Below are positions 1 to 47,930 of a DNA stretch of 47,930 bases, in pieces. The notes beneath the pieces are model-generated. The model was not told the origin of the DNA. It did no database searches and saw only the letters and a list, made by a program, of their open reading frames with translations. The stretch comes from Bacteroidales bacterium (lineage in GTDB: Bacteria > Bacteroidota > Bacteroidia > Bacteroidales > NBLH01): positions 1 to 47,930 of the forward strand of contig JAFGWC010000088.1 of assembly GCA_016937695.1 (NCBI GenBank). The letters run 5' to 3'. The translations under genes were made by a program, and so were the position numbers. Every line of letters starts with the position of its first letter. Position 1 is the first letter of the stretch.

Positions 1-276
1 CAAAATTTTAAAAATAAAAGTAGAAGTTCTGGAAAATGTTATCTCAAAAATTAAATAAAGCATATTTATAATTTTTTGAATAGCCAAGGATATTCTCAGC
101 TCGAAGTTTGCAATTTCGACTTATTATCGCAGTAGTTTTTAACTGCTATGCGATAGCTTTTTTTCATATTTACAAATAAGTTATCCATGTAAATGTTAAT
201 GTTTTAATATTTAAAACTGCATCCATACCTGCATAATTTAGAGTTTATAGCTTGTGTTTTTAAAGCATTAATGTGA
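1..276. other. Left-edge stretch with no confirmed gene
   Basis: No complete gene is seen. The first 58 bases are open in two rightward frames, with stops at 52-54 and 56-58, so the tail of a gene entering from the left is possible but the frame cannot be decided. A hairpin region at 101-164 follows and is listed separately. The acyl-CoA synthetase that converges from the right ends at 277. Confidence 0.4.
101..164 (+). terminator. Two adjacent hairpins followed by a T-run; terminator-like or REP-like
   Basis: A short imperfect palindrome lies at 101-119 (TCGAA...TTCGA with TTGCAA at its centre). It is followed by a stem at 125-155 (TATCGC pairing with GCGATA, inner AGTT/AACT, small bulge), then GC and seven T at 158-164. 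On the plus strand this has the form of an intrinsic terminator for whatever enters from the left. The paired hairpins also resemble small dispersed intergenic repeats, which cannot be tested within one window. Confidence 0.4.
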
Positions 277-2334
277 TTATTTTTCTATTCTTATTCTTGC
301 ATCTACTCCAATAATGTTTTCGCCTTCTGCAAGTAATGGATTTAAATCAAGTTCTGCTATTTCGGGTGCATAATGGAGTAGGGCGCTTAATTTAACCATA
401 ATATCAGCAAGTTTGTGTTCATCAGCACCAGCTTGCCCTCTTATTCCTTGTATTATTTTATATGATTTTAAAGATTTTATCATTGAAAGTGCTTCGTTTT
501 CGCTTAAAGGAGCTAATCCTGCCGAAACATCTTTTAATGCTTCGATAAAAATTCCTCCTAATCCAACTAAAATTAAATGCCCAAATTTGTCTTCTTTTTT
601 AGCACCAACAAATAATTCCATACCCGAAACCATTGGTTGAATTAATACAGCTTCAGCGTCTTTTATTTGCATCAGTTTATCAAAAGTATTTTCTAGTTCT
701 TCAATAGAATTGATATTTAAAATAACACCTCCAACATCAGATTTATGAACCGGACCAACTACTTTCATTACTATCGGAAAGTTAATTTCTTTCATAAAGT
801 TTTTTGCAGTTTTTTTTGTAGTAAAAACACCTTCTTTGGCTCTCGGAATTTCTACTGCATCAAGCAATTCCTGAACTTTTTCAGGTTCTAAATATCCCGA
901 TTTTGATTCTGTTATTACTTTTCTGATTTTAACTTCATCAGCAAAACAAAAATCAATATCTGTATTTGCAGGTTCGGGTGTATTATAAACTTTTGTTAAA
1001 GCTTCGCCAAGTATTACTTCATCTGGAAAATAAACATTGCCTTTTGATACAAACTCTTCAATTTCTTCTTTAGCAACTGTTTCGGAAGGTAAAACAGGAT
1101 AAATCGGTTTCAAAGAATTTTGCATCTTACTATTTAATACTTCATAAGCATCAAAAACTCTGAAAAGACCAGGTGTTCCAAATATAACAGCCATTGCATC
1201 AATTTCATCAAACTTTTTATTTGTGTATTCAATAATAGTTCCTAATTGGCTTGCAGTTCCGGTTGCCAAAAAATCAATTGGATTAGATACTGAAGAGCCT
1301 GCAAATAATTCATCCATAAGGAATTTGGAAAATTCATTTTTTATTTCAGGTACTTTTAAACCGCCTTTTGACAGGACATCAGTAAGCATAACCGCCGGGC
1401 CGCCTGCATGTGTTATAATTGCAAAATTATTTCCTTTTGCTTTTGGCTGTTTGAATACAGATGCAACAGAAGCTAAATCATTTCTTCCGTAGCATCGAAC
1501 AATTCCTGCTTTTTTAAATAATGCATCAACGGCAACGTCTGAGCTTGCCAAAGCACCAGTGTGCGATGAAGCTGCTCTGCTTCCTGCGTCTGAGCTTCCT
1601 GCTTTTATCGCTGCTATTTTACATCCTTTTCTTATCAAAGAAGAAGCATGTTTTAAAAGCATTCTTGGGTTATTTATATTCTCTAAATAAAGAAGTTTTA
1701 TTTTCGGACTTTTTTCCGGGCTAAAAGTTTCGTCCATATATTTTAAAATGTCTTCTACGCCTGTTTGTGCACTATTTCCTACCGAAAAGATATTAGCAAA
1801 AGTAAGACCTTTTGAAACGCCGGTTTCAATAATAAAAACAGCAGTTGCTCCAGAACCTGATATGAAATCGACACCATTTTTATCTAATTTCGGAATTGGT
1901 TCTGTAAATACTCCGTGATAATTCGGAGTTAAAACTCCAACTCCGTTTGGACCGATTAAAACTCCATCAACACTATTTATTATTTTAACTATTTTATCTT
2001 CAATTATTTTGCCTTCGGCGCCAACTTCGCTAAAACCGGCAGATAGAATAATAAAAGCTCGTGTATTTTTTTTATTTGCTAAAACATCAATTAAATCAAC
2101 ACAAAAAGCGGCAGGTATTGCAATAATTGCTAAATCAACATCAGGTAAATCTTCAGCTTTGTTATAGCTTTTAATTCCTTGAACTTCTGATTCTTTAGGA
2201 TTTACAGCATATAATTTGCCTTTAAATCCGCCATCAATAATGTTTTTTAAAACTTTTCCGCCCGGTTTTCTATTATCAATTGAACCGCCAACAATTACTA
2301 TGCTTTTTGGATCTAATAGTTGCTTATTTATCAT
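277..2334 (-). CDS. ADP-forming acyl-CoA synthetase (acetate--CoA ligase, fused alpha/beta)
   Basis: A 685-residue cytoplasmic enzyme of the NDP-forming acyl-CoA synthetase family, which converts acyl-CoA, ADP and phosphate to acid, ATP and CoA. The N-terminal CoA-binding Rossmann domain begins near residue 7 (SIVIVGGS). The ligase-CoA domain carries the phosphorylatable histidine in SSHTGALASSD (His258). The C-terminal third, from about residue 470, is an ATP-grasp domain with VMKVVGPVHKSDVGGV and an ELDLNPL ending, typical of single-chain fusions. It is separated from rnfA by a terminator (2407-2448) and has its own -7 box, so it is probably a separate transcription unit. Acetate is the usual substrate, but branched-chain or aryl acids are possible and sequence alone does not decide. 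The family call is firm. Confidence 0.93.
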   Translation of the reverse strand: MINKQLLDPKSIVIVGGSIDNRKPGGKVLKNIIDGGFKGKLYAVNPKESEVQGIKSYNKAEDLPDVDLAIIAIPAAFCVDLIDVLANKKNTRAFIILSAGFSEVGAEGKIIEDKIVKIINSVDGVLIGPNGVGVLTPNYHGVFTEPIPKLDKNGVDFISGSGATAVFIIETGVSKGLTFANIFSVGNSAQTGVEDILKYMDETFSPEKSPKIKLLYLENINNPRMLLKHASSLIRKGCKIAAIKAGSSDAGSRAASSHTGALASSDVAVDALFKKAGIVRCYGRNDLASVASVFKQPKAKGNNFAIITHAGGPAVMLTDVLSKGGLKVPEIKNEFSKFLMDELFAGSSVSNPIDFLATGTASQLGTIIEYTNKKFDEIDAMAVIFGTPGLFRVFDAYEVLNSKMQNSLKPIYPVLPSETVAKEEIEEFVSKGNVYFPDEVILGEALTKVYNTPEPANTDIDFCFADEVKIRKVITESKSGYLEPEKVQELLDAVEIPRAKEGVFTTKKTAKNFMKEINFPIVMKVVGPVHKSDVGGVILNINSIEELENTFDKLMQIKDAEAVLIQPMVSGMELFVGAKKEDKFGHLILVGLGGIFIEALKDVSAGLAPLSENEALSMIKSLKSYKIIQGIRGQAGADEHKLADIMVKLSALLHYAPEIAELDLNPLLAEGENIIGVDARIRIEK

Positions 2335-2367
2335 TTTTATAATTTTTTAATGCTTAATTTTATTTAA

Positions 2368-2375
2368 CAAAGATA
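2368..2375 (-). promoter_or_regulatory. Bacteroidetes -7 box for the acyl-CoA synthetase gene
   Basis: Read on the minus strand the sequence is TATCTTTG, matching TAnnTTTG, about 33 bases before the ATG at 2334. No clear TTG is present at the usual -33 spacing. Confidence 0.45.
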
Positions 2376-2406
2376 TAAATTTGATGTTAATCTATAAGTA
2401 TAAATA

Positions 2407-2448
2407 AAAAAGGCTTGATATGTTTTGTAACAAATCAAGCCTTTTATT
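2407..2448. terminator. Bidirectional terminator after rnfA
   Basis: A 10-bp perfect stem (AAGGCTTGAT at 2410-2419 with ATCAAGCCTT at 2434-2443) is flanked by A-rich and T-rich tracts. It works on paper in both directions and separates rnfA from the acyl-CoA synthetase gene. Confidence 0.8.
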
Positions 2449-2466
2449 TTTTTAGAAATATATTTT

Positions 2467-3039
2467 TTAAGCAATTCCTGTAAAACCCATAAATGCCATT
2501 GCTAATAATCCGGCAACAATAAAAGCAATAGGAACACCTTGCATTCCTTTTGGTATGTTTGCTAATTCCAATTGTTCTCTAATTCCTGAAAAAATTATTA
2601 AAGCTAATCCAAAGCCTACTGCATTTGAAGTTGCAAAAACTACACTTTCTAAAAGTCCATCTGGTCTGCCTGCAGAAAGAATAGCAACACCAAGAACAGC
2701 ACAGTTTGTTGTGATTAAAGGAAGAAAAATACCCAAAGCCTGAAACAAGGAAGGACTTACTTTTTTTAGTATAATTTCTACAAGTTGAACTAAAGATGCA
2801 ATTACTAAAATAAATGTTATAGTTTGCATAAATTGTATACCGTTTGCTTCAAGAACATATTTTTGAAGAAGATAGGTTACAATTGTTGCGATAACCATAA
2901 CAAATGTTACAGCGCCTGCCATTCCAAGAGCGGTTTCTACTTTTTTTGATACGCCAATAAACGGACATACACCTAAAAATTTTGCTAAAACTATATTGTT
3001 AACAAAAACTGCCGAAATTACAATTAATACGTATTCCAT
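2467..3039 (-). CDS. rnfA: Rnf complex subunit RnfA
   Basis: A 190-residue integral membrane subunit of the Rnf ion-translocating ferredoxin:NAD oxidoreductase, with about six hydrophobic segments. The N-terminal stretch [18 protein letters not shown] and the later [16 protein letters not shown] contain the conserved cysteines of the RnfA/RnfE (NqrE/NqrD) family, which hold an iron-sulfur centre in the membrane. Length is normal. In most Bacteroidetes rnfA directly follows rnfE. Here a 3.4-kb block with an exported protease and a broken membrane-protein gene separates them. It is assigned RnfA over RnfE because the [10 protein letters not shown] form and the terminal operon position fit RnfA. 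Confidence 0.95.
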
Positions 3040-3056
3040 AATTTATTATTTTTCAA

Positions 3057-3341
3057 TTATCTGATTATAAATTTATTTTTTATTACAAAGCTCTGATTTG
3101 AAACAATAATAAAATAAATACCTTTTTTAAGATTTAATGTTCCAATATTTAGGCTTGTTATGTTTGAATTTATATTTTTATAAACTTCTGTACCTCTTTT
3201 ATTATAAATATGCCAATCATAGCTAACACTTTGTTTCAAAATATTATTGTTATCACAGGGATCGTATGGAGGATAAATTACAGTTCCTATAATATCGCCT
3301 CCTATCTCCGGGTTTGGAGATATACTCATATATGGAAGCAA
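3057..3341 (-). pseudogene. Detached T9SS C-terminal sorting domain of the neighbouring subtilase
   Basis: This frame encodes a typical type-A T9SS sorting domain: SISPNPEIGG at the start, YDWHIYNKRGTEVYK in the middle, then LKKGIYFIIV and a KNKFIIR end. It has no good start of its own (the open frame begins at TTG). It lies one frame away from the end of the subtilase at 3326-5755 and overlaps it by 16 bases. The clear reading is that it is the C-terminal end of that protease, separated by a frameshift near 3325-3335. The sequence there is C-ATATAT-G on the minus strand, and removing one AT would give a continuous DPCFHMSISPNP. Real mutation, slippage and assembly error cannot be told apart here. 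Confidence 0.8.
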
Positions 3342-5755
3342 GGATCTTCATCGCCTCCATTACCATTATCATTCCCATTGCCATTTCCATTTCCATTTCC
3401 ATAAGGGTCTTGCACATTTATAGATTTATACTGGCTGCTAACTATACCGCAAATATTACGTGCTACAACACTTATAGTTTTACGACCTGTACTACCGGCT
3501 CTAATTCTTAAACTATTAGTTCCTTGCCCTGAAATAATATCCCAACAATAATGAGCAAAACAACCTGATGGAATAGACCAAGTATAGGATAGATTAGAAT
3601 AATTATTTACACTATAAGTAGCATCTAAACCTGGAGTTAATTGTCTTGGTCCATTTATAGCCCCAATTGGATAACTTGGTCTAACATTAATTTCTTTTTT
3701 AAATGAAACACCATTAACATTTGCTGTTACATGACCTGTGCCACTACCATTTGCTTTTACTGTATAGTTATTTGTTCCTTGTCCACTTACATAAGTTAGG
3801 TTACTACTTTTTGTCCATGTTATAGTTGAGCCAAGTGGACGGTTGTGTAGTGTAAATGTGCTGTTTGAGTTGCAGACTGTGGAAGAACCGGAAATAGATA
3901 CTAAATTTGGTACACCAACTGCTGTGTATTCAATTTTAGTTGAATTTGGAGCTGCCGGAACCCATTTGTTTATTGCTTGTATTAACGAATTATACCTTAC
4001 ATAATATGAATAATATGTAACATCAAATCCTGTTTCAGAAATATTGCTAATTTCTGCAAAGGGAAAACCATCATTACCATTAGCAATGCTCAAACTAACA
4101 CATTCTCTATTTCTTAACCAAACTTCCGGAATATTAAAAAATGGAATATCAAAAGTAATATGTTTGGTTATTTCATAACGATCAACATCATAATAAATAC
4201 CTGCTGCTAAACCCCATCTATTTCCTATAAAAGACCAGTTGCTTAAATTTGTTTTAGATGTACTTCCTCCATACGAAGTTCCATGGTATAAAACATTAGG
4301 TTGGTCAAGTAACTCTAATGCCCTTCGTGCATTTACTTTGCCATGACCGGTTTCTTCATCAAAACCAGTACCATAACGAGTAATATCATCGGCTGTAATT
4401 TCTAATATATGTCTTACATCATCATTCGTAAGGTTGAAATTACGATCTTTTCCTTGTGAAAGAATTAAACCTGAAACACCAGCAACAACTGGAGCTGAGA
4501 AGGATGTCCCAGATGCATTATTAATTCCGCTAAATCTATCTGTTGTAAATATACTAGTTCCAGGAGCAGAAACATTTATATGAACACCAGTACTTGAAAA
4601 ATTAGCTCGCTGATTTAAAATATTTGTTGCACCAACAGCAATTACCTCATGATTAAAAGCAGCAGGATAATTTATTGGGTTTCCTTCTTCAAATTCATTA
4701 CCCATTGAAACAGTCAAAACTACATTATTGTTATAAGCATTTGTAATAGCATCGTAAAGTAAAGGAATCCTTAGTGCTACTTCATCAATTGGAAAACCCA
4801 TTCCTGAAAACCCATAACTTAGGTTAATTATATGTGCACCATTATTAACTGCATAATCAATTCCATCTGCAACATCTGAAGGAAAAGCCGTTTCTGTAAA
4901 ATCCCAATTAAACGAGCCAAAAGGGTAGTAAACAGATACTCCTCCTGATTTCACCATTTTTATTGGCATAATTTTACAATTCCACATTATACCTGCAACT
5001 TGATTACTGTTGTCAGTTATTGCTCCAATAACTCCAGCAATGTTAGTTCCATGCCCTGCATAACTATTTGTTGCGTTATTGGGTAAATCGTCCAATGGAT
5101 CATAATCATCACTACCTGAATCGTAGCCTTGTATTATTCTGCTTCTGTCACCCGGCTCTAAATCGGGATGAGTATAATCAATACCGCCATCGCAAACAGC
5201 AATAATTACATCATTGCGTCCTTTATTAATATCCCATGCCTGTTCTGCATCAATATCAGCATCAGGATGTATTGGATCATTTAAATGCCACTGTGAATTA
5301 TAATCGCTATCATTAGGTGTAACAGCAGGTTTAAAAAATACAGGTTCTTCGATATATGCTTTTAATATGTCTTTTTCTTTTCTTAAAAGTTCTGCAAGTT
5401 TTTGAGCATTCTCTTTATTATTTATTAATATCCGGCGATAATATGAAAGTTCTTTTGATTTTGATGATTTAATCTTTGTTGATTTTAGATTTCCATTATT
5501 ATCATAGCGATTTCGGAATACTGCATATATTTCTTTTACGTTGTATTGTTTTAAAAGTTTTTTAATGTTTTCTGATAGCAAATCATCAGGTTTTACACAG
5601 AGTCTATCACCTTTATCAATATTTTCAGCAAACTTAACAATAAGTTTAAAATTATTGTCTTTGACCACTACTTTATCTTTTTCGCTTTGAAATGTAAAAG
5701 TAATTGTTAGAATTAAAGCAAGTATAATAATTGTAAAATAATAATATCGTTTCAT
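3326..5755 (-). CDS. Secreted subtilisin-like serine peptidase (S8), frameshifted before its sorting domain
   Basis: An 809-residue exported protease. An N-terminal signal/TM segment (residues 5-22) precedes a propeptide-like region to about 150. The S8 catalytic domain spans roughly 165-480 with Asp189 in CDGGIDYTHPDL, His235 in GHGTNIAG, oxyanion Asn353 in SMGNEFEEG and Ser418 in GTSFSAPVVAG, so the catalytic set is complete. Then come a region of unknown type (490-610) and Ig/PKD-like repeats (about 615-785). The frame ends in a Gly-Asn hexanucleotide repeat linker and stops at DPCFHI. The T9SS sorting domain continues in another frame (3057-3341), so as written the product would lack its secretion and anchoring tag. 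It sits inside the rnf operon on the same strand with no obvious role in Rnf. Confidence 0.9.
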   Translation of the reverse strand: MKRYYYFTIIILALILTITFTFQSEKDKVVVKDNNFKLIVKFAENIDKGDRLCVKPDDLLSENIKKLLKQYNVKEIYAVFRNRYDNNGNLKSTKIKSSKSKELSYYRRILINNKENAQKLAELLRKEKDILKAYIEEPVFFKPAVTPNDSDYNSQWHLNDPIHPDADIDAEQAWDINKGRNDVIIAVCDGGIDYTHPDLEPGDRSRIIQGYDSGSDDYDPLDDLPNNATNSYAGHGTNIAGVIGAITDNSNQVAGIMWNCKIMPIKMVKSGGVSVYYPFGSFNWDFTETAFPSDVADGIDYAVNNGAHIINLSYGFSGMGFPIDEVALRIPLLYDAITNAYNNNVVLTVSMGNEFEEGNPINYPAAFNHEVIAVGATNILNQRANFSSTGVHINVSAPGTSIFTTDRFSGINNASGTSFSAPVVAGVSGLILSQGKDRNFNLTNDDVRHILEITADDITRYGTGFDEETGHGKVNARRALELLDQPNVLYHGTSYGGSTSKTNLSNWSFIGNRWGLAAGIYYDVDRYEITKHITFDIPFFNIPEVWLRNRECVSLSIANGNDGFPFAEISNISETGFDVTYYSYYVRYNSLIQAINKWVPAAPNSTKIEYTAVGVPNLVSISGSSTVCNSNSTFTLHNRPLGSTITWTKSSNLTYVSGQGTNNYTVKANGSGTGHVTANVNGVSFKKEINVRPSYPIGAINGPRQLTPGLDATYSVNNYSNLSYTWSIPSGCFAHYCWDIISGQGTNSLRIRAGSTGRKTISVVARNICGIVSSQYKSINVQDPYGNGNGNGNGNDNGNGGDEDPCFHI
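3350..3405 (-). repeat. Gly-Asn coding hexanucleotide repeat
   Basis: Seven near-copies of the hexamer GGAAAT (variants GGCAAT, GGGAAT, GATAAT, GGTAAT) encode a GNGNGNGNDNGN linker between the Ig-like domains and the sorting domain of the subtilase. Changes in copy number keep the frame, so this repeat alone does not explain the nearby frameshift. Confidence 0.7.
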
Positions 5756-5795
5756 AATTATATTTTATTAAAGGTTAATTTGTATTATTATTTCC

Positions 5796-5961
5796 ATTAA
5801 TTAGTGTTTGTCCATAAATTCGATATTTCTGAAAATATTTTGCTTTCGCTCTTTCAGAGCTTTTGTAACTCGCTTAATTCCAACCCAGTGCTTTGCACTG
5901 GGCTATTGCTTGCGCACCGTTGGTGCTAATGTTCCGACTTTATGGACAAACACTAATTAAT
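5796..5961. mobile_element. 166-bp MITE-like element with 23-bp perfect terminal inverted repeats
   Basis: Bases 5796-5818 are the exact reverse complement of 5939-5961; the core is TTAGTGTTTGTCCATAAA. The interior contains three GC-richer hairpins, each with a 3-base loop: GCTCT/AGAGC (5848-5860), CCCAGTGC/GCACTGGG (5884-5902) and GCACC/GGTGC (5914-5926). Its base composition differs from the surroundings and it has no coding capacity. The right end touches the restored stop codon of the small barrel gene (5962-5964), and the left end lies 40 bases before the subtilase start. This is the architecture of a non-autonomous transposable element. A structured RNA or a dispersed intergenic repeat of another kind is also possible. 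Confidence 0.65.
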
Positions 5962-6470
5962 TCAATAAAATGTAAAATTTTTTAAAAAAACTTTACCAAG
6001 TCCAATACCAATTCCACTTGAACCAACAAATACCCGAAATAATAATCCTTTCCCATTTAGTTTTTGATACCTATATCCTAAATTTACAATCGGATAAAAT
6101 GGAGTATATTTTTTTGCCATTCTTCATTAAAAAAAACATAACGATATCCTAAATCTGTTTCAAAATAGTGACTTTTTGCACCAAATAAAATATTAGTACT
6201 AAGTTTAATTGATTTTCCATCAATAAAATTTGTAAAATTACCTGACAACATTCTATACCAACCACCATATCCGATATTTATTTTTATTTTTAAATGTGGT
6301 TTTGAAAAAAACTGCCTTTCATAATTAGCAGAATACATTCCTGTGATAAATATATACGCAGCATCCAAATGAATGGTGTTTTTTGTCTGTTTCATATTTT
6401 CACTTTCTTGTCCATAGACAATTATATAATTATAAACAATTAAAATCAAAAATAATAATATTTTTTTCAT
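5962..6470 (-). pseudogene. Small outer-membrane beta-barrel protein broken at an A7 run
   Basis: The uninterrupted frame (6084-6470, 128 residues) starts with a signal peptide (MKKILLFLILIVYN to about residue 20, YGQ cut site) and continues as alternating barrel-like strands ending at EEWQKNILHFIRL. Past 6084 another frame gives YTPFYPIVNLGYRYQK and then FRVFVGSSGIGIGLGKVF, which is the usual closing strand pattern of Bacteroidetes barrel proteins. Adding one base to the A7 run (T7 at 6109-6115 on the plus strand) joins the two into one 169-residue protein that stops at 5962-5964. No specific function is recognised. It lies between rnfE and the subtilase, on their strand. Confidence 0.75.
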
Positions 6471-6509
6471 CTTTGTCTTTTTTATTTTTAATCAAAATTT
6501 GATATATCA

Positions 6510-7097
6510 TTATGCCTTTTTACTATTTATTTTATTTGTAATAGCAATTAAATATCCTAAAACAAGGAACGCACCAGGTGCTAGTACAAAAACAAGCATG
6601 CCATCGCCACTAAAAAACTTCATTCCAAAAATAGCTCCGCTACCTAAAATTTCACGAATAGCACCTAAAATAGTTAAAGCAAATGCAAAACCTAATCCCA
6701 TTCCTAATCCATCAAGTATAGAATCAAAAACATTATTTTTAGATGCAAAAGCTTCTGCTCTGCCAAGTATGATACAGTTTACTACAATAAGAGGAATAAA
6801 TAATCCTAAAACTTCAAATAATTCAGGTACAAAAGCTTGCATTGTTAATTCTACAACGGTAACAAAAGTTGCAATTATTACAATAAAAGCAGGAATTCTA
6901 ACCATATCAGGAATTAAGCTTTTAACAAGCGATACAACAGTGTTTGACATAATTAATACAAAAGTTGTTGCAAGCCCCATTGCAAGTCCGTTTATTGCTG
7001 ATGTTGTTGTTCCCAAAGTAGGACAAAGACCAAGAAACAATACTAAAACTGCGTTTTCTTTTAAAAAACCTTTAGTTACTAAATTTATTTTACTCAT
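6510..7097 (-). CDS. rnfE: Rnf complex subunit RnfE
   Basis: A 195-residue integral membrane subunit, homologous to RnfA and NqrD, with about six TM segments. Diagnostic stretches are NAVLVLFLGLCPTLGTTT near the N terminus and FIPLIVVNCIILGRAEAFA in the middle. Both carry the family's conserved membrane cysteines, and the GRAEAFA form is characteristic of RnfE rather than RnfA. It lies 118 bases after rnfG. The next gene downstream is not rnfA but the broken barrel gene, 39 bases away. Confidence 0.95.
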   Translation of the reverse strand: MSKINLVTKGFLKENAVLVLFLGLCPTLGTTTSAINGLAMGLATTFVLIMSNTVVSLVKSLIPDMVRIPAFIVIIATFVTVVELTMQAFVPELFEVLGLFIPLIVVNCIILGRAEAFASKNNVFDSILDGLGMGLGFAFALTILGAIREILGSGAIFGMKFFSGDGMLVFVLAPGAFLVLGYLIAITNKINSKKA

Positions 7098-7215
7098 AAT
7101 TTAAGTATGTTGGGGTTATAGATATTCTATATTTTTTATTTTTTTTCTTAATTTAATATGCCATTAGTATATTTGTTATTAGTCATTGGTACAACTAAAT
7201 TCAATATACTAAATA

Positions 7216-7797
7216 CTATTTTTTATTAGCCATATAAGCTTTATATGCTCTATCTACAGCTTGTGCGTATGCTCTTGAAGAAATTGTGGCTGCTGTAATA
7301 GCATCAACATTTCCTCCATCTTTTGTAACTTTTAATTTATAAGATTCAGGATTTTTTCCGTTAAATTGTTCGCTCCACTTCGATTTCTTTTTATCCATTT
7401 TATCTCCCAGACCTGGTGTTTCAGAATGCTCTAATACACTTATGTTATGAATAGTACCATTTGGTAAAAACCCAACCATAAGATATATTCTTTTAGAAAA
7501 ACCAATATCACTAAAAGTTCTAATGGCAGTTCCTACTAATGTAGAATCTTTATATGCAGGATAGCATTCTAAGCTATCAGGCATATCTGATGGTATTTTG
7601 TATGAATCTAAATTGGGGTTATTTGTGAATTCTGGAACCACAATTTTAATTGCTTCAACTTTCTTTTTTAATCTGGCATCAGATATTGGGCCTTTGGTAA
7701 ATTCATAAACATAGCCTAAGGTAGTTGAAGAAATAAATGCAATCACAAATAATGCGACAAGCATATTTTTTAGTGTTGATTCTGTTTTTTTAGCCAT
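7216..7797 (-). CDS. rnfG: Rnf complex flavoprotein subunit RnfG
   Basis: A subunit with one N-terminal membrane anchor (about residues 10-28) and an extracytoplasmic FMN domain. FMN is attached covalently to a threonine, here Thr171 in DAITAATISS, which fits the D-x-x-[ST]-[GA]-A-T motif. Other family marks are YLMVGFLPNGTI and SETPGLGDKM. The open frame begins at 7833, but the ATG at 7797 (MAKKTEST) is preferred: it gives the normal 193-residue length and only an 8-base overlap with rnfD, suggesting translational coupling. RnfG passes electrons between the membrane subunits. Confidence 0.94.
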   Translation of the reverse strand: MAKKTESTLKNMLVALFVIAFISSTTLGYVYEFTKGPISDARLKKKVEAIKIVVPEFTNNPNLDSYKIPSDMPDSLECYPAYKDSTLVGTAIRTFSDIGFSKRIYLMVGFLPNGTIHNISVLEHSETPGLGDKMDKKKSKWSEQFNGKNPESYKLKVTKDGGNVDAITAATISSRAYAQAVDRAYKAYMANKK

Positions 7798-8791
7798 TAT
7801 TAATAACCTCCCCAAATCGTTTAGGTTTAACATACATATTAATTAAAGGAACAAAGGCATTCATTATTAATATTGCGAAAGAAACTCCTTCAGGATATGC
7901 TCCAAAAATCCTTATTATAACAGTTAAAAACCCGATTCCTATTCCGAAAATAATCATTCCTTTATGTGTCATTGGTGATGTAACATAATCTGTTGCCATA
8001 AATACTGCGCCAAGTAAAACACCTCCTGTTAGCACGTGAAATAAAGGGTCAAGATATTTGTCAGGATTAATTAGCCATAAAATACCTGTGAAAATAACAA
8101 TAGTTCCAATCATTGATATTGGAATATGCCATGTAATAACTTTTTTATATAAAAGCCATGCTAATCCAAGTAAAATAGCAATGCCTGCAACTTCGCCAAG
8201 TGAGCCTCCCATATTACCAATAAATAGTTGCATGTGAGAAGGTATTTGACTCATTAAATCAGAGACTTTTTCTCCGTTTTTTATTCCTTCTTTAACAATG
8301 CCTAAAGGTGTTGCTCCTGTCATTGCATCAAGATAATGCATTCTGGATTGAATAGGTAAAGGCCAGCTTGTCATTTGAACAGGAAAGGATATAAGTAGAA
8401 AAACTCTACCGACTAATGCCGGATTGAAAGGATTATTTCCTAAACCGCCAAAAGTCATTTTTCCTATTCCTATTGCTACTAATGCTCCTATTATTATAAT
8501 TATTATTGGTAAATTACTTGGAACATTAAATGCTAGAAGCAAACCAGTAATTAGTGCAGATCCGTCTAAAATATCAGGTTGTTTTTTTAATAAAAATTTT
8601 GTAATTAAATACTCAAATATTAATGCAGAAACTACTGAAACTAATGTAACTATTAATGCTCCTAATCCAAAGAAATACAGAGAAATTGCTAAAGTAGGAA
8701 TTAGAGCAATAATTACCCCATACATTAAGGAACGAACTGTGTCTTTTCCATAATTATGTGGTGATGGTGATACAGTGAATAATTTACTCAT
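7790..8791 (-). CDS. rnfD: Rnf complex subunit RnfD
   Basis: A 333-residue membrane subunit homologous to NqrB, with about nine TM helices and a covalent FMN. The flavinylation site is Thr161 in DAMTGATPLGIV. FTGGLGNNPFNPALVGR-like text (GGLGNNPFNPALVGR) and ATDYVTSPMTHKG are strong family signatures. The N terminus begins MSKLFTVSPSPHNYGKDTV, typical of RnfD. It is 30 bases downstream of rnfC and overlaps the start of rnfG. Together with RnfA, E and G it forms the ion-translocating core. Confidence 0.96.
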   Translation of the reverse strand: MSKLFTVSPSPHNYGKDTVRSLMYGVIIALIPTLAISLYFFGLGALIVTLVSVVSALIFEYLITKFLLKKQPDILDGSALITGLLLAFNVPSNLPIIIIIIGALVAIGIGKMTFGGLGNNPFNPALVGRVFLLISFPVQMTSWPLPIQSRMHYLDAMTGATPLGIVKEGIKNGEKVSDLMSQIPSHMQLFIGNMGGSLGEVAGIAILLGLAWLLYKKVITWHIPISMIGTIVIFTGILWLINPDKYLDPLFHVLTGGVLLGAVFMATDYVTSPMTHKGMIIFGIGIGFLTVIIRIFGAYPEGVSFAILIMNAFVPLINMYVKPKRFGEVINNG

Positions 8792-8821
8792 TTATTTTTA
8801 TTGTTTAATTCTTTTTTTTAT

Positions 8822-10153
8822 TTATGATTTTCTTGAACGCATAATCTTTCCAACTTCAAATTTTGAAAGTCTTATATAATCAAGTAATGGCCTGTTTGAA
8901 GGACAAGTATAACTACAAGAACCACATTCAATACAATCCATTGTTTTTTCTTTTTCTGCTCTTTCGTAATTTTGTTTTTCAGCAACTGTCATTAATAAAA
9001 ATGGTTCTAATCCCATTGGGCAAACAGACACACATTTTGAACATCTTATACAATCACTAACTTTGCCTCTTCTCGATTCGCCTTCAGGAATTATTAAAAC
9101 ACCTGAAGTACCTTTTGTAACAGGAACATCAATTGTATTTAAAGCTTTTCCCATCATTGGTCCGCCACTTATAACTTTTCCTGTATCTTCCGGTAGTCCT
9201 CCTGCTGCTTCAATTAATTCGCTAACCGAAGTTCCTATTCTTGTTAAATAGTTTGAAGGATTTTTTACTGATTTTCCAGTAACAGAAACTACTCTTTCGA
9301 AAAGTGGTTTGTTTTTTTGTACTGCTTCGTAAACAGCATATGCTGTGCCTACATTATGAACAACAGCGCCGACAGCAATTGGTAAACCTCCTGATGGAAC
9401 TTCTCTGTTTATTAAAGCTTTAATTAATTGTTTTTCACCTCCTTGAGGATACTTAACTTTTAAAGCTTGTACTTCAATTCCTGAAAATTTTTCTGAAAGT
9501 TTAGTTAAATGTTCAATAGCATCTTTTTTGTTATTTTCAATTCCAACAATAGCTTTTGTAACATTTAAAGCTTTCATTAAAATACTGGTTCCAACAAGCA
9601 TTTCCAGACCTTTTTCCAGCATTAATCTATGGTCTGATGTAAGATAAGGCTCACATTCAACGCCATTTATTATTAATACTTCAGCTGTCATTCCTTTAGG
9701 AACAGAAAGTTTTACTTGAGAAGGAAAAGTTGCGCCACCAAGCCCTACGATACCTAGTTCGCCAACTTTTTTAATTATTTCTTCAGAGCTTAAATTACAA
9801 TCTCTAATTACTTCATTATTTTTAACTATAGATTCGTCCCATTCATCGCCTTCAACATCTATAACAACAGCTTGTTTTTTATATCCACTGCTGTCCATAA
9901 AAGAGTCTATTTTAGTTACTTTACCTGATACTGAAGAATGTATATTAGCTGAAACAAAACCACCGCTTTGAGCAATTATCTGACCTACTTTTACAATATC
10001 ATTCTTTTTTACAATAACTGTAGCTGGCGCACCAATATGCTGTGATATTGGTATAGTAACAGTTTTTGGTATTGGTAATGTTTTTATTGACTGCTCTGCT
10101 GACAATTTGTTTTCTGCAGGATGTACGCCGCCTTTTGAAAAAGTTTTTAACAT
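8822..10153 (-). CDS. rnfC: Rnf complex NADH-binding subunit RnfC
   Basis: A 443-residue peripheral subunit carrying the NADH/FMN site of Rnf. The N terminus has the RnfC barrel-sandwich region (TFSKGGVHPAENK). Residues about 135-290 form the Complex1_51K-like nucleotide domain (GLGGATFPSQVKL, NGVECEPYLTSDHR, YPQGGEKQLIKAL), followed by an SLBB region (SVTGKSVKNPSNYL). The C terminus holds two 4Fe-4S motifs, CIRCSKCVSVCP and CIECGSCSYTCP. Length matches other Bacteroidetes RnfC, without the long Lys/Ala-rich tail of enterobacteria. It is 39 bases after rnfB. Confidence 0.97.
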   Translation of the reverse strand: MLKTFSKGGVHPAENKLSAEQSIKTLPIPKTVTIPISQHIGAPATVIVKKNDIVKVGQIIAQSGGFVSANIHSSVSGKVTKIDSFMDSSGYKKQAVVIDVEGDEWDESIVKNNEVIRDCNLSSEEIIKKVGELGIVGLGGATFPSQVKLSVPKGMTAEVLIINGVECEPYLTSDHRLMLEKGLEMLVGTSILMKALNVTKAIVGIENNKKDAIEHLTKLSEKFSGIEVQALKVKYPQGGEKQLIKALINREVPSGGLPIAVGAVVHNVGTAYAVYEAVQKNKPLFERVVSVTGKSVKNPSNYLTRIGTSVSELIEAAGGLPEDTGKVISGGPMMGKALNTIDVPVTKGTSGVLIIPEGESRRGKVSDCIRCSKCVSVCPMGLEPFLLMTVAEKQNYERAEKEKTMDCIECGSCSYTCPSNRPLLDYIRLSKFEVGKIMRSRKS

Positions 10154-10192
10154 CAGCTATATTTTAAAATTATTATTTTATTAATTATAAAT

Positions 10193-11104
10193 TTATTCTT
10201 TTGTTTCTGAACTGTTCTTGTCTTTAGCTATTTTAACTAAATCAGGATTTTCTGATTTTTCTTTTTTCTGAGGTTTGATTTTCCTTGCAGGAAAATTTAT
10301 TTCATGAATAGAGCCTGTTGGGCAAACATCAACGCATTTTCTACATAGCACACATTTTTCATAATCGATATATGCAAGAAAATTATTAATTTCAATTGCA
10401 TCATAATTACAAGCTTTAACGCATAAACTGCATCCAATACAAGCTACTTCGCAACTTTTTTTTGCGATTCCTCCTTTTTCTTCATTAATACATGAAACGA
10501 AAATTCGCCTGTCTTTTTTGCCTGCATTTCTTAGTTCAATAATATCTTTAGGACAAGCTCTAACACAATCGCCACAAGCTGTACATTTATCCTGAATTAC
10601 AACAGGTAATCCTGTTTCTTCATCCATATACATTGCATCAAAACCACATGCATCAACGCATTCGCCAAGGCCTAAACATCCAAATTGGCAGCCTGTATCA
10701 CCACTATACAAGTTTGCAACTATTGTACAGTTTTCTGCACCATCATAATTATTAGTTCTTGACCTAACATTATAAGATCCTGAGCATCTGATAACTGCAA
10801 CTTGTTTTTCTTTATCAACAGCATTTTTACCAAGAATTTCAGCAACATTTTTCATTACTTCATTTCCACCAACAGGGCAGTACAAGTTGCTTAAATCATC
10901 AGCTTTTACACATGCTTCTGCAAAGTTTCTGCATCCCGGATATCCACAACCACCGCAATTTGCAGTAGGTAAAGCCTCTTCAACTAAATCTATTTTTGGA
11001 TCTTCGTAAACTTTAAATTTTTGAGATGCAAAAAATAATATTATTGCGGCTATAATACCTATTACGCTAACTGTAATAATTGTGTAAATAACTATTTCGC
11101 TCAT
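10193..11104 (-). CDS. rnfB: Rnf complex ferredoxin-like subunit RnfB
   Basis: A 303-residue electron-entry subunit. One N-terminal TM helix (residues 4-25) anchors it. A CGGCGYPGCRNFAEAC motif follows and binds a 4Fe-4S cluster. Several ferredoxin-like motifs come next: CQFGCLGLGECVDAC, CTACGDCVRACP, CIGCSLCVKAC and CVLCRKCVDVCP, indicating a multi-cluster wire of the kind found in ferredoxin-dependent Rnf. The tail is charged and lysine-rich. It accepts electrons from reduced ferredoxin and passes them toward RnfC and the membrane subunits. It lies 48 bases downstream of the RseC-like gene. Confidence 0.96.
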   Translation of the reverse strand: MSEIVIYTIITVSVIGIIAAIILFFASQKFKVYEDPKIDLVEEALPTANCGGCGYPGCRNFAEACVKADDLSNLYCPVGGNEVMKNVAEILGKNAVDKEKQVAVIRCSGSYNVRSRTNNYDGAENCTIVANLYSGDTGCQFGCLGLGECVDACGFDAMYMDEETGLPVVIQDKCTACGDCVRACPKDIIELRNAGKKDRRIFVSCINEEKGGIAKKSCEVACIGCSLCVKACNYDAIEINNFLAYIDYEKCVLCRKCVDVCPTGSIHEINFPARKIKPQKKEKSENPDLVKIAKDKNSSETKE

Positions 11105-11152
11105 AAATATATTATTTATTATGTTTGTTATATTGATATTTAGATTAAAAAA

Positions 11153-11611
11153 TTAAAATTTTAATTCTGCATTATTTAAAACAAAATCTGATTCTGTTTT
11201 TTTTATTGAAAATGAAAATGTTTCTTTAAGCTTGTTCTTAATAAAATAAATTATTGTGAAATAAGGTATTAGACTAGCTAATGATAATAATCCAGATAAT
11301 CCTTCGGATAAATTTGAAATTTTACCAATAATCAATACGCTTAAAACAATTAGAAAAGGAAGAATATAAGCTAAAAATAAAGCTCTGAATCCAAGTGATT
11401 CTTTAAAAAACACTTCAACATTTTCACCAATTTTATATGAATTATTGAAATTTAATACCTCAATTTCTTTTTCTTCAATTTCAGATAAATTACAAGAGCC
11501 TTTTACTTGACAAGATAAGCATGCTGAATTTGTTATAATACTGACAATGATGGATTTATCATTTATTTTTTTTACAATTCCTTTATGTTCAATAGTTTTA
11601 TTGTTACTCAT
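11153..11611 (-). CDS. RseC/SoxR-reducing-system family membrane protein, first gene of the rnf operon
   Basis: A 152-residue protein. The N-terminal domain of about 75 residues contains a cysteine cluster, CLSCQVKGSCNLSE, near residues 31-44. Two TM helices follow (FLAYILPFLIVLSVLIIGK and LLSLASLIPYFTIIYFI). This is the layout of the RseC/MucC family, which in many Bacteroidetes precedes rnfB. The family is linked in other bacteria to SoxR reduction and sigma-E control; its exact role with Rnf is not settled. Spacing to rnfB is short, and a -7 box lies just upstream, so it opens the operon. Confidence 0.85.
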   Translation of the reverse strand: MSNNKTIEHKGIVKKINDKSIIVSIITNSACLSCQVKGSCNLSEIEEKEIEVLNFNNSYKIGENVEVFFKESLGFRALFLAYILPFLIVLSVLIIGKISNLSEGLSGLLSLASLIPYFTIIYFIKNKLKETFSFSIKKTESDFVLNNAELKF

Positions 11612-11635
11612 CTAAATTTTTATATTTTTGATGTG

Positions 11636-11643
11636 CAAATGTA
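11636..11643 (-). promoter_or_regulatory. -7 box of the rnf operon promoter
   Basis: On the minus strand the sequence is TACATTTG, a full match to TAnnTTTG, about 25 bases before the RseC-like ATG. The -33 TTG is not evident at standard spacing. Confidence 0.5.
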
Positions 11644-11846
11644 AATATGTTAAATAAAAATATTTTATTAATTGATAGATTTTTAAAAAGACAAATCTAA
11701 TTTAGAGTTATTCTAAATAATTAAATTTCTATATATTTGTTTATTTGTATTTAAGCGAAGGTGTAATAAATCTGGAAATTTATTAACAATAAAAAATATT
11801 TATAATTCAAGTTCTTTAATCTTAATAAGAAACTTATAAAATACTA

Positions 11847-11878
11847 TTTGAATAAAAGCATTACGATAACTATATTTG
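11847..11878 (+). promoter_or_regulatory. Rightward Bacteroidetes promoter for the 12049-20849 gene run
   Basis: TTTG at 11847-11850, a 20-base spacer, then TATATTTG at 11871-11878. This fits the TTG / TAnnTTTG promoter of the Bacteroidetes primary sigma factor. The predicted start lies near 11885, leaving a leader of about 165 bases. Confidence 0.6.
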
Positions 11879-12048
11879 CGAAAGCAAATGGCAAAATAAT
11901 TGTATTATTTTAAAAGTATTCTTACTTTTAAAAGTATATATTTATAAAATTTAATGATAAAATAATAAAGTCAATGACTATTTTTTAAAGTAAGAGTGTA
12001 AAATTTAAATAAATCTCTTACTTAATAATTAATTTAAAATCTAAACAC

Positions 12049-13086
12049 ATGAAAAAGTTAAGTATCATATCCCTAATGTTTTTGTTTCTTTTTGTTTTTC
12101 AACCAAGTAGCTTAATTGCACAAATTGATGACGATGATTTATTTTCATTTATGAATGATCATTTAACTGCTAATGAAAAAGATCAGATAGCAAAAGCAAA
12201 AACTAATATTGAAAAAGGCGATAAATTATCATCTCAGATAAGTGAAGAAGAAAGTAAGATTAGTAAATATGCTAAAAAGAAAAAAAAATATGAGAAAAAA
12301 TCAGTAGATGTGAAGTTTCTTAGAATTAAGCAAGCTTTGTATTACGAAAAAGGTTTTGGTGTTGTATATAATGTTTATGGCGAAAAGCTTGGCGAGTGTG
12401 TTTTCTTATATGAAGATGATGAAGCAAGAGTAAATGATTTGCAGGAAGAAGCATCAAATGATATGACAAGTGCCAAAAAGAAAATTAAGCCATATCAAAC
12501 AATTAAGGAAAGTGATTTAAAGAAAAGTGTAGTTTTTTCAAAATTAAAAAGTGACTTAAAATCTTCATTAGATTTAAATATTTCTTCGGTAAAAAAATTA
12601 ATTGAGGCTTATGCTATTTATTTGGAACAAGAAAATAAAAAGCAATTAGAAGAAGAAGAAAAAAGAGTTTGGGATAATGCTTTAAGTGAAAATTCAATAG
12701 TTTCATTTCAGAATTATCTTGATGAATATCCTAGTGGTGTATATGCATCAGAAGCAAGACAAAAAATGTCAGACTTAGAAATTTTTGAAAAACAAAGATT
12801 AGCTGATGCGGAAAGAGAAAGAAGCATGGCCGGATCTTTAAATTTTCATGTACAAATAGCGGCATCGAAAAAACCAATTCCTGAATGGAAAATAAAAATG
12901 TACTACAAAGGGCCTAAAGAAATTGTTACAAAACATTACGATATATGGTATAAATATTCTATCGGAGATTTTAAAACATATGAAGAAGCAAAAAGTTTTG
13001 TGAAAAAAATAAAGGTTAGAGGAGCATTTGTTGTTGCATATAAAAATGATAAGAAAATAGACATTAAAGAAGCAATAAATAATTAA
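12049..13086 (+). CDS. Exported protein with a C-terminal SPOR-like domain
   Basis: A 345-residue protein with a signal peptide (residues 1-25, cut after LIAQ). The central part is rich in Lys/Glu and probably coiled-coil (about 45-215). A short helical repeat follows (VWDNALSENSIVSFQNYL, then YPSGVYASEA), a pattern found in other Bacteroidetes envelope proteins. Residues about 262-335 look like a SPOR-type domain: FHVQIAASKKPIPEW, YSIGDFKTYEEAKSFVKK, GAFVVAYKND. SPOR domains bind denuded peptidoglycan. It is first in a rightward run with an OmpA protein and a phosphatase receptor, so a cell-wall or envelope-sensing role is inferred. Exact function unknown. Confidence 0.75.
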   Translation: MKKLSIISLMFLFLFVFQPSSLIAQIDDDDLFSFMNDHLTANEKDQIAKAKTNIEKGDKLSSQISEEESKISKYAKKKKKYEKKSVDVKFLRIKQALYYEKGFGVVYNVYGEKLGECVFLYEDDEARVNDLQEEASNDMTSAKKKIKPYQTIKESDLKKSVVFSKLKSDLKSSLDLNISSVKKLIEAYAIYLEQENKKQLEEEEKRVWDNALSENSIVSFQNYLDEYPSGVYASEARQKMSDLEIFEKQRLADAERERSMAGSLNFHVQIAASKKPIPEWKIKMYYKGPKEIVTKHYDIWYKYSIGDFKTYEEAKSFVKKIKVRGAFVVAYKNDKKIDIKEAINN

Positions 13087-13131
13087 TTTAGAACTTAGTT
13101 TTTTTGAAAAAATAATTTAAAGTTTTTAAAT

Positions 13132-15183
13132 GTGAAACAGGCTAATTTTAAAATTATAGGTTTAATTTTTATTTTTAATATTATATTTTATTCAAACTTT
13201 TTCGGACAAGTAATTAATTCTGTTAAAGCTCCGATAGGTATTAATTTTGTTAATAAATATGACCCTGCGATAAATAACTCGGGTGATGAAATGGTTTTTT
13301 CATCTGATAAATCGGGTAAATTTAAGATTTATTATACTAAAAAGAAATCTGATAGTTTTTGGAGCGAGCCTGTAGAAATAGAAATAATAAATAGTTTTAA
13401 CGGAGGACTAGGAAATATAAGATATCCGTCATTTAATTATGATGCAAGCAAATTATATTTCAGTGCTGATTTTAATAAAGATTCATCAGATGTTGATATA
13501 TTTTATTCTGAAAGAATTGGAGATAATTGGACTGAACCAAAAAGTATTGGCACACCAATTAATTCTAAAGCTTATGAAGGGCAACCATCAATATCAATAG
13601 ATGATAAATCATTATATTTTGTAAGAAACAATTCAGAAATTGGAATAGACGGGTATGAATGTAAAAGTATTTTTTTATCTGTTAGAGATAAAAGCGGAAA
13701 TTGGGAGAATCCGATAAAACTTCCCGTACCAATTAACGTTGGTTGCGAACAAACACCAAAAATATCTATAGATAATAAAACATTATACTTTTCTTCTTAT
13801 AGAGAAGGTGGTAAAGGAGGTTTTGACATTTACAAAACAAAATTGATAGCAAAAAATGTTTGGTTGCCAGCTGAAAGTATTGACACTTTGAATACTGAAT
13901 TTAATGATTTTTGTCCGGGCACATTTTTTAATTCTGATAAAACGTTATATTCAATTGAGCAATCAGATAAAAAAACTGTAAACAGTAATATTTATGAAAT
14001 GGATATGCCCAGACAATTTTTGCCTGGAACAGTATTGCAGTTAAAAGGGTTTGTTAGAGATTTAACTAGTAAAAAACCATTGTCGGCAAATATTTTTGTT
14101 TATGATCCGTATACATCAAGACAGTTATATAGTTTAAATAATTTTGATGAAAATGGTGAGTTTGAAATTTATCTCCCAAGAGGAAATGAGTATCAGATAG
14201 ACTTTCAGAAAGAAAATTATTCTCATTATTTTTTAAATGTTGATACAAAAGAAATAAGAAAAAATGAACAGCAAGTTACAAATGTTAGTTTGTATAGAAA
14301 CATAAGTTTATTGCTAAATATTATTGATAAAGAAATATATAAACCCATTGAAAGTATTATTGAAGTTTCAGGTGTGGATAGCATCCCGATAAAAACACAA
14401 ATTGATAAAGAAAAAATAGGTTTATATAGAATTATTCTTCCGATTGGAGAAAAATATCGTATTTCAATTAAAGCAGATTATTATGATTCTGAATATTTTG
14501 ACTTTGATTTGACAAAAATTGTGCAATTTGACGAATTTGAAAGAGATATTGAACTTAATGCAAAAAAAGTTGAGTTTGAGATAAATATTTCAGATGAAGA
14601 AACAAATCTGGGATTGCCTGTTGAAGTAATTATTACAAATCTTGAAAACAATGAAGTGATTAAAACAGTGGCAACTCCGGATAGTGAAGGTAAATATATT
14701 ATCCATTTAAGAGATGGCGACAAATATAATGTTAGTGTTAGTCCTAAAGGTTATTCGTTTTATAATACAACTGTTGATTTAAAGAAGAAGAAAAAGCAAA
14801 ACCAAAAATTAGAAGTAAAACTTAAACAATTAAAAGAAGATACAAAGCTAACACTTAATAATATTACTTTTGAAGTTAACTCAGACGATTTAAATTCTGA
14901 GTCTTTTAGCGAATTAGACAGAGTTGTTAAATTAATGAATGATAATCCTGATATTAAAATTGAAATTTCTGCTCATACAGATAATTCCGGTTCTGATGTT
15001 TATAATTTAAGATTATCTAAAAGAAGAGCAAACACTGTAGTAGAGTATATGTTGGAAAAAAACATAAACTCATCGCGATTAATTTCAAAAGGACATGGTG
15101 AAACAAAACCTTTATATCCAAATGATACAGATGAAAATAAAGCTTTGAACAGAAGAGTTGAGCTTAAAATTATTAAAAGTTAA
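13132..15183 (+). CDS. PD40 / carboxypeptidase-regulatory-like / OmpA family outer-membrane protein
   Basis: A 683-residue exported protein starting at GTG, because the nearby ATG at 13130 runs straight into TGA. Signal peptide about 1-25 (ends FFGQ). Residues about 40-290 form PD40 beta-propeller blades (DPAINNSGDEMVFSSDKSG, PSFNYDASKLYFSADF, PKISIDNKTLYFSSYREGG). Residues about 310-550 hold carboxypeptidase-regulatory-like beta-sandwiches. The C terminus (about 570-683) is an OmpA domain with IEISAHTDNSG, NLRLSKRRANTV and NRRVELKI, which anchors to peptidoglycan. The set resembles T9SS-associated PorE-type proteins, but this is a large family and the T9SS role is only a possibility. Confidence 0.85.
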   Translation: MKQANFKIIGLIFIFNIIFYSNFFGQVINSVKAPIGINFVNKYDPAINNSGDEMVFSSDKSGKFKIYYTKKKSDSFWSEPVEIEIINSFNGGLGNIRYPSFNYDASKLYFSADFNKDSSDVDIFYSERIGDNWTEPKSIGTPINSKAYEGQPSISIDDKSLYFVRNNSEIGIDGYECKSIFLSVRDKSGNWENPIKLPVPINVGCEQTPKISIDNKTLYFSSYREGGKGGFDIYKTKLIAKNVWLPAESIDTLNTEFNDFCPGTFFNSDKTLYSIEQSDKKTVNSNIYEMDMPRQFLPGTVLQLKGFVRDLTSKKPLSANIFVYDPYTSRQLYSLNNFDENGEFEIYLPRGNEYQIDFQKENYSHYFLNVDTKEIRKNEQQVTNVSLYRNISLLLNIIDKEIYKPIESIIEVSGVDSIPIKTQIDKEKIGLYRIILPIGEKYRISIKADYYDSEYFDFDLTKIVQFDEFERDIELNAKKVEFEINISDEETNLGLPVEVIITNLENNEVIKTVATPDSEGKYIIHLRDGDKYNVSVSPKGYSFYNTTVDLKKKKKQNQKLEVKLKQLKEDTKLTLNNITFEVNSDDLNSESFSELDRVVKLMNDNPDIKIEISAHTDNSGSDVYNLRLSKRRANTVVEYMLEKNINSSRLISKGHGETKPLYPNDTDENKALNRRVELKIIKS

Positions 15184-15214
15184 CAAAATTAGGTTTTTTG
15201 AAATTTATAACATT

Positions 15215-17452
15215 ATGATTACTAAAAGAATACAATTAAAATACTTTTTTATTTCAGTAATTTTAATTTTTATTGGCCGAGATATTTTTGCTCAAAAAAA
15301 CCTTAAATATAAAAATGTATATAAAACCGTAGTAGAAGAAAGTAAAGAAGGTGCTTATTCTTTACTGCTTGTATTTCAAAAACAAGAACCTTATTTTGCA
15401 AATACATACTTGCAATTAGGCTTAATTGCTGAGTTTTGGGCTAAAGATTATGATGCATTAGTCGAAAAAAAAGATGTCGAGTTTTTTATATATAACACAA
15501 ACCTTTATTTTGGACTGGCAAAATCTAAAATCGACGACAAAGAAGTTCGTAAAAATCAGAAATATTATGAAAATGTAGGCAAATTTAAAGACTTGCAAAA
15601 AATTCAATTTGAAGATATTGATGCACTTATTACTGATAAAATTGCTGCAAATAACGAGTATAAAAAAAATGTGAATATTGTTACAAATTATTTTAATTCA
15701 AGCATTAAACATTATAATAATTGTATTAGTATTTTTAAAGAAATTAATCAAAAAAATAATAAAATAAAGGACATTTACATGACTGCAGATGAAGACTTTA
15801 TGAAGAAATTGAATGAACTTGAAAGCTCCTTCGATTCTACTTTATATTTCCTTCAGAACTATCAAACTGCTGTAAAAAACTATCCAATAAAAAATTATAA
15901 TCAAAAGTATAAATTATTACCAATAGACACTTATCGTTTACAAGGACTTACAGGCTCTGATTTTTTACTCGATTTAATACCTATTTGGGATTATGGAACA
16001 TGGATAAAAAGCTTGAAAAAATTAATGAAATCAGATCTTTTTCAATTACGAAATGAAATTGATATAACAGAAAAGGCTTTAAACAGAAATGTTGATAAGT
16101 TATTAAATATGAATGATTACGCTTTTGGAATTGAAAAGTATCATATAGACGAAAAATTGAAATATCAGATTGGTAAATACGATCATAAATCTTTGGTTTT
16201 AGAACTTTTTAATTATAAAGACAGCAAATTAGATTATTTAATTTTAGCTAGAAATCCATTAAATAATCCATCAGATTCTGTTAGTAATTTTCCTTTATCA
16301 CAAAAAGCAAAATATTTTTATTCTTTAATCAAAAAAAATAAAGAAACAGATACTTTAATTAACAATTTTAAAAGTAAAGTAAACTTATATGATGTAAATA
16401 AATATAAAGAATTTTTCGATGATAATTATGGTGGATTTGAAGGTTTGAAAAATTTTACAACTAAAGAATCAGAATTTTTAAATACAAGTTTGAACAATTA
16501 TTATGATAATTTAGGTCAATCTGTTATTAACGATATACTTGTAAAAAAAGATTCAATATCTTTTATATACAATAAATCAGAAATTAATTTAAAAATTAGT
16601 GATATTAATTTTGATAATGTAGAAATTGAAAAATATTACACAAAAGCCTACATAATTGATTCATATGGAGACTATTACATTACCGGAACAACAAAATTGA
16701 AAAATAAAATTAATGCAGCATTTATTGCAAAATCAAACGGTAAAAAAGATATTGAATGGGTAAAAACTTTTTATGCAGATAAAATTTCAAACAGTTATGG
16801 CGCTTTTATTCAAGCAAATGAAAATGGATGCGATATTTTAATAACATCAATTAAAGATAATAATATCGAAAACGAGCTTTATAAGATAGATTATGAAGGA
16901 AAACTAAAAATAAAAAAATCTTTAAATGTGGCTTTTATTCCCAGATATTTCAGATACGACGAAATAAACGATAATTATTTAATTGGGTTTAAAGGTTTAA
17001 ATATGAATTCATTTATATACGAAAAAGAGGAGAAATCGTTAATTTCAAAGTTTAAAGGTGAAGACTTAAGTTTAATTTGGACTAGCGACTTTGATTTAAC
17101 TGGCAATATTGTTGATATAATAAAAGTTAATACAAATTTTTTAGTAATTTTAAATTTTTCAGCAATAAAATCAGCAGAAAAAGTAATTAATAGTGAAACA
17201 GGAACTAAAAACAACACTTGTATTGCTATATTAGATGAAAATGGTAAATTAATTGAAATTAAACCATTTTTTAATGCAAATTCATATTATATTACAAGAG
17301 CTATTAAAATTAACAATAAAACAATTAATTTACTTGGTTTTAATGGCGATTTAATAGATTATAATAAATCTAAAATAAATTCATTTGGTAAAATAAATTA
17401 TATTTTAATAGATGATAAAGTTGAAATGATTTTTAATAACTGGAAAAAATAA
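15215..17452 (+). CDS. Exported protein of unknown function in the OmpA/phosphatase gene run
   Basis: The ATG at 15215 is chosen over the open-frame start at 15158 because it begins a clean signal peptide (MITKRIQLKYFF through DIFAQ) and removes an overlap with the OmpA gene. The product is about 745 residues. The first half (about 30-300) is mostly helical and lysine-rich with repeated YNxC- and KxLN-type stretches. The second half (about 480-745) looks beta-rich, with repeated segments such as DSYGDYYITGTT, AFIAKSNGKKDIEWVKTF and TCIAILDENGKLIEIK. These suggest a propeller-like fold with blades of the 'value plus identifier' kind. No named family recognised. Its position between an OmpA protein and a receptor phosphatase suggests a shared envelope function. 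Confidence 0.65.
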   Translation: MITKRIQLKYFFISVILIFIGRDIFAQKNLKYKNVYKTVVEESKEGAYSLLLVFQKQEPYFANTYLQLGLIAEFWAKDYDALVEKKDVEFFIYNTNLYFGLAKSKIDDKEVRKNQKYYENVGKFKDLQKIQFEDIDALITDKIAANNEYKKNVNIVTNYFNSSIKHYNNCISIFKEINQKNNKIKDIYMTADEDFMKKLNELESSFDSTLYFLQNYQTAVKNYPIKNYNQKYKLLPIDTYRLQGLTGSDFLLDLIPIWDYGTWIKSLKKLMKSDLFQLRNEIDITEKALNRNVDKLLNMNDYAFGIEKYHIDEKLKYQIGKYDHKSLVLELFNYKDSKLDYLILARNPLNNPSDSVSNFPLSQKAKYFYSLIKKNKETDTLINNFKSKVNLYDVNKYKEFFDDNYGGFEGLKNFTTKESEFLNTSLNNYYDNLGQSVINDILVKKDSISFIYNKSEINLKISDINFDNVEIEKYYTKAYIIDSYGDYYITGTTKLKNKINAAFIAKSNGKKDIEWVKTFYADKISNSYGAFIQANENGCDILITSIKDNNIENELYKIDYEGKLKIKKSLNVAFIPRYFRYDEINDNYLIGFKGLNMNSFIYEKEEKSLISKFKGEDLSLIWTSDFDLTGNIVDIIKVNTNFLVILNFSAIKSAEKVINSETGTKNNTCIAILDENGKLIEIKPFFNANSYYITRAIKINNKTINLLGFNGDLIDYNKSKINSFGKINYILIDDKVEMIFNNWKK

Positions 17453-17522
17453 ACAAAATTGCTAATTGAATTTTGTATATTTATTCAGGAAATCAAACAT
17501 AGGAATAAAATATCTCACGATA

Positions 17523-20500
17523 ATGAAACATTTTTATATTGTATTAATCATTATTTTATTACTTCCAATTAGTGCTTTTAATCAGGTTAAGAACAAAGGT
17601 ATACCTTATATAATTAACTATTCTAGAGAAGAATATAATGCAGCAGCCCAAAATTGGTCAATAACACAAGACAAAAGAGGTGTTATGTATTTTGCCAATG
17701 CACTTGGTGTTCTTGAGTTTGACGGGCAAAAATGGCAATTAATTCCAGTAAATGACACAAGAGTATTTTCACTTGCAATAAATACTAAAGGAAGAATTTT
17801 TGTTGGTTCAAACGATGAATTCGGTTATTTGGCACCAGATTCTATTGGAAGATTAAGCTACGTTTCCTTGGTTCAAAAAATTGAAAAACAAGAAGATAAA
17901 AGCTTTGATGTAATTGGTAAAATACTAATCTCGAAAGATAAAACTTATTTTGTTGCCAGAGGAGCCATTTATGAATATTTCAATAATAAAATTAAAACCA
18001 TTAAATATGAAAATTTAAAACAAGTTTTTGATGTAAATGATAGAATTTTTATTCGAATTAAAGGCAAAGGATTATCGGAATATAAAGATGGCAAAATTAT
18101 TAAACTTAATGGAGGCGAAAAATTTTCAAATTCAATAATTTCAGCAATATTACCTTATGGAAAAGAATTATTAATTGTTTCTTATAATTACAGCGACGGT
18201 TTATTCTTATTTAACGACAAACAAATATATAGTATTGATACTCAAAAATATGAATATCTTGAACAACAGAAAGTTACATCAGCAATAAAATTGAATGATG
18301 ATAACTACGCATTAGGACTATTTTCTGCAGGTTTAATTGTAATTGACAAAACAGGAAAAGTAATACAACATTATAATACAAACACCGGATTACAAAACGA
18401 TAAAGTATTAAAAGTCTTTCAGGATAAGCGCTCAAATATTTGGCTTACGCTTGCTAATGGAATTTCTACCGTTTTTACTAGCCTTCCTATTTCTTTATTC
18501 GATAATAAATACAATCTTAATAATACAACATATTCATCTATTCTGTTTGAAGATAGGCTTTATATTGGAAACTCAGCAGGTATTTTTTATAAAGAATGGT
18601 CAGACTTTGAAAATCATTTAAACAATATTGAAACTTTTAATCAAATAGGAGAGCCGCTTGAAATTTGGGATTTAGATACAATGAATGGCTGTTTGTTATG
18701 CGCAACAAAAGGAATAAATGTTATTAAAGATGGCAAAATTGATAGAATAAAACTTGAAGATAATGCAAATACTTTTTGGCAATTTTTGAAAATCTCAAAT
18801 CAGCAAAATTACATTTTAGCCGGTACTAGTACAGGTTTAGTTTTGTTAGAATATAAGTACAATAACAAAAAATCGAATAAAAATAAGAAAAATGTAAATG
18901 TTGGAAAATGGATTTTTAAACACAATATAAAAGGATTTTCTGAAAAATGCAGGCATATTCAAATAGATGCAAAAAATAATATCTGGTTTTCTGATGAAAA
19001 AAAGGGAATTTGTAAACTTATTTTAAATGAAAAATTAGACAGTGTTAGTGTTGAATGGTATGGAACAGAAAAAGGTATTTCTGACATTGAAAATAATAAT
19101 ATTTTTAAAGTTGATGGACAAATTTTAATCGGTTCTAATACAGGCATTTATAAGTACGATAATGAAAATGATAAATTTATATTAGAAAAAAAATTAAACG
19201 AAATTTTAGGAAAAGATGTTCGAATTACACTATTGATTGAAGATAAAACAGGTAATTTGTGGTTTAAGCAAGAAAGAAAAGTCGACAATACAAATACTTT
19301 GGTTTTTGAATTAGGACAACTCATAAAACAAAAAAATGGAAGTTTTTATCTTAATAAAACTCCATTTTATAAATTTAGAAATAAAATTTATTCTATTTTA
19401 CCTTTAAACAATAATGAAATACTTATTGGTACCGAAAAAGGATTTATACACTACGATTCAAAAGTTTCTAAAGATTATTACAAACCATATAATGCATTAA
19501 TAAAAAAAGTAGAATTTATAACAAACGATTCATTAATATTTGATGGCTCATATATAGATAGTATTGGTTATGTTTCTTTAACTCAGCCAGCAATTCAAGA
19601 ACTTAAAATACCTTATAATTTTAACGATATTAGATTTACATTTTCATCTCCTTACTTTGATGAACCTAAAAATATAAAATTTAAATTTTTTCTTGAAGGA
19701 AATGATGATGACTGGACAGACTGGAAAAGTAAAAACTTTAAAGAATACTCTAACCTTGCAGAAGGTGATTATGTATTTCATGTTATAGCAAAAAATATTT
19801 ATGAAGTTGAGAGTATTGAAGCCACATATTCTTTTACAATAAAACCACCTTGGTATAGAACTATTTGGGCTATAATTTTGTATTTTATTGCACTCGTATT
19901 ATTAATTTTTGGTATTGTAAGATTAAGTGTCAGACGTTTAAGAAAGCAAAAAGAATATCTTGAACAATTAGTAAAAGAAAGAACTAAGAAAATACAAATG
20001 CAAAATGCTGAATTAAATCAGCAAAAAGAAGAAATTGAAGCACAAAGAGATCTCCTTTTTGAAATAAATGAACAAATTAAAGCAAAAAATAAAAGCATTA
20101 CTGCAAGTATAAACTATGCGAAAAGAATACAAGAAGCAATGCTCCCGCTTAAAGAAAAAATTAGTCAGGCATTAACCGATAATTTTATATTATTAAAGCC
20201 ACGAGATATAGTTAGTGGTGACTTTTATTGGTATGCAGAAAAAAACGGAAAAATAATAATTACTGCTGTAGACTGCACAGGACATGGTGTTCCTGGTGCT
20301 TTCATGAGCATGATAGGCAGCGAAATTTTAACAACAATTGTAAATCAGGGTGTGGTTAAACCTTCAGAAATTCTAGAACTTAAAAATAAATATATTCAAA
20401 ATGCTTTAAAACAGGACCAAACAGATAATCAGGATGGTATGGATATGGCATTGTGTACAATCGATAAAATTAATAAAACAGTTGAATATTCTGGTGCTAA

Positions 20501-20849
20501 AAATCCTTTAATCTATATTCAAAACAATGAACTTTTTTTAATTAAAGCCGACAGCCAATCTATTGGTGGAAGAAAAACCGACAATGATAAGCCATTTACA
20601 AATCATGTAATTTCATACGCTGAACATGTTACTTATTTCTATATTTTTTCAGATGGTTACCAAGATCAATTTGGCGGACCTAGTAATAGAAAATATATGA
20701 TTAAAAGAATGAAAGAAATTATTTTTGAAAATTATCAAAAAACATTGAAAGAACAAGAAAAAGTTTTAAATTATTCTATTGAAAACTGGATGAAAGATGT
20801 TGAACAAACTGATGATATACTTGTAATCGGTTTTAGGCTTGAACCTTAA
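17523..20849 (+). CDS. Membrane receptor with Reg_prop propeller, Y_Y_Y domain and SpoIIE-type phosphatase
   Basis: The ATG at 17523 is preferred to 17466: it opens the signal peptide MKHFYIVLIIILLLPISAF and gives 1108 residues. Extracytoplasmic Reg_prop blades run to about residue 680 (WSITQDKRGVMYFAN, VFQDKRSNIWLTLANGIST, LLIEDKTGNLWFKQE). A Y_Y_Y domain follows (about 692-770, ending FTIKPPWYRTIW), then one TM helix (about 778-798) and a coiled coil (800-865). The PP2C/SpoIIE serine phosphatase begins at AKRIQEAMLP (about 866) with metal ligands in SGDFYWY, VDCTGHGVPGAFMS, DGMDMALC and FSDGYQDQFGG. The family sits in partner-switching control of anti-sigma antagonists. No partner kinase or STAS gene is in this window. 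Confidence 0.9.
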   Translation: MKHFYIVLIIILLLPISAFNQVKNKGIPYIINYSREEYNAAAQNWSITQDKRGVMYFANALGVLEFDGQKWQLIPVNDTRVFSLAINTKGRIFVGSNDEFGYLAPDSIGRLSYVSLVQKIEKQEDKSFDVIGKILISKDKTYFVARGAIYEYFNNKIKTIKYENLKQVFDVNDRIFIRIKGKGLSEYKDGKIIKLNGGEKFSNSIISAILPYGKELLIVSYNYSDGLFLFNDKQIYSIDTQKYEYLEQQKVTSAIKLNDDNYALGLFSAGLIVIDKTGKVIQHYNTNTGLQNDKVLKVFQDKRSNIWLTLANGISTVFTSLPISLFDNKYNLNNTTYSSILFEDRLYIGNSAGIFYKEWSDFENHLNNIETFNQIGEPLEIWDLDTMNGCLLCATKGINVIKDGKIDRIKLEDNANTFWQFLKISNQQNYILAGTSTGLVLLEYKYNNKKSNKNKKNVNVGKWIFKHNIKGFSEKCRHIQIDAKNNIWFSDEKKGICKLILNEKLDSVSVEWYGTEKGISDIENNNIFKVDGQILIGSNTGIYKYDNENDKFILEKKLNEILGKDVRITLLIEDKTGNLWFKQERKVDNTNTLVFELGQLIKQKNGSFYLNKTPFYKFRNKIYSILPLNNNEILIGTEKGFIHYDSKVSKDYYKPYNALIKKVEFITNDSLIFDGSYIDSIGYVSLTQPAIQELKIPYNFNDIRFTFSSPYFDEPKNIKFKFFLEGNDDDWTDWKSKNFKEYSNLAEGDYVFHVIAKNIYEVESIEATYSFTIKPPWYRTIWAIILYFIALVLLIFGIVRLSVRRLRKQKEYLEQLVKERTKKIQMQNAELNQQKEEIEAQRDLLFEINEQIKAKNKSITASINYAKRIQEAMLPLKEKISQALTDNFILLKPRDIVSGDFYWYAEKNGKIIITAVDCTGHGVPGAFMSMIGSEILTTIVNQGVVKPSEILELKNKYIQNALKQDQTDNQDGMDMALCTIDKINKTVEYSGAKNPLIYIQNNELFLIKADSQSIGGRKTDNDKPFTNHVISYAEHVTYFYIFSDGYQDQFGGPSNRKYMIKRMKEIIFENYQKTLKEQEKVLNYSIENWMKDVEQTDDILVIGFRLEP

Positions 20850-20857
20850 AAAGGGGC

Positions 20858-21067
20858 TTATCTTAAAATTTTCTCTAAACTATGACTTTCTAATTGAGTT
20901 ATTAAAAGAACATTATTACGAATTTTTTTAATAACTGAATAAGATAATTTTAAAATTAATATCAAAACAATAGGTGCAAAAAATATAATAGTAGCAAGTA
21001 AAGTAAAAATACTTACAATAAAGGATTCTTTTCCTTTTATATAAATTATATCTTTTGTATTTGACAT
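20858..21067 (-). CDS. Small membrane protein, 69 residues
   Basis: A short hypothetical protein with one or two TM segments (about residues 17-42, VSIFTLLATIIFFAPIVLIL) and a basic C-terminal tail. It is supported as real by a consensus promoter at 21106-21137, a GGAAT ribosome-site-like sequence before the ATG, and a stop that fits tightly (9 bases) against the converging phosphatase gene. No family recognised. Confidence 0.5.
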   Translation of the reverse strand: MSNTKDIIYIKGKESFIVSIFTLLATIIFFAPIVLILILKLSYSVIKKIRNNVLLITQLESHSLEKILR

Positions 21068-21421
21068 TTTTTATTCCTTATTTATTAAAATATTGCCATA
21101 TAATACAAAGATAGTGTGTTTATATAGTCTGACGCAAGTATTTTTATGATTATTTTTACATGAAATGCTATTTTTTTTTGATGAATCTAATGATTTTGTT
21201 GATAAGTAAAACATACTTGATGACGAGTAAATTTTAATAGCATTACATTTTGTGAAAAGGTTAAATTTCTTTTTTGTAACTTTGTGCGATTTTTAATTAT
21301 TCCCTTTTTTTTTATTTTATTTAGTTTCGGCGTTTTTTAATAGATGTTTTTTACTTCCCTAAAATGCAGGTTTATTAAAACTCAATAATAATAATTTTTT
21401 ATCCTAAATCTTTATTTTATT
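21068..21421. other. Divergent intergenic region with promoters only
   Basis: About 354 bases without a gene. It holds the leftward promoter at 21106-21137 and, on the plus strand, a TAACTTTG -7-type box at 21277-21284 for the DUF5063/exonuclease pair. The nearest TTG to that box gives a long 24-base spacer. The leader from there to the ATG at 21422 is about 130 bases and shows no clear structure. Confidence 0.5.
21106..21137 (-). promoter_or_regulatory. Promoter for the 69-residue membrane protein
   Basis: On the minus strand there is TTG (21135-21137), a 21-base spacer, then TATCTTTG (21106-21113), a full match to the Bacteroidetes consensus. The start codon follows about 39 bases later. 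Confidence 0.6.
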
Positions 21422-22039
21422 ATGAATAGTTTAATTGAAGAAATAAAAGGTTTTTTATTAGTTTCGGCTGAATATTGTTTTATTCTTGAGAATAGTGATG
21501 AATATTCAAAAAGAGATTTTATATCAAAAATTCAAAAAATATTATCACTAATATATTTAAAAACAAGTTTGATTTCTAATTTTGATGATATAATTGATGA
21601 TCCTATTGAAAAATTTGTTCAAGAAGCAGATTGGGAATATATAAGAAGTAAAATTGCAACTAAATTTGGTGTTCATGAATCATTTGTTGACATATACACA
21701 CCAGAAACTTTTAACACAACCGAAATAGACAGTGCAAGTTTATCTGAATGTATAACAGATATTTATCAGGATTTAAAAGATATTTCTACTTTGGTTCAAG
21801 TTGCTAATGAAGATAGCATTAAAGCAGGTTTGAGCGAATTGAAATATAATTTTGAATCTTTTTGGGGACCTAGATTAATTGCAGTTTTATCTGTTTTGCA
21901 TAATTTAATTTATGGAACTGAACTTGAAGAAGAAGATGATGAAGAAGGGAATTTCAAGCAAGTACATGAAAATTTTGATGATATTGACACTTCTAAATGG
22001 ATTATAAATCAACAATTTAATAATAGAAAAGAAGATTAA
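21422..22039 (+). CDS. DUF5063 domain-containing protein
   Basis: A 205-residue cytoplasmic, acidic, mostly helical protein that matches the DUF5063 pattern: an N-terminal helical bundle (FLLVSAEYCFILENSD), a WEYIRSKIATKFG segment, SECITDIYQDLKDI, and FWGPRLIAVLSVLHNLIYG near the C terminus, followed by an acidic tail. Function is unknown. In Bacteroidetes this gene often sits just before a 3'-5' exonuclease, as here (2 bases apart), so a shared role in nucleic-acid processing is inferred from context only. Confidence 0.75.
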   Translation: MNSLIEEIKGFLLVSAEYCFILENSDEYSKRDFISKIQKILSLIYLKTSLISNFDDIIDDPIEKFVQEADWEYIRSKIATKFGVHESFVDIYTPETFNTTEIDSASLSECITDIYQDLKDISTLVQVANEDSIKAGLSELKYNFESFWGPRLIAVLSVLHNLIYGTELEEEDDEEGNFKQVHENFDDIDTSKWIINQQFNNRKED

Positions 22040-22041
22040 GA

Positions 22042-22644
22042 ATGAATAAATTTGCTAAAAGCATAACAAAAGATGAGTTGAATGAATTGCCGGTTAAATC
22101 ATTTGAAGGAAATATTCATGTTATAGATACTAAGGAAAAAATTATAGAAGCTGTTAAATTTTTAGAAAATCAAAAAGTAATAGGATTTGATACAGAAACA
22201 AAACCTGTTTTTAAAAAAGGGCAGAGAAATGGAGTTTCTATTTTGCAATTATCTTCTGAAAATGATGCTTTTATTTTTAAGTTAAAACTAACAAAATTGC
22301 CAAAATCTTTAAAAAATATTTTAAACTCTAAAGAAATTATTAAAATAGGAGTTGCTATTAAAGATGATATTATTGCATTAAAAAACATAAGTGATTTTGA
22401 GCCTAATTCTTTTATCGAATTACAACATTATGTTAAGAAATTTGAAATACAGAATTATAGTTTACAAAAGCTTACAGCTATTGTTTTGGGCTTTAAAATT
22501 TCAAAATCTAAACGCTTGTCAAACTGGGAATCTGAAATTTTAATTGAATCTCAATTGAAATATGCTGCCACTGATGCATGGGCTAGTTTGATGGTTTATA
22601 AGGAGTTATATGAATTTGAGCTAATAAAAGATAAATCGTTATAA
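22042..22644 (+). CDS. RNase D-like 3'-5' exonuclease
   Basis: A 200-residue DEDD-type exonuclease domain with no extra domains. Exo I motif: VIGFDTETKP, with the D-x-E pair. Exo II is around KIGVAIKDDIIAL, with the following conserved Asp. Exo III: YAATDAWASLMVYKEL, with the Y-x-x-x-D arrangement of the DEDDy subclass. Length fits the stand-alone RNase D-like exonucleases of this phylum. Substrate (RNA or DNA) is not determined by sequence. It is 2 bases after the DUF5063 gene and ends at a strong terminator. Confidence 0.9.
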   Translation: MNKFAKSITKDELNELPVKSFEGNIHVIDTKEKIIEAVKFLENQKVIGFDTETKPVFKKGQRNGVSILQLSSENDAFIFKLKLTKLPKSLKNILNSKEIIKIGVAIKDDIIALKNISDFEPNSFIELQHYVKKFEIQNYSLQKLTAIVLGFKISKSKRLSNWESEILIESQLKYAATDAWASLMVYKELYEFELIKDKSL

Positions 22645-22670
22645 AATTATTTGAAAGAATAATTTATAAA

Positions 22671-22714
22671 AAAACACCTCTAAATTTTAAATAATCAAAA
22701 TTTGAGGTGTTTTT
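22671..22714. terminator. Bidirectional terminator between the exonuclease and polyamine genes
   Basis: Stem AAAACACCTC / GAGGTGTTTT extended by AAATTTT / AAAATTT, with a one-base bulge and an 8-base loop. It is flanked by A and T runs and serves two converging units. Confidence 0.85.
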
Positions 22715-22740
22715 ATTTTTATATGAAAAATGTATAAACC

Positions 22741-23712
22741 TTACATGTCTAATATATAAGCAAATATAAGTGGTGCAACAATTGTTGCATCTGATTCTAT
22801 TATAAATTGAGGCGTTTTTCCATCTATTTTACCCCAAGTTATTTTTTCGTTTGGAACAGCTCCTGAATAAGAACCATAGCTTGTTGTAGAATCTGAAATT
22901 TGGCAGAAATAGCTCCAAAATGGAGTGTTTTCCATTTCTAAATCCTGAGAAAGCATTGGAACAACACAAATTGGGAAATCTCCAGCAATTCCTCCTCCTA
23001 TCTGGAAAAATCCAATTCCTTTTTCAGAATTCTTTATATACCAATCTGCAAGAAAAGTCATGTATTCAATACCTGTTTTCATTGTAGATGCTTTAAGTTC
23101 GCCTTTAATTACATACGAAGCAAAAATATTGCCCATAGTGCTATCTTCCCATCCCGGAACTACTATTGGTAAATTTGCTTTTGCAGCAGCTAACATCCAG
23201 CTGTTTTCAGGTTCTATTTCGTAATGTTGTTCTAAATTACCTGAAAGTAAAAGTTTATACATAAATTCATGTGGGAAAAATCTTTCACCTTTTTCTTCGG
23301 CATCTTTCCATATTTTAAAAATATGTTTTTGAATTCTTCTAAAAGCTTCTTCTTCAGGAATACATGTATCTGTTACTCGATTAAGTCCTTTTTCTAGTAA
23401 ATTTAATTCATCTTGAGAGTTTAAATCTCTATAATTAGGAATTCTTTTATAATGAGAATGCGCTACTAAATTCATAATATCTTCTTCTAGATTTGCGCCT
23501 GTACAAGAAATAATATGGATTTTTTGTTTTCTAATCATTTCTGCTAAAATTTTACCAAGTTCGGCAGTACTCATTGCACCAGCCATTGATAATAACATTT
23601 TAGCATTATTGTTTAATTGATTCTTGTATTCTTTAGCTGCATCAACTAATGAAGCTGCATTGAAATGTAAAAAATATTTTTCAATGAATTTTGATATTGC
23701 TTTATCTTGCAT
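22741..23712 (-). CDS. Deoxyhypusine synthase-like protein lacking the catalytic lysine
   Basis: A 323-residue member of the deoxyhypusine synthase (DHS) family, which transfers the aminobutyl group of spermidine using NAD. Family marks: SMAGAMSTAELGKIL, ISCTGANLEEDIMNL, VPGWEDSTMGN, and YSGAVPNEKITWGKI matching the DSGARPDEAVSWGKI region of eukaryotic DHS. In true DHS the active lysine lies in GGGxxKHH. Here the equivalent segment is GGGIAGDFP with Gly244 at that place, so the usual enzyme-imine chemistry cannot operate as described. Bacteria have no eIF5A, so a different product is expected. It is third in a tight operon with arginine decarboxylase and agmatinase (2-base gap), hence a polyamine role is inferred. 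Reaction unknown. Confidence 0.85.
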   Translation of the reverse strand: MQDKAISKFIEKYFLHFNAASLVDAAKEYKNQLNNNAKMLLSMAGAMSTAELGKILAEMIRKQKIHIISCTGANLEEDIMNLVAHSHYKRIPNYRDLNSQDELNLLEKGLNRVTDTCIPEEEAFRRIQKHIFKIWKDAEEKGERFFPHEFMYKLLLSGNLEQHYEIEPENSWMLAAAKANLPIVVPGWEDSTMGNIFASYVIKGELKASTMKTGIEYMTFLADWYIKNSEKGIGFFQIGGGIAGDFPICVVPMLSQDLEMENTPFWSYFCQISDSTTSYGSYSGAVPNEKITWGKIDGKTPQFIIESDATIVAPLIFAYILDM

Positions 23713-23714
23713 TT

Positions 23715-24572
23715 TTATTCTTCTTTTTTGAATTTATAGCTTAACATTTTATAATATAGTTTTGCTGCTAAAAAGTCGGACGATTTATCTGTTTCATTTG
23801 GTAAAAATTCTGAAATATCAAAACCGACAACATTTTTTTCACTAAATACTTTTTTTAAAAAGTATAGAGTTTCGTACCACAATAATCCTCCTGGCTCTGG
23901 AGTTCCTGTTGAAGGAAATATTGAAGGATCAAAAGCATCCAAATCAAAGGTGATATAAACATTATCTGTCATTAAATCAACAGCATCGTCCATCCAATAG
24001 TCTTCAGTTGCCATATCTTTTGCGAAAAAAACTCTTTCTAAATCCATTTTGTTTTTTTCGGAAATATCCATGCTTCTAATTCCAACTTGAATTAAATTTG
24101 TGTTTTCATTTGCTTCATATAGGCTACAAGCATGATTGTATTTTGAGCCATTATATTCTTTTCTTAAATCAGCATGTGCATCTATTTGTAATACAGTTAA
24201 ATCTTCATAACTTTCATTAAAGGCTCTAATAGCACCAATTGTTAATGAATGTTCACCGCCAACTAAACTTACAAATTTTTTTTTGTTTATGTAGTTTTTA
24301 GTTTCTTTATGGACAGCATTTACCATATTATCCGGCGAATCGTTTTCAGTTATTGCTGGTGCAATATAAATACCTTCTTTATAAACTTCACTATCTGTTT
24401 CAATATCATATAGTTCCATGTTTTCAGATGCTTCTAAAAAAGCTTTTGGGCCTTTATCAGCACCTTTTAACCAAGTTGTAGTTCCGTCGTAAGGAACCGG
24501 AATTAGTACTATTGAAGAGTTCTCAAGTTTAGAATACTCTTCAGGAATTCCTGCATAAGTTTTTTTATTCAT
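23715..24572 (-). CDS. speB: Agmatinase-family ureohydrolase
   Basis: A 285-residue manganese ureohydrolase. The metal-binding residues are present: GGEHSLTIG, then QIDAHADLR (D-x-H-x-D) with YNHACSL following, and TFDLDAFDP (D-x-D). The FPSTGTPEPGG stretch is usual for the agmatinase side of the family. Expected reaction: agmatine to putrescine and urea. The start overlaps the end of the arginine decarboxylase gene by 8 bases, which strongly ties it to that pathway and argues against arginase or formiminoglutamase. Confidence 0.9.
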   Translation of the reverse strand: MNKKTYAGIPEEYSKLENSSIVLIPVPYDGTTTWLKGADKGPKAFLEASENMELYDIETDSEVYKEGIYIAPAITENDSPDNMVNAVHKETKNYINKKKFVSLVGGEHSLTIGAIRAFNESYEDLTVLQIDAHADLRKEYNGSKYNHACSLYEANENTNLIQVGIRSMDISEKNKMDLERVFFAKDMATEDYWMDDAVDLMTDNVYITFDLDAFDPSIFPSTGTPEPGGLLWYETLYFLKKVFSEKNVVGFDISEFLPNETDKSSDFLAAKLYYKMLSYKFKKEE

Positions 24573-25965
24573 TGTACCCTAAAATTTTTAAAAATTCACT
24601 ATGTGTTTGTTGTTCTCTAAATAATTTTGTTATTATATTTCCGTTTTCGTCATTGCTTATTATTATATGTCTTGGCTGTGGAATAAGGCAATGTTGAAGT
24701 CCTCCGTATCCACCAATACTTTCTTGATAAGCTCCTGTATTGAAAAAACCAATGTATAATGGTTTATCTTCGTCATATTCAGGTAGATATATTGCATTTA
24801 TATGTTGTTCTAAGTTGTAATAATCATCACTATCGCATGTTAATCCGCCTAGTAATACTCTTTCATATTTATCATTCCATCTATTAATTGAAAGCATTAA
24901 AAATCTTTTGTTTATTGCCCATGAATCTGGAAGAGTTGTAATAAAAGATGAATTAATCATGTTCCATTTTTCTCTGTCATTTTGTTGTTTTTGATATAGA
25001 ACTTTATATATGTTTGCACTAGATTCGCCTACAGTAAATGTGCCAAACTCTGTAAATATATGTGGAGTATCAATGCCAGCTTCATCACAGGCTAACTTTG
25101 TTTGGTTTATTATTTCGTCTACCATGTATTCATAATCGAAATTAAATTCCAAAGAATTTTTTATTGGAAATCCTCCGCCAATATTTAAGCTGTCAATTGT
25201 AGGACAAACTTTCTTTAAATCAACATATACTTTTAAACATTTTGTTAATTCGTTCCAATAATATGCATTATCTTTAATTCCTGTATTGATGAAAAAATGA
25301 AGCATTTTTAAACTTACTTTTTCATTATTTTTAATTTCTCTTTTATAAAAACTCAAAATATTCTTATATCCAATTCCTAATCGTGAAGTATAAAATTCAA
25401 ATTTAGGTTCTTCTTCTGATGCGATTCTGATTCCAATTTGATATTTTCCATTAATTTTTGTGCTTAATAGATTAATTTCTTCATAATTATCAATTATAGG
25501 AATGCAATTATGATGTCCGTTATTAATTAAATCAACAATGTTGTTTATATACTGTTCGCGTTTAAACCCATTGCAAATAATATAAGTGTCATTTGTTATT
25601 TTTCCTTCTTTTTTTAAATTTTCAACTATGTTGATATCAAAAGCAGAGGACGTTTCTATATGAATATCATTTTTTAATGCTTCTTCAAGAATATGTTTAA
25701 AATGCGAGCTCTTTGTGCAATAGCAATAATTATAATTTCCTTTATAGTTATATTTTTCAATTGAACTATTAAACCATGTTTTAGCTCTTTGAATATTTTT
25801 TGAAATTTGAGGCAAATATGTGAATCTCAGCGGTGTACCGTATTCTTCAACTAATTTCATTATATCTATATTATGAAATTGTAATTCATTTTTTTTGTTA
25901 AGTTCAAATTCTATTTGTGGAAAATCGAAAGTTTGATTAATTAAGTCAATATATTTTGTATTCAT
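24565..25965 (-). CDS. Arginine decarboxylase, short group-IV (alanine racemase fold) type
   Basis: A 466-residue PLP enzyme. The N-terminal TIM barrel has the PLP lysine in YCTKSSHFKH (Lys85), HIETSSAFDINIV, and LNIGGGFPIK, which binds the cofactor phosphate. The C-terminal barrel carries GLTCDSDDYY, where the catalytic cysteine and substrate-contacting acids of this fold sit. It is much shorter than the ~630-660-residue SpeA enzymes and resembles the short form common in Bacteroidetes. Expected reaction: arginine to agmatine. It is followed by agmatinase and the DHS-like gene. Diaminopimelate decarboxylase is an alternative by fold, but the operon argues for arginine. Confidence 0.85.
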   Translation of the reverse strand: MNTKYIDLINQTFDFPQIEFELNKKNELQFHNIDIMKLVEEYGTPLRFTYLPQISKNIQRAKTWFNSSIEKYNYKGNYNYCYCTKSSHFKHILEEALKNDIHIETSSAFDINIVENLKKEGKITNDTYIICNGFKREQYINNIVDLINNGHHNCIPIIDNYEEINLLSTKINGKYQIGIRIASEEEPKFEFYTSRLGIGYKNILSFYKREIKNNEKVSLKMLHFFINTGIKDNAYYWNELTKCLKVYVDLKKVCPTIDSLNIGGGFPIKNSLEFNFDYEYMVDEIINQTKLACDEAGIDTPHIFTEFGTFTVGESSANIYKVLYQKQQNDREKWNMINSSFITTLPDSWAINKRFLMLSINRWNDKYERVLLGGLTCDSDDYYNLEQHINAIYLPEYDEDKPLYIGFFNTGAYQESIGGYGGLQHCLIPQPRHIIISNDENGNIITKLFREQQTHSEFLKILGYNE

Positions 25966-26415
25966 TTAATATTTATTATAAAAATTTTAATTTAATATCC
26001 AGTAAATTGGATGATTATTATAAATTTTACATAGATTAAGAATTTGTTTTTTCAAAAAGCTCAGCTCTATAAATATAAATTAAATTTTACTATACTCTAT
26101 AATTTGAATTTTGATAGATAAGTTTTATAATCTGAAGATGACTATAAATATTTTGAAGGAAATTTTTTGAAGAATCTATTTTAATTTTTTCGGTGTGCTT
26201 CCCAAACACTTTGTTACTCATATTCTTCATCTTAAAGCAACAATCGAAGTAAAAAAAACTTTTCATTTTAAATTTTAAAGGTAGCAAAAGTAAAAAAAAA
26301 AATAAATACTCAACTTTTTTTTATAAAAATATTAATTTATTTATTAAATAAGCTTATTTATTGAATTTTTGATGAAAAATAATTAATAAATTTTGAAGTA
26401 TTTATGCTAAAGTGC
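25966..26415. other. 450-base spacer upstream of the polyamine operon
   Basis: No well-supported gene. A leftward promoter lies at 26285-26313, more than 300 bases before the arginine decarboxylase start. Between them is a 58-residue open frame (26090-26266, from ATG) with no recognisable features. The stretch is therefore either a long leader of the polyamine operon, a small gene or a small RNA. No strong hairpin is evident. Confidence 0.5.
26285..26313 (-). promoter_or_regulatory. Leftward promoter far upstream of the polyamine operon
   Basis: On the minus strand: TTG (26311-26313), an 18-base spacer, TACTTTTG (26285-26292). The consensus match is good. The predicted start near 26279 implies a leader of about 310 bases to the decarboxylase ATG. 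Confidence 0.5.
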
Positions 26416-26919
26416 TTATTGTCGGTTGAATGTTAATATAATTAAAGCGTGTTCTATTTCTCCTTTAATAAAGCTATTATGCTGATTTATTAAATCTTCA
26501 ATTTTTATCCCAAGAAAGATTCCTTTTTGTGTTTTTAATTTTAAAAAAGATTTTTTTGTTAATCTGTTAAATCCCACTTTATTATCTTCAATTTCTTTTA
26601 ATAATGCAACAGAAAGTTGTATTATTCCTTGAATAAAAATACTGCATTTAGAATTTTTATTATTTTCAAGCCAAATTTTTTCTAGTACTTCATGCACTTC
26701 CCAATAATATTTGTGGTTAAATAAATCAATTGCATATAAATAACGCTCAGATTTTTGCCAGGTTTTTTCAGAAAACTTTAAAGTTGATTCAGGCAATAAA
26801 GGAATATGGATTCTATTTGGTGTTTTATCTGGATGTTGCTCATATTTAGGAATATATCGCCAATATGGTAAATCAAAATTTGTATATCTGCTAGTTTGTA
26901 TATTTTCTTTTTTATTCAT
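26416..26919 (-). CDS. DUF309 domain-containing protein
   Basis: A 167-residue cytoplasmic protein. Residues about 58-130 match DUF309: YAIDLFNHKYYWEVHEVLE, then IWLENNKNSKCSIFIQGIIQ and NRLTKKSFLKLK. The HxxxxWExHE-like pattern is the family's hallmark. Biochemical function is unknown. It stands opposite the BtuF-like gene with a 72-base divergent spacer and shows no operon partner. Confidence 0.8.
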   Translation of the reverse strand: MNKKENIQTSRYTNFDLPYWRYIPKYEQHPDKTPNRIHIPLLPESTLKFSEKTWQKSERYLYAIDLFNHKYYWEVHEVLEKIWLENNKNSKCSIFIQGIIQLSVALLKEIEDNKVGFNRLTKKSFLKLKTQKGIFLGIKIEDLINQHNSFIKGEIEHALIILTFNRQ

Positions 26920-26952
26920 TTTATTAAGCTATTAAAGCTTTTATTTACTTAT

Positions 26953-26974
26953 TTTGTATAGATAAATATACAAA
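26953..26974. promoter_or_regulatory. Perfect inverted repeat in a divergent spacer; possible operator
   Basis: TTTGTATA, a 6-base gap, TATACAAA, centred between the two divergent genes. An 8-bp perfect dyad suits a dimeric regulator site, but A+T-rich sequence gives such repeats by chance. Confidence 0.3.
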
Positions 26975-26991
26975 TAAATTAATTGTAAATT

Positions 26992-27786
26992 ATGAAATTT
27001 ACAGATTCATTAAAGAGGAATATTACAATAGATTTTCCTCCAAAACGTATAATTTCTCTTGTTCCTTCGATAACAGAATTGTTATTTGATTTGGATTTAG
27101 ATGAAAAAATTGTTGGCATTACTTCTTTTTGTATTCATCCTGAAAAGGCAATAAATAAAACAAAAATCGGAGGAACTAAAACTATTAAATTTAATAAGAT
27201 TGATGAATTAAAACCTGATTTAATTATTGCTGAAAAGGCTGAAAATGAGAAAATTGCAGTATTAAAACTTGCCGAAAAATATCCTGTATATATTTTTGAC
27301 ATTCATAATTTTGATGATGCATTAAATATGATTCGTGTAATTGGAAATTTAACAAACAAAAATGCAAATGGCAGATTAATTATTGATAAAATAACTCGTA
27401 ATTTTATAGAAAATAAAATTGACTTTAAACAAAGAACCGTTTTTTATCCAATCTGGAAAAATCCTTTTTTTACAATTAATAATAATACATTTATTAATTC
27501 AATTCTTGAAATTTGTAATTTGAAAAATGTTTTTGCAGATAAAGAAACAGAATATCCAATTATTGATATTGAAGAAATTATAAATAAAAATCCTGAAATA
27601 GTTTTTTTACCAAGCGAACCATATAATTTCAAACAGATAGACAAAGCGTTTTTTCAGAAGATATTACCAAAAAGCAAAATTATAAATGTAGATGGAGAAA
27701 TGTTTAGCTGGTATGGTTCTAGAATGATTTATGTATCTGAATATTTAAGAAAGCTAGAAGTTTTAATTTATAATAATCTTAGCTAA
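26992..27786 (+). CDS. BtuF-like helical-backbone metal/cobalamin-binding protein without a signal peptide
   Basis: A 264-residue member of the type III periplasmic-binding fold (TroA/BtuF superfamily). Family marks: PPKRIISLVPSITELLFDL near the N terminus, then IVGITSFCIHPE, IGGTKTIKFNKIDELKPDLI, and a second lobe with FSWYGSRMIYVSEYLRKL. It begins directly at the folded domain, with no signal peptide or lipobox. No upstream in-frame extension supplies one. No permease or ATPase is adjacent. Such solitary leaderless proteins may be cytoplasmic ligand binders. Cobalamin is the usual guess but is not shown here. Confidence 0.75.
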   Translation: MKFTDSLKRNITIDFPPKRIISLVPSITELLFDLDLDEKIVGITSFCIHPEKAINKTKIGGTKTIKFNKIDELKPDLIIAEKAENEKIAVLKLAEKYPVYIFDIHNFDDALNMIRVIGNLTNKNANGRLIIDKITRNFIENKIDFKQRTVFYPIWKNPFFTINNNTFINSILEICNLKNVFADKETEYPIIDIEEIINKNPEIVFLPSEPYNFKQIDKAFFQKILPKSKIINVDGEMFSWYGSRMIYVSEYLRKLEVLIYNNLS

Positions 27787-27856
27787 ATAGCTGATTATAA
27801 GCACTATAAAAATCTAATAAATTAATTTTATTTGATATTATTTATATATAAATTGT

Positions 27857-28936
27857 TTATTTATCGTAAATTTTTGGTTTGATTTCTCCTTGTATCACCA
27901 TTAATCCGTTTAGTGCTAATGCGCGCATTTCATCTTCTCCCGGATATACATGAACAGGTGCAATTCTGTAAACTCTTTCAATAATTTTATTTACAAAATA
28001 TTTGCTGTTTGCTAATCCGCCTGTTAAAAGTATAGCGTCAACTTTGCCTTTTAAAGCCGGACACATAGAACCAATATATTTAGAAACCTGATAAGCCATT
28101 GCATCTAAATAAAATTTTGCTTCTTCATCACCATCTATAGCTCTAAGTTCAACATCATAAGCGCTATTTGTACCAAGATAAGCAACTAAACCGCCTTCGC
28201 CATTAATCATTTTTTTTATTTTCTCTTTTGTATATCTGCCACTAAAGCACATTTTTACTAAATCTCCAATTGGTAAAGTGCCGCTTCTTTCCGGTGAAAA
28301 AGGTCCTTCGCCGTCAAGTCCTTGATTTACATCAATTACCCGGCCTTTTTCATGAGCTCCAATTGTTGTTCCGCCGCCCATATGAACAACTATTAAATTC
28401 AGTTCTTCATATTCTTTCATTACCGATTTTGCATGTAAACGAGCCACTGCTTTTTGATTTAAAGCATGAAAAATTGATTTTCGTCTAAATGCAGGATGAC
28501 CAGAAACTCGAGCAAGTGGAGATAATTCATCAACAACCACAGGATCAGCAATATACGCTTTTGCATCATCAAGGCTTAATGCAATTTCATGTGCTATTAA
28601 ACCTCCAAGATTACTTGCATGTTCGCCTAATGGACTGTTAATCAAATCTCTAATCATGTTCTCGTTAATCTCATAAACTCCTGATTCTATTGGTTTTATT
28701 AAACCTCCACGACCAACAACAGCTCTTATTAAATCAAGCCTAATTTCTGCTTTTTTTAATTCCTCAAGTATAATATTTTTTCTAAATTCGTATTGATCTG
28801 CAATAGTTGCAAATTGAGCTAATTCTTCAGTTTCGTGTTTTATATTTTTAAGAAAAACAGGGTTTGCATTTTGATATACAGCAATTTTTGTTGACGTTGA
28901 ACCTGGGTTTATAGCTAATATTCTTATATTTTTCAT
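27857..28936 (-). CDS. buk: Butyrate kinase
   Basis: A 359-residue member of the acetokinase family, butyrate-kinase branch: RILAINPGSTSTKIAVYQN at the N terminus, VVGRGGLIKPIESGVY, VVHMGGGTTIGAHEKGRV, DGEGPFSPERSGTLP, and DAILLTGGLANSKYF. Converts butyryl phosphate (or a branched homologue) and ADP to the acid and ATP. It follows ptb in the usual ptb-buk order, although with a 219-base A+T-rich gap. Substrate could be isobutyrate or isovalerate as well as butyrate. Confidence 0.95.
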   Translation of the reverse strand: MKNIRILAINPGSTSTKIAVYQNANPVFLKNIKHETEELAQFATIADQYEFRKNIILEELKKAEIRLDLIRAVVGRGGLIKPIESGVYEINENMIRDLINSPLGEHASNLGGLIAHEIALSLDDAKAYIADPVVVDELSPLARVSGHPAFRRKSIFHALNQKAVARLHAKSVMKEYEELNLIVVHMGGGTTIGAHEKGRVIDVNQGLDGEGPFSPERSGTLPIGDLVKMCFSGRYTKEKIKKMINGEGGLVAYLGTNSAYDVELRAIDGDEEAKFYLDAMAYQVSKYIGSMCPALKGKVDAILLTGGLANSKYFVNKIIERVYRIAPVHVYPGEDEMRALALNGLMVIQGEIKPKIYDK

Positions 28937-29155
28937 AATAATTCTTATTTTTTTATTGCTGTATTAAATTATAGTTTTAATTTATTTAACTATTTAAAAA
29001 TTAGTTTTTTAGCTTAGGTTTAAATATTAATTTTCAGCAAAATTTACTAATAAAATTATTGAACTTATTAATAGATAAATTAATTTGCTAAATAGTTAAT
29101 TATTAAATATTTATGTAAATAATCAATAATATAAAACTAAATTTTATAATAATAT

Positions 29156-30055
29156 TTATACGCCTGATGCAGCTAAATAAATACTGTTAAGTTTTGTTTC
29201 TTCAGAATCTGAACGTGATGTTAAAACTATTGGAACTTTTGCACCTAAAATTACAGCTGCTACTTTTGACTTTGCGAAAAATGTTAAGCTTTTATAAAAG
29301 ACATTTCCTGTTTCAATATTTGGCATTAATAATAAATCGGCTTCTCCAGCTACCGGACTTGTAATACCTTTATGATTAGCACTTTTTTTATTAATTGCAT
29401 TGTCTAATGCCAAAGGTCCGTCGATTATACAATTGCCTATTTGATTTCTTTCCGACATTTTAGCTATTATTGCTGCATCTATGCTAGATTGCATTGAATG
29501 GCTAACTGTTTCGGCTGCTGAAATTGCTGCAACTTTTGGATTTTTAATACCTATTTTATTCAAATAATTTACAGCATTTTGTGTTATCCCAATTTTTTCT
29601 TTAACATCAGGTGCAATATTCATTGCAACATCTGTTATGGATAATAATTTATGATATGATTCTAATTCAAAAATAGCTAAGTGCGATAATAAACTTCCCG
29701 AATTTAATCCCCATTCTTTGTTTAAAACTGCTTTTAATAATATTGCTGTGGAAACATTTCCTTTCATTAATATTTGAGCTTTACCATTATTGATAATTTC
29801 TATTGCTTTTTTTACAGCAAGTGCTTTATCTTCAATGTCATATATCTCAATTTCTGATAAATCAAAATCTAATTCGGCAGCAATTTTTTCAATTTCAGTT
29901 TTAATTCCAACTAATACAGATTTAACGATACCTTTTTTTTCAGCTAATAAGATTGCCTCTAATGAATGTTTATCATGAGCAACTGCCAATACTAATTTTG
30001 GTATATTTGACTTGCTTAAATTTTTCTCAAATAATTCTTTAAGTTTTGTGAACAT
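29156..30055 (-). CDS. ptb: Phosphate butyryltransferase
   Basis: A 299-residue enzyme of the phosphotransacetylase family in its short, butyryl form. Marks: LVLAVAHDKHSLEAILLA, GKAQILMKGNVSTAILLKAVL, LSITDVAMNIAPDVKEK, DGPLALDNAINKKSA, and GEADLLLMPNIETGN. Exchanges CoA for phosphate on butyryl-CoA or similar acyl-CoAs, feeding butyrate kinase next door. A terminator-like palindrome separates it from ackA upstream, so it may be expressed partly on its own. Confidence 0.94.
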   Translation of the reverse strand: MFTKLKELFEKNLSKSNIPKLVLAVAHDKHSLEAILLAEKKGIVKSVLVGIKTEIEKIAAELDFDLSEIEIYDIEDKALAVKKAIEIINNGKAQILMKGNVSTAILLKAVLNKEWGLNSGSLLSHLAIFELESYHKLLSITDVAMNIAPDVKEKIGITQNAVNYLNKIGIKNPKVAAISAAETVSHSMQSSIDAAIIAKMSERNQIGNCIIDGPLALDNAINKKSANHKGITSPVAGEADLLLMPNIETGNVFYKSLTFFAKSKVAAVILGAKVPIVLTSRSDSEETKLNSIYLAASGV

Positions 30056-30103
30056 TTATCTATTGATTTTCAGCTATTTGATATTAAGTTAAATTGAATT
30101 TAT

Positions 30104-30149
30104 AAAAAAATTAGTATTTAAATAATTAATTTATTATTTAAATACTAAT
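30104..30149 (-). terminator. Long perfect A+T palindrome after ackA, terminator-like
   Basis: A 17-bp perfect inverted repeat (30110-30126 with 30133-30149; arm ATTAGTATTTAAATAAT) with a 6-base loop is followed on the minus strand by six T. The form is terminator-like, although there are only two G:C pairs in the stem, so termination would be partial at best. It may set the ratio of ptb-buk to pta-ackA expression. Confidence 0.5.
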
Positions 30150-30158
30150 CAAAATATT

Positions 30159-31361
30159 TTAAATATTATTTATTATTTTTTCTGTGTCTTTAGCAATAAC
30201 ATATTCTTCATCTGTTTGAATTACAAGAATATTTACCTTCGATTTTTTTGAATTTATTATTTCTGATTTTTTTCTCAATCCTTTATTTTTATCATAATCT
30301 AATTCAATTCCAAGGAATTCTAAATCTTCAGTTATTCCACGTCTTATAATATCTGCATTTTCGCCAATACCACCTGTAAATATAAGAGTATCTATTCCAC
30401 CCATAGCAGCAGCATAAGCACCAATATATTTTTTAATTCTATAGTAGTACATATCCAAACCTAATTGAGCTCTTTCATTACCTTGTTCTGCAGCTATTTC
30501 AATCTCTCTCATATCTGACGAAACACCAGTAATACCTAACATTCCGCTGTGTTTGTTTATTAATGTTCTGGAAGCATCAATTCCAATTTCTTCTTTTTCC
30601 ATTAGATATAATAAAACACCTAAATCTAAATCACCAGTTCTTGTACCCATAATTAAACCTTCTACAGGAGTTAAACCCATTGATGTATCAACAGATTTGC
30701 CATTTTTAATGGCTGTTATAGATGCTCCGTTACCTAAGTGGCATGCTACAACCTTTTGCTCGTTAATATTGGCGTTAAGCATCTCAGCGGCTTTATTAAT
30801 TATGTATCTATAGCTAGTGCCGTGAAATCCGTATCTTCTAACGCCATGTTTTTTGTACAGAGTATACGGTGTTGCATACATAAATGCTTTTGCAGGCATA
30901 GTTTGATGAAATGCTGTATCAAAAACTGCAACTTGAGGAATATTAGGAAGTAATAAATCCATAGCTAAAATCCCTTTATAATTATGAGGATTATGCAAAG
31001 GTGCTAATTCACTTACTTTTTCAATATCTTTTTTTACATCTGCATCGATAAGAACACTTTCTGTGAATTTTTCGCCTCCATGTGCAACACGATGACCAAC
31101 TGCATTTATTTCGTCAAGATCTGCAATGCAACCATGATCTTTGCTTACTAATATTCCTAAAACATATTCAATTCCAACTTGATGGTCTAATATATCACCT
31201 TCAAATTTAACTTTTTGACCATCTTCTTTTTCATGCATTAAATATGCACCTTTAAGTCCAATTTTTTCAACAATGCCTTTTGCAAGTACTCTTTCCTCTT
31301 CCATTTTAAAGAGTTGATATTTAATTGATGAACTTCCGCAGTTCAGAACCATTATATTCAT
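30159..31361 (-). CDS. ackA: Acetate kinase
   Basis: A 400-residue enzyme of normal length. Family marks: IMVLNCGSSSIKYQLF at the start, HRVAHGGEKFTES, VFDTAFHQTMP, RRYGFHGTSY, CHLGNGASITAI, GLTPVEGLIMGTRTGDLD and FTGGIGENADIIR. Converts acetyl phosphate and ADP to acetate and ATP. It is separated from pta by the dehydrogenase-like gene, in a leftward operon with gaps of 40-57 bases. Confidence 0.97.
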   Translation of the reverse strand: MNIMVLNCGSSSIKYQLFKMEEERVLAKGIVEKIGLKGAYLMHEKEDGQKVKFEGDILDHQVGIEYVLGILVSKDHGCIADLDEINAVGHRVAHGGEKFTESVLIDADVKKDIEKVSELAPLHNPHNYKGILAMDLLLPNIPQVAVFDTAFHQTMPAKAFMYATPYTLYKKHGVRRYGFHGTSYRYIINKAAEMLNANINEQKVVACHLGNGASITAIKNGKSVDTSMGLTPVEGLIMGTRTGDLDLGVLLYLMEKEEIGIDASRTLINKHSGMLGITGVSSDMREIEIAAEQGNERAQLGLDMYYYRIKKYIGAYAAAMGGIDTLIFTGGIGENADIIRRGITEDLEFLGIELDYDKNKGLRKKSEIINSKKSKVNILVIQTDEEYVIAKDTEKIINNI

Positions 31362-31418
31362 TATGATATTTTTTATTTAAAATACAAATTAAAACTTTAA
31401 GAATTTAATAATGAGATT

Positions 31419-32393
31419 TTAGCATTTTGAATAGTTTTCTGCAGCATCAATTTTTCTACCTTGCTCATTATAAATATAAAAACCACTGTGTGTTTTTCTG
31501 CCTAAACGATTAGCTCTAACGAGTTTTTTTAATAATGGAGATGGTTTATATTTCATATCACCAAATTCATTATAAAGATTATCCATCCATCTAACAACTT
31601 TATCAAGGCCAATTCTATCAGCCATTTCAAAAGGGCCAAGAGGTAAACCTAATCCATTTTTCATTGCTAAATCAATATTCCCTTTACTTGAAACATTTTC
31701 CATTAAAATATCACATGCTTCACCGATAAGAGAAACAAAAAGCCTAACGCTTATTAAACCAGGAGATTCTTCAACAGGAATTGCAATTTTATCAATTAAT
31801 GTTGTGAATTTTTTCACATCTTCACAAATAGCCTGACTAGTATGTATTCCTCTAACAACTTCAACAACATTTGCACCAGGTGCTGTGGTTGAAAAATGAA
31901 GGCTTAAGCATCTGTCTTTATAATTCAGCTCAGAAGATAATTCGGTAATTACTGTTGTTGTTGAGTTTGTTGCAATTATTGCGTCTCTTCTGGTATTATC
32001 TTCAATTTTTTTGAAAACACTTTTCCTTACATCTACACTTAATTCTCTTTTCTTTGATAAAATTGACTCAATAACTAAATCACATTCTTTAAAGTCAGAA
32101 TAGTCTAAAGTGCCTTTAATTCTCGATAATACTGCTCGTTTATCGCCACTTGTCATGCCCCAGTGCTCTATTCTACTATCCATTTCTTCGGCCAATTCTT
32201 TAAAAGTTTCATCAATAATTTCTTTAGATAGTTCTAAAAAAATTACTTCAATACCTTTTGTTGCCATCATAAGAATAATTCGTTGCCCAGTAGTTCCGGC
32301 ACCAACTAAACCAACATTAGAAAATTGGGCTTTAGGTCTTTCGCTTTTATTTAGAGCATATTTTTCTATTTGCTCAACAATGAGTTCTGCCAT
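31419..32393 (-). CDS. 3-hydroxyacyl-CoA dehydrogenase family protein (divergent)
   Basis: A 324-residue two-domain protein. A Rossmann fold begins after an unusual ~27-residue leader with NVGLVGAGTTGQRI (the common form is GAGTMG). The C-terminal helical domain is seen in GLGLPLGPFEMADRIGLD and NRLGRKTHSGFYIY. The catalytic His-Glu pair appears present in LHFSTTAPGANVVEVVRG, but the usual HFFNP motif has become HFSTT and the family's GF-NR segment reads PGLISVRL. It may therefore act on a different substrate than 3-hydroxybutyryl-CoA or have lost activity. Its place between pta and ackA links it to acyl-CoA metabolism. Confidence 0.8.
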   Translation of the reverse strand: MAELIVEQIEKYALNKSERPKAQFSNVGLVGAGTTGQRIILMMATKGIEVIFLELSKEIIDETFKELAEEMDSRIEHWGMTSGDKRAVLSRIKGTLDYSDFKECDLVIESILSKKRELSVDVRKSVFKKIEDNTRRDAIIATNSTTTVITELSSELNYKDRCLSLHFSTTAPGANVVEVVRGIHTSQAICEDVKKFTTLIDKIAIPVEESPGLISVRLFVSLIGEACDILMENVSSKGNIDLAMKNGLGLPLGPFEMADRIGLDKVVRWMDNLYNEFGDMKYKPSPLLKKLVRANRLGRKTHSGFYIYNEQGRKIDAAENYSKC

Positions 32394-32433
32394 TTTAAAA
32401 TACTTTTTATATTTATTTAATTTTTGTTTAGAA

Positions 32434-33435
32434 TTATAAACCTGCTGCTTGATTTGCAGTTATTGCTATAAGATTTGTTATATCACTAACAGAGCAGCCT
32501 CTTGATAAATCATTAATAGGTGCAGCCATTCCTTGAAGTATAGGTCCAATTGCTTCTGCACCGGCCATTCTTTGAACTAATTTGTATGCAATATTTCCAC
32601 TTTCTAATGTTGGAAATACTAATACATTTGCTTTACCGGCAATCATGCTTTCAGGAGCTTTTTGTTTTCCAATTGCTTCAATAATTGCAGCATCTGCTTG
32701 AAGTTCTCCATCTATTTGTAGCTCTGGCATCATTTCTTTAGCATATTTTGTTGCATTTACAACCTTATCAACCATTTCATGTTTTGCACTTCCTTTTGTA
32801 GAAAAACTAAGCATTGCAACTCTAGGTTCAAATCCTGCAATGGCTTTAGTAGTTTTAGCTGTTGCAACAGCAATTTCAGCAAGTTCTTTATCTGTGGGGT
32901 TTGGATGAACTGCGCAGTCAGCAAAAACCATAAGACCATCTTCTCCAAAGTTTTTATCTTTTAATATCATGATAAATGCGCCTGAAACAACACTTATTCC
33001 CTTTGCTGTTTTTACGTATTGGAAAGCAGGTCTTAACACATCGCCTGTTGCATTTCTGGCTCCTGCTACTTCTCCATCAGCATCCCCATTTTTTATCATT
33101 AGAGTAGCAAGATATAAAGGATCTTCTATTAATTTATCAGCTTCTTCTTTTGTTAAGCCTTTACTTTTTCTTATTTCAAGCATTAAGTTAACATAAGTTT
33201 CTTTTTTTTCGTGATTTAATGGATTGATAATTCTTGCTTTGTTAATATGGTTTAAATTATATTTTGCAGCTAAATCCATAATCTCATCAGGATTTCCAAT
33301 TAAAATTATTTCTGCTATTTTTTCAGATAAAACTTCATTTGCAGCCTTTAATGTTCTTTCTTCTGTTCCTTCAGGAAGAACAATTCGCTTATTATGTTTT
33401 TTGGCGCTTTCTTTTATTTTAGTTAACAAGTCCAT
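32434..33435 (-). CDS. pta: Phosphate acetyltransferase
   Basis: A 333-residue Pta domain without the N-terminal DRTGG or P-loop extension. Marks: RIVLPEGTEERTLKAANE, DPLYLATLMIKNGDADG, VFADCAVHPNPT, RVAMLSFSTKGSAKHE, ELQADAAIIEAIG, and NVLVFPTLESGNIAYKLVQR. Interconverts acetyl-CoA and acetyl phosphate. The ATG at 33435 (MDLLTK) is preferred to the TTG at 33444. A -7 box at 33471-33478 suggests this gene starts the operon. Confidence 0.96.
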   Translation of the reverse strand: MDLLTKIKESAKKHNKRIVLPEGTEERTLKAANEVLSEKIAEIILIGNPDEIMDLAAKYNLNHINKARIINPLNHEKKETYVNLMLEIRKSKGLTKEEADKLIEDPLYLATLMIKNGDADGEVAGARNATGDVLRPAFQYVKTAKGISVVSGAFIMILKDKNFGEDGLMVFADCAVHPNPTDKELAEIAVATAKTTKAIAGFEPRVAMLSFSTKGSAKHEMVDKVVNATKYAKEMMPELQIDGELQADAAIIEAIGKQKAPESMIAGKANVLVFPTLESGNIAYKLVQRMAGAEAIGPILQGMAAPINDLSRGCSVSDITNLIAITANQAAGL

Positions 33436-33470
33436 AATTATCAATATTTTATGATTAAATAATTTATGGG

Positions 33471-33478
33471 CAAAATTA
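33471..33478 (-). promoter_or_regulatory. -7 box upstream of pta
   Basis: TAATTTTG on the minus strand matches TAnnTTTG and lies about 36 bases before the pta ATG. No standard -33 TTG is seen. Confidence 0.45.
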
Positions 33479-34017
33479 CTTAAAAAGTTTTGATTAATAT
33501 TGATTGATATTGAGTTTTGGCATTAAAAAAAATATGTTTCTTAACAAGTATTTTATAAACATCTATTTATATTGATATTAGTGAGTTACGATATGGTTTC
33601 AATTAACTTTTTTTAACTTTTGAACTAGGGCATAAATGCCATAGCTAGTTATTTGAAAAAATTGTAAACTGTACATTGTAATTTGTTCCATGAAAAATTT
33701 ATCGAATAATTATGGAAATTAAATATTATTTATTTGAATTTGTTTGTTATTTGGTTTTTGATATTTGTAATTTTTATTTCCGATATCCGAATTACGATTA
33801 ATTGATTTACGAACAAAAAAAACTGAAAACTGAAACCTGGAACTTGAAACCAGAAAAAAAATATCGATATCGAACAAGGAATTATGAATGAAGATTTTTT
33901 AAATTACCAATTGCTGGTGTGCCAATTATGATTTATATTTCCCAATTTTCTAATTTATGAATAATAAGTGGTAAATATCTTAATAAATTGATATCTCTAT
34001 TTTAATTTTTTAAATTA
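33479..34017. other. Long gene-free spacer with a hairpin and low-complexity word repeats
   Basis: No credible gene. A hairpin lies at 33623-33650 (AACTAG / CTAGTT enclosing GGCAT-AA-ATGCC). At 33821-33852 there are imperfect near-tandem words (AACTGAAAACTGAAACC then GGAACTTGAAACC). Nearby are ATATCGATAT (33861-33870), CGAACAAGGAAT, and CGATATCCGAATTACG (33781-33796). Such word salad is common in Bacteroidetes spacers. Confidence 0.55.
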
Positions 34018-34025
34018 TATCTTTG
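34018..34025 (+). promoter_or_regulatory. -7 box of the TSUP permease gene
   Basis: TATCTTTG matches TAnnTTTG, 22 bases before the ATG at 34048. The nearest TTG is 27 bases further upstream, longer than usual. Confidence 0.4.
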
Positions 34026-34047
34026 GCAAGTTTTTTATATTTAGAAT

Positions 34048-34800
34048 ATGGAATGGTATATAATTTTATTAGTTATTGTAATTGGATTTGTAGCAGGTTT
34101 TATTAATACTCTTGCAGGAAGTGGCTCTCTTTTAACATTACCATTATTAATGTTTCTGGGACTTCCGGCTAATGTTGCCAACGGCACTAATCGAATTGGA
34201 ATTTTATTTCAGAGCATAGTTGCATCTAGTAGTTTTAAGCATAATAAAGTACTTGATTATAAAGCAGGTTTATGGTTAGGTGTACCAAGTATTATTGGAG
34301 CAATTGCAGGCTCAATATGGGCAGTTAATTTAACTGATGAAATAATGAGAATATTTATTGGAGTATTACTAGTAGTTATGTTCTTTATTATTTTGTATAA
34401 ACCAGAAGCATGGATTAAAGGTCAGGCTGGAAAAGTTAAAGAAAAACCATCAATATTTCAGCTTATAATTTTTTTTATTATTGGTTTATATGGTGGATTT
34501 ATTCAAGCTGGTGTTGGTTTTTTCTTGCTTGGAGGTTTAGTGCTTGGCGCTGGTTATGATTTAATTAAGGCTAATGCAATAAAGGTTTTTATTACTTTAT
34601 TATTCACAATACCCGCTTTATTGGTGTTTATAATTAATAACCAAATAGATTACATACTTGGATTTGTTCTAGCAATTGGAAGCATGCTGGGTGCCTTTGT
34701 TGCTACTAAGTTTGCAATAAAAAAAGGTGCTATATATGTTAGGTATGTTTTATTATTTGCAATTGGTTTGTCATCTTTAAAACTTTTCGGATTATTTTAA
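34048..34800 (+). CDS. TSUP family permease (sulfite exporter TauE/SafE family)
   Basis: A 250-residue integral membrane protein with about eight TM helices in two repeat halves. Each half carries the family glycine-rich signature: GFVAGFINTLAGSGSLLTLP near the N terminus and GLYGGFIQAGVGFFLLGGL near residue 150. The first half continues with ANGTNRIGILFQS. The family moves small sulfur- or carbon-containing anions, but members differ widely in substrate and direction. Nothing nearby identifies the cargo. It stands alone, with its own -7 box. Confidence 0.88.
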   Translation: MEWYIILLVIVIGFVAGFINTLAGSGSLLTLPLLMFLGLPANVANGTNRIGILFQSIVASSSFKHNKVLDYKAGLWLGVPSIIGAIAGSIWAVNLTDEIMRIFIGVLLVVMFFIILYKPEAWIKGQAGKVKEKPSIFQLIIFFIIGLYGGFIQAGVGFFLLGGLVLGAGYDLIKANAIKVFITLLFTIPALLVFIINNQIDYILGFVLAIGSMLGAFVATKFAIKKGAIYVRYVLLFAIGLSSLKLFGLF

Positions 34801-34944
34801 TTTTTTTTTGTAATTTTATTTTTAAAAGCGGGTAATTTTTTTCAATTTAATTCTATTTTATGAGTTTTCTGTGATAAATAGAATTTATTACACACTAAAT
34901 GATTATTTTAAAGTAATTATTTGAAACAATTAAAAAATAAACAT

Positions 34945-35751
34945 ATGAAAGAATATCGTAATAATAAAAGTTTTAATAGCAATATTACTCGAAGTTATGA
35001 CTATGCTCGAAATATAAGTTTGGGTATGAAAATAAAAATATGGCTTTTTGATGTTTTATCAGTAATTGGATTATTCTTCTTTTTGTTTAGTATTCCTTTT
35101 ATATTTTCTTTTGTTTCGTTTTCTTCTTTTTCAGCACCGAGTTTTAACGAAAATGATCCTTTTGCAAAAGGTGAAATAATTGAGCAAAATCCTACAAATG
35201 CATATATAAATGAGGTGCAGGTATATGAATATAAATATTCTTATAATACACCTGATGGAGGCCAATATACCGGAGTGGGATATAGTACCGGCATATCTTA
35301 TAATATTAATGATGAAGTGGATGTGAAATATAAAAGAGATAATTCTGAAATTTCTACTGTTGATGGTTTAAGAGTTAGTGAATTTTCTGGTTGGGTATTT
35401 TTTCTTATTTTAATATTTCCTGTAATTGGCATTTCAATGCTATTTTTTGGAACAAAAAAAGCTATTAATGCAATAAAAATACTTCAATTTGGCGAAGTTG
35501 CATTTGGTAAATTTATTTCAAAAGTTGAAACCAATGTTGAAATTAATAATCAAAGAGTATATGATTTAACTTTTGAATTTACGGCAAAAGATAATAAAAA
35601 GTATAAAACACATGTAAAAACTCATAAATATCACTATTTACAAGATGATGAATTTGAAAAACTTGTTTATGACAGAGATGAACCTGAAAATGCTGTATTT
35701 ATTGATGTTTTGCCAAATGCAGTAAGAAAATATTTTGAAAATGAAATTTAA
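34945..35751 (+). CDS. DUF3592-like membrane protein
   Basis: The ATG at 34945 (MKEYRNNK) is chosen over the TTG at 34921. The product has about 268 residues and two TM segments, near 38-65 (DVLSVIGLFFFLFSIPFIFSF) and near 150-170 (GWVFFLILIFPVIGISMLFF). The two flanking beta-rich segments have VYEYKYSYNTPDGGQYTGVG and YDLTFEFTAKDNKKYKTHV. These resemble the DUF3592 arrangement: an extracytoplasmic domain with V-x-Y-x-Y strands, then a cytoplasmic copy. Function unknown. No operon partner is clear. Confidence 0.6.
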   Translation: MKEYRNNKSFNSNITRSYDYARNISLGMKIKIWLFDVLSVIGLFFFLFSIPFIFSFVSFSSFSAPSFNENDPFAKGEIIEQNPTNAYINEVQVYEYKYSYNTPDGGQYTGVGYSTGISYNINDEVDVKYKRDNSEISTVDGLRVSEFSGWVFFLILIFPVIGISMLFFGTKKAINAIKILQFGEVAFGKFISKVETNVEINNQRVYDLTFEFTAKDNKKYKTHVKTHKYHYLQDDEFEKLVYDRDEPENAVFIDVLPNAVRKYFENEI

Positions 35752-35973
35752 ATTTGTAAAATAAATTTTTTATTCAATATTATATTAAATTCGCAGCCCT
35801 AAAAATCAATGTAATATATTTGGTGTGATGAATAATTTTAAAATGTTTTTATACATAGTATGAAAACATTTTGTATTGATTATAAGTTTCAATTGAAAAT
35901 TTAACTATTTTAATAAGTGTAGATTTTTACATTATTTATATCTAAATAAAATAAAAAAATAATACTAAAACAA

Positions 35974-37749
35974 ATGAAAAAAAAATCATTATTGAAAAGT
36001 TTCTTGATATGGCGAATAAGACATATCAGCACAAGACCATATTTAATGATTTTAAGCTTAATTACCGGATTAGGTTCAGGTATTGCAGCAGTTATAATTT
36101 TTAATTTAGTGCATCTAATTAAATCTATATTACAAAAAGGAAGCTCAAACGAATATTTCAGGCTTTTGCATATCGTATATCCTGTTGTCGGAATTTTCTT
36201 AGCAGTAATATTTATCAAATTCGTTATTAAGCAAAGAGTAGGTCATGGAATTCCTAGTGTTTTATACGCTATTTCAAAAAATCATGGTTATATAAGTGCA
36301 CATAATATGTTTTCATCAATAATAACAAGTGCATTAACTGTTGGCTTTGGTGGTTCTGTTGGGCTTGAAGGACCAACTGTTGCAACAGGCGGAGCAATAG
36401 GATCGAATTTAGGTAAATTACTTCACTTAACTTACAAACACAGAATTTTATTATTAGGATGTGCATCTGCAGGAGCTATGGCTGCTATATTTAAAGCTCC
36501 AATAGCGGCAATTGTTTTTGCATTTGAAGTTATAATGATTGATTTAACAACAGCATCGATAGTTCCTATTTTAATTGCCGCAGCATCAGGCACATTAACT
36601 TCATATTTTTTCTTAGGGCAAAATGTAATTTACCCTATTGATATAGTTGCTAAATTTGAATTTTCCGATTTGCCTTTTTATATTTTATTAGGGATTTTTG
36701 CCGGTTTGGTTTCGGTTTATTTTACAAGAACCTATATGTTTATAGGGAGATTATTTGATAAAATAAAACATTCATATAATAAATTGCTAATAGGTGGGTT
36801 CTCCCTTGGAATTATAATTCTTCTTTTTCCATCTTTGTATGGTGATGGTTATGAGGCTGTTAATCAAGCAATGCATGGTGAGTACAATTATCTTTTTACA
36901 GACTCTTATTTTTCTGGGTTAAGTGAAAGTTTAATAGTAACTTTTATTTTGATTGGTGCTGTTATTTTATTAAAAGTTATAGCAACATCTATTACTTTTG
37001 GCAGTGGAGGGATTGGTGGAATTTTTGCACCAACTTTGTTTATGGGAGCTAATTTGGGTCTTTTATTTGCTAATTTTTTAAAACATATAGGATTTAAAGA
37101 TATTTCTGTAAGTAACTATGTATTAGTTGGCATGGGCGGATTAATTGCAGGAGTTCTTCATGCGCCTTTAACTGGTTTGTTTTTAATTGCTGATTTGACA
37201 CAAGGATATGAATTGTTTATGCCTTTAATGATTACGGCCACTATTTCTTATGTTACAATTAAGTATTTTGAAGCTAATAATGTTTATACAATTCAGTTAG
37301 CTAAACGTAAAGAGCTATTAACACACCATGCTGATAAAAATGCTCTTTCCTTTATGAAAGTGCATAAAATGATTGAAACTGATTTTGTTCCAGTAGATAA
37401 AGATGGTACTTTAGGTGATTTGGTTGATGCAGTTTCAAAATCTCCAAGAAATATTTTCCCAATTATTGATGAAGATAGAAACTTTTTGGGTATAGTTTCA
37501 CTGAATGATATTAGAAACATAATGTTTAAACCTGAAGAGTATGATAAAGTCTTCGTAAAAGATTTAATGTATATTCCAACAAATTCTGTAAAGTTAGATG
37601 ATACGATGGAAGATGTAGCTCATAAAATACAACATTCAGGTAAATTTAATATTGTTGTTCTTGAAGATGGTAAATATCTTGGATTTATTTCAAGAGCAAA
37701 TGTTTTTTCAAATTATCGTAGAATTTTGAAAAGTATTTCTGCTGATTAA
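35974..37749 (+). CDS. CLC-family chloride channel/carrier with C-terminal CBS pair
   Basis: A 591-residue membrane protein. The CLC core spans about 20-430 with selectivity motifs VGHGIPSVL, GGSVGLEGPTVATGG (gating Glu132) and GSGGIGGIFAPTLF. Two CBS domains (about 465-515 and 530-585) form the cytoplasmic regulatory tail. The gating glutamate is present. The second, proton-pathway glutamate of exchangers (E. coli Glu203) aligns with Val186 in FAFEVIMID, the residue class seen in true channels. The motif usually read as GSGIP is GHGIP here. Whether it is a channel or an exchanger is thus open. It ends 37 bases from the converging rimO gene. Confidence 0.93.
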   Translation: MKKKSLLKSFLIWRIRHISTRPYLMILSLITGLGSGIAAVIIFNLVHLIKSILQKGSSNEYFRLLHIVYPVVGIFLAVIFIKFVIKQRVGHGIPSVLYAISKNHGYISAHNMFSSIITSALTVGFGGSVGLEGPTVATGGAIGSNLGKLLHLTYKHRILLLGCASAGAMAAIFKAPIAAIVFAFEVIMIDLTTASIVPILIAAASGTLTSYFFLGQNVIYPIDIVAKFEFSDLPFYILLGIFAGLVSVYFTRTYMFIGRLFDKIKHSYNKLLIGGFSLGIIILLFPSLYGDGYEAVNQAMHGEYNYLFTDSYFSGLSESLIVTFILIGAVILLKVIATSITFGSGGIGGIFAPTLFMGANLGLLFANFLKHIGFKDISVSNYVLVGMGGLIAGVLHAPLTGLFLIADLTQGYELFMPLMITATISYVTIKYFEANNVYTIQLAKRKELLTHHADKNALSFMKVHKMIETDFVPVDKDGTLGDLVDAVSKSPRNIFPIIDEDRNFLGIVSLNDIRNIMFKPEEYDKVFVKDLMYIPTNSVKLDDTMEDVAHKIQHSGKFNIVVLEDGKYLGFISRANVFSNYRRILKSISAD

Positions 37750-37785
37750 TTTGATTTGTAGAATTTAGAAAGATTAAACAAAGTT

Positions 37786-39084
37786 TTAAATTAAATCTGC
37801 AAATAAAATAAATTCTTCTGATGAAATTATTTTTACTTTATAGAATTTGCCGATTTCAAGTTTTTTACCTTCTTTAAATATAAGAATTTCATTATCAACT
37901 TCCGGTGAGTCGTATTCTGATCTTGCACTATAAAAATCTTCTTCTTCGCTATCAATAATTACTTCAAATATTTCACCTATTTTTTTTGTATTCAGATCTA
38001 ATGAAATTCGTTCTTGAATAGACATAATTTCTTCTGCTCTTTGTGTTTTAATCTCCTCATTAATAGTGTCTTCATAGTTTGATGCACCAAAAGTATCTTC
38101 TTCTTCAGAGTATGTAAATATTCCTAATCTGTCAAATTTTGTAGTCTTAACAAATTCTTTCAGCTCTTCAAATTCTGCATTATTTTCGCCAGGATGCCCA
38201 ACCATTAATGTTGTTCTAATTGAAATTTTAGGATTAGATGTTCTTAATTTTTGAATAATTTCAATAGTTGATTTTTTAGAATGAGCTCTTCTCATTTTTT
38301 TAAGAACATTATCGTTAATGTGTTGAACAGGTATATCAATGTAATTACATATTTTATTTTCACGAGCAATAATTTCAATAAGTTCATCTGGAAACATTGC
38401 CGGATAGGAGTAATGCAATCGAATCCATTTTATTTTTTCAATTTTTACCAGCTCTTTTAATAATTCTGTAAGCATTTGTTTTTTATACAAATCTATTCCA
38501 TAATAAGTTAAGTCTTGAGCAATAAGAATAAGCTCTTTTACGCCTTTTTCAGATAGTTTTTTTGCTTCATCTACTAAAATTTCGATTGGAACAGATTTGT
38601 GCTTTCCTCTAATTAAAGGAATTGCGCAAAAAGAGCAAGTTCTGTCGCAACCCTCAGAAATTTTTAAATATGCATAATGTTTAGGAGTAGAGATTTCTCT
38701 TTCGCCAATTAATTCTTTTTTAAACTTAGTATTTAAACTTTTTAAAATTTTATTTAAATCATTTACGCCAAAAAATTTATCAACTTCTTTAATTTCTTTT
38801 TTTAAATCTTTTTTGTATCTTTCAGATAAGCAGCCAATTACATAAAGATTTTCAATTTTGCCTTTGTTTTTAGCATCAACAAATTCTAATATTGTATCAA
38901 TAGATTCTTCTTTTGCATCTTTAATAAATCCACATGTATTTATTATAACTGTGTCTGCATTATTAGAAAAATTATCGAAACTAATTTCGATATTATTTGC
39001 TTTTAATTGAGCTGCAAGATGTTCGCTATCAACAGTATTTTTTGAACAACCAAGTGTGATAATATTTACTTTATGATTTTTCAA
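37786..39084 (-). CDS. rimO: Ribosomal protein S12 methylthiotransferase RimO
   Basis: A 432-residue radical-SAM enzyme that methylthiolates an aspartate of ribosomal protein S12. The UPF0004 domain holds three cluster cysteines (LGCSKNTVDSE, NTCGFIKDAKEE, IGCLSERYK). The radical-SAM motif is CDRTCSFCAIP near residue 145. IDIPVQHINDNVLKKMRR and RTTLMVGHPGE follow, and a TRAM domain closes the chain (about 365-432). RimO rather than MiaB is supported by the GCSKNxVDSE form and the length. It follows ftsY by 47 bases on the same strand. Confidence 0.96.
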   Translation of the reverse strand: MKNHKVNIITLGCSKNTVDSEHLAAQLKANNIEISFDNFSNNADTVIINTCGFIKDAKEESIDTILEFVDAKNKGKIENLYVIGCLSERYKKDLKKEIKEVDKFFGVNDLNKILKSLNTKFKKELIGEREISTPKHYAYLKISEGCDRTCSFCAIPLIRGKHKSVPIEILVDEAKKLSEKGVKELILIAQDLTYYGIDLYKKQMLTELLKELVKIEKIKWIRLHYSYPAMFPDELIEIIARENKICNYIDIPVQHINDNVLKKMRRAHSKKSTIEIIQKLRTSNPKISIRTTLMVGHPGENNAEFEELKEFVKTTKFDRLGIFTYSEEEDTFGASNYEDTINEEIKTQRAEEIMSIQERISLDLNTKKIGEIFEVIIDSEEEDFYSARSEYDSPEVDNEILIFKEGKKLEIGKFYKVKIISSEEFILFADLI

Positions 39085-39131
39085 AATTTAAAAGTTTTGA
39101 ATTTATTAATTGCGAAATTTTGAGAAAAAAT

Positions 39132-40091
39132 TTAATTGAATAAAGTTTCAACAAATTCAACTTTATTAAAAATTTGTAAATCATTAATTCCTTCACCAAC
39201 GCCGATATATTTTATTGGTATTTTAAATTGGTCTGAAATTCCAATAACAACTCCACCTTTTGCAGTACCGTCTAATTTTGTAAGAGCAATTGCATTAACT
39301 TCAGTAGTTTTTACAAATTCTTTTGCCTGAACAAAAGCATTTTGACCTGTAGAACCATCTAAAACAAGTAAAATTTCATGTGGGGCACCAGGAATTAGCT
39401 TTTTCATAACATTTTTTATTTTCGTTAACTCATTCATTAAGTTAATTTTGTTATGTAATCGTCCTGCTGTGTCTATAATTACAATGTCGGCTTTATTGTT
39501 TATCGCTGAATTTAAAGTATCGTAAGCCACAGATGCAGGATCGGAACCCATTTTTTGTTTAATTATTGGTACGCCTACTCGTTCAGACCAAATAACTAAT
39601 TGTTCAACAGCTGCCGCTCTATAAGTATCAGCAGCACCAAGATAAACAGATTTGCCTTCGTTCTTAAACATATTGGCTAATTTGCCAATTGTTGTTGTTT
39701 TTCCAACACCATTAACTCCAACAACCATAATTACATATGGCTTTCCGTCTTTACCCGAAAAAGAATTTTCATCAATATAATTTGTACTTAATTCGTTTTC
39801 TTTCAGAAGTTCACCAATTTCTTCTTTTAGTATTAAATTAAGCTCATCAGTGCCGAAATATTTATCTTTTTGAACTCTATTTTCTATACGTTCAATTATT
39901 TTTAAAGTTGTATCAACACCAACATCTGAACCTATCAATATTTCTTCAAGTTCATCTAGAACATCGTCATCAACTTTAGATTTGCCGGCAACAGCTCTTG
40001 AAAGTTTTTTAAAAACATTTTCTTTTGTTTTTACTAAACCTTTATCAAGTTTATCTTTGTTTTCTTTAGAAAATAGTCCGAAAACTGCCAT
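39132..40091 (-). CDS. ftsY: Signal recognition particle receptor FtsY
   Basis: A 319-residue SRP-GTPase. An N-terminal helical bundle (about 20-100) precedes the NG domain: G1 GVNGVGKTTTIGKLA, the insertion-box stretch DTYRAAAVEQL, G3 DTAGRL, and G4 TKLDGTAKGG. It lacks the long acidic A domain of E. coli FtsY, as is usual in Bacteroidetes. It docks ribosome-SRP complexes at the membrane. FtsY is chosen over Ffh because the chain stops after the G domain with no M domain. It lies after the rpmB-rpmG-DUF4295 group, separated by a palindromic terminator. Confidence 0.96.
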   Translation of the reverse strand: MAVFGLFSKENKDKLDKGLVKTKENVFKKLSRAVAGKSKVDDDVLDELEEILIGSDVGVDTTLKIIERIENRVQKDKYFGTDELNLILKEEIGELLKENELSTNYIDENSFSGKDGKPYVIMVVGVNGVGKTTTIGKLANMFKNEGKSVYLGAADTYRAAAVEQLVIWSERVGVPIIKQKMGSDPASVAYDTLNSAINNKADIVIIDTAGRLHNKINLMNELTKIKNVMKKLIPGAPHEILLVLDGSTGQNAFVQAKEFVKTTEVNAIALTKLDGTAKGGVVIGISDQFKIPIKYIGVGEGINDLQIFNKVEFVETLFN

Positions 40092-40154
40092 GTTTTTAAA
40101 GTTTTGGTTTCTTTAATTAATATAATAATCAAAAAAAATTTAAGTAATTGGCAA

Positions 40155-40201
40155 ATATACAAAAAAAGCTTTCTTATAGGAAGAAAGCTTTTTTTGTATA
40201 T
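40155..40201. terminator. 21-bp perfect inverted-repeat terminator between DUF4295 and ftsY
   Basis: The arms at 40155-40175 and 40181-40201 are perfect reverse complements around a 5-base loop (core AAAAAAAGCTTTCTT / AAGAAAGCTTTTTTT). The leftward form ends in T-rich sequence. It would limit, not necessarily abolish, readthrough from the ribosomal protein genes into ftsY. Confidence 0.8.
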
Positions 40202-40219
40202 CTTTTTTAACTTAATCTG

Positions 40220-40378
40220 TTATTCTTTAGTTGCAAAAAAATCTTTTACAGTATCGTTAGGAACCATTGATTCTTTAAAAATGTAAGCTCCTGTTTTTGG
40301 TGATTTTACCATTTTAATAACTTTTGAAAAGGTTTTACCTTCACCTTTTTGCAGTGTTGCAACAACTTTCTTAGCCAT
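40220..40378 (-). CDS. DUF4295 family small protein
   Basis: A 52-residue basic protein, MAKKVVATLQKGEGKTFSK onward, ending NDTVKDFFATKE. It is found directly after rpmG in Bacteroidetes, as here (11 bases), and is thought from context to be ribosome-associated. No catalytic motif. Strong synteny supports the call despite the small size. Confidence 0.88.
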   Translation of the reverse strand: MAKKVVATLQKGEGKTFSKVIKMVKSPKTGAYIFKESMVPNDTVKDFFATKE

Positions 40379-40389
40379 AATATTTTATT

Positions 40390-40575
40390 TTATTTTATTT
40401 CTCTATGAATTGTAACTTTTTTTAAAATGGGATTATATTTTTTTAATTCCATTCTTCCGGGTGTGTTTTTTCTATTTTTAGTTGTAATATATCTAGAAGT
40501 ACCCGGCATTCCACTTTCTTTGTGCTCTGTACACTCAAGAATAACTTGTATTCTGTTTCCTTTTTTCTTAGCCAT
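40390..40575 (-). CDS. rpmG: 50S ribosomal protein L33
   Basis: A 61-residue ribosomal protein: [19 protein letters not shown] at the N terminus, then [20 protein letters not shown] and [17 protein letters not shown]. It has lost part of the usual zinc-ribbon cysteine set: only the Cys in ECTEHK remains, so it is a C-minus form. It follows rpmB by 18 bases. Confidence 0.96.
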
Positions 40576-40593
40576 TGCTGATTAAATTTTATA

Positions 40594-40836
40594 TTAATAG
40601 TTTTTTAAATACCCTTTTTCAACAGCTTTTTTTAGAGTAGGATTTAACCCATTTTTGTTTATGGTTCTCATTCCTGCTGCAGAAACTTTCAAAGTAATCC
40701 ATCTATCTTCTTCTTGTAGGTAATATTTCTTCATGAAAAGATTTGGATAAAATCTTCTCTTTGTCCTTCTTTTTGAATGGGAAACATTATTTCCTACCAT
40801 TAATTTTTTTCCTGTAACTTGACAAATTCTTGACAT
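40594..40836 (-). CDS. rpmB: 50S ribosomal protein L28
   Basis: An 80-residue ribosomal protein: [58 protein letters not shown]. Normal length. It is first in the rpmB-rpmG-DUF4295 unit, with a promoter at 40873-40903. Confidence 0.97.
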
Positions 40837-40872
40837 ATCTTTTAAGCTTTAACTTTTCTAAAATTAGGTTTG

Positions 40873-40903
40873 CAAAAGTCGTTAATATTCTTGAATATAT
40901 CAA
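40873..40903 (-). promoter_or_regulatory. rpmB operon promoter
   Basis: On the minus strand: TTG (40901-40903), a 20-base spacer, GACTTTTG (40873-40880). This is one mismatch from TAnnTTTG at the first position. It lies about 37 bases before the rpmB ATG. Confidence 0.45.
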
Positions 40904-41035
40904 ATTATTTTTTAAATATTTTTGTTTTATTTTGATATTTTCATGATTAAATAGAATTTAGCTTAATGTTTAAACACTATAATGCTCTAGAATATAAATT
41001 TTCGATAATATTTTATTAATAAATCGGCATTTTAT

Positions 41036-41067
41036 TTGTTACAAACAAGAATAGTTATATATATTTG
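41036..41067 (+). promoter_or_regulatory. Promoter of the GAF/PAS protein gene
   Basis: TTG at 41036-41038, a 21-base spacer, TATATTTG at 41060-41067: full consensus. The leader is about 66 bases to the GTG start at 41140. Confidence 0.65.
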
Positions 41068-41139
41068 CTTAAATGTAAAGAAATGTTTTTATTTCTTTTA
41101 CAATAATATTTATTTATTAATTAAAATCAAAAATTTATT

Positions 41140-43551
41140 GTGAAGTTTTTTAACTTTAAGAATATTAAACTTTTAGTGTTTATTAATAATATAATTGGAT
41201 TAATTTATTTAATTTCATTAATGATATTATTGTATTTATTTTATTCATCTAATAGTAAATATGATATATATGAACAAAATTTAAATTCTCAGAATTTTGA
41301 ATTGCTAAAACAGAAAGAATTAAATAGAAAATTATTGTGTAAAGATAATTTTAAAAAAGATTTTTATGCTTTAGGAAAAAATAATTTAACTCAGGATTTA
41401 GATTTAAGCTTAAAAAAATCTTTTATAATTATAGATAATCTAAGAAAAAGTGATATTTCTAATAATTTATTGTTACAAAAAAAAAATGATTTATTACTTC
41501 TTGATTATAAACATCTGCAAAAGCAATTTGAGTTATATTTTGATTATACAAGGCAATTAGGAAGTACCGAATATGGAATTTATAATAAACTTATTAATTC
41601 GTCTTTAGAATTGCAGAAAAGATTAAATCTACTTAATAAAAATGATGAAATAGTTTTGCTTTTCAATCAAACTAGAAGTATGCAAGCTTTATTTCATTTT
41701 AGTTTTGATAAATCATCATATAATTTTTTACAAAAACAAAACAACATAATTGAAAATTTAATAAAAAAAAGAGATTATAATAACAACTATAATTATTATA
41801 GAATAAATGATTCTTTTAAAGAATATAAATCTGTTTTTAATCTATTTTCAAGAAAAAAAATGCAAATTGGTTTTAATAACGATTTTGGATTAGTAAATAA
41901 AATAAATAATACTTTTATTATTGTTGAAAATAGATTAAATGAGTCGTCGGAGATTATTTACTTGAACAAATATCGTAATGTTATTATTTATTTCATTGCT
42001 TTTGCTTTGCTTTCATTTGTTTTTTTGATTATCAGCTATTTTTTTAGTAGAAAATTTTATTTGAAACATATCTTATTTATTAATGAAACATTAAAAATAA
42101 TTGAAAATATTGATAAAGGAATTTTATTTGAAAATAATGAACTTAATATTCCTTTCGAATTTAGAAATATTATAGATTCTTTAAATGGATTTTCAAAAAA
42201 ACTTTTAAAAACAGCAAAAATATTATTGGCTTTGCCTGACAGGAAAATAAATATTGAAATTACTGATAGTGAGAGAGTTCAATTTTTAAACGATTCTCTT
42301 TTAAAAATATGGAAAAATTTTGAACTAAATGATAATGATTTAGAAACTGAAAAACAAGGTAGATTTATTAGCGATTGGGTTAAAACAGGATTAGAGAAGT
42401 TTACAGGCATTTTAAGAAAAGAGTTTGATGATGTGAATCTTCTATCTAAGGAATTGTTAAATAATTTGATAGAGCATCTAAATATAGCAGTTGGAGCAAT
42501 ATATTTAAAAAAAGAGATTGAAAAATCGTTTGAACTCGAATTAGTGTCAAGTTTTGCATTTGGGAAAGAAAAACTTATTAAAAAGAAAATTGAAGCTGGT
42601 GAAGGAATAATTGGAACTGCAGCTGTTGAAAAAAACACTTTAAATATTACCAATGTTCCGGCTAATTATTTTAAAGTAAGTTCTGGTTTTGGAAATGCAA
42701 TGCCAAGAAATGTTTTAATTATTCCTGTTATATTTGAAAATGAAATATTTGGTATTATTGAACTTGCTTCGTTTAAAATAATTCAAAATTACGAATTAGA
42801 ATTTATTGAAGAATTAGCTAAAGCTTTTGCTGCTACATTGTCTGCCAATAAAGCACATGAAAATATTAAACAAAAATATAAAGAAACTACAATTAAAAAC
42901 AATCTGTTAGAAAATGAAAAATCTAAGCTTCAAAATAATATTAGTGATTTAAGTAAAGATTTTGAAGAGTTGAATTTTAAAAACTTTGATTACGAGATTG
43001 TTAAGAGAAGTATTGATAGTTACACAATAATATTTGACATTAATATTGAAGGATATGTTCTTTCGGTTAATAATCAGTTTTATAAAGTATTTAAAACTCT
43101 TCCTGAAAATATTAAAAATATAAATTATTTCGATTATTTATATAAATCGGAAAAAATAGAAGAAATTGATATAGATAAATTTTGGAACGAAATTAAAATT
43201 GGTATATCAAAAAAACTAACTCATAAAATAAATGTTTTAGGAGAAAATTTCTGGCTATATGATGATTTTATTCCAATAAAAAATAATGAAGGTATAGTTT
43301 ATAAAGTAAAAGTTGTATCAAGAAATATAACTGATTATAAAGAGCTTGAAAAGAATATTGAAAAAGCTAAATTAACAATCCAAGAGCTTGATTTAAACAA
43401 TGAAAACAATATTATTATAATAGATAATTTGAAATTAAAATTAAAAAATAGTAATAATGCATTGGAAGAAATCTATGCAAAAAATACTGAAAAAGAAGCC
43501 CAATTAAATAAAGAAATTGAAGAGCTCAGAAATAAATTAGCTCAAAAATAG
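41140..43551 (+). CDS. Membrane GAF/PAS sensor-like protein without an output domain
   Basis: An 803-residue protein starting at GTG. TM1 (about 11-34, FINNIIGLIYLISLMILLYL) and TM2 (about 281-304, IIYFIAFALLSFVFLIISYF) bound a helical extracytoplasmic sensor region of about 245 residues. A helical linker leads to a GAF domain (about 430-580: LNIAVGAIYLKKEIEKS, GEGIIGTAAVEKNTLNI, PRNVLIIPVIFENEIFGI). Coiled coil follows, then a PAS domain (about 620-745, IFDINIEGYVLSVNNQFYKV ... VVSRNITDYKELE), then coiled coil to the end. There is no kinase, cyclase, phosphatase or methyl-accepting domain. It may regulate through protein contacts, or scaffold other sensors. Confidence 0.8.
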   Translation: MKFFNFKNIKLLVFINNIIGLIYLISLMILLYLFYSSNSKYDIYEQNLNSQNFELLKQKELNRKLLCKDNFKKDFYALGKNNLTQDLDLSLKKSFIIIDNLRKSDISNNLLLQKKNDLLLLDYKHLQKQFELYFDYTRQLGSTEYGIYNKLINSSLELQKRLNLLNKNDEIVLLFNQTRSMQALFHFSFDKSSYNFLQKQNNIIENLIKKRDYNNNYNYYRINDSFKEYKSVFNLFSRKKMQIGFNNDFGLVNKINNTFIIVENRLNESSEIIYLNKYRNVIIYFIAFALLSFVFLIISYFFSRKFYLKHILFINETLKIIENIDKGILFENNELNIPFEFRNIIDSLNGFSKKLLKTAKILLALPDRKINIEITDSERVQFLNDSLLKIWKNFELNDNDLETEKQGRFISDWVKTGLEKFTGILRKEFDDVNLLSKELLNNLIEHLNIAVGAIYLKKEIEKSFELELVSSFAFGKEKLIKKKIEAGEGIIGTAAVEKNTLNITNVPANYFKVSSGFGNAMPRNVLIIPVIFENEIFGIIELASFKIIQNYELEFIEELAKAFAATLSANKAHENIKQKYKETTIKNNLLENEKSKLQNNISDLSKDFEELNFKNFDYEIVKRSIDSYTIIFDINIEGYVLSVNNQFYKVFKTLPENIKNINYFDYLYKSEKIEEIDIDKFWNEIKIGISKKLTHKINVLGENFWLYDDFIPIKNNEGIVYKVKVVSRNITDYKELEKNIEKAKLTIQELDLNNENNIIIIDNLKLKLKNSNNALEEIYAKNTEKEAQLNKEIEELRNKLAQK

Positions 43552-43603
43552 TAATTCACATCTTGCAAATCATTTTTTTTCAAAGCCTAATATTTTTCTT
43601 TTG

Positions 43604-44395
43604 ATGAATAAATACAGAATAATTTTTAAATACTTGAGATTTCTTTTCAAAGCAAAACATTATAAAGGTCATGGAGTTCATTCGCCTTATGTATATAAAT
43701 TTGTTAGTGAGGTAATATTTGATAATTCAAGGAGAAAAGATTATAAAAAAGCTGAAAACTACAGAAAATCTTTGTTGAAAAAATCAGATGTTATAAAAGT
43801 AATAGACTTTGGTGCTGGCTCTAAAATTTTTAATACTGACTATAGAAAAATAAAAAACATTGCAAAATATTCTTCTACAAAAAAAAAATACGGAAAATTA
43901 CTATATCGAATTGTAAATTATTGTAAACCTACAAATGTAATAGAATTTGGTACTTCATTAGGATTAGGCACTTTATATTTAGCTTTAGGCAATAATAAAT
44001 CAAATATTTATACTATTGAAGCTTCTGATGAAGTTTATCAGATTGCTAGCCAGTCAATTAAAGATTTAAATGTAAATAATGTAAAATTTATAAACAATAA
44101 ATTTGAAGATGCAATTCCTGAGATTTTGAGTAAGCTTGACAATGTTGAGATAGTGTTTTTTGACGGAAATCATACAAAAAAAGCCACATTAGATTATTTT
44201 AATAAATGTCTAAAAAAGATAAATAATAATAGTATTTTTATTTTTGATGATATAAACTGGTCGAAAGATATGGAACAAGCTTGGAAAACTATTAAATCTA
44301 ATCCTAAAACAAAAGTTAGCATTGATTTATTCCAATTTGGTATAGTTTTATTTAAAGAAGAATTAAGTAAAGAACATTTTATTGTTCGTTTTTAA
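43604..44395 (+). CDS. Class I SAM-dependent methyltransferase
   Basis: The ATG at 43604 is preferred to the TTG at 43601. About 263 residues. The SAM-binding glycine-rich loop is NVIEFGTSLGLGTLYLAL, followed by IYTIEASDEVYQIA (acidic end of strand 2). Later segments are VEIVFFDGNHTKKATLDYFN and NNSIFIFDDINWSKDMEQAW. This resembles the O-methyltransferase-like proteins in which the D-G-x-H stretch helps bind metal or substrate. The N terminus has KGHGVHSPYVYKFVSEVI, a signature of a Bacteroidetes methyltransferase group. Substrate unknown. It converges with the pseudo-caspase gene 11 bases away. Confidence 0.82.
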   Translation: MNKYRIIFKYLRFLFKAKHYKGHGVHSPYVYKFVSEVIFDNSRRKDYKKAENYRKSLLKKSDVIKVIDFGAGSKIFNTDYRKIKNIAKYSSTKKKYGKLLYRIVNYCKPTNVIEFGTSLGLGTLYLALGNNKSNIYTIEASDEVYQIASQSIKDLNVNNVKFINNKFEDAIPEILSKLDNVEIVFFDGNHTKKATLDYFNKCLKKINNNSIFIFDDINWSKDMEQAWKTIKSNPKTKVSIDLFQFGIVLFKEELSKEHFIVRF

Positions 44396-44406
44396 AATTC
44401 ATAAAA

Positions 44407-46362
44407 TTATCTTATTATCCAGTCTTGCCATGTATCTCTGATTGCTATACTTACATTTGCTTGAGGTACTTGTTCCATACCTTCTAATTTTGCTTTTTCT
44501 GTAACATTATCTTTTACAGAATTGGAAAGTTTATAATAATCAATATTTCCATTTGTTTCATTTAAAAGTTTAAGAAAATAGTAAGTAAACAAACCATGTC
44601 TTTTTTCTTTGTAATAATTGGCTGTATATTTTTCGCTAACTGCATTAAAAACAACAGTGTTTCCAGATATAACTTCTTTCCTAGGATTTATTTTTTTTGC
44701 TGATGGGCCTCTTAAGCCCATAATTCTTCCACCATTATTAAATGAGGCATCAAAAATGACCAAACTTTTGCTAGAACGACTTTCCCATATTTTTTTATAT
44801 AAAAATTCTAATGAAATTGCATCACCCAGTTTTTCTGGAGGAATATCAATAGGCATTATATAAGGCGCATTAGTTATAGTATCTGATAATCCTTGACCGG
44901 CATAATAAAATATTAATTCAGATTTATTTTTAATTTTACCAATTTGGTCAGATAAAGTAAGAATGCTTTCATAAATTTCTTTTTTTGTGCCATCAAGTAT
45001 CATTATTATATTTTCTTCTTTAACGCCAAGTATGTTCAAAGCATATTTCTTAAAAACCAAAGCATCGTTTCTTGCATAAGGAACATTGAAATTTTTACTT
45101 AGCCCTGTTATTTCATTTGCATATCCTTCATTTCCAATTATTAGCGCATATTTGTTATTTTGTTTATTATTTAATGCTTTAGGATTGTCAATATCAGAAT
45201 TTAATTCACTTTCAAAAACTGTTTCTCTATATTTAAATTTTTGAGTAGGAACAACTATATTAAAAGGTTTTACAGGATTATTTTTATCTGCACTTATACT
45301 AATTTTGAATTTTACTTCATCTGATAAAAGATCTTTATTTGCTTTAATTGGTATTTTAACTATTCTGCTTGAATTAACAGGAATTCGGTTAATTAAAACT
45401 TTATTTGGAAGTTCAATATTATCTATCGAGTCCAAAGATTCAATTTGAGCATAAAAATCTACTGCAGCTGCAGGACCGTAATTAAATAATTCAAATTCAA
45501 CGAAACCTTTTTCAAATGCATCTAAATTAAAGTTTTCATCAAGATCAGCATATTTTTCTGAATTTTCTAATACTTGTAAATTTGTTAGTCTTGTATTAAC
45601 AAAGGTTTTACTGCTTAGGGCAGATGCAATTTTAAGGCTTGGATTATTTGGGGTTTCTTTTATTTGATAATTTTTTAATCTGTTTCTTTTAATTTGCCTT
45701 GTGCGTTTTGTTAGGCCAATATAATCTGCAATCCAAACTGCACCTGCAGCTGCAATAAATACATAAGAAAGATTTTTAGACATTACTGCCTTGTCAAAAT
45801 ACGTGTTTTTGTCTGTTATAGTGCTAGAATTTAGATAGTTACTGTAGTTCGAAAATGAGTTGTAATACATTCCAACAGAAGCTCCAACTAATGAATATCC
45901 AACTAGTCCATATATCCAATAAGGTTTTTTTTGTCTTATTTGATAATCACCCCAACCAGGATATACTGTAGAAAGAACAAATGGATTGTCAAGATAAAAC
46001 CTGTTTTCAACCGTTGCAGATATTTTTATTTTTATTGAATCTACAATTTCAATTTCATCATTGAAAATATCCCAAATTACAACTTTGTTTTCTCCGCCTT
46101 CAATTGATTTATTAACATCACCTTTCCATGTTTTTGCAAATATTGTATCATTTTTAGAATCAAATACATCAATCCATATTCTTATTTTATCATTTGATTT
46201 TGAATTGTTTATGTTATATTTTATAATTAAATTTCCATTATTATATTTAATATCATTAATTTCTAATTTAATGTGTGACTTAAATTGGCTAACAGAAATA
46301 TTGTAAAATAAGATATTTATAATCGATAATATAATATATTTTTTAATGTTCTTTTTCGACAT
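44407..46362 (-). CDS. Exported caspase-fold protein lacking both catalytic residues
   Basis: The ATG at 46362 is chosen over the TTG at 46368, giving 651 residues. A signal peptide (about 1-26, ends SVSQ) is followed by a beta-sandwich-like region, two TM-like helices (about 145-165 and 195-215), and a beta-rich middle (about 250-385). The C14/CHAT-type caspase fold begins at KYALIIGNEGYAN (about 400). The catalytic His motif, normally YYAGHG, reads FYYAGQGLSD (Gln490). The Cys motif, normally DACFSG, reads FDASFNNGGR (Ser540). Both members of the dyad are therefore replaced, and the protein is predicted to be a non-peptidase, perhaps a binding or scaffold form. It sits 17 bases downstream of a lipoprotein gene. 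Confidence 0.85.
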   Translation of the reverse strand: MSKKNIKKYIILSIINILFYNISVSQFKSHIKLEINDIKYNNGNLIIKYNINNSKSNDKIRIWIDVFDSKNDTIFAKTWKGDVNKSIEGGENKVVIWDIFNDEIEIVDSIKIKISATVENRFYLDNPFVLSTVYPGWGDYQIRQKKPYWIYGLVGYSLVGASVGMYYNSFSNYSNYLNSSTITDKNTYFDKAVMSKNLSYVFIAAAGAVWIADYIGLTKRTRQIKRNRLKNYQIKETPNNPSLKIASALSSKTFVNTRLTNLQVLENSEKYADLDENFNLDAFEKGFVEFELFNYGPAAAVDFYAQIESLDSIDNIELPNKVLINRIPVNSSRIVKIPIKANKDLLSDEVKFKISISADKNNPVKPFNIVVPTQKFKYRETVFESELNSDIDNPKALNNKQNNKYALIIGNEGYANEITGLSKNFNVPYARNDALVFKKYALNILGVKEENIIMILDGTKKEIYESILTLSDQIGKIKNKSELIFYYAGQGLSDTITNAPYIMPIDIPPEKLGDAISLEFLYKKIWESRSSKSLVIFDASFNNGGRIMGLRGPSAKKINPRKEVISGNTVVFNAVSEKYTANYYKEKRHGLFTYYFLKLLNETNGNIDYYKLSNSVKDNVTEKAKLEGMEQVPQANVSIAIRDTWQDWIIR

Positions 46363-46379
46363 CTTCAAAATTTTTGTAC

Positions 46380-47366
46380 TTAAGGGTTTATGATAAAACT
46401 TTTTACTTCGCCATAATAAACTTTTGAACCATCTATTGCATAGGCTCTTGTATAATATGGTATGTCAGGTAATAATCCTGTTAATTCACTTGTAAATGAT
46501 ATTAACTGATTTACTGAACCTAATGATGTTTTTGATACTCTTTCATCAGAAATATTAGGGTAAGAAGTTGTTGCCGACCAGCAATGTCCATGATCTTGAA
46601 TTGTACTAGCTCCTAAACTTATTATACTACCGTAAGCTGTAGCAGAAGAATTATCATTAATCGCAACAATTCCTGTAGTCACACTGATTTCTGAATCAAA
46701 AGTTATTGTATTAGAGTAAATTATTCTTCCTTCTGATTTTAAATAAGCTCTAATATAATAATGCCCTAGATTTAAGTTTACTATTTTACTCGTAAAAGTA
46801 TTGTCATTTATTAATGGCCCATAAGAGCTAACATTACTTTCAAATGTAGGATTCTCATGTGTTGCCCAGCAATGGCCGTGATCTGTAAAATTGAGAGAGC
46901 CTACTCCTTCCACTGTTGATGTAATATTGATTTTTGATTCATTTATTCTTTCATATTCATATGTCCAAAAGTTCAAGTCTTCAGCCGAAACTTTAAAGGT
47001 TAAGATATCGCCATAAACATAATCTTTACCATCAAAGATATAACTTCTTATATAGTGCGTTGTATCTGCAATTATATTATATAAAACGCTTGTAAATTCG
47101 CCTTTTTCATTTATTTGCCCTAAATCTGTTTTATTGTCTTCAATTGAAGGCTCGTGCCCAATTGACCAACAATGTCCATGATTTATGATGTTTTTTGAGC
47201 CTATATCAAGAATAGTTCCTTTTGCGATTACGCTTGTTTTATTAATTTCTATTTCACCTGTTTGAGTATCCATTACTCTTACTAAATCAAATTTTTCACA
47301 CGAATTAAATATTAACATTATCGTTGAAATAGAAACTAATAAATATATTTTAAAATGATTTATCAT
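46380..47366 (-). CDS. Lipoprotein with three GHCW repeats
   Basis: The ATG at 47366 is preferred to the TTG at 47387 because it directly precedes a lipoprotein signal (MINHFKIYLLVSISTIMLIF, lipobox FNSC). About 328 residues. Three related repeats of about 90 residues follow, each with an NHGHCWS or DHGHCWA/S core, a Fn3-like F-T-S strand, and a Y-x-R-[AS]-Y strand before a Y-x-x-x-x-x-F close. Bacteroidetes have many such surface proteins with Fn3-like 'GHCW' modules; a ligand is not known. It leads a two-gene unit with the pseudo-caspase. Confidence 0.75.
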   Translation of the reverse strand: MINHFKIYLLVSISTIMLIFNSCEKFDLVRVMDTQTGEIEINKTSVIAKGTILDIGSKNIINHGHCWSIGHEPSIEDNKTDLGQINEKGEFTSVLYNIIADTTHYIRSYIFDGKDYVYGDILTFKVSAEDLNFWTYEYERINESKINITSTVEGVGSLNFTDHGHCWATHENPTFESNVSSYGPLINDNTFTSKIVNLNLGHYYIRAYLKSEGRIIYSNTITFDSEISVTTGIVAINDNSSATAYGSIISLGASTIQDHGHCWSATTSYPNISDERVSKTSLGSVNQLISFTSELTGLLPDIPYYTRAYAIDGSKVYYGEVKSFIINP

Positions 47367-47430
47367 ATTATTTTTATTGATAATCAATTATTTTTTATAA
47401 AACTTAATTTATTTATTATGTAATTAATTG

Positions 47431-47930
47431 TTAATCAAGTCTTTTCCAAATATAAGTCAATAAATCTGTATCATACAAATAACAATATATGTGATGATCT
47501 GTTCCAATATAAATATCACCTTCGCTTGGCGAAATTGGTTCTGAAGTTGGCGTAAGATGTAAAATATCGTTGATATTTACTGTACCATCTATTGTTGCGC
47601 CATTGTGTATTGTTGTTGTGCCACTAATGTCAATATCGCCGTTTATATCAGCATTTACATTTACACTAAAGTCAGCTCCTAAATTTAAAATATCTGTATC
47701 ACTTGATATTCCAATGTCAAATCCAGAGAATTGTATTGTTTCAATTCCAACAAACCCACTGGTTGAATTTATAGTTAAAGATGTTGCTCCTGAATGTGTT
47801 ATTGATTGTATATTATTCGATAAAGTAATATTATCACTTGCAGAAAGGGAAGTAAAAGCACCTGAATTAGCAGTATTGTTCCCAATAGCTTCAGGTTCAG
47901 ACCAATCGATATAAGCAGGTTCAATATCCG
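47431..47930 (-). CDS. Fibre-like repetitive protein, C-terminal part (cut at window edge)
   Basis: A leftward open frame runs from the right edge to a stop at 47431-47433, giving the last 166 codons. It has beta-helix or fibre-like text: EPEAIGNNTANSGAFTSLSA, SDNITLSNNIQSITHSG, SVNVNADINGDIDISGTTTI, and a compact end with GDIYIGTDHHIYCYLYD. The 'IGNNTANSGAFTSLSA' form is common in tail-fibre and surface-fibre proteins. The N terminus is off the window. No prophage genes are visible beside it, so a phage origin is not claimed. Confidence 0.6.
   Translation of the reverse strand, partial: DIEPAYIDWSEPEAIGNNTANSGAFTSLSASDNITLSNNIQSITHSGATSLTINSTSGFVGIETIQFSGFDIGISSDTDILNLGADFSVNVNADINGDIDISGTTTIHNGATIDGTVNINDILHLTPTSEPISPSEGDIYIGTDHHIYCYLYDTDLLTYIWKRLD

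Follow-up and report, generated by a model that had tools for sequence, protein, structure and literature searches.

The locus and the predicted protein

In the window (the whole stretch of 47,930 nucleotides that was analysed), a gene for a caspase-like protein lies on the reverse strand, downstream of a gene for a GHCW-repeat lipoprotein and of the 3' end of a gene for a large exported repeat protein (Table 1). Its reading frame starts with an ATG at 46362 and runs through 651 codons without internal stop. Pfam matched Peptidase_C14 (PF00656) to residues 404–637 with 46.1 bits (E 6e-12, cut-off 21.4).

Table 1. Features of the pseudo-caspase gene and its upstream neighbours, by position in the window
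Feature	Position	Strand	Remarks
Pseudo-caspase gene	44407..46362	-	signal peptide, beta-sandwich, helical hairpin, CARDB-like domain and C14 domain; 651 aa
Signal peptide	46285..46362	-	residues about 1–26; hydrophobic run 6–27, ...ISVSQ/F; from sequence and hydropathy; helix 3–24 in the model
N-module beta-sandwich	46009..46275	-	residues 30–118; from the model; stand-alone in relatives
N-module helical hairpin	45673..45918	-	helices 149–178 and 182–230; likely membrane anchor; from the model
CARDB-like beta-sandwich	45241..45579	-	residues 262–374; one copy, two in relatives
C14 (caspase-fold) domain	44410..45156	-	residues 403–651; from Pfam and the model
Asp433 codon	45064..45066	-	motif RNDA; S1-pocket acid, after PMC6426788; kept in 7/7 orthologues
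Gln490 codon (CAA)	44893..44895	-	motif YYAGQG; in the place of the catalytic His; from alignments
Asp538 codon	44749..44751	-	motif DAS; S1-pocket acid, after PMC6426788; kept in 7/7 orthologues
Ser540 codon (TCA)	44743..44745	-	motif DASFNN; substitutes for the catalytic Cys; 7/7 orthologues have Ser
Asn543 codon	44734..44736	-	in the place of a Gly invariant in about 100 relatives; from alignment
GHCW-repeat lipoprotein gene	46380..47366	-	3 repeats; ends 17 bp upstream of the pseudo-caspase gene; conserved neighbour
Large exported repeat protein gene, 3' end	47431..47928	-	tail-fibre-like; heads the cluster; truncated at the contig end

An AlphaFold2 model of the 651-aa protein, built from a 51-row alignment, had a mean pLDDT of 87.1 and a confident caspase fold over residues 399–651; like the other structure models used here, it is a prediction. 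Residues 1–230 are modelled as the signal peptide, a beta-sandwich and a two-helix hairpin, together referred to as the N-module. Of the two anchor helices, only the second (193–218) passed the hydropathy threshold, the first being moderately hydrophobic. The closest structural match of the C14 model was Arabidopsis metacaspase-4 (6w8s; Z 24.1, rmsd 2.4 over 215 residues), and chain B of 3h11, a caspase-8:c-FLIP-L complex, was also matched (Z 22.5). A profile of the 7-row orthologue alignment found no sequence match among solved structures at E 1. In the CARDB-like domain (45241–45579), five orthologues have Cys at positions 279 and 374, and the window protein has lost both; the pair is possibly a disulfide in these orthologues.

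The signal peptide and the helical hairpin support export of the protein to the envelope, where the earlier note had placed it. The caspases that relatives encode as separate proteins carry their own signal peptide, which further supports this location.

The tail-fibre-like repeat protein is conserved in the genus as the first gene of the cluster. A phage origin was considered for the pseudo-caspase and GHCW genes and rejected, as neither had a PHROGs match and the likeness to tail fibres is confined to the upstream repeat protein. Assignment to a defence system was also rejected: PADLOC gave no match for the window proteins, and one sister matched the generic 'caspase' model only. A membrane protein with GAF and PAS-like domains is encoded on the opposite strand at 41140–43551.

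Catalytic dyad, orthologues and selection

Alignment with the orthologues and about 100 homologues showed that the column of the catalytic His is occupied by Gln490 and that of the catalytic Cys by Ser540. The His-Cys dyad required of an active C14 peptidase is absent from the window protein. Pfam, the alignment and the model thus bore out the earlier proposal of a caspase fold with both catalytic residues replaced. An intact His and Cys elsewhere in the fold, named beforehand as a finding that would contradict a conserved non-enzymatic role, was not found: the 651-aa protein contains no Cys, which rules out an alternative dyad, and its only His residues are at positions 30 and 589, the latter being the His of the HG(L/M)FTY motif common to homologues. 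In the approximately 100 C14 relatives from outside the genus (a few rows being the same contig twice), neither the His-Cys pair nor the Gly at Cys+3 varies. Five highly conserved family columns are switched in the pseudo clade (Cys540Ser, Gly543Asn, Pro493Ala/Ser, Arg554 and Gln418) and 38 are kept. The metacaspase S1 pocket is lined by two acids (PMC6426788), which Asp433 and Asp538 match by motif position rather than by superposition; they may have been kept for structural reasons.

A pseudo-caspase match was present in all seven genomes of the family, which consists of one genus, with 52–64% identity per aligned segment. This genus is known here from metagenome assemblies only, and genomes were sampled rather than exhaustively covered. 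No orthologue of comparable score was detected outside it in 295 order-level and 395 class-level genomes. The Cys column holds Ser in 7/7 orthologues, encoded by TCA, TCT or TCG; these codons differ in the third base while the residue is constant, suggesting that Ser540 is held and the third base drifts. Asn542 and Asn543 are likewise fixed in all seven. The His column, in contrast, varies: four genomes have a His codon (CAT), the window has CAA and two others have CAG, both for Gln, and His-to-Gln needs two changes on the tree. Of the two substitutions described in the earlier note, Cys-to-Ser (together with Gly543Asn) is conserved and His-to-Gln is not. The simplest reading of these columns is that the common ancestor of the genus had already lost its Cys, in one event, and that the His went later and repeatedly.

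For the closest pair of orthologues (G003/G004), dN of the C14 domain was 0.12 against a dS of 1.9; other pairs gave dN of 0.17–0.31 with dS near saturation, the NG86 values of dS being rough. Identity of the C14 domain among orthologues was 61–81%, close to the 67–92% of an intact C14 paralogue in the same genome pairs. From these sequence comparisons, the domain looks maintained by purifying selection rather than decaying, in agreement with the selection for structure suggested earlier. As to stops and drift, which the earlier note had named as contrary signs, one of the seven orthologues is interrupted, in an assembly that is 59% complete (G001; L067:1531-3127): its frame is broken by two stops and most of the middle domain is missing, which could be either real or an assembly fault. 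No other broken copy was seen.

In the C14 tree, which includes the fused forms, the pseudo clade is nested among intact caspases linked to N-modules (93/88). An origin from the separate-gene cassettes was considered; a single clade uniting the pseudo clade with the C14 proteins of these cassettes was marginally rejected by the AU test (p 0.039).

The N-module, its proteases and the GHCW lipoprotein

In relatives, the N-module is encoded by a gene of its own, directly upstream of the gene for a CARDB-C14 caspase with intact dyad and its own signal peptide. The N-module profile (A3) was matched at E 1e-10 in 45 of 247 order-level genomes; in a phylum-wide sample it matched none of 295 genomes at E 1e-20 apart from the window genome. 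Judged by these profile searches, the N-module appears largely restricted to this order. The stand-alone N-module had no Foldseek match among solved structures at E 0.001. The helical hairpin of relatives shows a weak likeness to DUF5683 (PF18935; E 3e-5 to 1e-3), with 19.4 bits for the stand-alone N-module and 24.4 bits for the best fused relative, both below the curated cut-off of 26.7; the window protein gave no match to this family at E 0.1. The beta-sandwich and the protease go beyond what DUF5683 covers.

Strong N-module loci from outside the genus (n=33) were classified by hand, and a fused or nearby protease was found in 28 of the 31 decidable ones. The N-module was fused to a C14 domain in nine loci, including L180, which lacks the catalytic core, whereas the C14 gene lay next to or near the N-module in 14 and two genes away in one. 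Three loci carried a fusion to TPR and a trypsin-like protease (L184, L189 and a shortened form in L193) and one a fusion to TPR and a retropepsin-like protease (L190). Three had no nearby protease, and two were undecidable at contig ends. Every row from outside the genus that had both dyad columns in the C14 alignment of N-module loci showed His-Cys.

In the N-module tree, the pseudo clade (100/100) was grouped with fused Cys, Ser and Asp protease forms by a weak join (76/93). In the C14 tree, clearly separate C14 groups were joined to N-modules. No description of the N-module or of protease swapping was found in the literature searched, most subscription papers lying outside that search.

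Further arrangements were observed around N-module genes. A GHCW lipoprotein gene lies beside three of the four TPR-protease fusions (L184:1104-3356, L189:2875-5211, L193:70-1863 and L190:2061-3899). In the genus of the window, stand-alone N-module genes stand beside a different C14 subfamily (YYAGHGLQ...) at L142, L143, L144, L146, L147 and L148. The wider cassette, located at around 2–12 kb in L068, L070, L073, L074 and L075, also includes a DUF4384-like protein, two exported proteins without assignment and a protein of 885 aa that is weakly similar to SBBP beta-propellers. In L180 (829-2745), an N-module-CARDB-C14 fusion, the absence of the whole catalytic core is either a real deletion or an assembly fault.

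The earlier note had proposed a search for a conserved GHCW-lipoprotein partner in other genomes, and such a gene proved to be a recurrent neighbour. Within the genus, it adjoins the pseudo-caspase gene wherever the contig reaches far enough. At E 1e-30, five GHCW matches were obtained outside the genus, in four genomes, and each lay on the contig of an N-module locus. In loci selected by their caspase, GHCW genes were concentrated at a distance of up to two genes from the module (16/72 against 2/106 genes, p 1.2e-5). In loci selected by the N-module, a GHCW gene lay at most two genes away in 20 of 35; here the enrichment fell short of significance (21/101 against 0/15 genes, p 0.07) because the sample held few distant genes. 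Because repeats of the GHCW type are widespread in Bacteroidota, some of this linkage may be background. The linkage is an association, not proof of contact.

Relation to known systems and proposed role

The window protein shares with bacterial pseudo-orthocaspases (PMC6426788; SyOC, PMC7889975) a p20-type C14 domain with both dyad residues replaced, an acidic S1 pocket that is kept and conservation within a clade. By its sequence, it belongs to this already described group, as a His/Gln-Ser variant. The earlier view of such pseudo-caspases as a poorly described class does not stand: 858 of 9,994 bacterial orthocaspases have been catalogued as pseudo-orthocaspases, 90% of them in Alphaproteobacteria and Cyanobacteria and 10 out of 1078 in Bacteroidetes (PMC6426788), and serine had been reported in 2012 as the commonest replacement of the Cys (PMC3501461). 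Deletion of SyOC in Synechocystis altered survival under oxidative stress (PMC7889975), showing that pseudo-orthocaspases can matter. The known members are mostly Tyr-Ser (the commonest pair, typical but not required), Tyr-Ala, Phe-Ser or Gln-Cys proteins of Alphaproteobacteria and Cyanobacteria, whereas the pair found here is His/Gln-Ser, in Bacteroidales, and the domain is joined in one protein to an envelope anchor and a CARDB-like domain.

The CARDB-C14 caspases encoded next to an N-module gene (L074, L068, L082) resemble the window protein in neighbourhood, in the combination of CARDB-like and C14 domains, in the signal peptide and in the GHCW neighbour. They differ from it in their intact His-Cys, in having two CARDB-like domains and in the anchor being a separate gene. 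The fusions of the N-module to C14 (L182, L187, L188), trypsin-like (L184, L189) and retropepsin-like (L190) proteases share the N-terminal anchor and often the GHCW gene, but their active-site motifs are present and their catalytic types differ.

We consider that the protein has a little better than an even chance of being an envelope-anchored pseudo-orthocaspase that binds rather than cuts. Given the signal peptide and the two-helix anchor, the other domains (beta-sandwich, CARDB-like and C14) would lie in the periplasm. There, the C14 domain could still hold on to a partner or client by a basic (Arg/Lys) segment, without cleaving it. The protein would then be a tethered scaffold, receptor or decoy, belonging to a module that in related families cuts its clients. 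The GHCW lipoprotein would be among the likeliest partners, as perhaps would the tail-fibre-like exported protein encoded upstream. The location, ligand, partner and output in this scheme are inferred from the features described above.

The structural match to the caspase-8:c-FLIP-L complex brings to mind another role, in which the pseudo-caspase would pair with an intact caspase-fold protein of the same cell and switch it on or off. Candidates for such pairing exist: six other C14 genes above the Pfam cut-off, all with AGHG and DAC motifs, are present in the same genome, and an intact exported C14 paralogue occurs in the six genomes compared. However, no intact caspase gene adjoins the pseudo-caspase gene in the genus, and dimerisation of bacterial orthocaspases found no support in this analysis. 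Metacaspases, the best structural match, are usually monomeric, which also counts against pairing. c-FLIP-L itself is a cytosolic death-receptor regulator with DED domains, and its likeness to the window protein is limited to a caspase fold without catalysis. We regard this regulatory role as unlikely. Residual or altered catalysis, with Ser540 (and His490 where present) serving a weak serine hydrolase or transferase, could account for a Ser kept in 7/7 orthologues and a His kept in four; it is nevertheless improbable, since three genomes have Gln instead, after at least two changes on the tree, and all seven have Asn at Cys+3, a position at which relatives invariably have Gly.

If catalysis were simply gone, the C14 domain might be ballast on a working anchor and heading to decay. 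The alternation of Gln and His, the interrupted G001 orthologue with most of its middle domain gone and a C14 identity slightly below that of the intact paralogue are consistent with relaxation, to which we give a low probability: dN is much lower than dS, DASFNN and the pocket acids are invariant, and the gene occurs in 7/7 genomes with no second broken copy. Finally, the C14 domain could be a ligand-free structural spacer or assembly domain, function residing in the N-module and the GHCW lipoprotein. The occurrence of the N-module with three unrelated protease folds does make it the constant element; on the other hand, relatives keep their active-site motifs, indicating that the slot normally holds an enzyme, and the pocket acids are invariant in the pseudo clade. 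A spacer of this kind is very improbable.

The reading of an envelope-anchored protein that binds instead of cutting may be extended, tentatively and at somewhat less than even chances, to the wider module. An undescribed Bacteroidales envelope system would be built from the N-module, the GHCW lipoprotein and a protease that can be exchanged (C14, trypsin-like or retropepsin-like): a platform into which proteases are plugged and in which this genus swapped cutting for binding in the same slot. For bacterial pseudoproteases, the surroundings seldom give a clue to what they do. In this case, a pseudo-caspase present throughout a genus sits in a cluster whose relatives hold the intact enzyme, offering a natural comparison of active and inactive forms. 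One and the same anchor, joined to Cys, Ser and Asp proteases alike, suggests a common job at the envelope, testable in cultured carriers of the cassette.
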